A stretch of DNA of 59,387 nucleotides from positions 1 to 59,387 of the forward strand of contig NZ_CACWPP010000013.1 of assembly GCF_902762735.1 (NCBI RefSeq). The letters are read 5' to 3'. The notes under the pieces are model-generated. The model was not told the origin of the DNA, did no database searches, and worked only from the letters and a program-made list of their open reading frames with translations. Shown one piece after another: positions 1-59,387 of the stretch (positions are counted from its first letter, which is position 1; the number at the start of each line of letters is the position of its first letter). The stretch is from an uncultured Ruminococcus sp. GTDB taxonomy: Bacteria > Bacillota > Clostridia > Oscillospirales > Ruminococcaceae. Both the position numbers and the translations under genes were made by a program.

Positions 1-20
1 TTGGTTTTCTTTTCCAGCAT
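1..20 (-). CDS. possible 5' end of a gene running off the left edge
   Basis: On the minus strand an ATG at 18-20 opens MLEKKT and leaves the window. It is preceded by a GAGGGGTG Shine-Dalgarno-like stretch and a TATAAT box, leaving a short leader. Only seven codons are visible, so no function can be given. Two plus-direction terminator-like hairpins just to the right are odd for the upstream side of a minus gene, so the call is tentative. Confidence 0.35.
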
Positions 21-63
21 CTTTTTCACCCCTCTTTATTATACCACACTTATTCAAAAAAGC

Positions 64-125
64 CTACCCTTTCGGGTAGACTTTTGCGACAGACTGAAGA
101 GTCTCCTGCGGGAGACTCTTTTTTT
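64..125 (+). terminator. two tandem terminator-like hairpins
   Basis: The first hairpin is CTACCC/GGGTAG (64-79) followed by CTTTTG. The second has a 10-bp perfect stem (97-106 with 111-120, loop TGCG) followed by a run of Ts. Both face the plus direction, so they would stop a plus transcript arriving from the left of the window. Confidence 0.6.
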
Positions 126-178
126 CGACTTCCTTTGCACCGATTTTTGAAAAATATCTAAAAATGTGAAAAATGTAC

Positions 179-207
179 TGGACAAAATCGCGGAAATATT
201 GTATAAT
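179..207 (+). promoter_or_regulatory. promoter of rsmD-coaD
   Basis: TGGACA (179-184), a 17-nt spacer and TATAAT (202-207) lie 29 nt upstream of the rsmD start codon. This matches a housekeeping sigma-A promoter with one -35 mismatch. Confidence 0.75.
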
Positions 208-236
208 GATTATATAAGCGTTATGGGAGAGTTTTT

Positions 237-785
237 ATGAGAGTTATCACTGGTTCAAGAAGGGGCAAAAAGCTGAAAACGCTGGAAGCCCTCGATACAA
301 GACCGACTACCGATATGGTAAAAGAAGCGGTCTTTTCAGCTATACAGTTCGATGTTGCAGGCTCGCAGGTGCTTGACCTGTTCGCGGGAAGCGGACAGAT
401 GGGCATTGAAGCGCTCAGCCGTGATGCGGCGCACTGCGTTTTTGTTGACAATAACCCTGCGGCTGTGCAGATAATCAAGGAGAATATTTCGGACTGCAAG
501 TTCGTGGCTGAGTCAAGGGTGCTGAATATGGACAGCCTTGACTACCTGAAAGTGGCTAAGGGACAGTTCGATATTGTTCTGCTTGACCCGCCTTACGGTA
601 AGGGGCTTATTGAAAAGGCGCTGGTGGGGCTTGATGCTCACCTCAGTGACAGGGCGATAGTTGTGTGCGAGCATGAGAAAGAGCTGGAGCTGGGCGATGA
701 GTATGGCAAACTTGTCAAGCACAAGCGCTATAAGTATGGCAAGATAGCCGTTACGATATTCAAAATACCGACAGAGGAAGAATAA
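237..785 (+). CDS. rsmD: 16S rRNA (guanine(966)-N2)-methyltransferase RsmD
   Basis: RsmD methylates G966 of 16S rRNA in the assembling 30S subunit, using S-adenosylmethionine. The 182-aa length fits the family. The N-terminus MRVITGSRRGKKL and RPTTDMVKEAVF are family hallmarks. VLDLFAGSGQMGIEALSR is the SAM-binding motif I and LLDPPYGKG is the N-methyltransferase DPPY motif. The ATG is preceded by GGGAGAG. The gene is followed 3 nt later by coaD, a very common bacterial pairing, so the two are almost certainly co-transcribed from the promoter at 179-207. No anomalies were seen. Confidence 0.95.
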   Translation: MRVITGSRRGKKLKTLEALDTRPTTDMVKEAVFSAIQFDVAGSQVLDLFAGSGQMGIEALSRDAAHCVFVDNNPAAVQIIKENISDCKFVAESRVLNMDSLDYLKVAKGQFDIVLLDPPYGKGLIEKALVGLDAHLSDRAIVVCEHEKELELGDEYGKLVKHKRYKYGKIAVTIFKIPTEEE

Positions 786-788
786 GAT

Positions 789-1283
789 ATGAGAATTGCT
801 GTATGCCCGGGCAGTTTCGATCCCGTTACACTGGGACATCTGGATATAATAGAGCGAGCTTCAAAGCTGTTCGATAAGGTGATAGTGCTTGTCAGCTTCA
901 ACAGAAACAAGAATAAGGCGGTCTTTTCCACTAATGAGAGAATGGAAATGATAATCGCTGTAACTAAGGGGCTTGACAATGTTGTGGTGGACTGCTATGA
1001 CGGTCTGCTGGCAGATTACCTGAAAATGACAGGGGCTGAGGTCATCGTCAAGGGGCTGAGAGCGGTATCTGACTTTGAATATGAGTTTCAGATGGCGCTG
1101 GCAAATAAAAGGCTTTACGGCGGCGCTGAAACGGTTTTCCTGACCACTGCGGGGGAGAATATGTTCCTTTCATCGAGCGTGGTGAAGGAGATAGCGAGCT
1201 TTGGCGGTGAAATTTCGGGTTTTGTTCCGCCCGAGATACTGGAAAAGATAAAAAACAGGCTGTATTTGCCTGCGGATAAATAA
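789..1283 (+). CDS. coaD: phosphopantetheine adenylyltransferase
   Basis: CoaD transfers AMP from ATP to 4'-phosphopantetheine, giving dephospho-CoA, the penultimate step of CoA synthesis. The 164-aa protein has the full family pattern: CPGSFDPVTLGHLDII (nucleotidyltransferase T/HxGH motif) at the N-terminus, VKGLRAVSDFEYEFQM in the middle, and MFLSSSVVKEIA with the ISSS-like motif near the C-terminus. It starts 3 nt after the rsmD stop and shares its transcript. The length is normal. Confidence 0.96.
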   Translation: MRIAVCPGSFDPVTLGHLDIIERASKLFDKVIVLVSFNRNKNKAVFSTNERMEMIIAVTKGLDNVVVDCYDGLLADYLKMTGAEVIVKGLRAVSDFEYEFQMALANKRLYGGAETVFLTTAGENMFLSSSVVKEIASFGGEISGFVPPEILEKIKNRLYLPADK

Positions 1284-1324
1284 ACCCCGCGAAGTTACGG
1301 GGGACGACGAAAGGAAGTATTATT

Positions 1325-1915
1325 ATGAGTGAACTCAAGGAGTACAAACCCCTCAACGATCTGCTGGAGAGACTTGACGCGACAATTGATGACGGCGCAA
1401 CTGTACCCTTTTCAAACAAAAAAATGGTAGATGCGGAATACCTGCATGAACTTGTTGATGAAGTGAGGATCAGCGTTCCGCCTGAGATAAAACGCGCACA
1501 GGAGCTGGAGGAACAGCGCAAGGAAATTCTTGAGAACTCTAAGAAAGAGGCTGAGAATATCAGACAGTCGGCTGAGAGCGATAAGGCGGCTGTACTTGCT
1601 GAGGCAAGGGCGCAGGCTGAACAGCTGGTGAGTCAGCAGGAGATAATCGAGAGGGCTAATCAGTACGCGAGAGAGACAGTTGAGAAAGCTAATCAGGAGG
1701 CAGCCGAGATACTGGCTCAGGCGCGTGCAGAGGGCGAGAGCATCGTTGCTGACGCTAACAACAAGAAGCAGAGCATCATGGAGGCTATGGTCGCTAACAT
1801 CAATTCGACACTGAGCGAGACCGCATCACTGCTGTCAGGCGATGTTGAAAGGCTCAGCAGCAGCCTTGACGATGTCAACCGTATGAGAGACGCTATCTCA
1901 AAGCTGAGCGAATAA
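1325..1915 (+). CDS. coiled-coil protein, DivIVA/ATPase-subunit-like
   Basis: This 196-aa soluble protein is dominated by a long Glu/Ala/Arg/Gln-rich coiled coil (about residues 58-155). The N-terminal segment (LNDLLERLDATIDDGATVPFSNKK) may be folded, and the C-terminus is helical. There is no signal peptide or membrane segment. Similar proteins lie next to coaD in Clostridia and are often annotated only as ATPase or hypothetical; resemblance to ATP synthase b-type stalks or DivIVA may simply reflect the coiled coil. It lies 41 nt after coaD with an AAAGGAAG ribosome binding site, so it probably belongs to the rsmD operon. Function is unknown; a scaffold role in division or the envelope is speculation. 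Confidence 0.75.
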   Translation: MSELKEYKPLNDLLERLDATIDDGATVPFSNKKMVDAEYLHELVDEVRISVPPEIKRAQELEEQRKEILENSKKEAENIRQSAESDKAAVLAEARAQAEQLVSQQEIIERANQYARETVEKANQEAAEILAQARAEGESIVADANNKKQSIMEAMVANINSTLSETASLLSGDVERLSSSLDDVNRMRDAISKLSE

Positions 1916-1928
1916 TTATGTATATCAA

Positions 1929-1955
1929 GCCGCAGGTACTGCCTGCGGCATTTTT
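1929..1955 (+). terminator. terminator of the rsmD operon
   Basis: GCCGCAGG/CCTGCGGC forms a stem immediately followed by ATTTTTATTT, 14 nt after the coiled-coil gene's stop codon. Confidence 0.85.
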
Positions 1956-1977
1956 ATTTGCTGTAATAAACTAAAAC

Positions 1978-2011
1978 GTCCATCTGTTTTGTACAGATGG
2001 ACGCAATTTTT
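1978..2011. terminator. bidirectional terminator between convergent genes
   Basis: GTCCATCTG/CAGATGGAC is a 9-bp perfect stem with a T-run on the right and AAAA on the left, so it can end transcripts from both sides. On the minus strand it serves the nucleotidyltransferase gene. Confidence 0.7.
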
Positions 2012-2020
2012 GGTCAGTGC

Positions 2021-2929
2021 TTATTTCCAGAGTTTTGCAGGATATGCACCTGATGCGATCAGCTCTGAGATGGCTGTTTTTACCGATGGCTTGTCCTCGG
2101 CATAAGTCACGCCGAACCACTTATCATGGCTCTCCAGCAGCTTGCAGTCGGCTTCACCGTGCTTTATCATGTAGTCGATGCCTTCGGGCAGGAGAAATTC
2201 AGCAGTCAGGCTGTTGCCGTTATCGGCGAGGAATTTCTCGAAGCGCTCGTTCAGCCTGTCGATAAATCCTGCGGGACAGCCCCACATGTTCATCGAAACG
2301 AAGCTGTCTTCGCTAAGCTCTTTAGTGACCTCTTTGCCCGAATAAACCTTGCCGTCAGCTTCACGTCTGATATTGTAGGTCTCTTCCACATCGACCAGCA
2401 TGCTGCTATCATCGACCTTGCACACACCTCTGTTTACCGCGCCGTTGTCGCTGAGGGTGTTTTTCAGGACGAAGCCTGCCATAGCCATTTTCAGCTTATC
2501 GCCGCTCTGCTCGGTGGTCAGGAACTCATAGAGTTTCTCGAAAGCCTGTCTGCCGTAGAAATCGTCGGCATTGATAACAGCAAAAGGCTCATTCACGATG
2601 CCCTTGCAGCAGCAGACAGCATGACCGTGACCCCACGGTTTTACTCTGCCATCGGGGACGGCGAAGCCTGCGGGCAGACAGTCAAGCTCCTGATAAACAT
2701 AATCTACCTTGACCTGAGCGCCGATGCGGTTGCCTATCATTTCATCAAAAGCCTCGCGAATATCGCGCCTGATGATGAATACCACTTTGTCGAAGCCTGC
2801 ACGAACTGCATCATAGATCGAATAATCCATGATTATCTCGCCATCGGGACCGAATGGTTCAAGCTGTTTGATACCGCCTTTGAACCTTGAACCCAGACCT
2901 GCCGCCATTATAACAAGAGTTGCACTCAT
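2021..2929 (-). CDS. sugar-phosphate nucleotidyltransferase family protein
   Basis: The 302-aa protein has an N-terminal nucleotidyltransferase fold of the NTP_transferase type. Residues 7-30 read MAAGLGSRFKGGIKQLEPFG, the GxGxR...K nucleotide-binding signature. VINADDFYGRQAF carries the metal-binding Asp pair. The family activates sugar 1-phosphates with NTPs, but the substrate cannot be read from the sequence. It is larger and more divergent than RmlA or GalU, and no sugar operon surrounds it, so the role (capsule, wall or storage precursor) is open. GGGAGA precedes the ATG. It stands alone, with its own promoter and a palindromic operator candidate upstream. Confidence 0.8.
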   Translation of the reverse strand: MSATLVIMAAGLGSRFKGGIKQLEPFGPDGEIIMDYSIYDAVRAGFDKVVFIIRRDIREAFDEMIGNRIGAQVKVDYVYQELDCLPAGFAVPDGRVKPWGHGHAVCCCKGIVNEPFAVINADDFYGRQAFEKLYEFLTTEQSGDKLKMAMAGFVLKNTLSDNGAVNRGVCKVDDSSMLVDVEETYNIRREADGKVYSGKEVTKELSEDSFVSMNMWGCPAGFIDRLNERFEKFLADNGNSLTAEFLLPEGIDYMIKHGEADCKLLESHDKWFGVTYAEDKPSVKTAISELIASGAYPAKLWK

Positions 2930-2961
2930 AATATATCTCCCATCAAATTATTTTCTCATAC

Positions 2962-3012
2962 GGCAAAATTTTGCCCTTAATGTATTATCTCATATTTCTT
3001 AACTTTTGTCAA
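2962..3012 (-). promoter_or_regulatory. promoter with palindromic operator for the nucleotidyltransferase
   Basis: On the minus strand, TTGACA (3007-3012), a 17-nt spacer and GATAAT (2984-2989) are followed at the transcription start region by the perfect 14-bp palindrome GGCAAAATTTTGCC (2962-2975). Its position just after the -10 box suggests a repressor site; the regulator is unknown. Confidence 0.6.
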
Positions 3013-3046
3013 TAGCTGATAAAGTTTACCGTATGCCAAAAATTGC

Positions 3047-3075
3047 GAAAAAATCCCCTGCGGGGTGCAGGGGAT
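3047..3075 (-). terminator. terminator of the leuCD operon
   Basis: ATCCCCTGC/GCAGGGGAT forms a 9-bp stem. On the minus strand it is followed by TTTTTT. It lies just downstream of leuD. Confidence 0.85.
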
Positions 3076-3082
3076 GATAATA

Positions 3083-3568
3083 TCAGTTTTCTTTGAGCGA
3101 GTTGAGCAGTCCGTTGGCGTTGATTATCTTTATCAGGAACTCAGGGAAAGACTGACCCTGATAGCTTTCGCCTTTGGTCTTGTTGGTGATAACGCCTGTG
3201 TCGAAATCTATCTCGACCTCGTCACCTGCTTCTATCTTCTCGGCAGCATCTTCGCACTCTATTATAGGCAGACCGATGTTGATGGCATTTCTGTAAAAGA
3301 TACGCGCAAAGCTCTTTGCGATAACGCAGGAGATGCCGCTCGCTTTAATGGAAGCGGGCGCATGCTCTCTCGAAGAGCCGCAGCCGAAATTTGCCTTAGC
3401 GACCATGATGTCGCCCTTTTTTACGTTTTTAGCAAAGTCAATATCAATGTCCTCCATGCAGTGCTGAGCCAGCTCCTCCATGTTGGCAGTATTGAGATAC
3501 CTAGCGGGGATTATAACGTCAGTATCAACATTATCCCCGTATTTATGTACTTTTCCGCAAGCCTTCAT
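3083..3568 (-). CDS. leuD: 3-isopropylmalate dehydratase small subunit
   Basis: LeuD pairs with LeuC to interconvert 2- and 3-isopropylmalate in leucine synthesis. The 161-aa protein shows the swivel-domain hallmarks: [16 protein letters not shown] near the N-terminus, then [15 protein letters not shown] and [15 protein letters not shown]. The start at 3568 ([11 protein letters not shown]) is chosen because it has GGAG upstream and fits the family's length; a frame extension to 3622 lacks both. It is last in the operon, 22 nt after an unrecognised 128-aa gene that separates it from leuC. Confidence 0.95.
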
Positions 3569-3590
3569 TCTATGAAAACTCCTTTCAAAA

Positions 3591-3977
3591 CTATTCGATG
3601 TAACGATCAGACTTGAACACATTCTCGCCTGCCGCCTGTCGTCTGAGTTCCTCGTAGACTTTTTCGAGGTACTCAGCGTCCATTTTATCCTTTGTACGGG
3701 TTATGAAATAGCAGACCTTTGCCTTTCCGAAGAAACCTTCCTTAACGAGGCGGAAACAGGACACACCGTCGATGGAATCGGGATAAAAGTTATTAAAGCC
3801 CTTTTTATCAATAATTGCCTGAGTCTGCTCGATAGTGAAAATATTACCTGCTCTGAGCTGGGAGATGAATTCTTCGATCTTCTCGCGCCGCTGAGCATCA
3901 GTAAATCTTGACCCGTATTTTTGTGTGATGATACCCGAAATGGTATCGTAAAAAATATCTGATAAATAATTATTCAA
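3591..3977 (-). CDS. unrecognised 128-aa protein between leuC and leuD
   Basis: This small soluble protein is rich in charged and aromatic residues (e.g. [20 protein letters not shown] and [18 protein letters not shown]). It has no signal peptide, membrane segment or recognised motif. It starts at TTG (3975-3977), supported by GGAGG 8 nt upstream, and ends 22 nt before leuD, so it is co-transcribed with both leucine genes. An operon position between two subunits of one enzyme suggests a role tied to the dehydratase, for example iron-sulfur assembly or stability, but nothing in the sequence shows that. Confidence 0.75.
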
Positions 3978-4113
3978 ATTACCCGCCTCCTGTCTTATGA
4001 GAAAGTCGGCATACCCACGAAAAAATGTACACCGTATTCGTCAGGACTTAGCCATATCCTGCTCCTGCCTGAAATATCGCGCAGAAGTCTGCAAATTACC
4101 CGAAAATATCAGA

Positions 4114-5376
4114 TCACATCACGTCACTTGGCTGAGCGATCTTACCTGCAACTGCCGAAGCAGCTGCCACATAAGGCGATGCCAGATAGACCTCGCTCTC
4201 GGTGTGACCCATTCTGCCGACGAAGTTTCTGTTGGTGGTAGCCACAGCCTTTTCGCCTGCCGCCAGTATGCCCATGTGACCGCCGAGACATGGACCGCAT
4301 GTAGGTGTTGAGACTGCACAGCCCGAATTAATGAATATCTCCAGCAGACCTTCTTTCATAGCTGTCAGGTAAATATTCTGTGTCGCAGGGATAACGATGC
4401 ATCTTACGTTAGAAGCCACCTTTTTGCCTTTGAGTATCTCAGCTGCCGCACGAAGATCTTCGATCCTGCCGTTTGTACATGAACCGATAACCACCTGGTC
4501 GATCTTTATCTCGGGTATATTGTCGAATGTCCTTGCATTTTCCGGCAGATGAGGGAAAGCAACTGTCGGCTTTATCTCACTGAGGTCGATGGTGTACTCT
4601 TCATCATACTCAGCATCAGCGTCAGCCTCGAATACCTTATACTCTCTGTCAGTCCTGCCCTTGAGGTATTCCTTAGTTACCTCATCAACGGCGAAAATGC
4701 CGTTCTTTGCACCTGCCTCGATAGCCATGTTAGCCATGCAAAGTCTGTCCTCCATAGTCAGGTTCTTCAGACCCTCACCCGAAAACTCCATCGAGCGGTA
4801 AAGTGCGCCGTCAACGCCTATCATGCCGATTATGTGCAGTATAACGTCCTTAGCGGCACTGTACTTCGGCAGTTTGCCTACGATATTGAATTTTATGGCA
4901 GATGGCACTTTGAACCATGTCTTGCCTGCCGCCATGCCTGCGCACATATCGGTCGAGCCGACACCTGTGGAAAAAGCACCGAGAGCGCCGTATGTACATG
5001 TGTGCGAGTCAGCGCCGATGACAGCATCACCCGGCACTACCAGACCTTTTTCGGGAAGCAGAGCATGCTCGATGCCAACATCTCCCACGTCATAATAATG
5101 TGTGATGTCATACTTACATGCAAACTCACGGCACTGCTTGCACTGAGTAGCTGCCTTGATGTCCTTGTTCGGTGTGAAGTGATCCATCACCATTGTGATC
5201 TTGTCTTTGTTGAAAATATCTGTAAATCCAGCTTTATTGAACTCATTGATAGCAACGGGCGTAGTAACGTCGTTACCGAGAACAAGGTCGAGATCTGCCA
5301 TGATGAGCTGACCCGCCTTGACCTTTTCGAGACCTGCGTGGGCTGCCAGTATTTTCTGAGTCATTGTCATACCCAT
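4114..5376 (-). CDS. leuC: 3-isopropylmalate dehydratase large subunit
   Basis: LeuC is the catalytic [4Fe-4S] aconitase-family subunit of isopropylmalate isomerase. The 420-aa length matches the short (bacterial/archaeal type 2) form. Visible motifs include [35 protein letters not shown] and [13 protein letters not shown]; the three cluster Cys lie in the SCTNG and CGPC motifs. AGGAGC precedes the ATG at 5376. It is first in the leuC-unknown-leuD operon; leuA and leuB are not in the window. A gap of 136 nt follows before the TTG-started gene. Confidence 0.96.
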
Positions 5377-5421
5377 ATTTTTTCTGCTCCTTACAAAAAA
5401 TAATTATTCTTATGCTATTCT

Positions 5422-5450
5422 ATTATACCCTATTTTCGATCAAAAGTAAA
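5422..5450 (-). promoter_or_regulatory. promoter of leuC operon
   Basis: On the minus strand, TTTACT (5445-5450), 17 nt and TATAAT (5422-5427) lie about 46 nt upstream of leuC. No T-box or leader peptide for leucine was recognised between promoter and gene. Confidence 0.55.
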
Positions 5451-5653
5451 GTGCAGATAGCTGTAAATATTAAATAAATTTTTTTAAAGTTTTTGGAGTT
5501 TCTGACAGAAATACTGTTTGCCGAATGCTCATTTACTGTACTTAACGGCAAATCAGGGAAATGTTTACAGGGTTTTTGGGGGAACTTTCGGGGATATTAT
5601 GAATGAGAGACATGTCCGCAAAAAAGTTACATAAAAGAAGGGAGGTACTGTAA

Positions 5654-5827
5654 ATGATAGGTAGACCGCTTATGACAGGATTATCTGCAGGGCTGACGGC
5701 GGGTGCGATGGCATTCGGCATATCGCGCAAGGCACAGCGCGGTAAACGTAAGCTGAAAGCCCGTGCGGGCAAAGCACTCAGATCCGTCGGAGATCTTATG
5801 GACGAGCTGTCTGATATGTTCAGATAA
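5654..5827 (+). CDS. small 57-aa protein with hydrophobic N-terminus and basic C-terminal half
   Basis: The protein is too short for routine ORF lists but is supported by GGGAGG 8 nt before the ATG and typical local codon use. The N-terminal half (MIGRPLMTGLSAGLTAGAMA) is small and hydrophobic like a membrane helix. The C-terminal half is strongly basic and amphipathic (RGKRKLKARAGKAL), ending in LMDELSDMFR. The layout resembles YtxH-like small membrane-associated proteins, but homology is not established. It is followed by an imperfect GGCGGC/GCCGCC hairpin at about 5833-5861. Confidence 0.6.
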   Translation: MIGRPLMTGLSAGLTAGAMAFGISRKAQRGKRKLKARAGKALRSVGDLMDELSDMFR

Positions 5828-5976
5828 GCTGTGGCGGCTTCCGCAAAATGCGGCTGCCGCCATTTACATATACAGATGTACAAATTTTTACCCGATAAAA
5901 GAAAAGTATACATATACTACTGCGATTGCAGTGCAAAATTTGTTAAAGATTTTGCCGAAAAAAGGCGGTTTCACAC

Positions 5977-6006
5977 TAGACAAAACGAGGGCATTTGTGG
6001 TATAAT
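5977..6006 (+). promoter_or_regulatory. promoter of the L,D-transpeptidase gene
   Basis: TAGACA (5977-5982), 18-nt spacer and TATAAT (6001-6006) lie 69 nt upstream of the start codon. Confidence 0.65.
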
Positions 6007-6075
6007 ACAGAATATAAAAGGAATTTGTTTATATTGTATAGTTTTAGATAATGAAGTGAGGAAGGGTAATAGCAA

Positions 6076-7578
6076 ATGAGTGCTGGCACGGCAAGCTATG
6101 GCAAAAAAGTCTCCGCAGGGGAGAGCGGAAGGAAAAACAGAAAGAAAGTAAAAAATCAGACAGCTCTGATCTGCGGCACTATACTGGCGGCGCTCGTTGC
6201 CGCTCTGGGTATATCATATGGTGCGGGAAGGGCTTATTACAGCAAACGTTTTCTGGCAGATACTTTTATCAACGGTGTCGATGTCAGCGGCAAGACATAT
6301 GAGGAAGCTGTCAAGGCGCTGAAGGCTGACAAGATACCTGAAAAGCTGACTATCACTGCCATTGACGGCAAGCAGTTCGACATTCCGCCGAAGAGTTTCG
6401 GGTACAGCAGAAGTGCGGCGGCTGAGGTGAAGAAACTGTATGATAGCATAGACCGCAAGGCGTGGTTCACAGGCTATGCGGGCAGGACGGATCTTAAATT
6501 CGACGATGAGGCTACCTACGATCAGGGGCTGCTTGATGAACTTCTCAATCAGCAGGAATGGGGCAGTATATCCACCACCGATGCGAAGCTGGAACTTACC
6601 GATGACGGATATGAGATCAAGAAAGAGGTCCAGGGCAACAAGGTCATCGACATGTCAAAGCTGGAGCAGGCTGTTGTCGATGCGCTGAACAAGGGCGAGT
6701 TCGAGGTCGAGCTGGGGCTGGGCACAGGCTGTTATGCAGTGCCTGCGGTAACGGCAGACAGCTTTAAAGAGCAGTGCGATGCTCTCAACAAGGTGTTCAA
6801 CTTGTCGATAACCTATGATTTTGACTACACTACCGAGACTATCACAGGCAAGACGCTGCTTTCGCTGATAGAGATGGACGACATGGGCAACTATGTGGTA
6901 GACCGCGATGCTGTTGAAAAGTATGTTGAGGGTCTGGCGGCTAAGTATGACACTTACAAGACCAAGAGAACTTTCAACTCGACTTTGCAGGGCAAGGTCA
7001 CTGTTGACCCTGGTGATGACGGTCTGTACGGCTGGTGGTTATGGCAGGATGCCACTGTTGACCAGCTGGTAGAACTGCTGGAGCAGGGCGAGAGCGTCGA
7101 AAAGATAGACCCGATATACTATGTTGACGGACCATTTGAGTATACAGGCGTTGAGTCTGCAAGAAGTGCAAAGGACGATATAGGCAAGACCTATATCGAG
7201 GTAGACCTCACCAACCAGCAGATGTGGTATTACAAGGACGGTAAGGAAGAATACACCTGCTACATCGTTTCAGGGCAGACGACCTCTATGGCGAGAACTA
7301 CGCTGGAAGGCGTTTACAAACTCTGGAACAAACAGACCAACTACCGCATGAAGGACAGGAACGCTGACGGTGAAGAGTGGGACACTACCTGCAACTACTG
7401 GAACAATATTTCGCTCTGCGGCATCGGCATGCACGATTCGACTTGGCGCGGCGCATTCGGCGGCACTATTTACCAGTGGAACGGTTCGCACGGCTGTATC
7501 AACATGCCCTATGAGGGTGCGCAGTACATCTATGAAAATGTTGAGCTGGGTACACCTGTTGTAATGTTCTACGACTGA
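6076..7578 (+). CDS. L,D-transpeptidase with N-terminal peptidoglycan-binding-like region
   Basis: This membrane-anchored enzyme likely makes 3-3 crosslinks in peptidoglycan or attaches proteins to it. Residues 1-27 are basic and cytoplasmic, and about 28-52 form the single membrane helix (TALICGTILAALVAALGISY). Residues 60-300 resemble the PG_binding_4 repeat region often found before YkuD domains (DTFINGVDVSGKTYEEAVKAL). The C-terminal YkuD domain begins near IEVDLTNQQMWYY and contains GMHDSTW and the catalytic SHGCINMP motif (Cys474). The 500-aa length is normal for clostridial members. It starts at ATG 6076 after AGGAAGGGTAA; a terminator follows directly, so it is monocistronic. Confidence 0.92.
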   Translation: MSAGTASYGKKVSAGESGRKNRKKVKNQTALICGTILAALVAALGISYGAGRAYYSKRFLADTFINGVDVSGKTYEEAVKALKADKIPEKLTITAIDGKQFDIPPKSFGYSRSAAAEVKKLYDSIDRKAWFTGYAGRTDLKFDDEATYDQGLLDELLNQQEWGSISTTDAKLELTDDGYEIKKEVQGNKVIDMSKLEQAVVDALNKGEFEVELGLGTGCYAVPAVTADSFKEQCDALNKVFNLSITYDFDYTTETITGKTLLSLIEMDDMGNYVVDRDAVEKYVEGLAAKYDTYKTKRTFNSTLQGKVTVDPGDDGLYGWWLWQDATVDQLVELLEQGESVEKIDPIYYVDGPFEYTGVESARSAKDDIGKTYIEVDLTNQQMWYYKDGKEEYTCYIVSGQTTSMARTTLEGVYKLWNKQTNYRMKDRNADGEEWDTTCNYWNNISLCGIGMHDSTWRGAFGGTIYQWNGSHGCINMPYEGAQYIYENVELGTPVVMFYD

Positions 7579-7590
7579 TGATCTGATGAT

Positions 7591-7622
7591 AAAGCCCTCT
7601 GCGATGCAGGGGGCTTTGCTTT
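7591..7622 (+). terminator. terminator of the L,D-transpeptidase gene
   Basis: AAAGCCCTCTGC/GCAGGGGGCTTT stem with a T-rich tail lies 13 nt after the stop codon. Confidence 0.8.
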
Positions 7623-7634
7623 ATAGTCATATAA

Positions 7635-7666
7635 GAACAGCCCTCTGTGAACTTGCAGAGGGCTGT
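7635..7666 (-). terminator. probable terminator of the LytTR gene
   Basis: ACAGCCCTCTG/CAGAGGGCTGT is an 11-bp perfect stem downstream of the minus-strand regulator. The T-run on that strand is weak. It is similar in its core to the neighbouring terminator, perhaps by duplication. Confidence 0.5.
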
Positions 7667-7709
7667 CTGTTTATTTGCTCGATATTAAATGCCGTGTTAC
7701 CGTATAATT

Positions 7710-8411
7710 TCAGAAAGCCTCGCGGCTGACGTATGAGAAGAGCATCTCGCGAAGATGGGCTTCCTTGCTGCGGCTGACAGGGAGAATGGTGTTATCCTCC
7801 ATCACCACAGATTTATTGCTTATGCGCAGGACTTTCGGCAGAGAGATCAGGTAGCCGCGATGTATCCTGAAAAATCCGTGAGCGGTAAGCTCCTTTTCGT
7901 AATCGCTGATATTGCCGCGCACAGAATAGCTTTCCGATGCGGTGCTTATCACCACGTTCTGATTTTGGGCTTCGATGAAGAGAATGTCGCTCAGCGCCAG
8001 CTTCTGTTCGCCGTCAGCGGTCTTTATCCAGATAAATCTGCCGCTTTCCTGCTTTTTCAGCACATGGTCGATGACCTCGCGAACTTTTTTCTCTTCGGCG
8101 GGCTTGGTGAGGTAGCGCAGTGCGTTGACTTCATAGCCTTTTATGGCATACTCGATATGTCCCGTCAGAAAAACAATTGAGACATCACTGCTCAGCTCCC
8201 TGAGTTTGCGGGCGAGGGTTATCCCGTCCATAGCGGGCATCTCAATGTCAAGAAAGACGAGATCATATGCCTTATACCTGAAACTTTTCAGAAGCTCCTC
8301 TCCGCTGCTGAATTCATCTGTGATAATATCAAGGCGGTTATATAGCCTGTTTACTATCCCTCTAAAATAGTTTAAAAAGCACTGCTCGTCATCGCAGACC
8401 GCAATTCTCAT
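7710..8411 (-). CDS. LytTR-family response regulator (AgrA/LytR type), orphan
   Basis: The 233-aa two-component regulator has an N-terminal receiver domain (residues 1-118; acidic pocket CDDE, phosphorylated Asp55 in LVFLDIEMPAMDG, T-loop FLTG, Lys in TKPAEEKK). The C-terminal LytTR DNA-binding domain (about 130-233) includes FIEAQNQNVVI and GFFRIHRGYLISL. Such regulators usually act with a HPK10-type sensor kinase in quorum sensing or envelope control, but none is adjacent. The start at 8411 is preferred over the longer frame to 8489 because of GGGGGAA upstream and the fit of the receiver domain. A promoter lies at 8589-8617, giving a leader of about 170 nt. Confidence 0.9.
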   Translation of the reverse strand: MRIAVCDDEQCFLNYFRGIVNRLYNRLDIITDEFSSGEELLKSFRYKAYDLVFLDIEMPAMDGITLARKLRELSSDVSIVFLTGHIEYAIKGYEVNALRYLTKPAEEKKVREVIDHVLKKQESGRFIWIKTADGEQKLALSDILFIEAQNQNVVISTASESYSVRGNISDYEKELTAHGFFRIHRGYLISLPKVLRISNKSVVMEDNTILPVSRSKEAHLREMLFSYVSREAF

Positions 8412-8588
8412 ACCTGTTCCCCCAAAATATGTTATGATAGACCATGCCGAAGTCTGTACAGACCTGCGGCTGATATTGAGGACTGTCATTAAAACGGACG
8501 GGATGGGGTAGTTTGACGTAGTTCGCGTTCAATGGACTGTATTTACCTGCGGCATGCCGTTTACATGACAGAGATCTATCTTTGATCA

Positions 8589-8617
8589 ATTATAACACAT
8601 TTTTTAAGAAATGTAAA
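8589..8617 (-). promoter_or_regulatory. promoter of the LytTR regulator
   Basis: On the minus strand, TTTACA (8612-8617), 17 nt and TATAAT (8589-8594). Confidence 0.6.
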
Positions 8618-8665
8618 GACGTTGCAGAAAAATGATAGTATTCTTTATTTGGTCTTAAAAAGTAT

Positions 8666-8764
8666 CTCCCAATTTTGATGTGTATTGCTGATGATACAAA
8701 ATGGCTGTTCTTTCGTATTGTTCCCCCGCCTTCGGAGGGGGAACAATACACAGCCAAATTGGGA
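8666..8764. repeat. palindromic element type A, copy A1 (with central hairpin)
   Basis: The ends are inverted repeats: CCCAATTTTGATGTGTATTG on the left, and on the right the reverse complement of a CCCAATTTGGTTGTGTATTG-like end (one base differs in this copy). The centre is a GC-rich hairpin, TTGTTCCCCC/GGGGGAACAA. It is nearly identical to A2 at 31052-31151. B1 follows 8 bp later. No coding capacity; MITE-like. Confidence 0.85.
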
Positions 8765-8772
8765 TAAAAGTA

Positions 8773-8899
8773 TATGACTATCCCTTTAGCACATCAACTA
8801 AAAATGAGGTAAACAAAAGGATAATTGAGCGCCATACGCCAAGAACCTTAAGTTCTGTATAGCCGCTGTTTTTGTGGTGTGTCAGCGGGATAACCACAT
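8773..8899. repeat. palindromic element type B, copy B1 (central hairpin absent)
   Basis: The left end is ACTATCCCTTTAGCACATCA; the right end is the reverse complement of GTTATCCCGCTGACACACCA. The body matches the reverse complement of B5 (41937-42099) almost base for base, except that the whole GC-rich hairpin of B5 is missing and replaced by about 3 bases. Confidence 0.85.
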
Positions 8900-8996
8900 A
8901 AAAGTATAACTGTTGACAGCATAAAAATGCAGACGGGCGAAAAGCGCTTCGCAGAAAAAAATAAATGCAAAAATCAGCAGATCGTGTTATTATAAT

Positions 8997-9660
8997 ATCA
9001 CAGCAAGGACAACGGACAAAACAAAGCGAAAGATGCTGATGCGAGTTCGGGCTTGCTAAAAGGACCGGAAAGGAGCGTAAACGCTGTATCGGGTCGGGGA
9101 AGCTCTCCTGTGGGAGAGAAGCCTATATGGCTGACCCGATCGTTACGGAATGCACTTATCCATTAATTTTTGTAGTCCTGTGTGAAACTGCACAGCACAC
9201 CTGTTCTATGGTCCTGACAGACGGTGTGAGGGCGCAGGGGATCACGGCGTGCCGACGCTGAAAAAAAGGATGAGATCCATGCGAAACGGGCATGGTCAAG
9301 GTAAATGGGCGCAGATGAAAGCGAGCGACGGGAAACTCGTGCGGATTCTTGCGAGAGTACAGAGAACATGCGGCAACGGCATGCCGTCGTCATAGCAGCT
9401 GATCGACGCTAAGGCGCTTGTGGCTCTTATTTCTCCCGCCATGGAGGGATTCCTTGTGACTTGGGAAGACGTTCCGAATAAAGTCACGAACAGCTATACC
9501 TGAGAATTATTTGATAAGAATTTCATGCATAGTAAAAATTACCTTGTATCCCGGACACGGCTGACACCGATCGAACGGCGATGAATGTCGGCTGTGTTGA
9601 CCGCTTAAAGACAGTCACAGCAAAAAAAGAGATTTACTGTATTATGAAGCTGTCTTGTAA
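8997..9660 (+). ncRNA. candidate large structured RNA upstream of the Ro60-like gene
   Basis: This stretch has no plausible gene but many plus-strand hairpins: 9002-9007/9052-9057; 9074-9078/9081-9085; a three-way junction closed by ATCGGGTC (9088-9095)/GACCCGAT (9133-9140), enclosing CTCTCC-TGTG-GGAGAG (9103-9118) and AGCC/GGCT (9120-9132); CCATGC/GCATGG (9277-9295); CATGC/GCATG (9367-9383); GTGACTT/AAGTCAC (9456-9487) with an inner GGAA/TTCC; and an 11-bp stem 9555-9565/9587-9597. Several loops are purine-rich (GAAA, GGAAAC), favouring the plus strand. A TATAAT at 8991-8996 is the best promoter candidate, with a poor -35. No internal terminator is visible, so it may be a free RNA or a long leader. 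Bacterial Ro orthologues are often encoded next to Y RNAs, which is the main reason for the proposal. Confidence 0.5.
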
Positions 9661-9676
9661 AAAGCGGAACTGTCTT

Positions 9677-9700
9677 TGCCGAAAGGAGAGCCTTTCGGCA
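9677..9700 (+). ncRNA. strong leader hairpin 1 before the Ro60-like gene
   Basis: TGCCGAAAGG-AGAG-CCTTTCGGCA is a perfect 10-bp stem with a purine tetraloop. It is not followed by a T-run, so it is not a terminator. Confidence 0.6.
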
Positions 9701-9722
9701 GAGCAGATGCTTCTGTAAGATG

Positions 9723-9773
9723 CGGGGCTTGTGCGGTGTGCCCGAAATAGTCAGACACACCGCATCAGCCCCG
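9723..9773 (+). ncRNA. long stem-loop directly upstream of the Ro60-like gene
   Basis: CGGGGCT (9723-9729) pairs with AGCCCCG (9767-9773), and TGCGGTGTG (9732-9740) pairs with CACACCGCA (9756-9764), separated by a 2-nt by 2-nt internal loop and closed by a 15-nt loop. A 16-bp stem with an internal bulge is reminiscent of Ro-binding Y RNA stems. Its place 38 nt before the ATG also fits autoregulation. Confidence 0.55.
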
Positions 9774-9810
9774 ATGTGAGTCGGTCAACAGAAGGAGGGT
9801 GAAAAGAACA

Positions 9811-11295
9811 ATGTTAGAACTGCTTAAAAAGCAGGCAAACCAAACCTTCACGTTAAATGGCGCAGTGACGAACCTGAGTTCGCTGAATGACTGTCTTGAC
9901 CTGTTTTACATAGCAGGCGCATCACGCAATTGCACCGAAGAAGCTGTGGAAAATGCGGTCATAAGAGCCTACGTTGAGAACAGTGAGCTTGCGCTGAGGA
10001 CTATCTTTTTTGCGAGAGATGTTCGCGGCGGCATGGGAGAGCGCAGGTTTTTCAGGCTGGCAGTGAAAGCGCTGGCAAAACATGACCCTGAGCAGGTATG
10101 CAGACTTGTTCCGCTGATAGCCGAGTATGGCAGGTACGATGACATGCTGGCACTGCTGAGAACAGAGTGCTGCGGCAGTGTGGTGGCTGAGGTCGCTGAA
10201 CAGCTGGCGGCTGATGAGGCTGCGATGTCGTCAGGCAGACCTGTCTCACTGCTGGCGAAGTGGCTGCCGTCAGCGAATGCATCGGCTGAGATGACACGCA
10301 GAAACGGCAGGTATCTGGCGCGGAAGCTGGGGCTGACGGAAGCTGTATACCGCAAAAAGCTCACGGCGCTGAGAAAGCATATAGGCATTATCGAGGACAA
10401 ACTCAGGACGAGGGATTACACCTTCGACTACGAGAAACAGACCGCAGGCTCAATGCTGAAATACCGAAATGCTTTCATCACCAATGACAGAGAAAGATAC
10501 ATGATGTATCTGGAAGAGGTCAAAAACGGCAGCAAGAAGCTCCATACAGACGTGCTGTACCCGTATGAAATAGTCAGAAGATGCTTTGACAGCAGACTGC
10601 GGACTAATAAGTGCGACAGGAAGGCGCTTGACGTGACCTGGAGAAAACTGCCGATATACGGTGACGGCTGTGAAAATGCGCTGGCAGTGGTTGACGGCTC
10701 AGGCTCAATGACATGGAACGGCTTTGGAAAAGTCAGACCGCTGGATGTTGCGATCTCGCTGGGCATATACTTTGCAGAGCATAACAAGGGCGCTTTTGGC
10801 GGGCACTTTATCACTTTCTCAAGAAGACCGCGTCTTGTTGAGGTAAAGGGAAAGGACATATATGACAAGGTCAGGTATGTCTCACAGTACAACGAATGCG
10901 CAAACACCAACATTGAGGCGACTTTCCGCCTGCTGCTGAAAACGGCTGTTGAAAACGGTCTGAAGCAGCAGGATATGCCGCAAAAACTGTACATAATATC
11001 GGACATGGAATTCGATGTGTGCGCTGAGGGCGGCAACAGCAAGAGCATGTTCGATGCTATGAAGGCGCTTTATGCGAAGAACGGTTACAAGCTGCCCGAA
11101 ATAGTGTTCTGGAACGTGAATGCGCTGACGAGGAACGTCCCTGTAACGGTGAATGAGACGGGCTGTGCGCTGGTCTCGGGCTTTACGCCAAAGCTCTTCG
11201 ATATAGTGACCGGTTCGGACCTTGAGCCGATGAAGATTATGCTGAAAGCGGTAATGAACGAGCGCTATGACCCTGTGGGTGAAGCGGTTTGCTAA
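9811..11295 (+). CDS. Ro60-like protein (DUF2828/TROVE-type helical repeats plus vWA domain)
   Basis: The 494-aa protein has an N-terminal helical-repeat region with ARDVRGGMGERRFFRLAV and LLAKWLPSANASA, then a C-terminal von Willebrand A domain with MIDAS motif DGSGS (295-299) after LAVVD. The arrangement and motifs fit the DUF2828 family, a relative of the TROVE/Ro60 ring proteins that bind Y RNAs and misfolded RNAs; assignment to DUF2828 versus TROVE is from memory of family motifs. There is no signal peptide, so it is cytosolic. ATG 9811 is chosen (GGAGGG at 9793-9798); an in-frame GTG at 9799 abuts that ribosome binding site. A terminator follows, and the structured region upstream may be its RNA partner. 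Confidence 0.8.
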   Translation: MLELLKKQANQTFTLNGAVTNLSSLNDCLDLFYIAGASRNCTEEAVENAVIRAYVENSELALRTIFFARDVRGGMGERRFFRLAVKALAKHDPEQVCRLVPLIAEYGRYDDMLALLRTECCGSVVAEVAEQLAADEAAMSSGRPVSLLAKWLPSANASAEMTRRNGRYLARKLGLTEAVYRKKLTALRKHIGIIEDKLRTRDYTFDYEKQTAGSMLKYRNAFITNDRERYMMYLEEVKNGSKKLHTDVLYPYEIVRRCFDSRLRTNKCDRKALDVTWRKLPIYGDGCENALAVVDGSGSMTWNGFGKVRPLDVAISLGIYFAEHNKGAFGGHFITFSRRPRLVEVKGKDIYDKVRYVSQYNECANTNIEATFRLLLKTAVENGLKQQDMPQKLYIISDMEFDVCAEGGNSKSMFDAMKALYAKNGYKLPEIVFWNVNALTRNVPVTVNETGCALVSGFTPKLFDIVTGSDLEPMKIMLKAVMNERYDPVGEAVC

Positions 11296-11351
11296 AAATT
11301 AGGAGAAGAGCGGTATGCTCCCGCCGAAGAGGGGACAGCCGAACAACGAGA

Positions 11352-11385
11352 AAAGACCGTGCTTGCGAAAGCGCGGTCTTAATTT
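11352..11385 (+). terminator. terminator of the Ro60-like gene
   Basis: AAGACCGTGCT/AGCGCGGTCTT stem (one G-T/C-G variation) followed by AATTTAT, about 60 nt after the stop codon. Confidence 0.7.
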
Positions 11386-11459
11386 ATGTTATAAATATAA
11401 ACATCGGAGCGCAGACAGGCGCGTGACAGATCCGAATATAAAAAAATAATTGAGAAACC

Positions 11460-11488
11460 TTGACAAATTTTAAAACTTGTTATATAAT
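11460..11488 (+). promoter_or_regulatory. consensus promoter with no adjacent gene
   Basis: TTGACA (11460-11465), 17 nt and TATAAT (11483-11488) form a perfect sigma-A promoter. The next gene on this strand begins 590 nt later, so the product is either a long leader or an untranslated RNA. Confidence 0.6.
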
Positions 11489-11495
11489 TATCCAT

Positions 11496-12060
11496 ACAGA
11501 TGTAAGCACAAAAAGCTCTGCCAAAATATGAACATTGTTTTTCACTGTGTTTAAAAATAAGTATCGGGAGAACTGTTATAATATTAATCTTGGTGGAACT
11601 GCATAAAAAGTCAGCAGATGACTCTTGCAATTAACGCTTGAGGATAAAAAACCATGTAAAATTCTGGAAATTATTGTTGGGAAAATTACTGATGACTGTA
11701 AATGTTAAATAATTATTTCTGGTTTTGGTACGGCGTATATCGTCACATTCACAATATTATAAATCGTTAGAGGTTTTGCACAAACGAAAAGCCGAATTAA
11801 ACGATTTATAAACCGACAGATGTAAAAAATACTGTAAAATACTGGAAATTATAATGCAGAGAAAAACGGCTTTCAAAATATGAACATTATATGTGAACAT
11901 ATTTAAAGCATGATTTCGTGATATGATAAAATAAATGAAGTGTTGTTTTTGTTGCACAAAGAAGAAGCTGACGAAAACGATAATTAATCTGCATCAAGTA
12001 AAAAATGCTGTAAAAAAATGTAAATTGTAATTTTTCAGCAACAGATCAAATAAATCTAAT
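11496..12060. repeat. AT-rich gene-free region with degenerate direct repeats
   Basis: No gene was found here. CAAAATATGAACATT recurs at 11522 and 11874; GTAAAATTCTGGAAATTAT near 11656 resembles a stretch at about 11834. A module beginning TTGCACAAA and ending GTAAAAAATRCTGTAAAA recurs about 177 bp apart (11776 and 11953). A 12-bp inverted repeat TTATAAATCGTT/AACGATTTATAA lies at 11757-11811. The repeats are imperfect, as if decaying. Confidence 0.5.
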
Positions 12061-12078
12061 TTAGAAGGGAGTTAAATT

Positions 12079-12660
12079 ATGAATATTTATGATATATCTC
12101 AGGAAGTTTTTTCGTGCAGTGTTTTTCCAGGAGACCCTCAGCCCACACGAAAGGTGACGCAAAGTCTTAAAAAGGGGGATATTTGCAACCTGACCGAACT
12201 TGCGATGTGCGCACATAACGGAACTCATATTGATGCACCGTACCATTTTTTGGACAACGGCAAGACTGTTGACAGGGTGGCGCTGGAATCATTTGTAGGA
12301 CCCTGCTATGTGACGCATCACAGGGGCAATGTGTCCGAAAATGATGCGAAAACGATATTGGAAAAAGCGGGCAAGGGTCGCGAGCGCATTCTGATAGGCG
12401 GCGAATGTACGGTGACTGCTGAGGCGGCGAAAGTCTTTGCAGATGCGAAAATACGGCTTATCGGCAACGAAAGCCAGACAGTCGGTCCAATTAATGCCCC
12501 TCGTGAGGTCCACCTGATATTGCTGGGCGCAGAAGTCGTGCTTCTGGAGGGGATAAGGCTGGAAAATGTGCGCACAGGAAATTATTTCCTGAGTGCTGCA
12601 CCCTTAAATCTCGGCGGTGCAGACGGTTCGCCTTGCAGGGCTTATCTGATAAAAGAATAG
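12079..12660 (+). CDS. cyclase family protein (kynurenine formamidase-like)
   Basis: The 193-aa member of the cyclase family (PF04199) carries the HxGTHxDxPxH metal site, here HNGTHIDAPYHF (around residues 52-63), and an early FPGDP motif. Members are metal-dependent amide or lactone hydrolases such as kynurenine formamidase or isatin hydrolase; the substrate is not predictable here because no tryptophan catabolic genes are near. The protein is slightly shorter than typical (about 200-220 aa) but appears complete. GAAGGGAG lies 8 nt before the ATG. It is convergent with the methyltransferase gene. Confidence 0.85.
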   Translation: MNIYDISQEVFSCSVFPGDPQPTRKVTQSLKKGDICNLTELAMCAHNGTHIDAPYHFLDNGKTVDRVALESFVGPCYVTHHRGNVSENDAKTILEKAGKGRERILIGGECTVTAEAAKVFADAKIRLIGNESQTVGPINAPREVHLILLGAEVVLLEGIRLENVRTGNYFLSAAPLNLGGADGSPCRAYLIKE

Positions 12661-12711
12661 CGCTTGCACAATATATACACATCGGCAAACGCTAAATACA
12701 CTATATGTGGT

Positions 12712-13503
12712 TCATTTTTTGTTTTGCAGAATGATAATTTCAGCAGTGTGGAGTATCTCGAACTGCTCGGGGAGCGTCTGCATAAAGGCTGAATGCTCAG
12801 CTTCCCACTTTGAAAGCTCGCTTTCGCTCAGCGATGCACCAACACCGCGACAGGCTTTCATTCTGCCATGCCAGCTTTCTCGGGTGAACGGCACTCTGAG
12901 GTCGTAAAGTTCAGAGTCAGTCTCCTCAAAATACTGCAAGACCTCAGACGCAATAATTGAGTGATGTCTTGTCTCGCCTGCACCTGTCCAGTTGGGGCTG
13001 TATTTCAGGACTATCTCCTCGCTCTTTCCTGCGATCTCATCTTCAAACGGCAGCCACGCCATGTAGAGAATTACGAGCTTTCCGCCTCTTTTCAGCATGC
13101 GCGAGAGCTTTGGCGCTAATACCTTGTGGTCAAAATACCAGAAGCACTGACAGGCAGTCACAACATCAAAGGTGTTATCGCCAAACGAGATCTCCTCTGA
13201 TGGTGAAACTATATAATCAATGTTCATATCCTGCAATTTTGATAACCTTTTTGCCTGACTGATCTGTTCAGCGGAAATGTCTGCACCTGTCCATTCTGCG
13301 CCGTATTTATACATGTTTCTCGGGATAACTCCTGTGCCAGTACCGATGTCAAGTACTTTCTGCCCGCTGATACACAGCCCTCGCGATATTATCTTGTCAA
13401 AGAACTGCTGAGGGTAAATGTCGCGGTATTTTGCATATTCCTGTGAAGTCCTTCCCCAGTCGAACGGCTTGCCGCCGTTGATGTTTTTGTTTGTTATATT
13501 CAT
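12712..13503 (-). CDS. class I SAM-dependent methyltransferase
   Basis: The 263-aa enzyme has a methyltransferase domain with motif I VLDIGTGTGVIPRNM and the following acidic motif ADISAEQISQAKRL. The remainder (FDVVTACQCFWYFDHKVL) fits small-molecule methyltransferases related to UbiE/Methyltransf_11. The substrate is unknown. The start at 13503 is preferred because AAGGAG lies 9 nt upstream; the frame extends to 13533 without a ribosome binding site. It starts 4 nt after the HAD gene on the same strand, so they form an operon with the kinase-like gene. Confidence 0.88.
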   Translation of the reverse strand: MNITNKNINGGKPFDWGRTSQEYAKYRDIYPQQFFDKIISRGLCISGQKVLDIGTGTGVIPRNMYKYGAEWTGADISAEQISQAKRLSKLQDMNIDYIVSPSEEISFGDNTFDVVTACQCFWYFDHKVLAPKLSRMLKRGGKLVILYMAWLPFEDEIAGKSEEIVLKYSPNWTGAGETRHHSIIASEVLQYFEETDSELYDLRVPFTRESWHGRMKACRGVGASLSESELSKWEAEHSAFMQTLPEQFEILHTAEIIILQNKK

Positions 13504-13507
13504 TTTG

Positions 13508-14308
13508 TTATACTCCTTGACCGAAAAAACCAAATTTTTTCATGGCGTTGCAGATGCCGTCATTATCAACATCATCAGTCACATATTGCGCATATGGAAT
13601 GAGATCGGTGCCGTTTCCCATAGCAATACCTGTGCTGACAGCGCTGAACATTGGCAGATCGTTCAGGCTGTCGCCGATAGCGAAAGCGTTTTCGCGCGGG
13701 ATATTGTGGTAATTCAGCACCATTTCTATGCCTGTCGCCTTTGAACACGGCTTTGGAACGATCTCGGCAAAGCCCTCGCCGCGATGTATCCAGTAGAAAT
13801 CCTTTTCGAGCGTTTCTTTCAATATGTCTGTTTTTGTGTACTCATCATAGCATATGATAAATTTGTCAAAGGAGAAATCAGCATCTTCCGTACTTCTGTC
13901 AATGTTTTTGCCCTGTGCTTTGAAAGTGCTGCGAACGCTTTCTATCATTGGCAGAGTGCGTCGCGTAAAGTCGAAAAATACGCCATCTCTCCGTTCAAAC
14001 ATTGGTACGGCATCACATTCGCGGATCAGTGCAACTGTCGATTTGCACAGCTCTTTTTCGAGCGTCTTGTAGTATATCTCTTTGCCGTCACACACGACCA
14101 TCGTACCGCAGCCATAAACGAATCCGTTAAATCCGAGACTGACTATATTTTCGTTGACGTTGACTGCGGGACGACCTGTGTTAACATACAGCAGATTGCC
14201 TGCCGCACGCGCTTTTTCAAGGGCTTTTACCGTGCTTTCAGGGACTTTCGCGCCCTGTCTCTCGGGAATAAGAGTGCCGTCAATATCAAAAAACATTATT
14301 TTTTTCAT
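13508..14308 (-). CDS. HAD-superfamily hydrolase, Cof/type IIB
   Basis: This 266-aa Cof-type phosphatase has motif I FFDIDGTLIP with both catalytic Asp, motif II VNTGRP, and motifs III/IV in the C-terminal half (KATGIEMVLNYHNI and AIGDSLNDLPMF). These cytosolic enzymes dephosphorylate sugar phosphates or cofactors such as PLP or FMN; the specific substrate is not shown. AAGGATG precedes the ATG. It lies 17 nt downstream of the phosphotransferase-like gene and 4 nt upstream of the methyltransferase. Confidence 0.9.
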   Translation of the reverse strand: MKKIMFFDIDGTLIPERQGAKVPESTVKALEKARAAGNLLYVNTGRPAVNVNENIVSLGFNGFVYGCGTMVVCDGKEIYYKTLEKELCKSTVALIRECDAVPMFERRDGVFFDFTRRTLPMIESVRSTFKAQGKNIDRSTEDADFSFDKFIICYDEYTKTDILKETLEKDFYWIHRGEGFAEIVPKPCSKATGIEMVLNYHNIPRENAFAIGDSLNDLPMFSAVSTGIAMGNGTDLIPYAQYVTDDVDNDGICNAMKKFGFFGQGV

Positions 14309-14325
14309 TTTATCATCCTTACTAA

Positions 14326-15099
14326 TTAATGGAAAAGCTCATCGAGCAGCAGATAATATCTCAGTTTTTTGCTGTCCTTTTTTATGCCCAGCTCATCGAA
14401 CAGCCTGTCGGGGTCAACACCTTCATATCTGCCGTAAGTGCCGTCGGTATTGTGTTTCAGGCTTCGCCAGCAGAGCGCTATGTCGCGCCATTTGTCAGCT
14501 ATCCCCGCATCTCCTGTGTCGATAAATCCCGAAAGCTTTTCGCCCGTGAGAAAAATATTCGGCAGACAGAGATCGCCGTGACTGAACACAAGTTCATCTT
14601 CACATCGGTGGCATGAAAGGTAGTCAAGCAGTTCAGCAGGGGAGGAAAAGCCTTCTTCCAGCATAAATGGAGTAGTTTTCAGCGTTTCAGACCTGACTGC
14701 TATCTCGGCAAGCTCCACATCGGCTGTACGTTTTACGGGACAGCAGGAAATGTCTACCGACCATAAACGTTTAAGTGCATCTGCAAGCAGTGGTATTAAA
14801 ACTTCGGGCGAAGAAAGATAAGCCGCGTCACATGCCATTTTGCCCTGCATCTTTGTCATCAGCAGATAGCTCTTTCCCGCGAAAACGCAGTTATACAGCA
14901 CTTTTGGCACAGGCAGCAGCCCATCGAGCCATTTCAGCATTCTGATCTCATCACGGTAACAGTCAGCAGAAGAATGTATTTTCAGCACTATTCTGTCACT
15001 TTCATACACCTCACTGCCTGACATGCCTGTGTTGTTTTTATTAAGAGCCTGCCCGTTTATCATTGCAAGCAGTTCTTTTGGAAAATTATCCGTTCTCAT
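14326..15099 (-). CDS. APH(3')-like aminoglycoside phosphotransferase family protein
   Basis: The 257-aa kinase is of the APH family. SHGDLCLPNIFL is the Brenner motif with catalytic Asp, and SGFIDTGDAGIADKWRDIAL is the metal-binding Asp region; both closely resemble APH(3') enzymes. SDRIVLKIHS supplies the ATP Lys, and LLMTKMQGKMA the hinge. Known relatives phosphorylate kanamycin-type aminoglycosides or choline and sugars; whether this one confers resistance cannot be read from sequence. Start 15099 is chosen for the GAAAGGG ribosome binding site; an ATG at 15117 extends it by six residues. It is first gene of a three-gene operon. Confidence 0.82.
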   Translation of the reverse strand: MRTDNFPKELLAMINGQALNKNNTGMSGSEVYESDRIVLKIHSSADCYRDEIRMLKWLDGLLPVPKVLYNCVFAGKSYLLMTKMQGKMACDAAYLSSPEVLIPLLADALKRLWSVDISCCPVKRTADVELAEIAVRSETLKTTPFMLEEGFSSPAELLDYLSCHRCEDELVFSHGDLCLPNIFLTGEKLSGFIDTGDAGIADKWRDIALCWRSLKHNTDGTYGRYEGVDPDRLFDELGIKKDSKKLRYYLLLDELFH

Positions 15100-15364
15100 T
15101 TTTGCCCTTTCATACATATGTTAAACTTTTTTGACTTTTCTATATGATAGTATATCATATATTTTTGCCTATTTCAAGGGCTGTTGGGGTCTGTTTGGAC
15201 TGTTTTCGTGATGAATTGTTTATTTTGTCAATCGGTCAAATGAATTAACATCAGTTTATGTAAATTGATACAAAGTGTAAACTATACTGTTGACTTTTCC
15301 TATTTGTTGTGGTACTATAATCATAGTAAATAATATAACTAAAATCTGATCGGAGGAGTGCGGA

Positions 15365-15745
15365 ATGATGAATGTTGTTTTCAGAAGATGTTTGACAAGT
15401 TTTGCGGCTTTTGTATTTGCTGTCAGCCTTTCGGTTTCTGCATTTGCCGATGTTTTGATCCCTGAGGGCGACAGCAGTAACGTTCCTGAGTGTGTTACCA
15501 GTGAAGAACCTCGCCCCGTCGTTTCTGATGAGGTAGAAAGGCAGGTAAGTTTGCCTGTCTGGGGTGACGTGAATGGTGATAACGCTTTCAATGCAGCTGA
15601 TTTTGTGCTTGCTGCTGCTCATGTTAAAGGCATCAGGTCGCTTGAAAACCGCTTTGCCGCTGATGTGAGCGGTGATGGTGCTGTTAATGTCAAAGACCTT
15701 GTCATGCTTGCGGCGGCGTTAAAGGGCAATTATCCTTTCAGGTGA
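15365..15745 (+). CDS. small secreted dockerin protein
   Basis: The 126-aa protein has a signal peptide (FRRCLTSFAAFVFAVSLSVSAFA, cleavage near residue 29), a short Pro/Glu/Ser/Val linker, and a C-terminal type I dockerin. The two calcium-binding repeats are GDVNGDNAFNAADFVLAAAH and ADVSGDGAVNVKDLVMLAAA, each with the D-x-N/S-x-D pattern and the F-helix. There is no catalytic module; the whole mature protein is essentially linker plus dockerin. Such proteins would dock to a cohesin on a scaffoldin and could block or cap sites. GGAGGAG precedes the double ATG. It is flanked by its own terminator. Confidence 0.85.
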   Translation: MMNVVFRRCLTSFAAFVFAVSLSVSAFADVLIPEGDSSNVPECVTSEEPRPVVSDEVERQVSLPVWGDVNGDNAFNAADFVLAAAHVKGIRSLENRFAADVSGDGAVNVKDLVMLAAALKGNYPFR

Positions 15746-15764
15746 ACTTTTATTAAACAGCAAA

Positions 15765-15794
15765 TTAGTCCCCGGAATACCGGGGGCTTTTTTA
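15765..15794 (+). terminator. terminator of the dockerin gene
   Basis: GTCCCCGG/CCGGGGGC stem followed by TTTTTTATTT. Confidence 0.85.
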
Positions 15795-15835
15795 TTTGCG
15801 TATTTTTCGCAATTATTGACTGTTACCGATACAAC

Positions 15836-15878
15836 AAAAATTGCAGTCTGTGGTAATAACCGCAGACTGCATTTTTTT
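15836..15878 (-). terminator. terminator of the ABC export operon
   Basis: TGCAGTCTG/CAGACTGCA arms with A- and T-runs on both sides. On the minus strand it lies past the permease stop codon and can work in both directions. Confidence 0.8.
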
Positions 15879-17217
15879 ACTCATATCTCAGGGCATCTAT
15901 CGGGTTCATGTTGCCTGCGCGTTTTGCGGGGTAGTAACCGAAGATAAGACCTGTCAGCATGGAGAATGCCAGCGAAATGATTATCGCAGGTATTGACGGC
16001 TGAACTGTCAGCACGATATACTCTGCGTATTCTGCCGCCATCGTAACAAGCACCATTGATGCTATCTTGCTTATGAGTATACCGTTGACGATACCGATTA
16101 TAACGCCTATCGTTCCTCCTGTAAGGCAGATGATTATGGCTTCTATGACGAACTGACTGCGAATATCGGAGTTCAGTGCGCCCAGTGCCTTGCGCACACC
16201 GATCTCGCGGGTGCGTTCAAGAATGCTTACAAGCATTATGTTCATTACGCCGACACCGCCGACAATAAGCGAGATCGCCGCAATAACTGATATGGCTATC
16301 GTTACCACATTCAGCACAGTGTTTATCATGCCGAATGTTTGTTCCTCATCATAAATGTGCATCTCCCACTGCTCGTTTTTTTCGTATAATGGGGAGAAAT
16401 AGTCCTCTATATAGGCTTTTGCGCTTTCTTTTGTACAATCTTTTGTCCAGCCTATCTCTGCTGAATTGAGTTTCGTTTCCTTAGCGGTAAGACTCATCAC
16501 CTTCAGCATTGTGTTGTAAGGCATGTAGATGTATGTTTTAATGTTGAGCCTGTCCTGCTTGTTTCTTGCATGGTTTATGCCCAGCTGATTTTTCTCCAGA
16601 TCGGTGTATTCCATCACGCCGACTATGCTCAGCTTAATGTTTCTTCCTGCGTTCTGACCTGTCAGCGTGTTGAATTTGATGGTCTTGCCGATAACGTTTT
16701 CGGTCGTACCGAAATACTGCTCACAGAAAAACTCAGATACAATGCAGGTATTTTTCTGGTTCATCATGTCCTCTTTGCTGATAGTCCTGCCCTGTACTAT
16801 CTGTTTTTTGAACTGGTCAAAATAGTCGTCAGAAACACCAAGCAACGTTGCTCCTATCGGGTCGCCGTCAGGATTTAATGTCTCAACACCGCCGTACATG
16901 TCGTTACAGCTATAAGTCAGCTCATCGGGGTGGAGATTTATAAGCTCCTGCACCTGTTCAAGTGTCATCTGCTCATCCTCAGGCAGATCGTTCCATTCTC
17001 CGCTGAAACCTTCGCGCACGTCAGGGTATATTATCAGCTTTGTCGAACCTATCTGGTTGAACGTATTCGTCAGTGTGCTGGAGATCGAGTTGCCGATGGT
17101 GGTTATGGTGATGACAGCACTGATGCCTATGATTATGCCCAGCATTGTCAGGAAGGACCTCATTTTATTGATGGAAAGCGAGGTGAACGCCATTTTTACG
17201 CTTTCTGCAAAATTCAT
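15877..17217 (-). CDS. MacB-type ABC transporter permease
   Basis: The 446-aa MacB/FtsX permease has an N-terminal helix (MRSFLTMLGIIIGISAVITI), a large extracellular MacB_PCD-like domain (about 45-310), then three C-terminal helices with SLIVGGVGVMNIMLVSILER and TREIGVRKALGA, the typical coupling motif. It forms the mechanotransmission pump with the ATPase and adaptor encoded just upstream (ATGA overlap with the ATPase stop). Export substrates for this family in Firmicutes include peptides and drugs; none can be named here. Confidence 0.92.
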   Translation of the reverse strand: MNFAESVKMAFTSLSINKMRSFLTMLGIIIGISAVITITTIGNSISSTLTNTFNQIGSTKLIIYPDVREGFSGEWNDLPEDEQMTLEQVQELINLHPDELTYSCNDMYGGVETLNPDGDPIGATLLGVSDDYFDQFKKQIVQGRTISKEDMMNQKNTCIVSEFFCEQYFGTTENVIGKTIKFNTLTGQNAGRNIKLSIVGVMEYTDLEKNQLGINHARNKQDRLNIKTYIYMPYNTMLKVMSLTAKETKLNSAEIGWTKDCTKESAKAYIEDYFSPLYEKNEQWEMHIYDEEQTFGMINTVLNVVTIAISVIAAISLIVGGVGVMNIMLVSILERTREIGVRKALGALNSDIRSQFVIEAIIICLTGGTIGVIIGIVNGILISKIASMVLVTMAAEYAEYIVLTVQPSIPAIIISLAFSMLTGLIFGYYPAKRAGNMNPIDALRYE

Positions 17218-17930
17218 ACTCTGCGCACCTCCCTTGTGTAGTCGGAAACTATCCGACCATCACTTATGGTGAGCATGCGCTCGGTCTCGCTTGCAAGTTC
17301 GGGGCTGTGTGTTATCAGCACGATGGTCTTGCCCTGCTTTTCGTGCAGTTCATGGAATAGATCCATGACCATTCTGCCTGTTTTGGTATCCAGCGCACCT
17401 GTCGGCTCGTCTGCCAGTATGATAGACGGGTCATTTGCCATCGCCCTTGCGATAGCGACACGCTGTTTCTGTCCGCCCGAAAGTCTTGATGGGTCGTGAG
17501 TGTAGCGGTCGCCCATGCCTACGAGTTTTATCAGCTCCATAGCCCGCTCGGTGCGCTTTTTCTGGGATACGCCTGCGTACATCATTGGCATCTCCACATT
17601 TTTCAGCGCAGTGATCTTCGGTATCAGATTGAAGTTCTGGAAAACGAAGCCTATCTCCTTATTTCTTATGCGGGAAAGCTGTTTGTCGTCAAAAACTTTA
17701 GTGGATTTGCCGTTGAGAAGATATTCGCCGTCAGTCTGGCGGTCAAGCAGACCGATAATATTCATCAAAGTACTCTTGCCCGAGCCTGATGCACCTACGA
17801 TAGATACGAATTCGCCTTCGTAAATATCAAGCCCAATATCGAACAGTATCTGAAGTTCATTCGGTTCGCCGACGTAATACTTCTTGGTGATGGAATCCAT
17901 ATGTATAACAGGTTCATTACTTCTTTTCAT
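17214..17930 (-). CDS. MacB-type ABC transporter ATP-binding protein
   Basis: The 238-aa nucleotide-binding subunit of the LolD/MacB group has Walker A GASGSGKST, Q-loop FVFQNFNLIP, signature LSGGQKQRVAIARA, Walker B IILADEPTGALD and switch His LITHSPE. The start overlaps the end of the adaptor gene by 14 nt and the stop overlaps the permease start by 4 nt, so translation of the three is coupled. Confidence 0.95.
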   Translation of the reverse strand: MKRSNEPVIHMDSITKKYYVGEPNELQILFDIGLDIYEGEFVSIVGASGSGKSTLMNIIGLLDRQTDGEYLLNGKSTKVFDDKQLSRIRNKEIGFVFQNFNLIPKITALKNVEMPMMYAGVSQKKRTERAMELIKLVGMGDRYTHDPSRLSGGQKQRVAIARAMANDPSIILADEPTGALDTKTGRMVMDLFHELHEKQGKTIVLITHSPELASETERMLTISDGRIVSDYTREVRRV

Positions 17931-19308
17931 TGACCTGTATCCTCGCTCCCTCTTCTACGGGCATAAGTTCATCGCTGTCAGGCTGTTCAACGACGAGATC
18001 ACCGCTCTTGACCTCACCGCCTGTCACCTCAACGTAGAAGTCAGATTCTTCACCTGTGACTATCTTCTTTTTGCTGACCTCATAGCCGCCCTGTTCATCA
18101 TTGGCTTTGGTGGCTACAAATACGTATTTACTGCCGTCATCTTCCTCGTAAATGCCTGAATACGGCACGCTGAGTTTTTCGCCCACATCCTTTGTCACCA
18201 CATCTACTGTTGCTGACATGCCTATCAGGAGCTTATCGTTGGGCTGGTCAAGTGTCACCTCTACTTTATAGCCGCCGCCTGACTGTTCGCTGGCGGCAGG
18301 GTTTGAAGAAATAACATTGACTATTCGAGTGATCTTTGCGGAAAATTCTTCATCGGGCAGTACTTTTGAAGTAACAGTCGCTTTCATGCCTTCACTGATC
18401 TTTGTAATATCAGTTTCTTTGACTGTAAGCTCGATAACAGTACGGTCGGTGTTAACGATAGTCATAAGTGTGGGTGCAGAGGGGAGGCTTCCTTCGTTGA
18501 CATTGAGCGCCGTGATTATACCGCTCTGCGGTGCATATACCTGACATTGATCTATCTGTTCCTGCAGCTTGTCCATCTGCTTCTGTATAGTGTCGGTATC
18601 GGTGTACTGTTCAGCATCAATAATATCCTGAATGCCCTGTATCGTCTCATCGAACTGTGTCGCGGTATCGTTATACGCTTCCTGCGCTGTTGTCACCGCC
18701 TCATCAAGAGAAGTCAGCCCGGGTTTGAGCTGTTCAAGTGTAGCATTTACAGCATCGTAATCGTAAAATTCGTCACCTGCGTCGATAGCCGCATTGTATT
18801 CGCCCACCAGCTTATTGTACTTTTCGTAAGCATCATCACGTTCCTTGATAGCCTTGTCTATCGCTCTTTGTGCGCGGTCAAGGGCTGTCTGCTTTTTGGT
18901 CTTGGCAGACTCAAGGTCGCGTGCATTTTTGTCATGCCCCGACTGCGTTTTCTTGTCGCTGTTCTCCAGCTGTTTTTTGAGGTCGTCGTACTCCTCTTTA
19001 AGTTCGGTCGTGTCGAACACGCAGAGCAAGTCACCCTCTTTGACAACATCGCCCAGACTTACTTTGACTTCGCTGATCGTAGCACTGAGTTTAGTGGTCA
19101 CATCGACTGTGCCGTTGCCGATGACCGAACCTGTGGTCGAGATAGTCTCCGAAAGGTCATTCTGTCCTGCGGGTACTACCGAATACCTCATGTTAGCCAG
19201 CATGCTTTCCTGCGTGGACTTTGCCATGCTTATCAAGCCGTAAGCACCTCCGCCAACGACCAGCAGTGCTACCAGAGGTATTATGATAGCTTTTTTCTTT
19301 ACTGCCAT
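17917..19308 (-). CDS. HlyD/MacA-like efflux periplasmic-adaptor-type protein
   Basis: This 463-aa membrane fusion protein has an N-terminal membrane anchor (IIIPLVALLVVGGGAYGLI), a lipoyl/barrel-sandwich half motif (VKVSLGDVVKEGDLLCVFD), a long coiled-coil hairpin (about 105-255) and the second lipoyl half (VYAPQSGIITALNVNEGSLP). Beta-barrel segments follow. In a Gram-positive cell it acts outside the membrane with the MacB-type permease rather than reaching an outer membrane. AAGGAGG precedes the ATG at 19308. First gene of the adaptor-ATPase-permease operon. Confidence 0.92.
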   Translation of the reverse strand: MAVKKKAIIIPLVALLVVGGGAYGLISMAKSTQESMLANMRYSVVPAGQNDLSETISTTGSVIGNGTVDVTTKLSATISEVKVSLGDVVKEGDLLCVFDTTELKEEYDDLKKQLENSDKKTQSGHDKNARDLESAKTKKQTALDRAQRAIDKAIKERDDAYEKYNKLVGEYNAAIDAGDEFYDYDAVNATLEQLKPGLTSLDEAVTTAQEAYNDTATQFDETIQGIQDIIDAEQYTDTDTIQKQMDKLQEQIDQCQVYAPQSGIITALNVNEGSLPSAPTLMTIVNTDRTVIELTVKETDITKISEGMKATVTSKVLPDEEFSAKITRIVNVISSNPAASEQSGGGYKVEVTLDQPNDKLLIGMSATVDVVTKDVGEKLSVPYSGIYEEDDGSKYVFVATKANDEQGGYEVSKKKIVTGEESDFYVEVTGGEVKSGDLVVEQPDSDELMPVEEGARIQVNEKK

Positions 19309-19446
19309 TGTTTTGCCTCCTTAAAATTATTCGGACTTACTGTGTTAAAAATTTTTATCTTCACAGTTAAAATGATTATAACATTTAATATTATCTACGT
19401 CAAGTTATAAATAATGCAGCAGACAAATTTCGTCATAATAAACAAA

Positions 19447-19476
19447 ATGCCGTGCAGAATTGATCTGCACGGCATA
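19447..19476 (-). terminator. terminator of ychF
   Basis: ATGCCGTGCAG/CTGCACGGCAT is an 11-bp perfect stem with a TTTTGTTTA tail on the minus strand. Confidence 0.8.
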
Positions 19477-19487
19477 TAAATGATAGA

Positions 19488-20582
19488 TTACACGTTGAAT
19501 TTAAACAGGACAATATCGCCGTCCTGCATCACATATTCCTTGCCCTCCTGACGAGCCAGTCCCTTTTCACGGACAGCAGCCATTGAGCCGTACTGCATCA
19601 GGTCATCAAAGCTGACTACTTCAGCGCGAATAAACCCGCGCTCAAAGTCAGAATGTATCTTGCCTGCCGCCTGCGGAGCTTTAGTGCCCTTAGTTATGGT
19701 CCAAGCGCGAACTTCAGGCTCACCTGCGGTCAGGAAAGAGATAAGACCCAGCAGTGAGTAGCCTTCCTTTATGATGCGGTCAAGTCCGCTGGTCTCAAGA
19801 CCGAGATCTGCGAGGAACATTGACTTGTCCTCCGCGTCCATATCGGAGATCTCAGCCTCGATCTGCGCACATATCGGCAGTACGGCAGATCTTTCGGCAG
19901 CAGCGATCTCGCAGACCTTCTTGTAATTCACATTGGTGTCAATGTTGTTGCGGAAGTCATTTTCGCTGAGGTTTGCGGCGTAAATAACAGGTTTAAGCGA
20001 CAGCAGGGGAGTTTCTTTCAGCAGTTCAGCCTCGTCATCCGTCATGTCATAGCTTCTGGCTGAGTGTCCCTCTTCCAGATGGGCTTTCAGTCTTTCCAGA
20101 AAATCAACGGTACTGCCCAGACTTTTATCGCCCTTCATCGCCTTTTTTGTACGGTCAATGCGTCTTTCGAGCAGTTCAATGTCCGAGAAGATAAGCTCAA
20201 GGTCGATCGTCTCGATGTCACGGGCGGGGTCTATCGAACCGTCAACATGTATTATGTTGTCGTCCTCAAAACAGCGCACAACATGCACGATGGCATCTAC
20301 CTCACGGATATTTGCGAGGAACTTGTTGCCAAGACCTTCGCCCTTAGATGCGCCCTTTACCAGACCTGCGATGTCAACAAATTCCAGCGTCGCGGGGGTG
20401 AACTTTACAGGGTGATACATCTCAGCCAGCGCATCAAGGCGCTTATCGGGCACCGAAACGATGCCGACATTCGGCTCAATGGTGCAGAAAGGGTAGTTTG
20501 CCGACTCAGCACCTGCGTTGGTCAGCGCATTGAAAAGTGTAGATTTGCCAACATTTGGCAGTCCTACCATACCTAATTTCAT
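19488..20582 (-). CDS. ychF: redox-regulated ATPase YchF
   Basis: YchF/OLA1 is a conserved Obg-like P-loop ATPase that binds ribosomes and acts in stress responses. The 364-aa protein starts MKLGMVGLPNVGKSTLFNAL (G1/Walker A), continues with ANYPFCTIEPNVG and FVDIAGLVKGASKGEGLGN (G2/G3), and has NLSEND in place of the GTP-specific NKxD, as in the family. The C-terminal TGS domain ends GDIVLFKFNV. AAAGGAGAG precedes the ATG. Confidence 0.97.
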   Translation of the reverse strand: MKLGMVGLPNVGKSTLFNALTNAGAESANYPFCTIEPNVGIVSVPDKRLDALAEMYHPVKFTPATLEFVDIAGLVKGASKGEGLGNKFLANIREVDAIVHVVRCFEDDNIIHVDGSIDPARDIETIDLELIFSDIELLERRIDRTKKAMKGDKSLGSTVDFLERLKAHLEEGHSARSYDMTDDEAELLKETPLLSLKPVIYAANLSENDFRNNIDTNVNYKKVCEIAAAERSAVLPICAQIEAEISDMDAEDKSMFLADLGLETSGLDRIIKEGYSLLGLISFLTAGEPEVRAWTITKGTKAPQAAGKIHSDFERGFIRAEVVSFDDLMQYGSMAAVREKGLARQEGKEYVMQDGDIVLFKFNV

Positions 20583-20632
20583 TGATTTACTCTCCTTTGG
20601 AAAATTTTATGCGAGTTCGCCGCAATTATTGA

Positions 20633-20851
20633 CTACATGTTTTCGCAGTCAGGATCTTCGATGGGGCAGCTATCCTTATCTTCAGAGTTGCTTATCTCGT
20701 TGCAGCTTGCGATCTGTATGCCCTTCTTTACAGGTGAAAACAGAAATCCCACGCAAACGCCCAGCAGGAAAAGCGCAAGACCTTTCCAGAAATACCCCAC
20801 AGCGGGTGTAACGATCTCGTTGGTATAAATGGTTTTCAGTGTGTCTTTCAT
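20633..20851 (-). CDS. small single-pass membrane protein, 72 aa
   Basis: The gene has a strong AGGAGG ribosome binding site. One clear membrane helix (GYFWKGLALFLLGVCVGFLF, about 19-39) is followed by a short tail with four acidic/cysteine-rich clusters (DKDSCPIEDPDCENM). No family was recognised. It lies upstream of ychF on the same strand with a 50-nt gap and 183 nt after the large FtsX permease, so it could belong to either transcript. The C-terminal Cys pair might bind metal or form a disulfide. Confidence 0.7.
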   Translation of the reverse strand: MKDTLKTIYTNEIVTPAVGYFWKGLALFLLGVCVGFLFSPVKKGIQIASCNEISNSEDKDSCPIEDPDCENM

Positions 20852-21034
20852 GGTGTTGACCTCCTAAAAAATATTTTTTACAGCAGACATAGTTTAGTGT
20901 ATGCGATTTGATATCTGCAAAAACGTACAATTGTTATCAACAATAATTGCGCTTAGGTTGACTGCCGAAGCGTTCAAAAATTGCTGTGCATTTATTGCCG
21001 TAAAAAGCAGTCTGCAAATTGACGTGAATGATCT

Positions 21035-23836
21035 CTACTCAACAGCTTTAAGCGAGCCTGCCATGTCGATCTTTTTGAGTACAAAGTGCAGTGCAACATT
21101 GACTGCAAGTGTAAAAAACAGCGTAATTACGCAGCCGTAGACCAGTGAGGTGCCCGCAAGCTCACGGTTGAACATGAGTATATCCACCTCAGCAGTTACC
21201 GTAACAAAGTAGTGCAGAATGCGTCCGAGAGGCATTCCTATCAGCACTCCGAGAAGTGCAGAAATGATATTTTCGCGCAAAATATAGTCATCTGTTTCAC
21301 GGTCGAAAAAGCCCAGAACTTTGATAGTCGCTATTTCACGCTTTCGCTCATTTATGTTTATCTCAGCGAGGTTATACAGCACGACTATCGCCAGCAGACC
21401 TGCACTGAAAATGAGTACTGCCACCAGTTTATTTAGACTGTCAGCAGAGTTCATATAGCCCTGACTCTGATCCTCCTTATAGGTCAGCCCGAAGAAATGC
21501 TCAGACTTCATCAGCGTGTAGCGAAACTCCTCAAAGTCCGTATTTTCAAGCAAATTCAGGAATGCGATATTATAGCTGACCGATCTGCCGAAGCCGTTTT
21601 CAAAAGTTTCGGGTGTCATAAAAATGTAATGGAAAGCATAATTTCGGCAGATGCCGCTGACGCTGAAAGCATGGCTCAGCCCGTCTGTATCCGCCAGTAA
21701 GATCTCATCGCCGATACTCACCTCGAGCAGCGCAGCGAGCTTTTCCGTGATGACCACGCCGCCGTTATCGAGCGCAATTTTTGATAAGCTGTCAGCATCT
21801 CTCAGCTGAACGAAATGCTCCAGCCTTGACGGAGTATCGGGCACACAGATGTTTGCAGTGCAGTGCATGTCATCGGCAGAAGCGTCGATCTCTGTCAGCA
21901 TCGTCTGCATGTGAACGCCGATCTCATTGATACTTTCGATCTCCTCTTCGTGTGACTCGTATGAAAAGCGGTTGTTGAGCACGGTTATGCCGTCGTAGAC
22001 AAAAACCTCGTTGAACTGCTTGTCCACCACCGAACCGATCGAATATTTTAAGCCGAAACCCGTGATTATCAATGCTGTGCAGCCAGCCACGCCTGCCAGT
22101 GTCATAGTAAAGCGGCGTTTGTACCTGAGCATATTCCGCGTTGTTACCTTGCTCATAAAGCTGAGTTTTCCCCATATTTTCGGGTTATTTTCGAGCATTA
22201 CACGCCTGCCTTCCTTAGGCAGCTTAGGGCGCATAAGGCTGCCGGGGACTTCTCTCAGCTCGCGCAGACAGGTCAGCGCAGTGACACCGCATATGCAGAT
22301 CATGGAGATCACAGCCGAGCCAATGAGGTATCCTGCTCTCAGCGGAGTATCCAGTTCCGGGATATTGTACAATAATTTGTACCCGTTGTAGATCATCTGC
22401 GGCAGTATCTTCAACCCGATCGCCGAGCCGAGAAGTCCGCCGCATAAAGCCGCCAGCCCGGAATAGACCAGATATTTGCCCAGTATTGCAAAGATTGGAT
22501 ACCCCAAAGCCTTGTATATGCCCAGTATCCCGCGCTGTTCTTCGATAAGGCGGGACATGTTCGTCAGGCAGACCAGTGATGCGACCAGCACAAAAAACAC
22601 AGGAAACACTCTGGAGATAAGATCTATCTTGTTGCTGTCGCCCTTGAACGATGCGTAATCGTTTGAGGCTGAAAAACGGTCAAACTGATATATTTCGGGT
22701 GTTCCGACCTGTGCCAGCTGTTTTTCGGCTTCATGTATCTCCATGTTTGCCGTGTCCAGCTCGGAAATGTATTTCTGATGAGCTTCACCCGTAAGATCGT
22801 CGTTGTCGCCGATCAGGTCCTGCACGATCCTCAGAGCTTTTTCCGCTTTGAGCATGGCAGATTTTTCGAGATAACCGCGCTTGCCTTTATCCAGCTGTTC
22901 TTCGTAAATTTTTCGTGCTTTCGCGGCTGTTTTCTCTATTTTTGGCAGATCTGCCAGCAGTTGGTCCAAGTCCATATTAATGTACTTGTTCAGCGTTTCA
23001 GTCGTTGTCTTAGCCGAAGCTATCCTGTCCTCCGCCTGACTTTTCAGGTCGGTATATCGCTTATTTACGCTGGAACAGAAGGCTTGGTATGCCTCCTTAC
23101 TGTTTTCACTGACCGCTTTTCTGTACTCGTCTGAAAACGGGTCGAGTTCGTCAACGCCCTCAATATCCACGAACATTTCAGTATAGTACGGCGTTATGAA
23201 TTCTTCCTCCCGCAGGAAAACGTTTGAGACGATAGTTCCGTCACCCTCGCTTGTTGGGTCACGTTCAAAACCGATATACATCGGAGATGTAACAACGCCG
23301 ACGACCTCAAAAGTGTCATTTTCGAGGGTCTCGGTCAGCGCTTTGGAGTCATCTGGTTCGGTAAAGTGTAATTTTTCACCCAGCTTAAAAGTTTCGGGTA
23401 TGTTCAGCTTGACTTCTATCGCACACTCGCCGTCATTTTCAGGCAGACGACCTTCGATAACGTTTAATTTGTTCATCAGGTTCGGGCTGTCATCGGCGAG
23501 CGTTGAGTTGAATGAGATACATCTTACAACGATATTCTGGTTGTTATGCGGGTAGAAAACATCTTTGGAATACGCCGCATGTGCGCCTTTTACATGGTCT
23601 GCGAGCTTTACTGCTTCCACATCGGAAGAGCGCACACCAATATCAGATGTGAGCTTTAAGTCCATTAATTTGTATTCTTCAAAGTAGTCTGCCGCAGTAT
23701 CGACCATATCGGGCTGAGTGGCTTTTATCCCTGAAAAAAATCCGCAGCCCAGTAAAACTATCAGGAAAAGAGATAAAAAACGTCCGAAATTTCCGCGGAT
23801 CTCTCGTATGGTATCTTTAAGAAAAGCAGTTTTCAA
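21035..23836 (-). CDS. large FtsX-family ABC transporter permease, no adjacent ATPase
   Basis: The 933-aa permease has a cytosolic start LKTAFLKDTIREIRGNFG, an N-terminal helix (LSLFLIVLLGCGFFSG), a large extracellular domain with a coiled coil (about 255-375), and two groups of membrane helices each inside an FtsX domain (VFFVLVASLVCLTNMSRLIEEQRGILGIYKALG and LNKLVAVLIFSAGLLAIV), plus a second extracellular domain between them. The start is TTG at 23836, supported by GGAGG 7 nt upstream; the frame opens earlier at 23884 without such a site. Permeases of this size usually sit next to an ATP-binding gene; here the neighbours are trpS and a small membrane protein. Confidence 0.85.
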   Translation of the reverse strand: MKTAFLKDTIREIRGNFGRFLSLFLIVLLGCGFFSGIKATQPDMVDTAADYFEEYKLMDLKLTSDIGVRSSDVEAVKLADHVKGAHAAYSKDVFYPHNNQNIVVRCISFNSTLADDSPNLMNKLNVIEGRLPENDGECAIEVKLNIPETFKLGEKLHFTEPDDSKALTETLENDTFEVVGVVTSPMYIGFERDPTSEGDGTIVSNVFLREEEFITPYYTEMFVDIEGVDELDPFSDEYRKAVSENSKEAYQAFCSSVNKRYTDLKSQAEDRIASAKTTTETLNKYINMDLDQLLADLPKIEKTAAKARKIYEEQLDKGKRGYLEKSAMLKAEKALRIVQDLIGDNDDLTGEAHQKYISELDTANMEIHEAEKQLAQVGTPEIYQFDRFSASNDYASFKGDSNKIDLISRVFPVFFVLVASLVCLTNMSRLIEEQRGILGIYKALGYPIFAILGKYLVYSGLAALCGGLLGSAIGLKILPQMIYNGYKLLYNIPELDTPLRAGYLIGSAVISMICICGVTALTCLRELREVPGSLMRPKLPKEGRRVMLENNPKIWGKLSFMSKVTTRNMLRYKRRFTMTLAGVAGCTALIITGFGLKYSIGSVVDKQFNEVFVYDGITVLNNRFSYESHEEEIESINEIGVHMQTMLTEIDASADDMHCTANICVPDTPSRLEHFVQLRDADSLSKIALDNGGVVITEKLAALLEVSIGDEILLADTDGLSHAFSVSGICRNYAFHYIFMTPETFENGFGRSVSYNIAFLNLLENTDFEEFRYTLMKSEHFFGLTYKEDQSQGYMNSADSLNKLVAVLIFSAGLLAIVVLYNLAEININERKREIATIKVLGFFDRETDDYILRENIISALLGVLIGMPLGRILHYFVTVTAEVDILMFNRELAGTSLVYGCVITLFFTLAVNVALHFVLKKIDMAGSLKAVE

Positions 23837-23958
23837 AATGAGACCTCCGATTATAAAACGGCTCAAATGCCGCGTTTTGTGCATTCAGGTAAGAAAAGCC
23901 GTCAGCCCCGATGACCGTCCATATAACGCTCACGCCACTGCCCGAAAATTTTCGCAGA

Positions 23959-24975
23959 CTATCTGGGATCAACAAATCCGACCTTGTGATAAACCTTTGA
24001 AACTGTTCTCTGCGTGATGATCCTTGCCTTTTCCGCGCCTGCTGTATAGCATTCCTTGAGGTATGCCTTATCGTTCATAAGACGCGCAAATTCGGTGCGT
24101 ACAGGTTCGAGGTGGTCAGCCACAGCCTCACCTACAGCAAGTTTGAAGTCGCCGTAACCTTTGCCTGCGAAATCCTTTTCGATGTCCTCGAAACTTTTCC
24201 CTGTAACAACGCTGTATATCGTCATCAGATTGTTGATGCCGTCCTTGCCCTCAGCGTATCTTACCTCCGTGTCAGAATCGGTGACAGCACGCTTGAACTT
24301 GCGGATTATTGTATCCTTATCGTCAAGTATCAGTATGCATGCATTGGGATTTTCGTCGGATTTTGACATCTTCTTGGTGGGATCCTGCAAACTCATGACC
24401 TTAGCGCCCATTTTCGGGATATACGGCTCAGGCAGTTTGAAGAAATCGCCGTAACGCTGGTTGAAGCGCTGTGCGATGTTCCTTGCCAGTTCAAGATGCT
24501 GTTTCTGGTCAGCGCCTATCGGCACGAGATCGGCGTTGTATGCAAGAATATCAGCCGCCATCAGCACAGGATATGTGAACAGACCTGCATTGATGTTGTC
24601 AGCGTGCTTAGCCGATTTGTCCTTGAACTGTGTCATACGCTGGAGTTCGCCGAACTGTGTCGAACAGCCCAGCACCCAGCTGAGTTCGGGGTGATTGCAG
24701 TTGTGGCTCTGGAAAAACAGCACCGACTTCTGCGGGTCCATTCCGCAGGCGATCAGCAGTGCATACGCCTGAAGCGAGTTCTGTCTCAGCTTTGCAGGTT
24801 CTTGTGTGACTGTGATCGAATGCAGGTCAGCTACCGCATAAACGCAGTTGAATTCCTCCTGCAAAGGACCCCAGTTTTTTACAGCTCCGAGATAATTGCC
24901 CAGTGTGAAAGTTCCTGTGGGCTGTATCATGCTTAGTATCAGCTTTTTGTCTTTTGAAAAATTTAACTCAGCCAT
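23959..24975 (-). CDS. trpS: tryptophan-tRNA ligase
   Basis: TrpS charges tRNA-Trp. The 338-aa class I synthetase has PTGTFTLGNYLGAVKNW (HIGH-equivalent motif with a TLGN variant), GADQKQHLELARNIAQRFN and KKMSKSDENPNA (KMSKS loop). The length is normal. AAGGAG lies upstream of the ATG at 24975. No T-box antiterminator is present in the 143-nt gap to the upstream gene, but that gap contains two interleaved inverted repeats. Confidence 0.96.
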   Translation of the reverse strand: MAELNFSKDKKLILSMIQPTGTFTLGNYLGAVKNWGPLQEEFNCVYAVADLHSITVTQEPAKLRQNSLQAYALLIACGMDPQKSVLFFQSHNCNHPELSWVLGCSTQFGELQRMTQFKDKSAKHADNINAGLFTYPVLMAADILAYNADLVPIGADQKQHLELARNIAQRFNQRYGDFFKLPEPYIPKMGAKVMSLQDPTKKMSKSDENPNACILILDDKDTIIRKFKRAVTDSDTEVRYAEGKDGINNLMTIYSVVTGKSFEDIEKDFAGKGYGDFKLAVGEAVADHLEPVRTEFARLMNDKAYLKECYTAGAEKARIITQRTVSKVYHKVGFVDPR

Positions 24976-25005
24976 TTTACTACTCCTTAATTCAAATTAT
25001 TTATC

Positions 25006-25081
25006 TCCCGATAAAGATCTGTATGGCATAAAGCGATACACAGCATTCTCGGGACATTTATATTTACAGCGAAACAGATCT
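25006..25081 (-). promoter_or_regulatory. possible pseudoknot or switch in the trpS leader
   Basis: Within the gap before trpS, AGATCTGT/ACAGATCT (25015-25022 with 25074-25081) and TCCCGA/TCGGGA (25006-25011 with 25049-25054) interlock in the order a-b-a'-b' that defines an H-type pseudoknot or two exclusive hairpins. The arms are short, so chance is possible. Confidence 0.3.
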
Positions 25082-25118
25082 CACGCGCTTGCTGCGCAGA
25101 CGCCGCGTTATCTGCATT

Positions 25119-25586
25119 TTAATCCGCTTCTTCATCTTCGGGACTTGCTTCCTGCCGCCCCATTCTGCCTGTTCTGAAAAGGTAGAATGCTCCCGATGCA
25201 ATAAATATGACAGGCGTTGCTATCAGTATCGTCAAACGCGCTTTTGTCCAAAAGACCATACCCATCATCATAAGCAGTAATGTCAGCGCCATATCTGTCT
25301 CCAGCATGCAGAAAAATGTGCGCAAAGCCTGTATTGCGGGGAGTTTGTCGCCCTGCACGTCACTGTCGAACTGCTTTATCACGCCTGTATGAAGCACCAG
25401 AAAAGTAGCCGCTATGCCAATTATCATGCTGAGCGCAAGATTTGTGACGACCACAGACCTGTTGATCGTCCCGCGGTCAAACAGGAGCATTATAATGTCG
25501 CCTGCCGCACAGAAGATCAGCCCTGCGGCACTTAGCAGTGAAAGTCCCAGCTGGAGCGGGGTGAGCGGTATCTTCTGTTTATTCAC
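25119..25586 (-). CDS. four-helix integral membrane protein, 155 aa
   Basis: The likely start is GTG at 25586 (VNKQKIPLTPLQLG), which overlaps the aminotransferase stop (GTGAATAA) and has AAAGGAAA upstream, so translation is coupled. Four hydrophobic segments are visible: LSLLSAAGLIFCAAGDIIML, LALSMIIGIAATFLVLHTG, MALTLLLMMMGMVFW and ILIATPVIFIASGAFYLF. The C-terminal tail is acidic. No family was recognised. The tight link to an aminotransferase could suggest a transport or support role, but this is not shown. Confidence 0.75.
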   Translation of the reverse strand: MNKQKIPLTPLQLGLSLLSAAGLIFCAAGDIIMLLFDRGTINRSVVVTNLALSMIIGIAATFLVLHTGVIKQFDSDVQGDKLPAIQALRTFFCMLETDMALTLLLMMMGMVFWTKARLTILIATPVIFIASGAFYLFRTGRMGRQEASPEDEEAD

Positions 25587-26772
25587 CGAACATTTCCTTT
25601 GAGAGCTTGCCGAGCATCTCACAGCCTGCCACCAGCTGTTCATCGGTAGGTGTGGAGAAGTTCAGTCTGAACGAGGTAGTTTTATCGGACTCATTTATCA
25701 TGAATGCGTTGCCTGGAACGACAGCTACCTTGAACTCCTTTACAGCGCGGGTGCAGAATGCAGTCATATCGCAGTCAGCGGGAAGCGTACACCAGATGAA
25801 CAGACCGCCCTCAGGCTTTGTGAACTTGATCTTTGAGGAGAAATTCTTCTCTATCTGCTCTATCATCAGACCGCACTTGTGCCTGTAAATAGCACGCAGA
25901 CGCTCAAGATGTGCAGGCATGTCGCACTGGGTCATAAACTTGTAAGCCAGCACCTGTGCCCAGATGTTTGTGTGAACGTCATCTACCTGCTTGCATATGG
26001 TCATCTTGTTGATGATCTCCTTAGGCGCACTGATGTAGCCCACTCTTATGCCGGGGGCGAGTACTTTTGAGAATGTTCTCGAGTAAGCAACTATGCCGTC
26101 TTTGTCCATGCTCTTGATGGAAGGAACATGCTCGCCCGTGAAGCGCAGGTCGCCGTAGGGATTGTCCTCAAGTATTATCGCGCCGTACTTTTTAGCCAGC
26201 TCGTAAGCGCCCTTGCGCTTTTCAAGCGAGGTCGTCAGACCCGTTGGGTTCTGGAAATTGCAGATCAGGTAGATCAGCTTGACTTTGCCTGTTTTCAGGA
26301 CTTCTTCCAGCTCATCAAGGTCAATGCCGTCATCTTTGAGGGTGATGCCTCTCAGATCAACATTGTAGGACTTGAAAGCATTCAGCGAACCGATAAAGCT
26401 GGGGGCTTCACAGCAAAGGATGTCGCCGGGGTCGCACAGGACCTTAGCCATCATAGCATTTGCCTGCTGTGCGCCGCTTACGATTATCAGATCATCGCGT
26501 TCGGGCACGAACTCACCCTTCTTTTCAAGCTCTTTTTTCAGCAGATCGCGCAGGGGAGTATAACCCTCAGATATGCTGTACTGGAGAGCTAAGATGGGGT
26601 CCTCTGCAAATATCTCGGCGGAGATGCGCTTTATCTCGTCAACAGGGAACGCCTCAGGTGCAGGATTGCCTGCCGCAAATGAGATGACCCCGGGCTCGGA
26701 AGTGAATTTCAGGATCTCTCTGATGGCTGATGCCTTGATATGCGATACTTTTTCGGAAAATCTGTACTCCAT
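25579..26772 (-). CDS. PLP-dependent aminotransferase, class I/II (LysN/MocR-like)
   Basis: The 397-aa fold-type I aminotransferase has FAAGNPAPEAFP, YSISEGYTPLRDLL, IVSGAQQANAMM, NFQNPTGL, EDNPYGDLRF and the PLP lysine motif SRTFSKVLAPGIRVGY. This pattern matches the 2-aminoadipate/aromatic or branched-chain aminotransferase group related to the MocR C-terminal domain, but there is no DNA-binding domain here. The amino donor and acceptor are not predictable. Followed by an overlapping membrane protein gene. Confidence 0.92.
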   Translation of the reverse strand: MEYRFSEKVSHIKASAIREILKFTSEPGVISFAAGNPAPEAFPVDEIKRISAEIFAEDPILALQYSISEGYTPLRDLLKKELEKKGEFVPERDDLIIVSGAQQANAMMAKVLCDPGDILCCEAPSFIGSLNAFKSYNVDLRGITLKDDGIDLDELEEVLKTGKVKLIYLICNFQNPTGLTTSLEKRKGAYELAKKYGAIILEDNPYGDLRFTGEHVPSIKSMDKDGIVAYSRTFSKVLAPGIRVGYISAPKEIINKMTICKQVDDVHTNIWAQVLAYKFMTQCDMPAHLERLRAIYRHKCGLMIEQIEKNFSSKIKFTKPEGGLFIWCTLPADCDMTAFCTRAVKEFKVAVVPGNAFMINESDKTTSFRLNFSTPTDEQLVAGCEMLGKLSKEMFGE

Positions 26773-26887
26773 TTTAAAATGACCTCTTTCATTGAAATGT
26801 GTCTTTGTTCGGTATTACTGTCCAAACGCCGCATATTACGGGTCTGCGGGCAGAAATATCTGCAAAGATCGGATATGATACCATATT

Positions 26888-26916
26888 ATTATAGCACATA
26901 TCGCTCGTACTTTCAA
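26888..26916 (-). promoter_or_regulatory. promoter of the aminotransferase operon
   Basis: On the minus strand, TTGAAA (26911-26916), 17 nt and TATAAT (26888-26893), about 115 nt before the start codon. Confidence 0.7.
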
Positions 26917-27039
26917 GCGGTATTAGGCTAAATTCCGTAAAATTTTCAGATTTGCGGAGTTTGATTATAATATTGTAACAATTAAACAAAGTTTATAAAT
27001 AATACTGCAAAAAATTCAATAAATTTGTAAACAGACCTA

Positions 27040-27068
27040 TTGTGTAAATGAATAAGTTGTGCTATAAT
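27040..27068 (+). promoter_or_regulatory. promoter of the small RNA candidate
   Basis: TTGTGT (27040-27045), 17-nt spacer, TATAAT (27063-27068). Confidence 0.6.
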
Positions 27069-27074
27069 AACTAT

Positions 27075-27244
27075 TAGTAAAAGAGTTGGGTAATCACCTG
27101 CAAAATTAAGTTATTTTGTAGTTGATTTAACATATTGGGGCGGCTGTAACTCCCTTCAGCCGTAAATTATGCTGCCTGATTCAATTCAAATTACCACGAA
27201 ACAACGGTGCTTTCGGGATTTTCCTGATCGCGCCGTTGTTTTTT
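27075..27244 (+). ncRNA. orphan small RNA candidate, about 170 nt
   Basis: A promoter (27040-27068) and an intrinsic terminator (stem AACAACGG at 27200-27207 with CCGTTGTT at 27233-27240, then TTTTTT) bracket about 170 nt with no ORF. Inside are CAAAAT/ATTTTG and GGCTG/CAGCC hairpins, and GGTAAT near 27095 can pair with ATTACC near 27190 to close the whole. It could be a 6S-type RNA by size and terminator but the diagnostic bubble is not obvious, so the class is left open. It ends about 60 nt before the zur promoter. Confidence 0.5.
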
Positions 27245-27254
27245 GTCTGCTTAT

Positions 27255-27359
27255 ATTTGAGAGAAACTCTCAAATGTAAATAAAATGTTAAAGTCGGTAA
27301 AAGCTGTTGACAGGGGGTGGCAAGTGTGTTATAATACAAAATTGAAAATAACTCTCATT
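27255..27359 (+). promoter_or_regulatory. promoter and two Zur/Fur-type operators of the zinc operon
   Basis: TTGACA (27307-27312), 17 nt and TATAAT (27330-27335) form a perfect promoter. A 9-3-9 palindrome TTTGAGAG-AAA-CTCTCAAA lies at 27255-27275 upstream of the -35, and a related box TTGAAAATAACTCTCAT lies at about 27342-27358, downstream of the -10. The two align at 13 of 19 positions, as expected for a repressor binding on both sides of its own promoter. Confidence 0.7.
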
Positions 27360-27377
27360 TTTTAAGGAGGTCAGATC

Positions 27378-27797
27378 TTGGCACAGTACAATACTGTTCA
27401 AAAGGGGGAGTTACTGGACTTTTTGGGCAGACACAGAGCTTCTGCCTACACTGTAAAAGAAATCGCAGACCTGATGAAGGCTGACAGCGATATACCGAAA
27501 CCTCCGGGAGAAAGCACGGTCTATCGGCTTATAAAACAGCTGGTCGAATCGGGCGAAGTCAAGCGGACGGTGCGCGGCAACAGCCGTACTTTTGTCTATC
27601 AGCTGACCGATGGTGAGAGCTGTCACCATCACCTGCATATGAAGTGCATCACCTGCGGCAAACTGTATCATATGGACGACGAGGCGAGCCGCGAACTGGT
27701 CGAGCGGATATTGCAGGAGGACAGCTTTGAGATAGACAGCAGTGCTGTCCTGCCGGGCAAGTGCGGCGGCTGTCGCGGCGGAAAAGGTGACAACTGA
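27378..27797 (+). CDS. zur: Fur-family metalloregulator, probably zinc-responsive (Zur)
   Basis: The 139-aa repressor has a winged-helix N-terminus (TVKEIADLMKADSDIPKP, STVYRLIKQLVESGEVKRT) and a C-terminal metal and dimer domain (SCHHHLHMKCITCGKLYHMD). Two CxxC pairs (CITC, CGGC) form the structural zinc site. Its place as first gene of a znuACB operon points to zinc rather than iron sensing. It starts at TTG 27378 with AAGGAGG upstream; no in-frame ATG fits. It ends 17 nt before znuA and probably represses the whole operon, itself included. Confidence 0.88.
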   Translation: MAQYNTVQKGELLDFLGRHRASAYTVKEIADLMKADSDIPKPPGESTVYRLIKQLVESGEVKRTVRGNSRTFVYQLTDGESCHHHLHMKCITCGKLYHMDDEASRELVERILQEDSFEIDSSAVLPGKCGGCRGGKGDN

Positions 27798-27814
27798 GCT
27801 TTGCGGAGGAATAT

Positions 27815-28804
27815 ATGAAACTAAAAAGAATTGCAAGTATATTGATGTGTGCGGCTTTGATGGGGCTTTCCGCCTGCGGTGACGGTGCGGGGCTTGCTGA
27901 GAGTGCGGCACAGAAAAGCGGCAGGCTGAGTGTGGTGTGTACGACTTTTTCGTGCTATGACTGGTCGCGTGAGATGATAGGTGACAGGGCTGATGAAGTC
28001 GAACTGACCTATTTATTGGACAAGGGTGCAGACCTGCACAGCTATCAGCCGACAGCGGCAGATATGGTGAAGATCTCGGACTGTGATGTTTTCGTCTACG
28101 TGGGCGGCGAGAGCGAAACGTGGGCTGAGGACGCGCTGAAAGAGGCTTCAAATAAAAATATGAAAGTAGTGCGCCTGCTTGATGCAGATGGTTTTTCCGC
28201 TAAGGAAGAAGAAGTAAAAGAGGGCATGCAGGCTGAGGAAGAAGAGGGCGAAGCTGAGGACGAACCTGAGTATGACGAGCATGTGTGGCTCTCGGTGAAG
28301 AACGCTGAGGTCATGTGCGGTGAGATCGAAAAGGCGATAGCTGAGGCAGATCCCGAAAATGCGGCGGTATATGAGCAGAACTGTCAGGCGTACACAGAAA
28401 AGCTGTCCGCGCTGGACGGACAGTTTGCTGATATGGCGGCAAATGCTAAGAAAAAAACTGTAATTTTTGCTGACAGATTTCCTTTCAGGTATCTGTGTGA
28501 CGATTACGGCATAGATTATTATGCGGCGTTCGTGGGCTGTTCGGCTGAGACGGAAGCCAGCTTTGAAACGGTGGCATTTCTTGCAGAAAAGGCTGACGAG
28601 ACAGGCGCTGACACGATATTCACCATCGAAAACAGTGACGGGCGCATAGCGCAGGCAGTCATAAACGGCAGAAAAGACAAGTCGGGCGAGATAGCTGTGC
28701 TTAACTCCCTCCAGTCTGTTGACAAGTCGCAGGCTGACAGCGGCGTGACTTATATCTCGCTGATGGAGAAAAACTGTGAAACGCTGAGAAATGCGCTTGG
28801 ATAG
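27815..28804 (+). CDS. znuA: zinc ABC transporter substrate-binding lipoprotein
   Basis: ZnuA captures zinc outside the membrane for the ZnuBC importer. The 329-aa protein has a lipobox (LMGLSAC, Cys at 21) and the cluster A-I fold with KGADLHSYQPTAADM (first His ligand), DEHVWLSVKNAEVMC (second ligand), ADRFPFRYLCDDYGI and FTIENSDGRIAQ. The loop before the second ligand is Glu/Asp-rich (AEEEEGEAEDEPEYDEH) where most ZnuA proteins have a His-rich stretch. Starts after CGGAGGA. Confidence 0.92.
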   Translation: MKLKRIASILMCAALMGLSACGDGAGLAESAAQKSGRLSVVCTTFSCYDWSREMIGDRADEVELTYLLDKGADLHSYQPTAADMVKISDCDVFVYVGGESETWAEDALKEASNKNMKVVRLLDADGFSAKEEEVKEGMQAEEEEGEAEDEPEYDEHVWLSVKNAEVMCGEIEKAIAEADPENAAVYEQNCQAYTEKLSALDGQFADMAANAKKKTVIFADRFPFRYLCDDYGIDYYAAFVGCSAETEASFETVAFLAEKADETGADTIFTIENSDGRIAQAVINGRKDKSGEIAVLNSLQSVDKSQADSGVTYISLMEKNCETLRNALG

Positions 28805-28825
28805 CATCTCGGGCAGGAGAGTAAA

Positions 28826-29545
28826 ATGGGAAAGCAGATCGAATGTAAAAACTGCACGCTCGGGTATGAGGGCGTTGCGGTCACTGAAGGCATAAATTTC
28901 ACCGTCAGCAGCGGCGATTATCTGTGCATACTGGGTGAGAACGGCTCGGGCAAAAGTACACTGATAAAGGCACTTTTAGGGCTTAGACCCGTAATGAGCG
29001 GTGAGATAGAGTGGGCTGAGTCAAAACAGGGGGATATAGGCTATCTTCCTCAGCAGACGCTGGTACAGCGGGACTTTCCCGCATCAGTACGCGAGATCGT
29101 ACTGTCAGGCTGTCTGGGCAAGGGCGGCTTTCACCCTTTCTACCGTAAAGAGGACAAGGAACTTGCCGAGAAAACTATGGTACAGCTCGGTATAAAAGAT
29201 TTGGAAAAGCGGTGTTACAGGGAGCTTTCGGGTGGTCAGCAGCAGCGTGTGCTGCTGGCAAGGGCACTGTGCGCAGCAGGTAAGATACTCCTGCTTGATG
29301 AACCAGTCACCGGACTTGACCCGAAAGCGCAGAATGACCTGTACGAGCTGATAGCAAGTCTCAATAAAAGCGGCATAACTATTATAATGGTGTCTCACGA
29401 TATTCACGCGGCGGTCAGATATGCCAGCCATGTGCTTCATATCGGCAGTAAAAAACAGCTGTTTTTCGGTACAAAAGAGAAGTACGTCAACAGCCGTCTG
29501 GGACAGAGCTTTATTCTTTCGGAAGGGGGCGAGGACGATGAGTGA
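28826..29545 (+). CDS. znuC: zinc ABC transporter ATP-binding protein
   Basis: The 239-aa ATPase has Walker A GENGSGKSTL, Q-loop YLPQQ, signature ELSGGQQQRVLLARAL, Walker B ILLLDEPVTGLD and switch His VSHD. It sits between the substrate-binding protein and the permease genes. Its last codons (GATGAGTGA) overlap the start of znuB. Confidence 0.95.
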   Translation: MGKQIECKNCTLGYEGVAVTEGINFTVSSGDYLCILGENGSGKSTLIKALLGLRPVMSGEIEWAESKQGDIGYLPQQTLVQRDFPASVREIVLSGCLGKGGFHPFYRKEDKELAEKTMVQLGIKDLEKRCYRELSGGQQQRVLLARALCAAGKILLLDEPVTGLDPKAQNDLYELIASLNKSGITIIMVSHDIHAAVRYASHVLHIGSKKQLFFGTKEKYVNSRLGQSFILSEGGEDDE

Positions 29546-30440
29546 GCTGACAGAAACTTTGCAGTACTATTTTTCGTTCCCTTTTGTAAAGTACGCGATG
29601 ATCGTGGGACTGCTGATAGCGCTTTGCTCGTCACTGCTTGGGGTGACGCTGGTGCTGAAGAGATTTTCGTTCATCGGTGATGGTCTTTCGCACGTAGCAT
29701 TCGGCGCTATGGCGGTATCTACGGTGCTTTCCGTGTCGCTCAAACAGGCAAGTCACGGTGAGAGCGCTTTCGCTAAATTCCTTGAGGACACTAACGGCAT
29801 GGCTATTATCCTGCCTGTGACGCTTCTGGCGGCGGTGCTGCTGCTGCGGACGGGGCAGAACACAAAGATAAAGGGAGATGCGGCTATCGCGATGATCTCG
29901 GTGGGCGCACTGGCTGTCGGTTACATGCTGATAAACCTGTACTCTGCTTCTGCGAATGTTGCAGGCGATGTTTGCAGCACGCTGTTCGGCTCTACCTCCA
30001 TACTTACCCTTACAGAGGGCGAAGTATGGCTGTGTGCGGCGCTGGCAGTGGTGGTGCTGGCGGTCTTTGTGATATTCTACAACCGTATTTTTTCTGTGAC
30101 TTTTGATGAGAGCTTTGCTAAGGCAAGCGGTGTCAAGGCAGACGGCTACAACCTGCTTATCGCCATAATCACCGCACTCATCATCGTGCTGGCGATGAAT
30201 TTGGTCGGCTCGCTGCTCATATCGGCGCTGATAATTTTCCCCGCGCTGTCTGCGATGCGGCTTTTCAAGAGCTTTCTCAGCGTTATCATCTGTTCGGCAG
30301 TCATCTCGGTGATATGTGCAGGCGTGGGTATCATCGCGAGCATACTTTTCTCAACGCCCGTTGGTTCGACCATCGTTTCGGCAGATATTATCGTATTCTT
30401 CGGATTTTCAGTTGTTTCGGCGATCACAAGGAGGAACTGA
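29538..30440 (+). CDS. znuB: zinc ABC transporter permease
   Basis: This 300-aa ABC-3 family membrane protein has about eight to nine helices. Family features include LGVTLVLKRFSFIGDGLSHVAFGA near the N-terminus and NLVGSLLISALIIFPALSAM. The true start is ATG 29538, inside the end of znuC (8-nt overlap), with GGGGGCGAGG upstream; the open frame extends earlier without support. Confidence 0.93.
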   Translation: MSELTETLQYYFSFPFVKYAMIVGLLIALCSSLLGVTLVLKRFSFIGDGLSHVAFGAMAVSTVLSVSLKQASHGESAFAKFLEDTNGMAIILPVTLLAAVLLLRTGQNTKIKGDAAIAMISVGALAVGYMLINLYSASANVAGDVCSTLFGSTSILTLTEGEVWLCAALAVVVLAVFVIFYNRIFSVTFDESFAKASGVKADGYNLLIAIITALIIVLAMNLVGSLLISALIIFPALSAMRLFKSFLSVIICSAVISVICAGVGIIASILFSTPVGSTIVSADIIVFFGFSVVSAITRRN

Positions 30441-30441
30441 C

Positions 30442-31032
30442 ATGAAAAAGCTGATACCTTTCGCGCTGACAGCCGCACTTCTGCTGGCGGGCTGCGGCGA
30501 TACTTCAAAAGTCGATGATCTGATAGACAGCAGTGCTGCACAGACAGTCACTCTCAGCAGTGCCGATGAAGCCATAGCTAAGCTGGCAGAGGACACAGCC
30601 GCAGATTACTGGGCAGATAAGGAGACTACTCCCGTCCCGCAGACCACAAGGATAGACGAGGCGACGCTGAAAAACGGTGACATTGATATTGACCTGACAG
30701 GGCTTAACCCCAACATGCTTTACGCGCAGGTCTATGAAATGACCGCAGATCCCGAAAAGTATGTGGGAAAGACGGTGCGTGCCAACGGTACTTTTGCCTA
30801 CACTACCGACCCCGAGAGCGGCAACGAGTTTTTCGCGGTATTCATAGCTGATGCGGCGGCATGCTGTTCGCAGGGACTTGAATTCAGAAGGGAAGGGGAG
30901 TTCAGCTACCCCGACGATTACCCCGAGATAGGTGCGCCGATAGTTGTAACGGGGACGTTCAACACCTATAAAGAGGGCGTTTTCACCTACTGTGAACTGG
31001 CTGATGCCACTATGGAGACCGAGAACGCATAA
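30442..31032 (+). CDS. znu-operon lipoprotein with OB-fold-like domain
   Basis: The 196-aa lipoprotein has lipobox LLLAGC and a mature part ending in a domain with MLYAQVYEMTADPEKYVGKT, RANGTFAY and APIVVTGTFNTYKEG, a beta-rich pattern like OB-fold proteins. AACCSQG and the terminal YCELAD hold Cys and acidic residues that could bind metal. It starts one base after the znuB stop, with AAGGAGG upstream. Proteins with this pattern recur in firmicute zinc operons; a zinc chaperone or sensor role is inference. Confidence 0.8.
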   Translation: MKKLIPFALTAALLLAGCGDTSKVDDLIDSSAAQTVTLSSADEAIAKLAEDTAADYWADKETTPVPQTTRIDEATLKNGDIDIDLTGLNPNMLYAQVYEMTADPEKYVGKTVRANGTFAYTTDPESGNEFFAVFIADAAACCSQGLEFRREGEFSYPDDYPEIGAPIVVTGTFNTYKEGVFTYCELADATMETENA

Positions 31033-31051
31033 ATATTCTATTTTAAACAAA

Positions 31052-31151
31052 CTCCCAATTTTGATGTGTATTGCTGATGATACAAAATGGCTGTTCTTTC
31101 GTATTGTTCCCCCGCCTTCGGCAGGGGAACAATACACAACCAAATTGGGAT
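31052..31151. repeat. palindromic element type A, copy A2 (with central hairpin)
   Basis: It has the same inverted ends and GTTCCCCCGCC/GGGGAAC centre as A1, only a few substitutions apart. It lies 20 bp after the zinc operon's last gene, upstream of its terminator. Confidence 0.85.
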
Positions 31152-31161
31152 TAAACAAAAA

Positions 31162-31206
31162 GGGATATGACTTCCGCTGACGGAAGGCATATCCCTCTAT
31201 TTTTTA
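31162..31206 (+). terminator. terminator of the zinc operon
   Basis: GGGATATG/CATATCCC outer stem with inner CTTCCG/CGGAAG, followed by TCTATTTTTT. Transcripts must read through element A2 to reach it. Confidence 0.8.
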
Positions 31207-31272
31207 TATGACTATCCTTTTAGCACACACCTCAGACTGCCTTTATAACGTGGAAATGCGGTATAACCACAC
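31206..31272. repeat. palindromic element type B, truncated copy B2
   Basis: Only the two ends remain: GACTATCCTTTTAGCACACA on the left and a degenerate GCGGTATAACCACA on the right, about 67 bp in total. The centre is lost. Confidence 0.65.
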
Positions 31273-31275
31273 TTT

Positions 31276-32364
31276 TTATTTCAAAAAGAATATCGAATAA
31301 AACAAGAACCCGATGCCCGCAAACAACAGCATATAAAGCAGTACCATCACATAAAGCCGCATACTTTTGCTTTCCTTGAATTGCTGCTGTGCAGGTGCAG
31401 CCTCCTGCTGTGACGGTTCGGTGCTTTCCTGCGCGGGTGTATCAGTCGTCTGCCTGCGGGGGCGCGGGACAGGCATGCATATGTCGCAGTAATTGCACTC
31501 TTCATACTCGGGCGGCACATGATCGACAGTCAGCTGTCTGAGAACGCGGTAAACTTCGTCCATCGACTCATAGCGCGTTTCAGGGTGTGCCATACAGCAC
31601 TGCATGATGAACCTCTGCAATTCGGGAGGCGCACCGCGCGGCGGGTCGAAAGCCGCACCGTTCATTCGTGCGCGGACAGCTTCGGCAGGGTCGCCGTCAG
31701 GCTGTTGAAGCGGCAGAAGCCCGCCGTTAAAAATTCGGTACAGCACCAGCCCGTAGGAGTAAATATCTGCCTTATATGGGTCGTAGCCCTCATTTGCAGT
31801 CTCGGGCGCGGCGTAGGTAAGGTCGGCGCGTTTCGGGTCGAAGGTGCATGGCGCGTCGATGCAGAAGTGCCGCTCGCTGTCCACCCAGATGTTCTCGGGG
31901 CAGATGTCTCCGAAAGTGAAGCCCGCTTTGTGGGCAGTCCTGATGCCTCGGCAGATGTTGTCAGCCAGTTTGCGGGCGGTTACGTATGGCAGCTGACCTT
32001 TTGCGGTGATGGACGAAAGCGGTTCATATCGGTCTGTCTGCACCAGAATATCCGCCGCCACAGGCGGAGCGCCGATATTTTCGTGGTTCTTCACCGTAAA
32101 ATTTCTTGCGCTGACGATGAATGCTTCACCCGCAAGACGCATCTTGTCATTTATCCTGCTGATAGCCGCCGCCGTCAGTTCAGCGAGCGGTCTGCGGCTG
32201 ATGCGGCTGTCCACCGTCAGCACGCGGACAGCGCTTTTCCTGCCGTTCTTATCTTTCAGGCGGTACATAACGCCTGTGGGGTTCTCGCCCGCAAAACTGT
32301 CTATGTACCACTCGTTCCAAAGCGGTTCATAGTTTGACATGCGGCGTTCAAGCCCATTATCCAT
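31276..32364 (-). CDS. membrane-anchored protein kinase-like protein, probable pseudokinase
   Basis: The 362-aa protein has a Ser/Thr-kinase-like domain (about 15-275), a Cys/Pro-rich linker (EECNYCDICMPVPRPRR), a low-complexity Gln/Pro/Thr stretch and a C-terminal membrane helix (about 335-358). The fold is recognisable from GIRTAHKAGFTFGDICPENI, YAAPETA and DIYSYGLVLYRIF. Key residues deviate: the ATP lysine is Arg (AVRV, 46-47), HRDxK is FGDIC (Lys replaced by Cys) and DFG is DAP (170-172). The glycine loop is weak. It starts with AAGGAGGG upstream, 36 nt after the DUF1667 gene, so it probably shares that transcript. Confidence 0.75.
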   Translation of the reverse strand: MDNGLERRMSNYEPLWNEWYIDSFAGENPTGVMYRLKDKNGRKSAVRVLTVDSRISRRPLAELTAAAISRINDKMRLAGEAFIVSARNFTVKNHENIGAPPVAADILVQTDRYEPLSSITAKGQLPYVTARKLADNICRGIRTAHKAGFTFGDICPENIWVDSERHFCIDAPCTFDPKRADLTYAAPETANEGYDPYKADIYSYGLVLYRIFNGGLLPLQQPDGDPAEAVRARMNGAAFDPPRGAPPELQRFIMQCCMAHPETRYESMDEVYRVLRQLTVDHVPPEYEECNYCDICMPVPRPRRQTTDTPAQESTEPSQQEAAPAQQQFKESKSMRLYVMVLLYMLLFAGIGFLFYSIFFLK

Positions 32365-32400
32365 CAGTCCGCCCTCCTTTCTATTGCGAAAATCAATGCT

Positions 32401-32751
32401 TTATTTAACAGTTTTTGTCGCTGTGACCTGTGCGCCTGTGCCAAGCAGATCTTCTATAATGATCTGCCCCACCTTTACGGGCAGATGCACTTCGGCAGAC
32501 TTGATAGCCGCCGTACATTCAAATAACATGCCTTTCGGGATAGGCTGAGCTGTCTTGACAGGCACAGGTCTGCCCTCTGCCGAAATAATGGTGGTGGTAA
32601 CAGTCCTTGTGGGCGCGGAGATCTCGCTGTGCGCATAGATCTCGCCGCGTTTGCAGGTGTTGCCGCTCACCGAGATCACTTTGTCACCATCGACCTCGAC
32701 GTTCAGTTCACAGCCCATCGGGCAGTTTATACATGTCAGTTCTCTCGTCAT
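32401..32751 (-). CDS. DUF1667 domain protein of the glycerol-3-phosphate oxidoreductase cluster
   Basis: The 116-aa protein has LTCINCPMGCELNV and VSGNTCKRG, Cys motifs that can bind an iron-sulfur cluster or zinc. The remainder (PVPVKTAQPIPKGMLFEC) is the conserved DUF1667 body. In Clostridia this gene regularly follows the two FAD oxidoreductases, and is seen as the electron-transfer third subunit. GGAGG lies upstream and the gene starts 3 nt after the preceding stop. Confidence 0.9.
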   Translation of the reverse strand: MTRELTCINCPMGCELNVEVDGDKVISVSGNTCKRGEIYAHSEISAPTRTVTTTIISAEGRPVPVKTAQPIPKGMLFECTAAIKSAEVHLPVKVGQIIIEDLLGTGAQVTATKTVK

Positions 32752-32754
32752 GGC

Positions 32755-34014
32755 TCACACCTCCTCAATTTCAACGCAAATATCCTCGCCGACTTCAGCC
32801 AGCTTGTCCTGCCTGATGATGATGTCCTGCATCTCACTGGGGACGAGAATGCGGCTCTTGCGGCGCAGGAGTTCGTTTTCGCCCGCTTTCACCACGATGG
32901 CGCAGTCCTTGAAAACGCCTGTCACCCTGAACCTGATGTGTACATCGCCCGTCAGTTCGGCGGTGTGTATCTGTGAGGGCACAGTGTAGCGCACGCCGTT
33001 CTGAGGTATGACCTTGACAGGTTCGGTGCTGTCGGCAGTGCAGCCGCGCTTCACGAACTCTGCCGCGCTCGCGCCCGCCCTCGCCGATTCTTCCGAAACG
33101 AAGTCCACCAAGTCGTGTACATGCAGGACATTTCCGCAGGCGAAAACGCCGTCGATACTGGTTTCAAGCCCCTCGTCCACCAGCGGACCGTTTGTGCGCG
33201 GGTCGATCTCAACGCCGCAATTTTTGGAAAGCTCATTTTCGGGGATAAGCCCGCAGCTCAGCAGAAGCGTGTCACATGGGTAGAACTTCTCTGTTCCCGC
33301 GATAGGAGCGTTTTTACTGTCTACCTGTGCTATGACAACGCCCTCCAGCTTTTCCTTGCCCTTTATGTCAACGACAGTGTGGCTCAGAAGCAGAGGTATG
33401 CCGTAGTCGTCAAGGCACTGCACGATATTTCTTTTAAGACCGCTTGAATAGGGCATAAGCTCGGCAACAGCGGCAACATGTGCGCCCTCCAGCGTCATGC
33501 GCCGCGCCATGATAAGCCCTATGTCGCCCGAACCCAGTATCACCACTTCCTTGCCGGGAAGATAGCCCTCGCAGTTGACCAGTTTTTGTGCTGTGCCAGC
33601 AGTATAAACGCCCTGAGGTCTGTAACCGGGAATGTTCAGCGCACCTCTCGGTCTTTCACGGCAGCCCATCGCCAGAATGACCGACTTTGCGCGTATATCC
33701 TCAACTCCGCGCCCCTTGCTGAGAAGTGTCACCACGCGGTCTTTTGAGATGTTCAGCACCATCGTGTCGGTTTCGTAAGGTATGCCCATCGAGTTGACCT
33801 TCTCGGCGTACCTCTCGGCGTATTCAGGACCTGTCAGTTCCTCCTTGAAAGTGTGCAGACCGAAACCGTTGTGTATGCACTGGTTGAGTATGCCGCCCAA
33901 CTCGCTGTCACGTTCCAGTATAACAATATTCTCCAGACCGTTCTCCCGCGCCGATACAGCCGCCGCCATACCCGCAGGACCTCCGCCTACGATGACAAGA
34001 TCAAATTCACGCAT
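32755..34014 (-). CDS. FAD-dependent pyridine nucleotide-disulfide oxidoreductase family protein (GlpB-like partner)
   Basis: The 419-aa flavoprotein has an N-terminal dinucleotide-binding motif (LVIVGGGPAGMAAAVSA), AMGCRERPRGALNIPG, a second GSGDIG NAD(P) motif (VVILGSGDIGLIMARRM) and a late ATG/GD-like FACGNVLHVHDLVD. The second position of the cluster suggests it moves electrons from the glycerol-3-phosphate dehydrogenase subunit to NAD or a quinone. Start 34014 (MREFDL) has GGAGG upstream and overlaps the previous gene's stop by 8 nt. Confidence 0.88.
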   Translation of the reverse strand: MREFDLVIVGGGPAGMAAAVSARENGLENIVILERDSELGGILNQCIHNGFGLHTFKEELTGPEYAERYAEKVNSMGIPYETDTMVLNISKDRVVTLLSKGRGVEDIRAKSVILAMGCRERPRGALNIPGYRPQGVYTAGTAQKLVNCEGYLPGKEVVILGSGDIGLIMARRMTLEGAHVAAVAELMPYSSGLKRNIVQCLDDYGIPLLLSHTVVDIKGKEKLEGVVIAQVDSKNAPIAGTEKFYPCDTLLLSCGLIPENELSKNCGVEIDPRTNGPLVDEGLETSIDGVFACGNVLHVHDLVDFVSEESARAGASAAEFVKRGCTADSTEPVKVIPQNGVRYTVPSQIHTAELTGDVHIRFRVTGVFKDCAIVVKAGENELLRRKSRILVPSEMQDIIIRQDKLAEVGEDICVEIEEV

Positions 34015-35422
34015 CTTTCTGCACCTCCTCACGACCTGTTTTTCTCACGCCGCCGATGCCGCAGCCCAGCTTTTCAGCCAGCAGAAGTATGGTCTTAGGC
34101 GAGCAGAAACCCGCCTGACACCGCCCCATTCCCGCTCTTGTGCGGCGTTTTACACCGTCAAGGGTCACAGCGCCCAGCGGTCTGTTGATGGCATCGCGTA
34201 TCTCGCCCTCCGTGATAGTTTCACAGCGGCAGACTATATTGCCGTAAGTCGGATCTTTTGCGATAAGCGCGTTCTGCTCTTCTCTCGACAGTTCCGCAAA
34301 ATGAACCACGCCCTCACGAGTGTCTATGTGGTCGGTCTTAGGCGAAAGGTCTGTCTTTTTGGACAGCATCTCTCTCAGCATCTCAGCTATGGCAGGCGCA
34401 CTTGTCAGTCCGGGGGACTCAATGCCTGCCGCATTGAAAAAGCCCTCTGCGCCCTCGTTTATGATGAAATCATTGGTGTCGCCCACTGCGCGAAGCCCCG
34501 TAAAGCCTGTTATGACCTTGCCGAACGGAAGCCCCTCTACCGAAAGTGCGCTCTTTGCGCGTATTTCGGCAAGTCCGCCCGCAGTTGTAGCGGTATTCTC
34601 CTTGTCGTCGATGTCCTCAGCCGTAGGACCTACCAGCAGGTTGCCGTGAACGGTGGGCGTTACCAGCACGCCCTTGCCCATCTTAGTCGGCAGCTGGAAT
34701 ATGGTGTGGCTGACAGTTCCGCCTGCGTCCTTGTCCATCAGCATGTATTCGCCCTTGCGGGGGATTATCCTGAACCCCCCTGCATTCGCCATTTCAGCTA
34801 TCCTGTCAGCGTAAACGCCCGCGCAGTTGAAAATGTATCTGCCCGAAATTTCACCCTTGTCTGTGGTGATCTTCCAGCCATCGGAGATCTTATCAATAGC
34901 AGTGACCTCAGTGGAAAGGCGGAACTCAACACCGTTTGCGTAAGCGTTCTCAGCAAATGCCAGTGTCATCTCAAAGGGACAGACTATGCCCGAAGTCGGC
35001 GCATACAGCGCATATTTCACCTCTTTGGAAAGTCTCGGTTCACGCGCACGCGCCTCGTCGCCCGAAAGTATCTCCAGCCCCGCAACGCCGTTCTTTTCGC
35101 CTTTTTCGCACAGCTTTTCCAGATCAGCCAGCTTCTCTTCCTCAAAGCACAGCACCATCGCGCCGTTGTTTTTAAAGGCGAAGTCTAACTTTTTGGACAG
35201 TTCTGCTATCATCGCATTTCCGCGAACGTTCAGCTTTGCTTTCAGCGTATCGGGTTCGGCATCAAATCCCGCATGGACTATCGCGCTGTTCGCCTTGCTT
35301 GTGCCCTCGCAGACATCGCTCTCTTTCTCGACAAGACAGACATTCAGCTGATACTTTGCCAGTTCAGCCGCCGCCGCACAGCCCGTCACACCGCCGCCGA
35401 TAATAATTACATCATACATCAT
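34007..35422 (-). CDS. FAD-dependent glycerol-3-phosphate dehydrogenase-like protein (GlpA type)
   Basis: This 471-aa DAO-family oxidoreductase has YDVIIIGGGVTGCAAAAELA (FAD site), SKANSAIVHAGFDAEP, GLRAVGDTNDFIIN and a C-terminal BFD-like [2Fe-2S] region with CRCE and GMGRCQAGFC. It is the presumed catalytic subunit oxidising glycerol 3-phosphate or a similar hydroxy acid. No glycerol kinase or facilitator lies in the window, so the substrate source is unclear. The short GGTGAT ribosome binding site precedes ATGATG. Confidence 0.88.
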   Translation of the reverse strand: MMYDVIIIGGGVTGCAAAAELAKYQLNVCLVEKESDVCEGTSKANSAIVHAGFDAEPDTLKAKLNVRGNAMIAELSKKLDFAFKNNGAMVLCFEEEKLADLEKLCEKGEKNGVAGLEILSGDEARAREPRLSKEVKYALYAPTSGIVCPFEMTLAFAENAYANGVEFRLSTEVTAIDKISDGWKITTDKGEISGRYIFNCAGVYADRIAEMANAGGFRIIPRKGEYMLMDKDAGGTVSHTIFQLPTKMGKGVLVTPTVHGNLLVGPTAEDIDDKENTATTAGGLAEIRAKSALSVEGLPFGKVITGFTGLRAVGDTNDFIINEGAEGFFNAAGIESPGLTSAPAIAEMLREMLSKKTDLSPKTDHIDTREGVVHFAELSREEQNALIAKDPTYGNIVCRCETITEGEIRDAINRPLGAVTLDGVKRRTRAGMGRCQAGFCSPKTILLLAEKLGCGIGGVRKTGREEVQKDA

Positions 35423-35442
35423 ATCACCTGCTTATTGTAGAT

Positions 35443-35512
35443 TTGTTATGTTTTTAACAAATATTTGCTCCGTTAACATGTTAATTATATCATAATTGCA
35501 CCATTCTGTCAA
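35443..35512 (-). promoter_or_regulatory. promoter and operator-like palindromes of the glpA-type operon
   Basis: On the minus strand TTGACA (35507-35512), 17 nt and TATAAT (35484-35489) form a perfect promoter. TTAACATGTTAA (35473-35484) touches the -10 box, and TTGTTA-N6-TAACAA (35443-35460) follows in the leader. Both are candidate repressor sites. Confidence 0.65.
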
Positions 35513-35796
35513 TAGCGAAAAAGCCGCGCATACGTAACTCATTTTTTCATGTTACAAAGGCGCTCACAGGCATAACGAAAGCAAAATATGGTCATTCTGC
35601 TCTTTTTTCCCTCCGCAGAAGTTGGAGAATACACCAAACATATTTACTTTTTTGACCCGCCCGAGCCGCACATATCGTCAGCGAACATATCAAAAAGCTC
35701 TCCCCCTCCGCAGAAGTTGGAGAATACACCAGACATGTTTACTTTTTTTGACCCGCCAGAACCGCACCATTCTGTCAATAGCCAAAAAAGCCGCGC
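35499..35796. repeat. duplicated segment in the gap between glpA-type operon and phosphatase gene
   Basis: GCACCATTCTGTCAATAG plus AAAAGCCGCGC occurs at 35499-35530 and again at 35764-35796. Between them a unit of about 63 bp starting CCCTCCGCAGAAGTTGGAG occurs twice (35609-35671 and 35704-35766), 95 bp apart. The first copy of the outer repeat includes the -35 box of the glpA-type promoter. No gene was seen in 35423-35836. Confidence 0.7.
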
Positions 35797-35811
35797 TTCT
35801 CACGCGGCATT
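35784..35811 (-). terminator. terminator of the LMW phosphatase gene
   Basis: GCCGCG/CGCGGC stem with TTCTCA loop (35790-35808), followed on the minus strand by TTTTTT. Confidence 0.75.
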
Positions 35812-35836
35812 GGAAGTTTCTCGGGGCGCAGATATG

Positions 35837-36298
35837 TCATTTCCCACCGCGCATCAGCGTTTTCAGCAGAGCTTCGCACCCTTCGAGAATATCGCGGTAA
35901 GCAGTTTCAAAGTCGCCCGTGTACCAAGGGTCAGCCACACTCGCCGACTTGCCCGCAAATGACATCAGCAGATGCACTTTGTCGTCGGGGTCTGACCTGA
36001 TTATTCGTCTTATATTGCGCAGATTGCTCGTATCCATAGCTATCAGCAGATCGTACAGGTCGTAATCGCGCCTGCTCAGCAGATCTGCATGCTTGTCGCC
36101 CACAGATATGCCATGCTCAGCCAATATTTTTTTAGCAGGCGGATAAACGCGGTTGCCCAGCTCTTCCGTGCTGACAGCCGATGAAGCTATAACAAACTCG
36201 TCCTCCAGCCCCGCCTTTTTTACCAGATCTTTCATCACAAATTCTGCCATCGGCGAACGGCATATGTTTCCGTGGCAAATAAACATTAATTTTGTCAT
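35837..36298 (-). CDS. low molecular weight protein-tyrosine phosphatase
   Basis: The 153-aa cytosolic phosphatase has the P-loop CxxxxxR(S) as CHGNICRSPMAEF near the N-terminus and the general acid Asp in VADPWYTGDFETAY. The length is typical. Such enzymes dephosphorylate tyrosine kinases of capsule regulation or arginine-phosphate. Start 36298 is chosen (GAGAGGAAAG upstream). It is monocistronic, with element B3 just upstream of its leader. Confidence 0.93.
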   Translation of the reverse strand: MTKLMFICHGNICRSPMAEFVMKDLVKKAGLEDEFVIASSAVSTEELGNRVYPPAKKILAEHGISVGDKHADLLSRRDYDLYDLLIAMDTSNLRNIRRIIRSDPDDKVHLLMSFAGKSASVADPWYTGDFETAYRDILEGCEALLKTLMRGGK

Positions 36299-36407
36299 AT
36301 AATCTTTCCTCTCAAAAGTGCGTAAAAGCACATGATTGCGCTATTTTTCTGCATTTTATCAAAAATGCTAAAATAGTAGTATTTTGCATATATTCTTATA
36401 TTTTCTT

Positions 36408-36574
36408 ATGTGATTATCCCGCTGATACACCAAAATAAACGATGTTATATCGGGAATTGAATACAGTTGGCGGTTATCTTTCCCCCGCCTGCTGAGGGGG
36501 AAAGATAACATCAACTCAGTTTTTCCTCATTGATAAAGGTGTTTTGCAGTGGTGTGTCAGCGGGATAACCACAT
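36408..36574. repeat. palindromic element type B, copy B3
   Basis: Both ends are the GTTATCCCGCTGACACACCA type (left copy with TGATACACCA). The centre is the hairpin TTATCTTTCCCCCGCC with GAGGGGGAAAGATAA. Its reverse complement aligns with B6 (44588-44754) along nearly all of its length, but B6 has the other end type on one side. Confidence 0.85.
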
Positions 36575-36579
36575 ACAAA

Positions 36580-36616
36580 AAACACCGCAAAGCACACAGA
36601 ACAATGCGGTGTAAGA
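36580..36616 (-). terminator. terminator of the alcohol dehydrogenase gene
   Basis: ACACCGCA/TGCGGTGT stem with T-run on the minus strand, just after the gene's stop. Confidence 0.7.
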
Positions 36617-36621
36617 TGTTG

Positions 36622-37788
36622 TTACATGCTGGCTTTCAGCACTTTTATAACATCGGAGCGGTCGAACTGTTTGTAGCCGCCGCTGAGTATCAGCGTGCCG
36701 TCAGCTATGCCTTCTATCATGTCATCGGTCACGCCGAGTTCCGAGATCTTCATTACCAGCCCCAGCTCTTTCATCCAGTTTTCCAGAGCATCAAGACCCT
36801 CAGCCGCCAGCTGTTCGTCTGTTTTTCCGTCAGCAGAAATGCCCCATACTTCGCGTGCGAACCTTGCAAACTTCTTCACGCCGAAAGGCATGATATAGCG
36901 GTAGTAGGGAAGTGACACCGCCGCAAGTGTCATGCCGTGAGTGGCATCGGTGTAAGCACCTACCGACTGCCCAAGCATGTGTACCATCCAGTCGGTGGAC
37001 TTGCCTTTTGCCACCAGCGTGTTAAGCGCCCACGTAGCCGTCCACATAATGTTGGAACGTGCCTCGTAATCCTGAGGGTCTTTCACAGCTATCCTGCCTG
37101 CGTGTATCAGCCCCCTCATCAGACCTTCGCTGATATAGTCGGAGGTGTTGTCGTCCTCACCCGAAAAATACTGCTCGCAGATGTGGTTCATAATGTCGTA
37201 TATGCCCGCAGTCATCTGGTATTTCGGCAGTGTCATGGTGTATCTTGGGTTGAGTATCGAGAACTTTGGCATGACTTCATCGCCAAAAACGTGACCTATC
37301 TTCAGATGCTGTTCGTGATTGGTGATGACAGCACCGCCGTTCATCTCCGATCCTGTGCCTGCCATCGTCAGTATACAGCCCACAGGTACTATCTCACAGT
37401 CAGGCTCTTCAAAGCGGATGTAGTACTTGTCCCACGGGTCATCATCGCAGTGTACCGATACCGACAGCGCCTTCGAGTAATCGCATACCGAACCGCCGCC
37501 GACTGCGAGGATAAAGTCTGCTTTGTGACCGCGTGCGGTATCCACGCCCTCACGGAGTTTTTCAATGGTGGGATTTGGCATGACACCTGAGATCTCCGCA
37601 ACGTTTTTGCCGCAGTCTTTCAGTACGGAGGTTATCTCGTCGTACAGACCGCTTTTCTTTATCGAGCCGCCGCCGTACACCAGCAGTATATTATTTCCGT
37701 AGTTTTTCAGTTCGTCTTTGAGAAAACCCAATGACTCCTCACCGAAATAGAGTTTTGTGGGATTGTGATAGCTGAAATTGCCAAGCAT
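36622..37788 (-). CDS. iron-containing alcohol dehydrogenase (butanol dehydrogenase type)
   Basis: The 388-aa group III dehydrogenase interconverts aldehydes and alcohols with NAD(P)H in fermentation. It begins FSYHNPTKLYFGE, has the NAD site LAVGGGSVCDYSKA, TMAGTGSEMNGGAVI, and the iron ligands in TAGIYDIMNHICEQY and AYTDATHGMTLA. Overall it is closest in motifs to BdhA/YqhD. AAGGAGG precedes the ATG. Its promoter lies at 37865-37893. Confidence 0.93.
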   Translation of the reverse strand: MLGNFSYHNPTKLYFGEESLGFLKDELKNYGNNILLVYGGGSIKKSGLYDEITSVLKDCGKNVAEISGVMPNPTIEKLREGVDTARGHKADFILAVGGGSVCDYSKALSVSVHCDDDPWDKYYIRFEEPDCEIVPVGCILTMAGTGSEMNGGAVITNHEQHLKIGHVFGDEVMPKFSILNPRYTMTLPKYQMTAGIYDIMNHICEQYFSGEDDNTSDYISEGLMRGLIHAGRIAVKDPQDYEARSNIMWTATWALNTLVAKGKSTDWMVHMLGQSVGAYTDATHGMTLAAVSLPYYRYIMPFGVKKFARFAREVWGISADGKTDEQLAAEGLDALENWMKELGLVMKISELGVTDDMIEGIADGTLILSGGYKQFDRSDVIKVLKASM

Positions 37789-37864
37789 ATAAATTCCTCC
37801 TTGTCATTTTTATTTTTGGTCAGGGGTTTTATCTGATGTATGCCCCGCGTTTATCTCTGTCTGT

Positions 37865-37893
37865 ATTATACCACAGTCAAGCCGAGATAACAA
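37865..37893 (-). promoter_or_regulatory. promoter of the alcohol dehydrogenase gene
   Basis: On the minus strand, TTGTTA (37888-37893), 17 nt, TATAAT (37865-37870). Confidence 0.6.
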
Positions 37894-37970
37894 ATACCTA
37901 TTCCGAATGCATACGTATGCTTTACAGGCATAGCGGGAAAGCTGTTTCTGCGGCACTGTTATTCCCCCCT

Positions 37971-38022
37971 CAAAGCATTTAGAGTTGTATTGATACAACT
38001 CTAAGAATACGACCTTGCTTTG
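37971..38022. repeat. nested palindrome between divergent genes
   Basis: A perfect 12-bp inverted repeat, TTAGAGTTGTAT with ATACAACTCTAA and a 2-nt centre (37979-38004), is nested inside CAAAGCA/TGCTTTG (37971-37977 with 38016-38022). CTGTTAT followed by C-rich sequence flanks it on both sides (37957-37970 and 38027-38039). It could be an operator, an RNA hairpin or a small mobile element. Confidence 0.55.
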
Positions 38023-38171
38023 GAACTGTTATCTCCCCCTAAGCGCAGTCAGGGAGAACGATCACATTTCAAAATTCGGTGAGATCTATCGACTGCATGC
38101 GTTATGTTACAATAAAAAGTCTGAAAAACAGTGCATTGTGCTGAAAATCATACTGTTTGCGGCAGACGGTA

Positions 38172-38225
38172 TTGACACCGCGTCAGAATGCTGTTATAAT
38201 AACAATAATGACACAACGTCAGAAT
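38172..38225 (+). promoter_or_regulatory. promoter with paired TetR operators
   Basis: TTGACA (38172-38177), 17 nt and TATAAT (38195-38200). TGACACCGCGTCAGAAT (38173-38189) and TGACACAACGTCAGAAT (38209-38225) each contain the palindrome TGAC-N5-GTCA, 36 bp apart. One covers the -35 and the other the start site, as expected for self-repression by the TetR gene. Confidence 0.75.
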
Positions 38226-38247
38226 ACTTTGCAGGAGTGATAATGCT

Positions 38248-38328
38248 ATGGTAAAAAAGGTATATACCGCGCTCTTCACCGCTGAGATCGGCAGTGCGGG
38301 CAGTAAAGGGGGCTTGAGCTATGCCTAA
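38248..38328 (+). CDS. 26-aa upstream ORF coupled to the TetR gene
   Basis: ATG at 38248 follows CAGGAG and reads MVKKVYTALFTAEIGSAGSK then GGLSYA. Its stop (TAA 38326-38328) lies inside the TetR start region (ATGCCTAA), so ribosomes finishing it could restart on TetR. Whether the peptide has a function is unknown. Confidence 0.45.
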   Translation: MVKKVYTALFTAEIGSAGSKGGLSYA

Positions 38329-38938
38329 AGGTTCACCCGAACTGACTGCTTCGCGCAGGGAGGAGATAGTCAGCGCATGCGAAAAGCTCTACAAGACCAT
38401 GAGTTTCAAGGATATAACGCTGAAAGAGATAAGCGTTGAGACCAGCTTTTCGCGCCCGTCTATCTATAATTATTTCCGCACAAAGGAGGAGATATTCCTT
38501 GCACTTATGCAGCGGGAATATGAAAACTGGGCGGCTGAGGTGAATGAACTTGTATCTGTGCATGAAAGCATGTCCGCAGAGGGTTTTGCGGCGGCACTGG
38601 CACATTCACTGGAAAAGCGCGAACAGCTCTTGAAACTGCTGGCGATGAACCACTATGATATGGAGGAAAACTCCCGTCCCGAACGGCTGACAGAGTTCAA
38701 GCTGGCATACGGTGCATCGCTTGACGCCGTGCGGGCGTGTGTCACAAAGTTTTTCCCGCAAAGCGACTGCGAGAGTTTCATATTCGTATTTTTCCCGTTT
38801 CTTTTCGGGGTATACCCTTACGCAATGGCTACCGAAAAACAGCTTTGCGCCATGCGCGAGGCTGAGATAGATTTCAAGATGCACAGCATTTACGAACTGG
38901 TATATTCCTGCGTGATGCGGCTGATAGGAGGTAAATGA
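38321..38938 (+). CDS. TetR-family transcriptional regulator
   Basis: The 205-aa regulator has an N-terminal TetR DNA-binding domain (about 10-58: LTASRREEIVSACEKLYKTM, FSRPSIYNYFRTKEEIFLAL) and a helical ligand-binding C-terminus containing FFPFLFGVYPYA. It overlaps the downstream aldo/keto reductase gene by 4 nt, so it likely controls that gene and itself through the operators at 38173-38225. The inducer is unknown, perhaps an aldehyde. Confidence 0.92.
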   Translation: MPKGSPELTASRREEIVSACEKLYKTMSFKDITLKEISVETSFSRPSIYNYFRTKEEIFLALMQREYENWAAEVNELVSVHESMSAEGFAAALAHSLEKREQLLKLLAMNHYDMEENSRPERLTEFKLAYGASLDAVRACVTKFFPQSDCESFIFVFFPFLFGVYPYAMATEKQLCAMREAEIDFKMHSIYELVYSCVMRLIGGK

Positions 38939-39975
38939 TGAAGTACACAAAACTCGGGGATTCAGACCTGAACGTTTCCCGCATATGCATGGGCTGCATG
39001 GGTTTCGGTGATGCGCAGAACGGTCAGCATTCATGGACGGTAGATGAAGAACATTCCCGCGAGATAATAAAGCGCGGTCTGGAACTGGGCGTGAATTTTT
39101 ATGACACTGCCATAGCCTACCAGTCAGGCACAAGCGAACAGTACGTAGGCAGGGCGCTGAGGGACTTTGCAAAACGCGATGAAGTGGTGGTAGCCACAAA
39201 ATTCCTGCCGAGAACGCCCGCCGACATCGAAGCAGGCATTACAGGTCAGCAGCATATCGAGCGCATGATAAACAAAAGCCTTGAAAATCTCGGCATGGAC
39301 CACGTTGACCTCTACATCTGTCATATGTGGGACCATAACACTCCCATATACGACATCATGGACGGTCTCAACAGGGTGGTAAAGGCTGGCAAAGCACGGT
39401 ATATAGGCATATCGAACTGCTTTGCGTGGCAGCTTGCAAAAGCGAACGCTCTGGCAGAAAGGGAAGGCTTCGCGAAATTCGTCAGCATTCAGGGGCATTA
39501 TAACCTCATCTTCCGTGAGGAAGAGCGCGAGATGGCAGGTCTGTGTGCTGAGGACAATATCGCCATGACCCCATACAGCGCCCTTGCAGGCGGCAGGCTT
39601 GCGCGTCTGCCGGGTGAAACATCAAAACGTGCCGAAGAGGACAGCTACGCAAAATTCAAGTACGATGCCACCAAAACGCAGGACGAGGTAATTATCAGAA
39701 GAGTGGCTGAACTTGCTGAAAAGCGCGGTGTCAGCATGACCGAGATAAGCCTTGCGTGGCTGCTGACGAAAGTGACTGCTCCTGTGGCGGGCGCTACAAA
39801 GCTCAGCCATATCGAGGGTGCGGCAAAAGCGGTGGATATTGAGCTTTCCGCCGAAGAGATAAGCTATCTGGAAGAGCTGTATATCCCTCACCCGCTGGCA
39901 GGTGTTATGGCACAGAACAAGCCTGCAAACAAAAATGACAAGCATGTATGGTCAACAGGCAGTCAGAAGATATAG
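38935..39975 (+). CDS. aldo/keto reductase
   Basis: The 346-aa NADPH-dependent reductase has GVNFYDTAIAYQSG (catalytic Asp and Tyr), VVATKFLP (Lys), DLYICHMWDH (His), YIGISNCFAW and the C-terminal cofactor region VAGATKLSHI. It may detoxify aldehydes or act on sugars. It starts with ATGATG overlapping the TetR stop after TAGGAGG; either ATG may be used. The two genes form one regulated operon. Confidence 0.92.
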   Translation: MMKYTKLGDSDLNVSRICMGCMGFGDAQNGQHSWTVDEEHSREIIKRGLELGVNFYDTAIAYQSGTSEQYVGRALRDFAKRDEVVVATKFLPRTPADIEAGITGQQHIERMINKSLENLGMDHVDLYICHMWDHNTPIYDIMDGLNRVVKAGKARYIGISNCFAWQLAKANALAEREGFAKFVSIQGHYNLIFREEEREMAGLCAEDNIAMTPYSALAGGRLARLPGETSKRAEEDSYAKFKYDATKTQDEVIIRRVAELAEKRGVSMTEISLAWLLTKVTAPVAGATKLSHIEGAAKAVDIELSAEEISYLEELYIPHPLAGVMAQNKPANKNDKHVWSTGSQKI

Positions 39976-40085
39976 CATAACAGTATGAGCGGCTGTCTTT
40001 CCTATTACGCAGGCGGAAAGAAAACACCCCATAAATGTTTTTGTGATTTTATTCACAGAGTCGGAAATATGGTGTGAATAAGCAA

Positions 40086-40122
40086 AAGCTCCCCGAAGAA
40101 GTCTGTCCTTCGGGGAGTTTTC
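40086..40122. terminator. bidirectional terminator between AKR and GGDEF genes
   Basis: CTCCCCGAAG/CTTCGGGGAG stem with AAAAG on the left and TTTTCC on the right. Confidence 0.8.
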
Positions 40123-40126
40123 CGTG

Positions 40127-41533
40127 TCAGCCGTGCATGCGTTTGTCCAGTTCGGGGTGAGCGCGGTAATATGCTTTTTTGTCCTTGTACATTCTTTCGT
40201 CGGCGGTCTGCATGGCACGGGTGATATTGCAGCTGCCCTTGCAGTATACAACTCCGACTGCAAAGCGCACGTCGTCGGTACTGTCAGCCAGTGATCTCAG
40301 CTGTTTTACCTGCCGCATGAACATCTCTTCGGCTGTATCGGGGCAGAGTACCACGAACTCATCGCCGCCCGCCCTGTATATCTCGCTGTCGCCAAAAGCT
40401 ATCTTCAAAAGTGAAGCCGATTTTGTCAGCAGCTTGTCTCCCGCCTTATGTCCAAGCTCATCATTGACGTTTTTCAAGCCGTTTAAGTCTGCAAATACCA
40501 CGCCCATGTTAGCTGGAAGCTCCGCTCTGCCTGAAATAAGGCTGTCTATGCGGTCGTTCATGGCATTTCTGTTGCTTACCTGAGTAAGCTCGTCAACGGT
40601 GCTTTTCTTTTCCAGCCTTGAAAGCAGCTGGTGGTTGGCGATGACTGCTGCCACAAGAAATGAGGTGAGTTCAAGTGTCTCCTTTATCAGCATCGTCTTT
40701 GAGGTATCAAAGTCAGCCGCCCAGATGAATCCCACGATATTCTGATTATATCGTATCACGAAAAGTATCAGATTTTCAACGTTGTGTATGCTCAGCGAAT
40801 AGTACCACGCGGGATCGCGTTCTTTGATTATATCAAGGTTTTCAAGGATAAGGCAGTTGCTTTGCGCCAGATCTTTTTCCCATGCCAGAGCCACTTCATA
40901 GGTGGTGCGCTCCATCTCAGCCGCCATGCCTTCCAGCATCTCGTTATGCTGACCGTTTTCGTTTATCAGCCCGCAATTTTCTGTTTCTTTGTCTACCGTA
41001 CACACAGCGCACCATTTAGCACCGCACAGCTCTTTAATATCAGCCACCGCAGAAGCCATGCCCTTGTAAAAATCCTCATTTTCGTGGAGCTTTATGCTGA
41101 TCTTCACCAGCGCTTCGTTGGATTCGGGCGAGTTGAGTGCCATAGAACATGTATCGGCTGTTTTCGAGTAGGTGAAAATGTACAAGCAGTAAACAGTCCT
41201 GACACCGTTTTGCATTTCGCTCTCATCAGGTATCTTTATGGGTATGTAGAAGCCTTTCAGCCATGCGCCGCGTGCATTTACGTAAGAATACAGAGGTTCT
41301 GTGCGGCTGCCGCAGTTGTAGACATATTTCTCGAAATTCAGATCCATCCAGTAACTGCGGTATGGTATGCCGGGATAAAATTTTGGGGAGTTTGGTGAGA
41401 AATGAAGCATGTAGTCGTTCTTTTTGTTGACAGCCATCAGCCTTATCTCGCTGAAACTGCCGTCGGGGAATATATCAAAAGCGTAGAGCGTTGCCATGCC
41501 GTCAACACTCTCCACCAGCGCTTGCAGATCCAT
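40127..41533 (-). CDS. GGDEF-domain diguanylate cyclase with N-terminal sensory region
   Basis: The 468-aa cytosolic protein ends with a GGDEF domain (about 310-468): STVDELTQVSNRNAMNDRID, VVFADLNGLKNVNDELGHKAGD and the intact active site AGGDEFVVLCPD, so it should make cyclic di-GMP. About residues 150-300 look like a GAF-type sensor (GAKWCAVCTVDKE, ENLILFVIRYNQNIVGFIWA). The first 150 residues are not recognised. No RxxD inhibitory site is seen just before the active site. No EAL or PilZ partner is in the window. Confidence 0.88.
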   Translation of the reverse strand: MDLQALVESVDGMATLYAFDIFPDGSFSEIRLMAVNKKNDYMLHFSPNSPKFYPGIPYRSYWMDLNFEKYVYNCGSRTEPLYSYVNARGAWLKGFYIPIKIPDESEMQNGVRTVYCLYIFTYSKTADTCSMALNSPESNEALVKISIKLHENEDFYKGMASAVADIKELCGAKWCAVCTVDKETENCGLINENGQHNEMLEGMAAEMERTTYEVALAWEKDLAQSNCLILENLDIIKERDPAWYYSLSIHNVENLILFVIRYNQNIVGFIWAADFDTSKTMLIKETLELTSFLVAAVIANHQLLSRLEKKSTVDELTQVSNRNAMNDRIDSLISGRAELPANMGVVFADLNGLKNVNDELGHKAGDKLLTKSASLLKIAFGDSEIYRAGGDEFVVLCPDTAEEMFMRQVKQLRSLADSTDDVRFAVGVVYCKGSCNITRAMQTADERMYKDKKAYYRAHPELDKRMHG

Positions 41534-41561
41534 AAGAGACCTCCTTCCGTATACTTTGTCA

Positions 41562-41714
41562 ACATCCCTTTAGCACACCAATATCTGATAGCCGTAATTC
41601 AGCGTTCTTGGCAAGGGGCGACCCAACCCCCAACCCTCTACCCTTACGTAGGGGAGGGGCTATGTGGCACGCACGTTTGCTTGCAAAAATGTGGTGTGTC
41701 AGGGGGATAACCAT
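41562..41714. repeat. palindromic element type B, divergent copy B4
   Basis: Left end ATCCCTTTAGCACACCA and right end TGGTGTGTCAGGGGGATAACC flank a centre unlike the other copies, rich in CCCAACCCCC and GGGGAGGGG. The ends are conserved while the body is different. Confidence 0.75.
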
Positions 41715-41904
41715 AATCACAAATGTAAAATGTTGGCAAAGCAACAATAATTCATGGAGTATATTGATATTATACACTATTTCTTCAAAAAATGCAATAG
41801 GTATCGCAGTTAAATAGATGCATAAAGAATGGAAAAGACGATCTTCAAATAAAAGAACCACCCAGAAGTCCTGCCATTCCGAAAATGCGGCGCAGGCTAT
41901 TCTA

Positions 41905-41933
41905 TTGACAAGAAGTCGTATTTGCATTATAAT
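41905..41933 (+). promoter_or_regulatory. promoter upstream of the 42 kb lipoprotein
   Basis: TTGACA (41905-41910), 17 nt, TATAAT (41928-41933). The transcript would begin at element B5 and carry it as a leader. Confidence 0.7.
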
Positions 41934-41936
41934 GTT

Positions 41937-42099
41937 ATGTGTTTATCCCGCTGACACACCACAAAAACAGCGGCTATACAGAACTTAAGGTTCTTGGCGT
42001 ATATTTTCCCCCCGCCGCAGGCGGGGGGAAAATATACAACGCTCAATTATAATTTTGTTTACCGCATTTTTAGTTGGTGTGCTAAAGGGATAGTCATAT
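41937..42099. repeat. palindromic element type B, copy B5 (with central hairpin)
   Basis: Left end GTTATCCCGCTGACACACCA, right end the reverse complement of ACTATCCCTTTAGCACACCA. The centre is the hairpin TATATTTTCCCCCCGCC with GGCGGGGGGAAAATATA. Apart from the hairpin it matches B1 in the opposite orientation. Confidence 0.88.
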
Positions 42100-42176
42100 A
42101 ATGTTAAACAATAGTGCATATCTCTTGGTAAAAACAGTATGCGCCCTGTGAAAAACGAAAGAAAAGGAAGATAGTT

Positions 42177-43004
42177 ATGAAAAAGAAATGGCTGATTTTC
42201 GGGCTGATGCTGCCTGCGATGCTTCTTTTCGGCTGTGGTAACAGCGACAGCTACAACAGCAAAAAGCACATCAGCGCCGCCGTAGAACACATGAACGAAA
42301 AGTACGGCATGAAGTTCACATTCGCTGACAGCAACACGCAGGTCGGTTCGGGAAATGTTTTCGGTCAGCACGGCGGGTATGTGAACATACTTGTCACCTG
42401 TGACGAGATGCCGGGCAAGACCATACAGGTGTTCAGCGGCAGCGGCGAAAAGTTTTACGATGACCTCATCTGCGTGAAGTACGAAGATCGGGCGCGGCAG
42501 GAGATAGCCGACCTTGCGCAGAGCATATACGGCGGCGATAAACCGCATGTTATGATATTTTCACGCAGCAGCTCAAGGCTGACCGACAGGGAACTGCCTG
42601 CCGATGCCGCTTATGATGACATGCTGCGTTCAGGTGCGCTGGGTTGGGTGGAGATATGCGTCGATGACAGGGAGGACGAACTCGCGAAGTACCGCACACT
42701 CGTCCGCAAAATGATGGACATGGGCATCAACTGTCAGCCGACAGTTTACCACTTTACCGATGACAGCGAGTATAGTGCGCTTGATAAGTACACATCTGCG
42801 CTTAGTATCGGCTATGAGAAAAAGTGCGGGCAGATACGCCTGAAAGGGGGCGAACCTCTCCTTAGCGAGGCGTTTGACGGTATGCTGAAGATAAACGGCG
42901 ACAACATCAGTGCCGATGTCCCTCTTGCACCTGCGGCAGGCGAAACTGCCGATATGTATGCAGAGTATTTTATGACCCGCGAAGAGACCGAAAATAAGCA
43001 GTAA
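42177..43004 (+). CDS. putative lipoprotein of unknown function, 275 aa
   Basis: The signal peptide has lipobox AMLLFGC (Cys20). The mature part starts with a Ser/Asn linker, then a soluble alpha/beta region (HISAAVEHMNEKYGMKFTFA, HGGYVNILVTCDEMPG, ALDKYTSALSIGYEKK). No domain was recognised. AAAGGAAG precedes the ATG. It sits 12 nt upstream of a GNAT acetyltransferase gene and probably shares its transcript. Confidence 0.75.
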   Translation: MKKKWLIFGLMLPAMLLFGCGNSDSYNSKKHISAAVEHMNEKYGMKFTFADSNTQVGSGNVFGQHGGYVNILVTCDEMPGKTIQVFSGSGEKFYDDLICVKYEDRARQEIADLAQSIYGGDKPHVMIFSRSSSRLTDRELPADAAYDDMLRSGALGWVEICVDDREDELAKYRTLVRKMMDMGINCQPTVYHFTDDSEYSALDKYTSALSIGYEKKCGQIRLKGGEPLLSEAFDGMLKINGDNISADVPLAPAAGETADMYAEYFMTREETENKQ

Positions 43005-43016
43005 GGAGAATTGACA

Positions 43017-43514
43017 ATGATACTTCGTCAGTATGAAAGCAAGGACGGCACAGCCATAGCAGGCTGGATAAGAAATATCGAGGAGCTTTATAACTGGTCG
43101 GCAGACAGGTATTGCAAATTCCCGCTGACGGGCAGTGACATCGACGAGAACTATGCGCCCATGCTGTCAGCAGGGAAGTTCTTCCCGCTCACTGCTGTCA
43201 GAGATGACGGACGCATCGCGGGGCATTTTATAATAAGGTATCCCGATAAGTCAGATGAAAGCACAGTGCGTTTCGGCTTTGTTATAGTAGACCCCGCACT
43301 GAGGGGGCAGGGCAGGGGCAGTGAGATGCTAAGGCTGGGCATAGAGTATGTCAGGCAGAATTTCTCTGCGAGAAGGATAGATCTCGGCGTTTTTGCCGAT
43401 AATGTCAGCGCCGCCCGCTGTTACGGTGCGGTGGGATTTACGGAGTTTGGCAGGGAGATGTTCCCCATGCCCGCAGGTGAGCGCGAGTGCATACTGATGG
43501 AGCTGATGCTTTGA
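43017..43514 (+). CDS. GNAT-family N-acetyltransferase
   Basis: The 165-aa acetyltransferase has the acetyl-CoA loop motif A as VDPALRGQGRGSEMLRLGIEY followed by ARRIDLGVFADNVSAARCYGAVGF, the classical motif B. The substrate is unknown. ATG 43017 is chosen with AAGGAGA 8 nt upstream; a TTG at 43011 lies too close to that site. It ends one base before the convergent AraC gene. Confidence 0.9.
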   Translation: MILRQYESKDGTAIAGWIRNIEELYNWSADRYCKFPLTGSDIDENYAPMLSAGKFFPLTAVRDDGRIAGHFIIRYPDKSDESTVRFGFVIVDPALRGQGRGSEMLRLGIEYVRQNFSARRIDLGVFADNVSAARCYGAVGFTEFGREMFPMPAGERECILMELML

Positions 43515-43515
43515 A

Positions 43516-44310
43516 CTAACGCCTGTACCCGCCCGACCTCACCCTGTATTCGGAGGGCGTGACACCCGTGCGCTGTTTGAACTGCCGCATAAAATGTATG
43601 TCAGATGAATAGCCGCACATTCTTGCAATATGTGTAACAGTGTAATCCGTAGAACCGAGCAGGTATTTCGCATGCTCGGTCCTTCCTGTTATAACGTCAT
43701 TTATGGGCGTGACCCCGAACATCTTCTTGTAAAGGTGCTGGAATGACGAGCGGCTCATGGTAAGCTCGTGCGCCAGTCCGTCAACGTTCCATTCGTGGGC
43801 GGGGTCGTTGTATATCTTGGTGCGCAGTATCGACATTTTCTCATACAGACTGCCTGTGCCGACGTTTGCCGACATGTTTATCTTCTCGCTGAGTTTGAGG
43901 AAAAACAGCTTTATCAGCAGGTCTGCCGAATCGGTCTTGTAGAGGTTGTCCGAGTATTTCTCGTGACACATCATGCTGACGAAAACCGATAATTCCGCGA
44001 TGCTCTCCAGCTTTAACGGCGTGTCGAACGGTATATCCAGCGCCGCAAGGAACTGCTCATCAGCACCGCTTTCGGGCATGAAATGGAACCAGTCGTTGCC
44101 GAACTGCGGACCTGCCGCACGGTAGTACTGCGGTGAACCCAGCCTGTACAGTATAACAGAATTCTCCTCTGCCGCGACTTCTTTGCCGTCAAATTCAAAC
44201 AGCCCCGCTGTCTTTAAAAGTATCATCAAATAGTCGCCCGAACCTTCAGGTCTGCTGATAAAAAAGTCAGCATCGTGAAAGTGGTTGTATCCGACGTTCG
44301 TTATCTTCAT
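43516..44310 (-). CDS. AraC-family regulator of the GH51-GH5 operon
   Basis: The 264-aa regulator has an N-terminal cupin-like sensing domain (about 1-150: MKITNVGYNHFHDADFF, RPEGSGDYLMILL) and a C-terminal pair of AraC helix-turn-helix motifs (WNVDGLAHELTMSRSSFQHL; VTHIARMCGYSSDIHFMRQFKQRTGVTPSEY). It is divergent from the arabinofuranosidase and shares an 18-bp inverted repeat operator with it. It is paralogous to the AraC gene at 52089-52880. Start 44310 is chosen over 44319 for ribosome-site spacing. Confidence 0.9.
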   Translation of the reverse strand: MKITNVGYNHFHDADFFISRPEGSGDYLMILLKTAGLFEFDGKEVAAEENSVILYRLGSPQYYRAAGPQFGNDWFHFMPESGADEQFLAALDIPFDTPLKLESIAELSVFVSMMCHEKYSDNLYKTDSADLLIKLFFLKLSEKINMSANVGTGSLYEKMSILRTKIYNDPAHEWNVDGLAHELTMSRSSFQHLYKKMFGVTPINDVITGRTEHAKYLLGSTDYTVTHIARMCGYSSDIHFMRQFKQRTGVTPSEYRVRSGGYRR

Positions 44311-44380
44311 ATCATACACCTCCTTTTATAATATTGTAACCTATCCCGCGAAGGACTGCAATATCATATTCTGTAAAAAC

Positions 44381-44467
44381 ACTAACATATCCTGCAAAAA
44401 TTATGCGGCTTTCAGGACAAAGCACGCAGAAAATTTGCAGGATATGTTAGTATAATTGCATTATAAT
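44381..44467. promoter_or_regulatory. divergent AraC operator and promoter region
   Basis: ACTAACATATCCTGCAAA (44381-44398) and TTTGCAGGATATGTTAGT (44434-44451) are perfect 18-bp inverted repeats 35 bp apart. The right arm abuts TATAAT (44451-44456, with another at 44462-44467) for the plus operon, which has no good -35 box, as expected for activator dependence. The left arm faces the regulator's own gene. Confidence 0.75.
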
Positions 44468-44511
44468 ATATTGAAGTATCATCTGAAATGGAGTACAATA
44501 TTAAAAATGAA

Positions 44512-44579
44512 CTCCCAATTTTGATGTGTATTGCTGATTATACAAAATGGCTGTTCTTAATACACAACCAAATTGGGAT
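44512..44579. repeat. palindromic element type A, copy A3 (central hairpin absent)
   Basis: The ends match A1/A2, but the sequence between GGCTGTTCTT and AATACACAACC lacks the GC-rich hairpin. It is followed after 8 bp by B6, the same A-then-B order as A1-B1. Confidence 0.85.
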
Positions 44580-44587
44580 AAAATGAA

Positions 44588-46251
<1,664 letters not shown>

Positions 46252-46259
46252 GGTGCTTT

Positions 46260-47477
46260 ATGAAGAATTTTCGTGTACTTTCATTTGCGGCGGCGCTGAT
46301 AGTCTCGGCGGCTGTGCTGACCTCCTGCGGAAAGGCTGAGGGCGGCAGTTCATCAGATACCGCCGAAAGCAAGGCAGAAAGCGTATCTTCTGCCGCAGAA
46401 GAACAGCCGCAGACAGCCGAAAAGCCCGACCTCGCCCGAAGCGGAGATATGCGCGGCATGACTCCCGCCGAGCTGGTGGCTGACATGAAAACAGGCTGGA
46501 ATTTGGGCAACACCCTCGATGCAACAGGCGGCGCAGGTGTAAGCTCCGAAACTTCGTGGGGCAACCCCGCCACCACCAAAGAGATGATAGATGCCGTAAA
46601 AGCAGGCGGCTTCGATATGATACGCATACCCATCACATGGGGCGGTCATATGGGGGCAGCACCCGACTATACCGTTGACGAAGAATGGTTCGGCCGTGTG
46701 CAGGAAGTGGTCAACTACGCCTACGACAACGATATGTATGTGATAATCAACTCTCACCACGAAGAGGACTGGCGCATACCCGATAACGCCCATATCGACG
46801 CGGTCGATGAGCAGGTGGGTGCGCTCTGGGGACAGATAGCCGAGCGTTTCAAAGATTACGGCGATCACCTGATATTCGAGGGGCTGAACGAACCCCGCGT
46901 CAAGAACGGTACTAACGAGTGGAACGGCGGCACCGAAGAGGGCAGACGATGCCTTGACAGGCTCAATCAGACTTTCGTTGATGCTGTACGGGCAACAGGC
47001 GGCAATAATGAAAGCAGACTGCTTCTGGTGACGACTTTTGCTTCTTCCTGCGTTAAAGCCGCCATCAGCGATGTGGCGATACCCGATGACAAGAACATAG
47101 CTTTCTCGATACATGCATACACTCCCTACGCTTTTACCTACAATGCCAACGCCGACTGGGAACTTTTCGACTGGGACGGCTCTCACGACGGTGAGATAGA
47201 CAACATGTTCTACGACCTTAAAGAGGCTTTCCTCGATAAGGGCATACCCGTCATAATAACCGAGTACGGCGCTGTCAATAAAGATTTCAACGATGAAGAG
47301 ATAGCCAAGTGGCTGACCCACTATCTGGGCACAGCGAAGTCGCTGGGCATACCCTGCGTCTGGTGGGATAACGGCTACTACCTGTCAGGCAACGAGCTTT
47401 TCGGCTTGTTTGACCGCAAGGACTGCGACTGGTTCAGCAAGACCGAACTTGATGCCATAATGAAAGTTTACGAATAA
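46260..47477 (+). CDS. GH5 endoglucanase-like lipoprotein
   Basis: The 405-aa surface enzyme has lipobox VLTSC (Cys23), a Ser/Glu/Ala linker (to about 72) and a GH5 catalytic domain. Motifs are GWNLGNTLDATGG, TSWGNPATTKEMIDAV, IRIPITWGGH, HHEEDW, the acid/base Glu211 in GLNEPR and the nucleophile Glu335 in IITEYGAVNK; VWWDNGYY is near the end. It has neither dockerin nor CBM, so it is tethered to the membrane instead of the cellulosome. It shares many motifs with the dockerin GH5 at 53222. Confidence 0.93.
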   Translation: MKNFRVLSFAAALIVSAAVLTSCGKAEGGSSSDTAESKAESVSSAAEEQPQTAEKPDLARSGDMRGMTPAELVADMKTGWNLGNTLDATGGAGVSSETSWGNPATTKEMIDAVKAGGFDMIRIPITWGGHMGAAPDYTVDEEWFGRVQEVVNYAYDNDMYVIINSHHEEDWRIPDNAHIDAVDEQVGALWGQIAERFKDYGDHLIFEGLNEPRVKNGTNEWNGGTEEGRRCLDRLNQTFVDAVRATGGNNESRLLLVTTFASSCVKAAISDVAIPDDKNIAFSIHAYTPYAFTYNANADWELFDWDGSHDGEIDNMFYDLKEAFLDKGIPVIITEYGAVNKDFNDEEIAKWLTHYLGTAKSLGIPCVWWDNGYYLSGNELFGLFDRKDCDWFSKTELDAIMKVYE

Positions 47478-47484
47478 AGCAAAG

Positions 47485-47520
47485 CGGCACTCGCCATTAT
47501 CGGTGAGTGCCGTTCATTTT
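47485..47520. terminator. bidirectional terminator between GH5 and ABC permease genes
   Basis: CGGCACTC/GAGTGCCG stem, T-rich tail to the right, and AAAG to the left. Confidence 0.7.
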
Positions 47521-49060
47521 ATCTGTAACTTTCTGTGTACGATTCTTCCAGTATCTTGCTCAGTTCACTGCAAAACTCTTCAAATTCGGTGTCATCGGTC
47601 ATCGGGAAGCAAGCACTGTATTTGAGGCTGCCTTCTTCACCGATAGTTACATATATACTATGATGCTTATTGTATGATATCTCGTTTGTATGCTGAGAAT
47701 TGGTCAATATTATGATAAAATTGCCGATATTGCGGTCTTTGAGGTTGTAATAACGGTCGATCAGAGCATTTATATCTTCAACTGCCTGCTTTGCTTCTTC
47801 AGGGGTGCAGTTTGCGGGTATCGTAATGCCTTTTGAGTATGTTTTATCTTCTGTTCTGTAATCATTTTCAAAATGTCTGGTACTATCGTGTTTTGTGACC
47901 CCTGATGAGTAGCTGATGTTGGAGCAGGTGGCGGAAATATCAATTAATTTTTCGTCATTCACATGGTATCTCACTTTGTAGTAGCCAAAACCGCCCGTGA
48001 AGTATGCCGCGCCCATTATCAGTACGAATACAGCCAGTGCAGCCGCATATTTGCCTATCCATATGACGAACTTTAGCGGGGTTATCTTCGCCCTTGCCAG
48101 TATTATGCGTATCACAATGCAGATTATCAGCGCAGCGGTGAGTCCTATCGACCAGCCGCCCGTGTATACGAATACGAAGAACAGCGTTGTCAGCCCCGTG
48201 AACATGAACAGTTCAAGGAATAAGCCGTACACGATGGGCTTGCCCACATGTCTGCCGTCACGTCTGCGGTATATGAAGTATGCGGCAAATATGGTCGCAA
48301 AACTCATAAGCAGGTTTGCAAGGATATACGGCATTGTTGCGCCTATACCTGTACTATTTTCCTCAAGAGCTGTCAGTATCAGTCCGCCGAACATATATAA
48401 AGGATTAATGTTGAAAGAATATGTGTTGTCAACGCCCGAGAAACCTATTATCGCTTCTCTGAAAAACAACATCGGAAGTATGCTGATGCAGCCTCCCATT
48501 ATTATCGAGGTGTATATGCCCTCAGCCTTAGCGCCGCAGCAGCTCATGCAGAAGATGCTCACGCTGTCAACGAACAGAGCCAGAGCCACCGTCACCAGCT
48601 GGAAACGCACGATATAGCCCATCACATCAAAGCCGCTCTCTTTTGTACTGCCTATGAGTATCACCGCGATTCCCGCCGCCAGTATGGGCAGTATGTGCAG
48701 CTTGAACACCGCCAGCAGTTTTGAGAGATACCTCTCTTTTGCATTCATCGGCAGTGACAGCTGTATATCTGCATTCTGCTTTGAAGTCAGGTCACTGAAC
48801 ACGCCATGCACCGCAAAAAGCCCGAAGCACGCCGCCAAAAGCATCAGGAACGCACCGAAGATGCCTTCAAAAGTAGCGTATCTTTGCAGATCAATACCAC
48901 CGCCGTAAGCATTATCTGTCAGGTTCTTGACCTTGTAATCTTTTATCTCAAACAGCGCTCCGACTATCGTAAGTATCAGCAGTATCAGTCGTATCTTTTT
49001 TCTGTTGCGGCATTCCGCTTTTGAGGCAAGCTCAATTTTCTTTAAGTATGTCTGCGCCAT
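47519..49060 (-). CDS. ABC transporter permease of a YtrA-type operon
   Basis: The 513-aa integral membrane protein has around eleven hydrophobic segments (e.g. ILPILAAGIAVILIGST, LVTVALALFVDSVSIFCM, IYTSIIMGGCISILPMLFF), an extracytoplasmic C-terminal region of about 130 residues and no recognised family motif beyond ABC-2-like topology. Its start overlaps the ATPase gene by 29 nt. The GntR-ATPase-permease order is that of YtrABC-type exporters responding to wall-active peptides; that role is inference. Confidence 0.82.
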   Translation of the reverse strand: MAQTYLKKIELASKAECRNRKKIRLILLILTIVGALFEIKDYKVKNLTDNAYGGGIDLQRYATFEGIFGAFLMLLAACFGLFAVHGVFSDLTSKQNADIQLSLPMNAKERYLSKLLAVFKLHILPILAAGIAVILIGSTKESGFDVMGYIVRFQLVTVALALFVDSVSIFCMSCCGAKAEGIYTSIIMGGCISILPMLFFREAIIGFSGVDNTYSFNINPLYMFGGLILTALEENSTGIGATMPYILANLLMSFATIFAAYFIYRRRDGRHVGKPIVYGLFLELFMFTGLTTLFFVFVYTGGWSIGLTAALIICIVIRIILARAKITPLKFVIWIGKYAAALAVFVLIMGAAYFTGGFGYYKVRYHVNDEKLIDISATCSNISYSSGVTKHDSTRHFENDYRTEDKTYSKGITIPANCTPEEAKQAVEDINALIDRYYNLKDRNIGNFIIILTNSQHTNEISYNKHHSIYVTIGEEGSLKYSACFPMTDDTEFEEFCSELSKILEESYTESYR

Positions 49061-49964
49061 AGCCCCGCACCTCCAGCTCGTATATGAATATCTCCTCTAA
49101 TGTCAGCGGCACTGCCTCCAGCAGTATGGGCGAAAGACCTTTCAGCTTTGCCAGACAATCCTCTGCGCCGCCGCGCACTATCATCTGTGCCACACTGCCC
49201 AGTGTCGAGAACTGCATTACCTCCAGCCCTGCCGCTTCTGCCATTTCTTTTGTCATCTGTCTGCTGCCGAGCGAGGTCTGCAATTTGCAGAAGCCGCTCT
49301 TTATCTCGTCTACCTCGCCCGCGAATATCAGATGCCCCTGATGTATCAGCATCGCCCTGTCGCAAAGTTCATTTATCTCCGCCACATTATGGGAAGATAC
49401 TATCATCGCCGCATCTCTGTCCATAAGTTCATCGACTATCATGGTCTTGATTATCTTGCGCATCGCAGGGTCGAGACCGTCAAAGGCTTCATCAAGCATT
49501 ATGTATTTGGTCTTGCAGCTGAGCGCCGCCACCACCACTGCCTGACGCTTCATGCCCTTAGAAAACTGCGACATGCGCTTGTTCTGCGGCAGTGACAGCT
49601 TTTCTGTCAGCCTGTCGAATACTTCCTCCGAGAACTGCGGGTAGTAGCATTTGTAGTAGTTTTTCAGGTCTTTCAGCGTGTATGTCGAATACTGTATCGT
49701 TTCATCATTCACGAAGAAGATGTTGCCCTTTGCTTCGGGGTCGTCAAATACTTCTCTGCCGTCTATCTTTATACTGCCCTCAGTGCATGGGTATACACCG
49801 CACATCAGTCGCATCAGCGTGCTTTTGCCCGCACCGTTCGACCCCAGAAAACCGTATATGCAGCTTTCGGGTATGTTGATGCTCACTACGTCAAGTGCCG
49901 TGAAGTCCTCTTTTTCACCCTTGTTCTTTTCAAACTTCATGGTGACATTGTTTATCTCTATCAT
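49032..49964 (-). CDS. ABC transporter ATP-binding protein of a YtrA-type operon
   Basis: The 310-aa ATPase has Walker A GFLGSNGAGKSTLMRL, a signature variant SQFSKGMKRQAVVVAAL, Walker B YIMLDEAFDGLDP and switch His VSSHNVAE. LSKGM-type signatures are usual for the ABC-2/YtrB group. The C-terminal extension (about 225-310) is typical for drug/antibiotic exporters. It is co-transcribed with the GntR gene, whose stop overlaps its start by one base. Confidence 0.92.
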   Translation of the reverse strand: MIEINNVTMKFEKNKGEKEDFTALDVVSINIPESCIYGFLGSNGAGKSTLMRLMCGVYPCTEGSIKIDGREVFDDPEAKGNIFFVNDETIQYSTYTLKDLKNYYKCYYPQFSEEVFDRLTEKLSLPQNKRMSQFSKGMKRQAVVVAALSCKTKYIMLDEAFDGLDPAMRKIIKTMIVDELMDRDAAMIVSSHNVAEINELCDRAMLIHQGHLIFAGEVDEIKSGFCKLQTSLGSRQMTKEMAEAAGLEVMQFSTLGSVAQMIVRGGAEDCLAKLKGLSPILLEAVPLTLEEIFIYELEVRGYGADILKEN

Positions 49965-50335
49965 CAGTTGTCCTCCTTACCTGAGCTGACTGCCGCATCA
50001 TCGACCCGCTGTTTCAGTTCATCAGCGGTGACACCCGCCCTGAGCGCCGCCATCGCCGCCGCATCGAATGCCTCGAACAGCTTCTTTTCTATGTGACCTT
50101 TCTGCTTTGCCACAAAACATCCCTTACCCGCCACCGAATAGATTATGCCGTCATGTTCGAGCCTGCTGTAAGCCTTAGCCACCGTGTTCGGATTCAGTCC
50201 CAGCTCTTTTGCAAGCGTCCGCGCACCGGGAAGTTTGTCGTTCTCTTTCAGCGCCCCGCTGCCTATCAGTTCCGAAAAGCCTTTGCATATCTGTTCGTAA
50301 ATGGGTATCCTGCCTGTCAGGTCTATGTTTATCAA
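49964..50335 (-). CDS. GntR-family regulator, YtrA type
   Basis: The 123-aa repressor has a winged helix (NIDLTGRIPIYEQICKGFSE, KLPGARTLAKELGLNPNTVAKAYSRLEHDGII, AGKGCFVA) and a short helical dimerisation tail, the YtrA subfamily layout. Start is TTG 50335, with GAGGAGG 7 nt upstream; the open frame runs back into the tandem repeats but carries only repeat-derived residues. It should control the operon through sites near 51710-51735. Confidence 0.88.
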   Translation of the reverse strand: MINIDLTGRIPIYEQICKGFSELIGSGALKENDKLPGARTLAKELGLNPNTVAKAYSRLEHDGIIYSVAGKGCFVAKQKGHIEKKLFEAFDAAAMAALRAGVTADELKQRVDDAAVSSGKEDN

Positions 50336-50400
50336 GAGCTTTCCTCCTCTCGTCATATGTCTTGTTATCTCTTTGTTTTTTTGTGACTGTCCCGCGCAAA

Positions 50401-50815
50401 CACCGTCCCGAACAGCCTTTCGGCAGGCATTGATGACAGTCGGCGTTATTCTTCGCGCGGCTATCCCGCTTACGCACCGTCCCGAACAGCCTTTCGGCAG
50501 GCATTGATGACAGTCGGCGTTATTCTTCGCGCGGCTATCCCGCTTATGCACCGTCCGAACAGCCTTACAGCAGGCATTAACGACAGTCGGCGTTATTCTT
50601 CGCACGGTTATCCCGCTTACGCACCGTCCCGAACAGCCTTTCAGCAGGCATTGATGACAGTCGGCGTTATTCTTCGCGCGGCTATCCCGCTTACACACCG
50701 TCCCGAACAGCCTTTCAGCAGAATTTATGACAGTCGGCGTTATTCTTCGCGCGGTTATCCCGCTTACGCACCGTCCCGAACAGCCTTTCAGCAGGCATTA
50801 ACGATAATTGCCGTT
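50401..50815. repeat. tandem array of six 74-bp repeats
   Basis: A 74-bp unit starting CACCGTCCCGAACAGCC recurs at 50401, 50475, 50549, 50622, 50696 and 50769 (periods 74, 74, 73, 74, 73). Each unit holds GCTATCCCGCTTACGCACC, close to the type B element end. The period is not a multiple of three and frames break, so it is not coding. It lies in the transcribed leader between the 43-aa ORF and the GntR gene. Confidence 0.92.
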
Positions 50816-50979
50816 TTTCTTTGTTTGCCGTCATTCTCGGCGGCGTTACGTGGGAAAGTCATACTTTTTCTCCTGCGCAAGCACGAACAGCATATATATC
50901 TCTGTTATGCCGCGCCGCCGCAGATACAGCCCCCCTTATCTCTTTATTCGGGTCTTATACACGTAATTGCTGATATATG

Positions 50980-51470
50980 TGCCGTCAGCCGCCCCATCTG
51001 CGGCAGGAAACAGCTGACCGCCCCCATGCAAAGCAGTGTGCCAAATGATAACCACACTATCTTTTTCTCTCCGCGCGACTGTCCTGCACCGCTTCACTCA
51101 ACTGCCGCCTTTCCCGAGATTTCCACCATCGGTGCATACCCTGAAATTCATCAGTCGTCAGCCGCCCCATCTGCGGCAGGGAACAGCTGACCGCCCCCAT
51201 GCAAAGCAGTGTGCCAAATGATAACCACACAATCTTTTCCTCTTCGCGCGACTGTCCTGCACCTCTTCACTCAACTGCCGCCTTTCCCGAGATTTTCACC
51301 ATCGGTGCGTACCCTGAAAATTCATAAGTCATCAGCCGCCACATCTGCGGCAGGAAACAGCTGACCACCCCATGCAAAGCAGTGTGCCAAAGAATAACCA
51401 CACCATCTTTTTCTCTCCGCGCGACTGTCCTGCACCGCTTCACTCAACTGCCATCAGCCCGAAAATCTTT
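50980..51470. repeat. tandem array of 173-174-bp repeats, about 2.8 copies
   Basis: TCAGCCGCC marks unit starts at 50985, 51158 and 51332. Each unit has CTGCGGCAGG, GCAAAGCAGTGTGCCAAA, GATAACCACAC and GCGCGACTGTCCTGCACC. The third unit is truncated near 51460. Copies differ by a few percent. GATAACCACA and GTGTGCCAAA again recall the type B element ends. No CRISPR-like spacers exist. Confidence 0.9.
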
Positions 51471-51506
51471 AAGCTGACCTCCTTTCCTGCGGCTGACATT
51501 CTGCGG

Positions 51507-51638
51507 TCATTCGCTTATCGCCTGCTGCGATGCGCCGTCTTTTTTTCTGTTTCTTTCGGTGTCCTGACGATGATCTTTGCCTGCCAGATATACGCATACG
51601 CCCAGCGCACCTATCGCCAGCGATAACAGACCGCTCAT
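51507..51638 (-). CDS. 43-aa single-pass membrane protein leading the YtrA-type operon
   Basis: ATG 51638, preceded by AGGCAGG, opens MSGLLSLAIGALGVCVYLAG, one membrane helix, then a polar, basic tail (KDHRQDTERNRKKDGASQQA) and a stop at 51507. It is the first ORF after the operon promoter (51739-51767). The compact helix-plus-charged-tail form matches small membrane peptides that modulate transporters; nothing more can be said. Confidence 0.6.
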   Translation of the reverse strand: MSGLLSLAIGALGVCVYLAGKDHRQDTERNRKKDGASQQAISE

Positions 51639-51705
51639 GTTGACCTGCCTTTCTGCCCGCGTTTTTGCGGACTGTTTTGTTGTTTCTTTTCATCTGTCCT
51701 ATGTG

Positions 51706-51767
51706 TACCAACTGTATTATCTGTCGTAGTACACTTATAGCATATCACTTGGCAGAAGATTTGTCAA
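51706..51767 (-). promoter_or_regulatory. promoter and GTGTAC operator of the YtrA-type operon
   Basis: On the minus strand TTGACA (51762-51767), 17 nt, TATGCT (51739-51744). Downstream lies GTGTAC-N20-GTACAC (about 51703-51734), a candidate site for the GntR regulator. Confidence 0.65.
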
Positions 51768-51874
51768 CAGTTTCACCATAAATTTGTATAATATAACATT
51801 TTTGAAAGAATAATCAAAAGCAAAATTATGCAAAAGAACCAAATTATCCCGCACTCCGTCCTACCCCACGACAC

Positions 51875-51972
51875 AAAAAAGTGTACCACCCCCATAGTAC
51901 ACCCCCGACTATACCTCTCCCCATAATACACTCCCACCCCCGACTATACCTCTCCACAATAGTACACCCCCC
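51875..51972. repeat. low-complexity C-rich repeats with GTGTAC/GTACAC half sites
   Basis: GTGTACCACCCCCATAGTACAC repeats the GTGTAC-N-GTACAC pattern of the operon operator with a shorter spacer. CGACTATACCTCTCC occurs twice (near 51907 and 51940), and TAGTACACCCCC twice. There is no gene in 51770-52088. Confidence 0.65.
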
Positions 51973-51990
51973 CTTTTACATCCCCCCCAC

Positions 51991-52022
51991 AAAAAAGCGG
52001 AGCGATCCTTTAACCGCTCCGC
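51991..52022 (-). terminator. terminator of the second AraC gene
   Basis: GCGGAGCG/CGCTCCGC 8-bp stem with TTTTTT following on the minus strand. Confidence 0.8.
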
Positions 52023-52088
52023 CCTTTATATTCGTATATATTCGTACAGCCGACACGCAATACCCCGCCCCCGCAAGCAATATTCACC

Positions 52089-52880
52089 CTATCGCTGCTG
52101 CTGCTTGCTTCTTCGGTATTCAAGAGGTGTCATGCCGCACTTTTCCTTGAACTGCCGCGTGAAGTGTTCGTAGTTGCGGTAGCCGCATTTTTCGGCTATA
52201 TCATGGGCGTTGAGGTTGGTGGTCGTCAGCAGCATCTCGGCGTATTCTGTCTTTGCGTTGATAAAATCCTGCACAAATGTCACACCGAAAGTCTTTTTAT
52301 AGTAGTACTGGAACGATGCGGGACTCATGCGTATCTCATGCGCCGCCCATGTTATCGAGCGCGGAACATACGGCTCTGCGTATATCTTGTGGCGTATCGT
52401 CAGCAGCATCTCGTATTCCGAGCCATGCACCTGCTCGTCGGACAGGTGAAGCGCATCACTGACACGGTTGAATATCAGCCACATATAGTGCCTGATATTT
52501 TCCTCCGCATACGGCGAATGTGAGGCATACTCATCTGCGATCGCCTTGATGCACCAGCTGAGAAACCCCGCGTGTGCTGTCTTTATGCCCTGCGCGTAAG
52601 GTATGTTCCTCTTTAGGAACTGCGCTTCCTCCCCCTGCTCAAAACTGAAATGCACCCAGTCATTTGCAAATTCATGTTTCGGGACACATCTGTAATACTG
52701 CGGCATGCCCTGCGGGTAAAGAAAAAAGGAGTCCTTTTTTATAGTTACATCTTTGCCGTCCAGCGTAAAGACCGCATCTGTCCTGAGTATCAGCAGCAGA
52801 CAGTCACCGCTGCCGTCGGGACGGTCAATAAAAAAGTCTGCATCGTGCCTGTGATTGTATCCTACATTGTTTATTTTCAT
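52089..52880 (-). CDS. AraC-family regulator paralogous to the one at 43.5 kb
   Basis: The 263-aa protein has an N-terminal sensing domain (MKINNVGYNHRHDADFFID, RPDGSGDCLLLIL) and C-terminal AraC motifs (SITWAAHEIRMSPASFQYYY; AHDIAEKCGYRNYEHFTRQFKEKCGMTPLEY). The opening 30 residues match the first AraC at about two thirds of positions. It is divergent from the GH5-dockerin cellulase, which it may control. Start 52880 has AGGTGA upstream; the open frame runs further only because it crosses element A4. Confidence 0.9.
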   Translation of the reverse strand: MKINNVGYNHRHDADFFIDRPDGSGDCLLLILRTDAVFTLDGKDVTIKKDSFFLYPQGMPQYYRCVPKHEFANDWVHFSFEQGEEAQFLKRNIPYAQGIKTAHAGFLSWCIKAIADEYASHSPYAEENIRHYMWLIFNRVSDALHLSDEQVHGSEYEMLLTIRHKIYAEPYVPRSITWAAHEIRMSPASFQYYYKKTFGVTFVQDFINAKTEYAEMLLTTTNLNAHDIAEKCGYRNYEHFTRQFKEKCGMTPLEYRRSKQQQR

Positions 52881-52903
52881 TTTATTCACCTGCATATTGT
52901 TAT

Positions 52904-52964
52904 ATCCCAATTTGGTTGTGTATTGTTCTTTTGTATCATCAGCAATACACATCAAAATTGGGAG
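52904..52964. repeat. palindromic element type A, minimal copy A4
   Basis: CCCAATTTGGTTGTGTATTG on the left and CAATACACATCAAAATTGGG on the right enclose only about 20 bp (TTCTTTTGTATCATCAG). It is the shortest A copy, without hairpin and without a B partner, in the opposite orientation to the others. It sits 24 bp upstream of the AraC gene. Confidence 0.85.
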
Positions 52965-53029
52965 ATTGTTATCAAAATGTAAAAAGACGGATTTTTTAAA
53001 AAACATCATCTAAGTTATATTATATATCA

Positions 53030-53059
53030 TTGTAAAGTGCGCTGTCAATAGTATATAAT
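53030..53059 (+). promoter_or_regulatory. candidate promoter of the GH5-dockerin gene
   Basis: TTGTAA (53030-53035), 18 nt, TATAAT (53054-53059). The weak -35 would fit activator control. Confidence 0.45.
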
Positions 53060-53085
53060 ATTTTTAGTGATAGAAGTAAAAAAAT

Positions 53086-53220
53086 ATGATCTTTGACCAC
53101 AAGGCAAAGTTCACAGTCAGGACAGGCTGTGAGGACAAAAAGAAGCAGGTGTACTGCGCTGTTTCGGTAAAATTGGGCGCAGGACACAGACCCGAAGTTT
53201 ATTCATCGAGGAGAATGTAA
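53086..53220 (+). CDS. doubtful 44-aa ORF in the cellulase leader
   Basis: ATG 53086 opens MIFDHKAKFTVRTGCEDKKK and runs to TAA 53218-53220, ending one base before the cellulase ATG. The ribosome site is poor (only GAAGTAAA upstream). The close junction suggests either a leader peptide or chance; no family was recognised. Confidence 0.25.
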   Translation: MIFDHKAKFTVRTGCEDKKKQVYCAVSVKLGAGHRPEVYSSRRM

Positions 53221-53221
53221 C

Positions 53222-55474
53222 ATGAAAACAAAAAGCAGAAAGGCACTTACACTTTCAACAGTCTGTGCCATAGCACTTTCTTGCCTGGCTTTTGTTGAGC
53301 CTACAAAGGCAGCAGCCGATTTCGAGAAAGATGCAAAACAGACTGTTGCAGACATGGGGCTGGGCTGGAATCTCGGCAACTCGCTGGACAGCTATTCAGG
53401 CACTACCATCGGCTCCAACAGAGGAAGCACATCTTCCGAAACTGCATGGGGCAACCCCGCCACCACCAAAGCCATGATAGATATGGTAAGGGACTCGGGC
53501 GTTAAGACGGTGCGTGTACCTGTCACCTGGTACGAACATATGGATCCCAACACCTACAAGATAGATGATGTCTGGATGAACAGAGTCGAGGAAGTAGTAA
53601 ATTATGTACTCGAAGATGATATGTACTGCATACTCAATGTTCACCACGATACAGGTGAGAAGGGCTGGCTGAAAGCCAACAGCAATAACCTCCAGAACAA
53701 GAAAGCGATGTTCAAGTCCATCTGGGAACAGGTGAGCGAGAATTTCGCCGATTACGGCGACAAGCTGGTGTTCGAGGGCTTCAATGAGATACTTGACGAA
53801 AGCTCCAACCAGTGGTGGAACCCAAGTTCTGAAGCATGCCCCATCGCCAACGACCTCAACCAGATATTCGTTGATGTTGTAAGAAATTCGGGCGGCAACA
53901 ATGCAAAGCGTAACCTCATCTGCAATACCTACTGCGCAGGCGCGAACAATGAGATCACCAGTCAGTTCGTTCTGCCGAGAGATACCGTGAGCAACAGGCT
54001 GATAGTCGAAGCACACGTTTACCAGCCGTTCGAGTTCACTCACGAAAGCTACCCCGAGATAACTACATGGACAAGCTCTCCGCTGGATATGGTACTCAAC
54101 AACCTCAACAGCACTTTCGTGCAGAGGGGCATACCTGTTATCGTAGGTGAGTTCGGCTGTGCCAACAAGAACAACATGAACGAGATCACATCATGGTCGA
54201 AGTACCTTGTCGAGAAATGCACACGCTACGGTATGGGCTGTATCTGGTGGGACAACGGCGCACAGTACAAGATCTATAACCGCCGCACACTGAAAGTTTC
54301 CCAGCCCGAACTGCTCAATGCGATGCTGGAAGCTTCAGGCTCAAACATACCTACACCTGTTTCAAAACCGCTCACAGGCGATGCTAACGGCAACGGCAAG
54401 CTGGACGAAAACGATGAAGAGATCATTCAGAACTATCTGCTCAGAAAGACCACTTCCATCACCAAGAATGCAGACTTTAACCTGGACGGCAAAGTAACCA
54501 TAGTTGACCTTGTTCTGCTTAAACAGGCACTTGCTGACCCGGACCCCGTAAATGATCCCGCAAATCTCTGCTCGAACGAAGATAACTGGACAAGCTGGAC
54601 TGACACCTCCAACGGCGGTGAGGGCGAGATGTCCTACGTTGACAACGGCGTTTCCATGCAGGTAAACAGAGGCGGCAAGAACGATTGGGATACACAGTTC
54701 TTCTATGAGGGCATCACCCTTGAACAGGGCGCAAAGTATCAGATCTCCTTTGATTATGTCAGCGATAAGCCTCAGACCACTGCTTTCATAGTAAATCAGG
54801 GTCACGACGATTATCTCCCATATTTCAGCGAGAACCTCAGCTGGTCCACAAGCGTTCAGCACTACAAGGCAACTTTTGACTTCACTTCAAAGACCGACAA
54901 CATGTGCCGCGTGACCTTCAATCTGGGCGGCGGCAGTGTCAACGTTCCTTACAAGGCAACTGTTAAAAATCTCTCGCTCATCAAGCTGAGCGGCGGTTCA
55001 TCTTCGTCATCATCGACACAGAACGATCCTCCCGCATCTACCGCCACTAACCTTGCAGCTGATGCTTCCAAGTACACAGGCTGGGCAAATACCGATGGCG
55101 GTGCATCTGCATCGTTTGAGTCGCTGAACAACGGTCTCCGTATCTCCGTTAACAGGGCAGGTTCCGAAGAATGGTATGTTCAGGGCATCTATCCGGGCAT
55201 CAAGTTCGAGAGAGGTGCGACCTACGACATCTCGTTCGATTATCAGGCAGACAAGAATGCTAAGTTCGCTTTCAAAATACAGCAGAACTATGAGCCTTAC
55301 GACCAGTATTTCAACGAGCCTGTATACGCTTCAACACAGAAGCAGCACTACTCCACCAAGTTTGTAATGACCGAACCGACAGATGACAACACAGCTTGCG
55401 TATTCAACTGCGGCGGTATTGATTCACCTGTAAACTTCACCATCACCGATCTGGTCATCAAGAGATCCAACTGA
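53222..55474 (+). CDS. secreted GH5 cellulase with internal dockerin and two C-terminal CBM-like modules
   Basis: The 750-aa enzyme has a signal peptide (cleavage near residue 31), GH5 domain (about 35-380; GWNLGNSLDSYSG, TAWGNPATTKAMIDMV, acid/base Glu189 in GFNEILDE, nucleophile Glu310 in VGEFGCANK, IWWDNGAQY), a type I dockerin (386-443; GDANGNGKLDENDEEIIQNY and ADFNLDGKVTIVDLVLLKQA) and two related beta-sandwich modules (about 450-597 and 615-750) of the CBM4/9-like kind, joined by a Ser-rich linker. The dockerin lies in the middle rather than at the C-terminus. It should bind a scaffoldin cohesin and act on beta-glucan. GAGGAG precedes the ATG. Confidence 0.93.
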   Translation: MKTKSRKALTLSTVCAIALSCLAFVEPTKAAADFEKDAKQTVADMGLGWNLGNSLDSYSGTTIGSNRGSTSSETAWGNPATTKAMIDMVRDSGVKTVRVPVTWYEHMDPNTYKIDDVWMNRVEEVVNYVLEDDMYCILNVHHDTGEKGWLKANSNNLQNKKAMFKSIWEQVSENFADYGDKLVFEGFNEILDESSNQWWNPSSEACPIANDLNQIFVDVVRNSGGNNAKRNLICNTYCAGANNEITSQFVLPRDTVSNRLIVEAHVYQPFEFTHESYPEITTWTSSPLDMVLNNLNSTFVQRGIPVIVGEFGCANKNNMNEITSWSKYLVEKCTRYGMGCIWWDNGAQYKIYNRRTLKVSQPELLNAMLEASGSNIPTPVSKPLTGDANGNGKLDENDEEIIQNYLLRKTTSITKNADFNLDGKVTIVDLVLLKQALADPDPVNDPANLCSNEDNWTSWTDTSNGGEGEMSYVDNGVSMQVNRGGKNDWDTQFFYEGITLEQGAKYQISFDYVSDKPQTTAFIVNQGHDDYLPYFSENLSWSTSVQHYKATFDFTSKTDNMCRVTFNLGGGSVNVPYKATVKNLSLIKLSGGSSSSSSTQNDPPASTATNLAADASKYTGWANTDGGASASFESLNNGLRISVNRAGSEEWYVQGIYPGIKFERGATYDISFDYQADKNAKFAFKIQQNYEPYDQYFNEPVYASTQKQHYSTKFVMTEPTDDNTACVFNCGGIDSPVNFTITDLVIKRSN

Positions 55475-55531
55475 TATATCCCGATCTCAGATAAGCGCCA
55501 TAAGCGGACAAATGGTGCTTTATGACTAAAA

Positions 55532-55571
55532 CAGACCTCCTGCGGCATATCGCCAAAGGAGGTCTTGTTGT
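55532..55571 (+). terminator. terminator of the GH5-dockerin gene
   Basis: AGACCTCCT/AGGAGGTCT stem with extended pairing around a GCGGCATATCGCC loop, then TTGTTGT. It lies about 60 nt after the stop. Confidence 0.65.
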
Positions 55572-55588
55572 GCCCGTAATGTGCCAAA

Positions 55589-55630
55589 AATAAAGCGGAG
55601 CAGTCTGTGTGAAACTGCTCCGCTTTTTAG
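55589..55630. terminator. bidirectional terminator before the LCP gene's 3' end
   Basis: AAAGCGGAGCAG/CTGCTCCGCTTT 12-bp stem with A- and T-runs on both sides. Confidence 0.85.
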
Positions 55631-55636
55631 TGTCTG

Positions 55637-57391
55637 TTATCCGTACAGCTCTTGCCTGAGAAGCGCCCTGCAAGCGTCAAGGTCAACGTCAAGGGTGGAC
55701 TGGTCTCCGTGCCAGCCGAAGCTGTATACGCCTTCCTCGGGTATCCTGAGCGACCTGATGGTATAATTCAGCGAGAATACAGCCTTATATGCCGTCAGCA
55801 TCATGTCAGCCCTGCTCATGTTGGTGGAGAGCTTTGACAGTGTCGTTTTTGCAAATCTGTTCATCACCAGCGGGTTCGAGCCTTTTACCTTGTCGATGAT
55901 CTTTCCGATGACCTCCCGCTGGCGCTCGGTGCGCTCAAAGTCTGCGTTGCCCACATACCTCAGCCTTGCGTAAGCCAGCGCCTGATTGCCGTTGAGGTTC
56001 AGCTTGCCGCCGTGTGTCAGCAGATCGGTGTCGCTGTCCTGTTCAAGATACTTGTTCTGCTCCCGCTGAGGGTCCTCCATGCCCGCCGCTTCTTCGTCCG
56101 AGACATCTACTTCTATGCCGCCGATGGAGTCAACTATGTCGATGAATGCGAAGAAATCCACGTAAACATAATCGTCCACCGCTATGTCAAAATTATGCTC
56201 TATGGTGTCCATAAGCAGTTCCGCGCCGCCGAAAACGTAGGCTGAATTCAGCTTGTCCCACGTATCTATCTTCTCGCCGTTGTGGTCATAGCCTGTTATC
56301 TCAACATACATGTCGCGCATGAAAGAAGTCATGGTGACTGTCTTTTTGGAACTGTTCACCGATAACAGTATCATCGAGTCGGTTCGCCCGAATTCATCGG
56401 GTGAACGTGTGTCAGAACCTATCAGCAGTATGTTTGTCACATCAGCTGAATTCATCGAAGCACCTGTGACCGCTCTTTCGCCTCTGCCGCGCTGGTTGAC
56501 CATACAGACGTAGCTGTACAGCAGTATGTTCAATCCCAGAAAAATGATAAGCAGGAATACTATCAGCGTGCTGAAAAATCGCTGTATCGGGTGTCTTTTT
56601 GTATGGGTCTGCCCCTGGCTGTGGCTGCCGAATTGGAGCTGTCCGCGCTCATCCCGATCATTCTGCGGTCTGCGCCTGTCCGAAGCCGACTTTTTGTTCT
56701 TCTGCGGACGGCGGTTCGGTTCGGTGCGCTGTCCTGCGGGTCTGTGATCCTGCTGACTTCTGCTCGACTGCTGTTCCCTGTGATGTGTACCCCTGCCATC
56801 GTAGGACTGTCTGCTTCTGCCATACATATCGCCGTACTCTCCGCCATAATTCTGCTGACTTCTGCCCGACTGCTGTTCCCTGTGATGTGTACTCCTGCCA
56901 TCGTAGGACTGTCTGCTTCTGCCGTACATATCGCCGTACTCTCCGCCATAATTCTGCTGACTTCTGACCGACTGCTGTTCCCTGTGCTGTGTACCCCTGC
57001 CATCGTAGGACTGTCTGCTTCTGCCATACATATCGCCATACTCTCCGCCATAATTCTGCTGACTTCTGCCCGACTGCTGTTCTCTGTGATGTGTACTCCT
57101 GCCATCGTAGGACTGTCTGCTTCTGCCATACATATCGCCGTACTCTCCGCCATAATTCTGCTGAGGTCTGCCGCAGCCCGCCATACCGTGCGGCGCACCA
57201 TAGTCTCTCGGTAAAGGCGACTGCTGTGCATACTGCTGTTCATATCCCGCAAAAGCATCATCAATGCTTCCGGGATTAAGGTCTACCTCGCCGTCCGTAT
57301 CGCCTGCCAGCCTTGAAAACTGTTCAAGCTGCTGCTGATACTGCGCCTCATACGGGTCAAGAGGGCGGCTGCCGTTGTTTCTGCTGTTCAT
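55637..57391 (-). CDS. LytR-CpsA-Psr (LCP) family protein with intracellular 34-aa repeats
   Basis: LCP enzymes attach glycopolymers (teichoic acid, capsule) to peptidoglycan outside the membrane. The 584-aa protein has an unusually long cytoplasmic N-terminus (1-265) that is Gln/Tyr/Gly/Arg-rich and holds four 34-aa repeats (about 77-212) such as QQNYGGEYGDMYGRSRQSYD. A basic stretch precedes the membrane helix (about 268-290, FFSTLIVFLLIIFLGLNILL), then the LCP domain: LLIGSDTRSPDEFGRTDSM, SFMRDMYVEI, KLNSAYVFGG, LAYARLRYVGNADFERTERQ. Start 57391 has AAAGGAA; an in-frame TTG upstream is less likely. Promoter at 57433-57461. Confidence 0.9.
   Translation of the reverse strand: MNSRNNGSRPLDPYEAQYQQQLEQFSRLAGDTDGEVDLNPGSIDDAFAGYEQQYAQQSPLPRDYGAPHGMAGCGRPQQNYGGEYGDMYGRSRQSYDGRSTHHREQQSGRSQQNYGGEYGDMYGRSRQSYDGRGTQHREQQSVRSQQNYGGEYGDMYGRSRQSYDGRSTHHREQQSGRSQQNYGGEYGDMYGRSRQSYDGRGTHHREQQSSRSQQDHRPAGQRTEPNRRPQKNKKSASDRRRPQNDRDERGQLQFGSHSQGQTHTKRHPIQRFFSTLIVFLLIIFLGLNILLYSYVCMVNQRGRGERAVTGASMNSADVTNILLIGSDTRSPDEFGRTDSMILLSVNSSKKTVTMTSFMRDMYVEITGYDHNGEKIDTWDKLNSAYVFGGAELLMDTIEHNFDIAVDDYVYVDFFAFIDIVDSIGGIEVDVSDEEAAGMEDPQREQNKYLEQDSDTDLLTHGGKLNLNGNQALAYARLRYVGNADFERTERQREVIGKIIDKVKGSNPLVMNRFAKTTLSKLSTNMSRADMMLTAYKAVFSLNYTIRSLRIPEEGVYSFGWHGDQSTLDVDLDACRALLRQELYG
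56756..57163 (-). repeat. four 102-bp coding repeats in the LCP gene
   Basis: Four tandem in-frame units encode QQNYGGEYGDMYGRSRQSYD followed by GRSTHHREQQSGRS-type ends, differing by single residues (S/G, H/Q, G/V/S). The DNA copies are nearly identical, so array size may vary between strains. Confidence 0.9.
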
Positions 57392-57432
57392 TCTATCTTT
57401 CCTTTCGGTCTTCTCATTATCCAAGTATAAAC

Positions 57433-57461
57433 ATTATATAGTAAAACTGCGTCTTTGTCAA
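57433..57461 (-). promoter_or_regulatory. promoter of the LCP gene
   Basis: On the minus strand, TTGACA (57456-57461), 17 nt, TATAAT (57433-57438). Confidence 0.75.
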
Positions 57462-57622
57462 ACATCTGCATATGATTTCACCTTGATTTCACTATATTTT
57501 TAGCTTTTTATAATAGATGAAACACCGAAGCGCTCCGCTGTGAATGTTCATCAAAGTCAACCTGTACAAATTCGACAGAGAAAATTCGTTAAAATTTACA
57601 TCAAAAAAGAAGTCAGCGGCGG

Positions 57623-57651
57623 TTGACATCGGCGGGAAAATGTATTATAAT
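57623..57651 (+). promoter_or_regulatory. promoter of the sodium:solute symporter gene
   Basis: TTGACA (57623-57628), 17 nt, TATAAT (57646-57651), giving a leader of about 70 nt. Nothing else was seen in the 338-bp gap shared with the LCP promoter. Confidence 0.8.
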
Positions 57652-57729
57652 ATCATGGTGGACTTTATTGAGTAAAAGCATAAAAGCGTTAAAACGTTAA
57701 TGCTAAAAAATGACAAGGAAGTGTATGTG

Positions 57730-59280
57730 ATGAGTGATATGATCGTCAGATGGATCATACTGGGTGTATACCTGTTCGTTATGATAGGAATAGGCGTATA
57801 CTACCGCAAAAAGACAGCAAATGTGGCTGATTTCGTGCTTGGCGGCAGAGGGTTGGGACCCTGGTTCACAGCATTCGCCTACGGCACATCTTATTTTTCG
57901 GCAGTTATCTTCGTGGGATATGCAGGCAAATTCGGCTGGGCTTACGGTGTGGCTTCAACATGGGTCGGCATCGGCAACGCGCTGATAGGTTCGCTGCTGG
58001 CTTGGCTGGTGCTGGGCAAGCGCACCCGCACGATGTCAAAATTCCTCGATGCCAAAACGATGCCCGAATTTTTTGAGCATCGCTATAATTCAAAGACGTT
58101 AAAGACAGTCTCCGCGCTGATAATCTTCATTTTCCTGATACCCTACACCGCATCGGTGTACAACGGTCTTTCAAGACTTTTCGAGAAGAGTTTCCACATA
58201 GAGTATGAATGGTGCATAATCGCAATGGCAGTGTTCACCGCCATATATGTCATCATGGGCGGATACAAGGCAACTGCGCTCAACGATTTCATACAGGGCA
58301 TAATCATGCTGATAGGCATAGCCGCCGTTGTTGTGGCAGTGCTGAACGTTCACGGCGGTCTTTCAGGCTCGCTGAAAGCTATGGGCGCTATACCCGATGC
58401 CAACGGCAATAAAGAGGTCTATAACTCGCTGTTCGGACCCGACCCCATAAACCTTGTGGGCGTTGTTATACTGACTTCGCTGGGTACATGGGGACTGCCC
58501 CAGATGGTGCAGAAGTTCTACGCCATCAAGGACGACAAGGCTGTTGTGACAGGCACAGTCGTTTCCACTGTGTTCGCAATAGTTGTCGCAGGCGGCTGTT
58601 ATTTTCTCGGCGGCTTCGGCAGACTGTTCATGGAGAGCGTTGACGGCGCACCAAAGGAAGGCTTTGACGCTATCGTTCCCTCAATGATGGACAGCCTTTC
58701 CAGCGGACTTTTCGCGCTGATAATCGTGCTGGTGCTGTCAGCTTCGATGTCCACTCTGTCCTCGCTGGTACTCACTTCCAGCTCGACCCTGACCATCGAC
58801 CTGATAAAGCCCCTTATGAAAGGCAAAATGGACGAGAAGAAGGAAGTCAGCATAATGCGTGCATTCATCGCTGTTTTCCTGCTTATCTCGGTAGCTATCG
58901 CCATCTACTCACTGCGCGGCGCTAAGCAGGACGCTATGGTCATCTCCAGTCTGATGGGCATCAGCTGGGGCGCACTGGCAGGCGCATTCCTCGCACCTTT
59001 CATGTACGGTCTGTTCTGGAAGGGCGTTACTAAGGCGGCTGTTATGGCGAGCTTCATCTGCGGCGTGGGCATAACTGTCGTACACATGCTGATATACACC
59101 TTCGGCATGATACCCGATGCGCCTAAGACACTGGGCGGTCTGGCACTGGCTTCACCCGTAAACGCAGGTGCATTCGCGATGCTGTTCGGTCTTGTAGTCG
59201 TGCCCGTTGTCAGCCTTGTGACAAAGCAGAGCGAAGAGGACGCAAAGGTTACAGAAAAGGCATTTGAGTGCTATAAATAA
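57730..59280 (+). CDS. sodium:solute symporter family protein (PutP-like)
   Basis: This 516-aa transporter of the SSS family (13 predicted helices) has FVLGGRGLGPWFTAFAYGTSYFSAV, GGYKATALNDFIQGIIMLIG (family signature) and GLPQMVQKFYAIKD, with SASMSTLSSLVLTSSSTLTID in helix 8 for sodium binding. Overall it is closest in motifs to sodium/proline symporters. The substrate is not certain; sugar or organic acid uptake is also possible in the family. ATG 57730 is chosen for AAGGAAG upstream; an earlier in-frame ATG at 57700 lacks one. Confidence 0.9.
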   Translation: MSDMIVRWIILGVYLFVMIGIGVYYRKKTANVADFVLGGRGLGPWFTAFAYGTSYFSAVIFVGYAGKFGWAYGVASTWVGIGNALIGSLLAWLVLGKRTRTMSKFLDAKTMPEFFEHRYNSKTLKTVSALIIFIFLIPYTASVYNGLSRLFEKSFHIEYEWCIIAMAVFTAIYVIMGGYKATALNDFIQGIIMLIGIAAVVVAVLNVHGGLSGSLKAMGAIPDANGNKEVYNSLFGPDPINLVGVVILTSLGTWGLPQMVQKFYAIKDDKAVVTGTVVSTVFAIVVAGGCYFLGGFGRLFMESVDGAPKEGFDAIVPSMMDSLSSGLFALIIVLVLSASMSTLSSLVLTSSSTLTIDLIKPLMKGKMDEKKEVSIMRAFIAVFLLISVAIAIYSLRGAKQDAMVISSLMGISWGALAGAFLAPFMYGLFWKGVTKAAVMASFICGVGITVVHMLIYTFGMIPDAPKTLGGLALASPVNAGAFAMLFGLVVVPVVSLVTKQSEEDAKVTEKAFECYK

Positions 59281-59316
59281 AATATCCCATAGCAATCCAA
59301 CTATTTAAATTCACAA

Positions 59317-59366
59317 AATCCAGTCGCAAAAGCTCGGATCTATGGATTTTGTGACTGGATTTTGTC
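59317..59366 (+). terminator. terminator-like hairpin after the symporter gene
   Basis: ACAAAATCCAGTC (59317-59329) pairs with GACTGGATTTTGT (59352-59364). A second TGGATTTTGTG in the loop gives an alternative partner. It lies about 35 nt after the stop codon. Confidence 0.6.
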
Positions 59367-59387
59367 TGAATTTTAAGGCGGATTGCT

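Follow-up and report, generated by a model that had tools for sequence, protein, structure and literature searches.

A DUF2828 protein with a predicted Ro60 fold and a putative Y-RNA-like module recurring beside its gene in gut bacteria and phages

The purpose of Ro60 proteins and Y RNAs in bacteria is still largely an open question. The closest described systems are the bacterial Ro60 (Rsr) proteins of the TROVE family (PF05731) with their YrlA RNA (RF02553), and RYPER, a known machine with the nuclease PNPase. The locus considered here lies in a contig of 59,387 bases from an uncultured Ruminococcus sp., analysed at its full length and called the window below. The locus and its relatives resemble these systems in the predicted Ro60 fold of the protein, in an RNA element that adjoins the gene and is anchored by a stem, in a tRNA mimic of permuted YrlA order carried by part of the modules, and in RtcB often being nearby. 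In contrast, the DUF2828 protein is not recognised by the TROVE model, and the anchor is a 7-bp stem followed by two nucleotides and ACAGCA rather than the YrlA lower stem. Modules number up to six in a bacterial upstream stretch and up to eight in a viral locus, as against one YrlA match at each of four of six TROVE loci; 251 of the 295 distinct modules are without a paired T-arm (44 have one), and some of the mimics run in normal order. The rtcBA-rsr-yrlA operons with RtcR provide a second comparison, as 18 of 36 DUF2828 neighbourhoods have an RtcB-motif protein close to the Ro60-type gene and its Y-like RNA. Unlike in those operons, the regulators look like a WYL-type pair, two WYL-type clusters occurring in 26 and 25 of 39 compared stretches; the window itself has neither an RtcB nor a WYL gene next to its DUF2828 gene, the rtcB of its genome being on contig C26. 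The third relative is the mycobacteriophage "Ro-like RNA binding protein" (LeBron gp53, phrog_850) with its Y RNA, which belongs to the same protein family, although such proteins were annotated one phage at a time. No description of the shared anchor, the arrays or the chromosomal copies was found in the literature searched, a scope outside which the main bacterial Y RNA papers lie.

The features of the locus are as follows.
8991..8996, plus strand: TATAAT, weak candidate -10 box of a leader promoter, seen in the sequence and followed by ATCACAGCA (8997-9005)
9049..9155, plus strand: structured segment including the three-way junction 9088-9140 (blastn and alignment against G018/L008; folding)
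9601..9606 with 9662..9667, plus strand: outer 6-bp stem below the module, CCGCUU pairing with AAGCGG (folding)
9606..9658, plus strand: Y-like RNA module, 53 nt (covariance model R2; a similar module is gene-adjacent in loci L008 and L020)
9608-9614, plus strand: module 5' stem AAGACAG
9615-9616, plus strand: module spacer of two nucleotides
9617-9622, plus strand: module core ACAGCA
9650-9656, plus strand: module 3' stem CUGUCUU, followed by G at 9657
9670..9706, plus strand: very stable hairpin, the top of which is the hairpin 9677-9700 of the earlier note (folding)
9723..9773, plus strand: long bulged hairpin, also named in the earlier note (folding)
9811..11295, plus strand: gene of the predicted Ro60-fold protein, DUF2828 (PF11443) plus DUF7788 (PF25043) (Pfam, phrog_850, AlphaFold2, Foldseek)

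An earlier note, made from the sequence alone, had described a hairpin-bearing leader in front of a Ro60-like DUF2828 gene, and the leader, the gene and the hairpins it named are all present. Membership of DUF2828 is confirmed by Pfam (PF25043, E 2.7e-46; PF11443, E 1e-27), and the Ro60 type is borne out by the predicted fold: the AlphaFold2 model (pLDDT 88, pTM 0.87) has a helical-repeat ring plus a vWA domain, as in Ro60, and its ten best Foldseek matches in the PDB are all Ro60/TROVE structures (E 3e-10 to 3e-6), at 11-13% identity and TM scores by query length of 0.44-0.61. The DUF7788 part corresponds to the vWA domain with MIDAS residues, and D295, S297, S299, T366 and D398 are invariant in the alignment of 23 homologs, a motif that we take to be the MIDAS metal site, with putative metal binding. 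The protein also matches phrog_850, "RNA-binding protein", at E 2.9e-127. There was no match to PF05731 up to E 0.1, none of the 23 homologs matched the TROVE model, the window's own genome gave no TROVE match, and neither PADLOC nor NCBIfam matched the protein up to E 0.01. By inspection of the sequence, a Shine-Dalgarno-like AGAAGGAGGG ends at 9799, and therefore ATG 9811 is the likelier start codon; the open reading frame list starts the gene at GTG 9799.

The Y-RNA-like element that had been proposed in front of the gene is found there as the module at 9606-9658. This widely conserved element was absent from the hairpins that the earlier note named. The covariance model R2, which contains no window sequence but whose rows were picked through matches of a model, R1, that has the window module among its 32 rows, finds the module at 38.6 bits (E 4.3e-7) and nothing else in the 59,387 bases up to E 10. 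No known RNA family, ROOL, GOLLD and OLE included, scores above its Rfam gathering cut-off anywhere in the window. With 27 nt, the loop of the module is short and has no tRNA-like part, and the region 9600-9670 folds more stably than dinucleotide shuffles (z -3.16). At the corresponding place below the L008 module a different outer stem is predicted. The alternative of several Y-like RNAs in a chain fits many homologs, most of which carry several modules, but not the window, where a single one was found.

The module plan is constant: a 7-bp stem, two nucleotides, ACAGCA, a variable loop, the 3' strand and a G. Strings of such modules lie mostly upstream of the DUF2828 gene. A strict finder demanding all seven pairs gave 134 modules in upstream stretches of up to 1500 nt from 41 homologs, with at least one module at 40 loci and 3 modules on the other strand; the corresponding counts for genes plus downstream flanks, with twice the bases, were 16 and 4. 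The unselected test of pairing is the count of spacings, as the 100% pairing of chosen rows is no proof. Of 180 ACAGCA sites, 114 have a perfect 7-bp stem followed by G at spacer 2, and each of eleven other spacings gives 0-3; in viral loci the figures are 132 of 478 sites at spacer 2 and 0-11 at other spacers. When the G is not demanded, spacers 0 and 1 also give 18/180 and 59/180, because pairing in many stems continues through the spacer. With regard to the conservation and compensatory change on which the original proposal depended, changes on both sides are seen at all seven stem pairs, in rows that were selected for pairing.

The company that the modules keep is similarly close. Among 396 genomes of the bacterial family, modules occur in 32, all of them within the 39 that encode a DUF2828 protein; across the phylum, R2 matches six of 398 genomes, again all within the eight with the protein, and the five matches outside the window's genome precede the gene by 67-302 nt on the same strand. 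No module was detected at E 0.001 in seven of the 39, two of which (G273 and G429) give 26.3 and 22.3 bits when the stretch is searched alone, and several of the others are gene fragments; the two module-less phylum genomes with the protein are G546 and G754, the latter a broken fragment. Two apparent exceptions were set aside: an array taken as a trans copy (G361:C12) lies directly behind a frame with an RtcB motif, near a contig end, and at G000:C4:33729 a weak match resembling a module (23.8 bits, E 0.11) is antisense to a frame that by eye looks LysR-like.

The loops differ in design. Some hold a T-arm, acceptor and D-arm in the permuted order of YrlA, and in others the tRNA mimic follows the normal order, at times with an anticodon arm. 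At L031 one module is matched by the full length of the Rfam YrlA model, and the best YrlA match to any module reaches 46.1 bits, below the gathering score of 69; YrlA has no match in the window, and ACAGCA is absent from the anchor place of the Rfam YrlA consensus. At six TROVE loci, two of them fragmentary, there was neither an R2 match nor a strict ACAGCA module, and the single YrlA matches at four of the six are weak and below cut-off, one at E 0.063. This comparison, with few TROVE loci, suggests a joint shift of protein lineage and RNA anchor, with the tRNA-mimic end retained; our main conclusion is independent of it.

The same association extends to phages, where a phrog_850-type protein is encoded in 682 of 50,697 records. 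All 195 R2 matches at 74 viral loci, some of them near duplicates, are on the gene strand; the strict finder places 150 modules at such loci and none at 32 of 80. LeBron gp53, of the same protein family (37% identity), is directly followed by a YrlA-like RNA (39.8 bits) that has the variant core GCAGCA and is flanked by weak R2 matches of 23.1 and 22.7 bits. Bacillus phage PJN02 has the protein together with an array. In Listeria phage CKA15 (OR088597), three modules precede CKA15_055 (L213:3863-4126). The transcripts CKA15_059-061 of this phage had been suggested as Y RNAs (PMC12282133), a reading dropped here because their stretch matches ROOL.

We consider it probable that the product of the window gene is a bacterial Ro60 that has diverged strongly and that the module at 9606-9658 is its putative Y-RNA-like partner, derived from the leader transcript, a reading based on sequence comparison and structure prediction. 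A cis-regulatory leader, in which the modules are mRNA binding sites that let the protein, or a tRNA-sensing factor, regulate its own synthesis and in which no separate RNA is made, would also account for the position of most modules in front of the gene and on its strand (126 of the 150 viral modules; family loci likewise), and for the end of the window module about 150 nt before the start codon. However, 22 viral modules and those of L018 lie behind the gene, tRNA genes separate the modules from the DUF2828-type gene in phage L210, and two species have a single module beside another gene, with promoter-like and terminator-like sites (0.3-0.7 of which are expected by chance per stretch). Together with the tRNA mimics in the loops, this renders such a leader unlikely.

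A new single large structured RNA of 600-800 nt working with the protein, as the earlier note had considered, fares less well, and we regard it as quite improbable. Patches over about 300 nt (8997 to about 9305), including the three-way junction, are common to the window and the congener G018 (locus L008), and the whole leader folds at a z of about -4.8, from 20 shuffles with a simple script. In contrast, among the window's own genome and 100 relatives, blastn found a true counterpart in G018 only (9049-9105 at 81%, 9116-9155 at 90%, on contig C73), three weak matches lying elsewhere. Two of those genomes (G014, G083) are without a DUF2828 match, G080 standing outside the protein check; the L003 and L004 matches were discarded because each lies within a long open frame belonging to another gene, and L005 was viewed roughly. 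The leader has no match in phages, and the exact 20-mer GGCTGACCCGATCGTTACGG occurs in no viral contig, while a 15-mer is present in 25 stretches. Rfam up to E 1 gives the leader only two chance-like matches, to other families, and only the module at 9606-9658 was found by a model built without the window.

Against dinucleotide shuffles, the regions of the leader differ widely. The hairpin region 9670-9710 (z -6.45), the bulged stem (9710-9790, -3.68), the stem 9545-9600 (-3.49) and the three-way junction (9077-9150, -3.14) are clearly structured, whereas 9160-9300 (-1.86) and 9300-9440 (-0.26) fold closer to chance, and z is only -1.25 for the longer segment 9049-9155, such that the named hairpins stand but the count of at least ten was overstated. 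Of these hairpins, conservation can be seen for the junction region alone, and there in a single congener (L008). When the leaders of L008 and L020 were aligned, neither showed an equivalent of the hairpins at 9677-9700 and 9723-9773, and no plus-strand terminator was called at 9670..9706. At the leader start, ATCACAGCA has the counterparts AATAAGATCACAGCA in L008 and TTATAATATAATCACAGCA in L020; its ACAGCA (9000-9005), also present in both, has no matching 5' stem, and the promoter candidate in front of it is weak because the sigma-70 consensus scan called no plus-strand site at 8991..8996. A clade-specific second RNA or regulatory leader is possible at 8997 to about 9305. Mobile-element hairpins or attC-like recombination arrays unrelated to the protein's function would fit the same-strand tandem copies with variable inserts and the near-identical duplicates beside a paralog in L013, but hardly the tRNA-like loops, the close tie to one protein family or the recurring neighbours identified so far (RtcB and WYL-type proteins), and merit almost no credence.

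The reading that we carry forward is a Ro60-type protein with a Y-like RNA partner, most likely a Ro60/Y RNA system that has diverged, with an RNA anchor peculiar to it and with Y-like RNAs in multiple copies, frequently near RtcB. What is computed here comprises the fold, as a prediction, and the module family with its strand, its fixed spacing and its close company with the protein. The 7-bp stem with ACAGCA would be the handle gripped by the protein and the variable loop the working end, and modules may be excised from the leader or act within it. One protein could thereby be loaded with several different adaptors, and the tRNA-mimic loops of some other loci could bring in a partner such as PNPase, RtcB or tRNA-binding factors. 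Where RtcB and the pair of WYL-type regulators adjoin, the arrangement would most likely be an operon for RNA repair or quality control, switched on by RNA damage. A bolder extension, which we offer as a tentative and rather doubtful one, is a modular Ro60 in which arrays supply a single ring protein with interchangeable adaptors of two tRNA-mimic designs, acting as decoys or sensors for tRNA-cutting nucleases with RtcB mending the damage; if so, the adaptors of phages and of RtcB/WYL operons could serve in phage-host conflict.

These findings link DUF2828, present in 39 of 396 family genomes and in the 682 phage records, to a predicted Ro60 fold, and they offer a candidate partner RNA whose handle is short and testable and whose loops vary within naturally occurring arrays. 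As nature supplies many loops on one handle, the question of which partner the loop of a Y RNA recruits becomes directly testable. That the modules recur next to this gene in phages as well as in bacteria of the rumen and gut suggests that one branch of the Ro60/Y RNA particles has gone unrecognised.

The RNA element in front of the DUF2828 gene is real and conserved. Upstream stretches were examined for homologs of the genus and family, plus named MAGs (three Lachnospiraceae, one Ruminococcus and one Akkermansia), and one motif was abundant among them: a 7-bp stem, commonly AAGGCAC/GUGCCUU, with two nucleotides and ACAGCA after its 5' strand, a loop 21-157 nt long, then the 3' strand, usually followed by a G (127 of 134 modules). 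Of 41 upstream stretches, 40 yielded these 134 modules to a strict finder requiring all 7 pairs (opposite strand, 3); the genes and downstream flanks, which hold twice the bases, yielded 16 (opposite strand, 4). Three of the 16 are those behind the gene in the Akkermansia locus L018, where zero modules lie upstream. In an unselected test, the stem position was shifted relative to ACAGCA and a perfect Watson-Crick stem plus the G was required; in the bacterial set, which includes the window's own leader, 114 of 180 ACAGCA sites carried stem and G at spacer 2 and 0-3 did so at each of eleven other spacers. The corresponding figures for 80 viral loci were 132 of 478 sites versus 0-11, and 31% of viral ACAGCA sites carry the stem in place versus 2-8% for seven rearranged hexamers. 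All seven stem pairs vary on both sides among 32 short modules, the rows having been selected for pairing.

R2, a covariance model from 99 modules, all of other loci, has a single match in the window, at 9606-9658 (38.6 bits, E 4.3e-7), its independence of the window being incomplete because the 99 were picked by a model, R1, whose 32 rows contained the window module. A similar module adjoins the gene in L008, from the congener G018, and in a further homolog locus, L020. An extra outer stem is predicted below the module in the window and L008, with differing sequences, and the window's loop is short and lacks a tRNA-like part. The window holds a one-module member of a system often arrayed elsewhere.

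In the remainder of the leader, patches at about 8997-9305, including the three-way junction (z -3.14), are common to the window and G018, and searches of relatives (by blastn), viral contigs (by exact patterns) and phages found no further relatives of this stretch. The two most stable leader hairpins, 9670-9706 and 9723-9773, both lie between module and gene and are without counterpart in L008 and L020. Outside the module, the leader may encode a further RNA confined to the clade, or may serve in regulation. ACAGCA also occurs at 9000-9005, soon after a TATAAT-like box, and in the corresponding position in L008 and L020; at the start of all three of these long leaders, it has no matching 5' stem. 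The interval separating the response regulator gene from the leader holds a long, almost perfect hairpin at 8700-8758, GTATTGTTCCCCC...GGGGGAACAATAC, whose Rfam microRNA match was chance-like (E 0.51).

The gene that follows the leader encodes a protein predicted to adopt the Ro60 fold:

9811-11295, plus strand: DUF2828 gene; ATG 9811 is the most likely start, and a Shine-Dalgarno-like AGAAGGAGGG ends at 9799

A Pfam profile search of this protein returned PF25043 (E 2.7e-46) and PF11443 (E 1e-27) and no match to TROVE, and a sequence-profile search of the PDB returned zero matches up to E 1; the protein also belongs to phrog_850, 'RNA-binding protein' (E 2.9e-127). When its predicted model, built with 23 homologs (pLDDT 88, pTM 0.87), was compared with the PDB, all ten matches at E up to 0.001 were Ro60 or TROVE structures (9kop, 1yvr, 9l5y, 1yvp, 2i91, 9nfa and 9nf8 among them; E 3e-10 to 3e-6, identity 11-13%), and the MIDAS residues are unchanged throughout the 23-homolog alignment. 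The gene is flanked by a LytTR response regulator on the opposite strand and, behind it, by a cyclase-family gene and a methyltransferase. No TROVE match occurs in the same genome, which carries rtcB on contig C26 and, on contig C4, another DUF2828 gene (45% identity), in front of which stand two near-identical modules of ~125 nt in tandem (G000:C4:64469-64797, L086).

Module and protein keep close company across genomes. Among 396 family genomes, the protein occurred in 39 and the module, at E 0.001 or better, in 32, all within the 39; these counts apparently come from one common draw, and the positives are partly by construction because 28 of the 32 module genomes supplied training stretches (the exceptions are G242, G256, G427 and the window's genome). 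The 357 family genomes with neither protein nor module are a fair negative. In a survey of 398 phylum genomes, overlapping genomes with previously seen modules only by the window's own, the protein was found in 8 and the module in 6, all within the 8; in the five other than the window's own, the module precedes the gene by 67-302 nt on the same strand, and in G546 and G754 (broken gene copy) the protein was present and the module not found. Across 74 viral loci that carry the gene, some of these loci being near duplicates, R2 matched 195 times at E up to 1, always on the gene strand. The strict finder placed 150 modules in 48 of 80 viral loci (opposite strand, 3), with 126 upstream of the gene, 2 within and 22 downstream.

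The module is not only a leader element. Modules lie behind the gene in L018, alternate with tRNA genes in Bacillus phage PJN02, and occur singly beside a different gene, away from DUF2828, in two species of one genus (L083:1037-1096 and L084:1034-1091). Each of the latter has a promoter-like site (10/12) and a terminator-like hairpin, whose weight lies in their conservation in both, since each site alone is expected 0.3-0.7 times per stretch by chance. Of 36 neighborhoods with a called DUF2828 frame, 18 encode a protein with GGGNHF(I/V)E, which we take to be the RtcB motif, no more than four frames upstream or three frames downstream of it. Two WYL-type clusters occurred in 26 and 25 of 39 compared stretches, several of them short; the label derives from one protein pair, in L017 (PADLOC WYL, E 3.7e-11 and 1.1e-9; Pfam below cut-off), and a Pfam search of a third member gave no match. 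In the window, RtcB-motif and WYL-type genes are both absent beside the gene. In two genomes (L095:6821-7285 and L097), rtcB is separated from the module array by the gene for a protein of ~154 aa without Pfam or PADLOC match.

In the portions of the literature searched, DUF2828 appears in plant papers only. PMC8394870 treats YrlA, Rsr and RYPER, and PMC7824862 bacterial Y RNAs. For Listeria phage CKA15, PMC12282133 proposes that at least one of the highly transcribed CKA15_059-061 may be a Y RNA; it reports transcription of two of these ORFs far above that of any other phage gene and leaves them unidentified. The stretch covering CKA15_059-061 (L213:2669-3220; OR088597.1) has a full-length ROOL match (RF03087, whole model) that, at 90.1 bits and E 7e-17, falls narrowly short of the cut-off of 99.1. 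Three ACAGCA modules stand immediately in front of the Rsr-like CKA15_055; R2 reports the middle one (24.5 bits) and part of the third (10.4 bits), and not the first. The literature searched, with Chen et al. 2014 and the Sim et al. 2020 review reached via citing papers, contained no description of ACAGCA arrays, which on these searches, though not by proof, appear previously undescribed.

Y RNA character is apparent in some modules. One module of L031 is matched by the entire Rfam YrlA model at 46.1 bits (E 1.7e-7), short of the cut-off of 69; its T-arm, acceptor-like hairpin and D-arm come in permuted order. In loops of L039, L041, L044 and L046, tRNA-like parts follow the normal order. Of 295 distinct modules, 44 have a paired T-arm (bacterial 19/135, viral 23/143, phage 2/17). 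In mycobacteriophage LeBron, the gene for the 'Ro-like' gp53 is followed by a YrlA-like RNA (39.8 bits) with the core variant GCAGCA at the same spacing as in ACAGCA modules; overexpression of gp53 is toxic, according to PMC13148394. As a control, TROVE matched in 6 of 269 phylum genomes; two of the matches look like fragments, their frames being short, one of 124 aa and one of 132 aa containing a stop. In the 8.5 kb around each of the six loci, R2 found nothing at E up to 1 and the strict finder no ACAGCA module; YrlA matched at four, below cut-off (E 2.1e-5, 2.2e-5, 1.2e-3 and 0.063). This small sample suggests that the RNA anchor goes with the protein lineage, while the tRNA-mimic end is shared. 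We infer a function for module and protein as one system.
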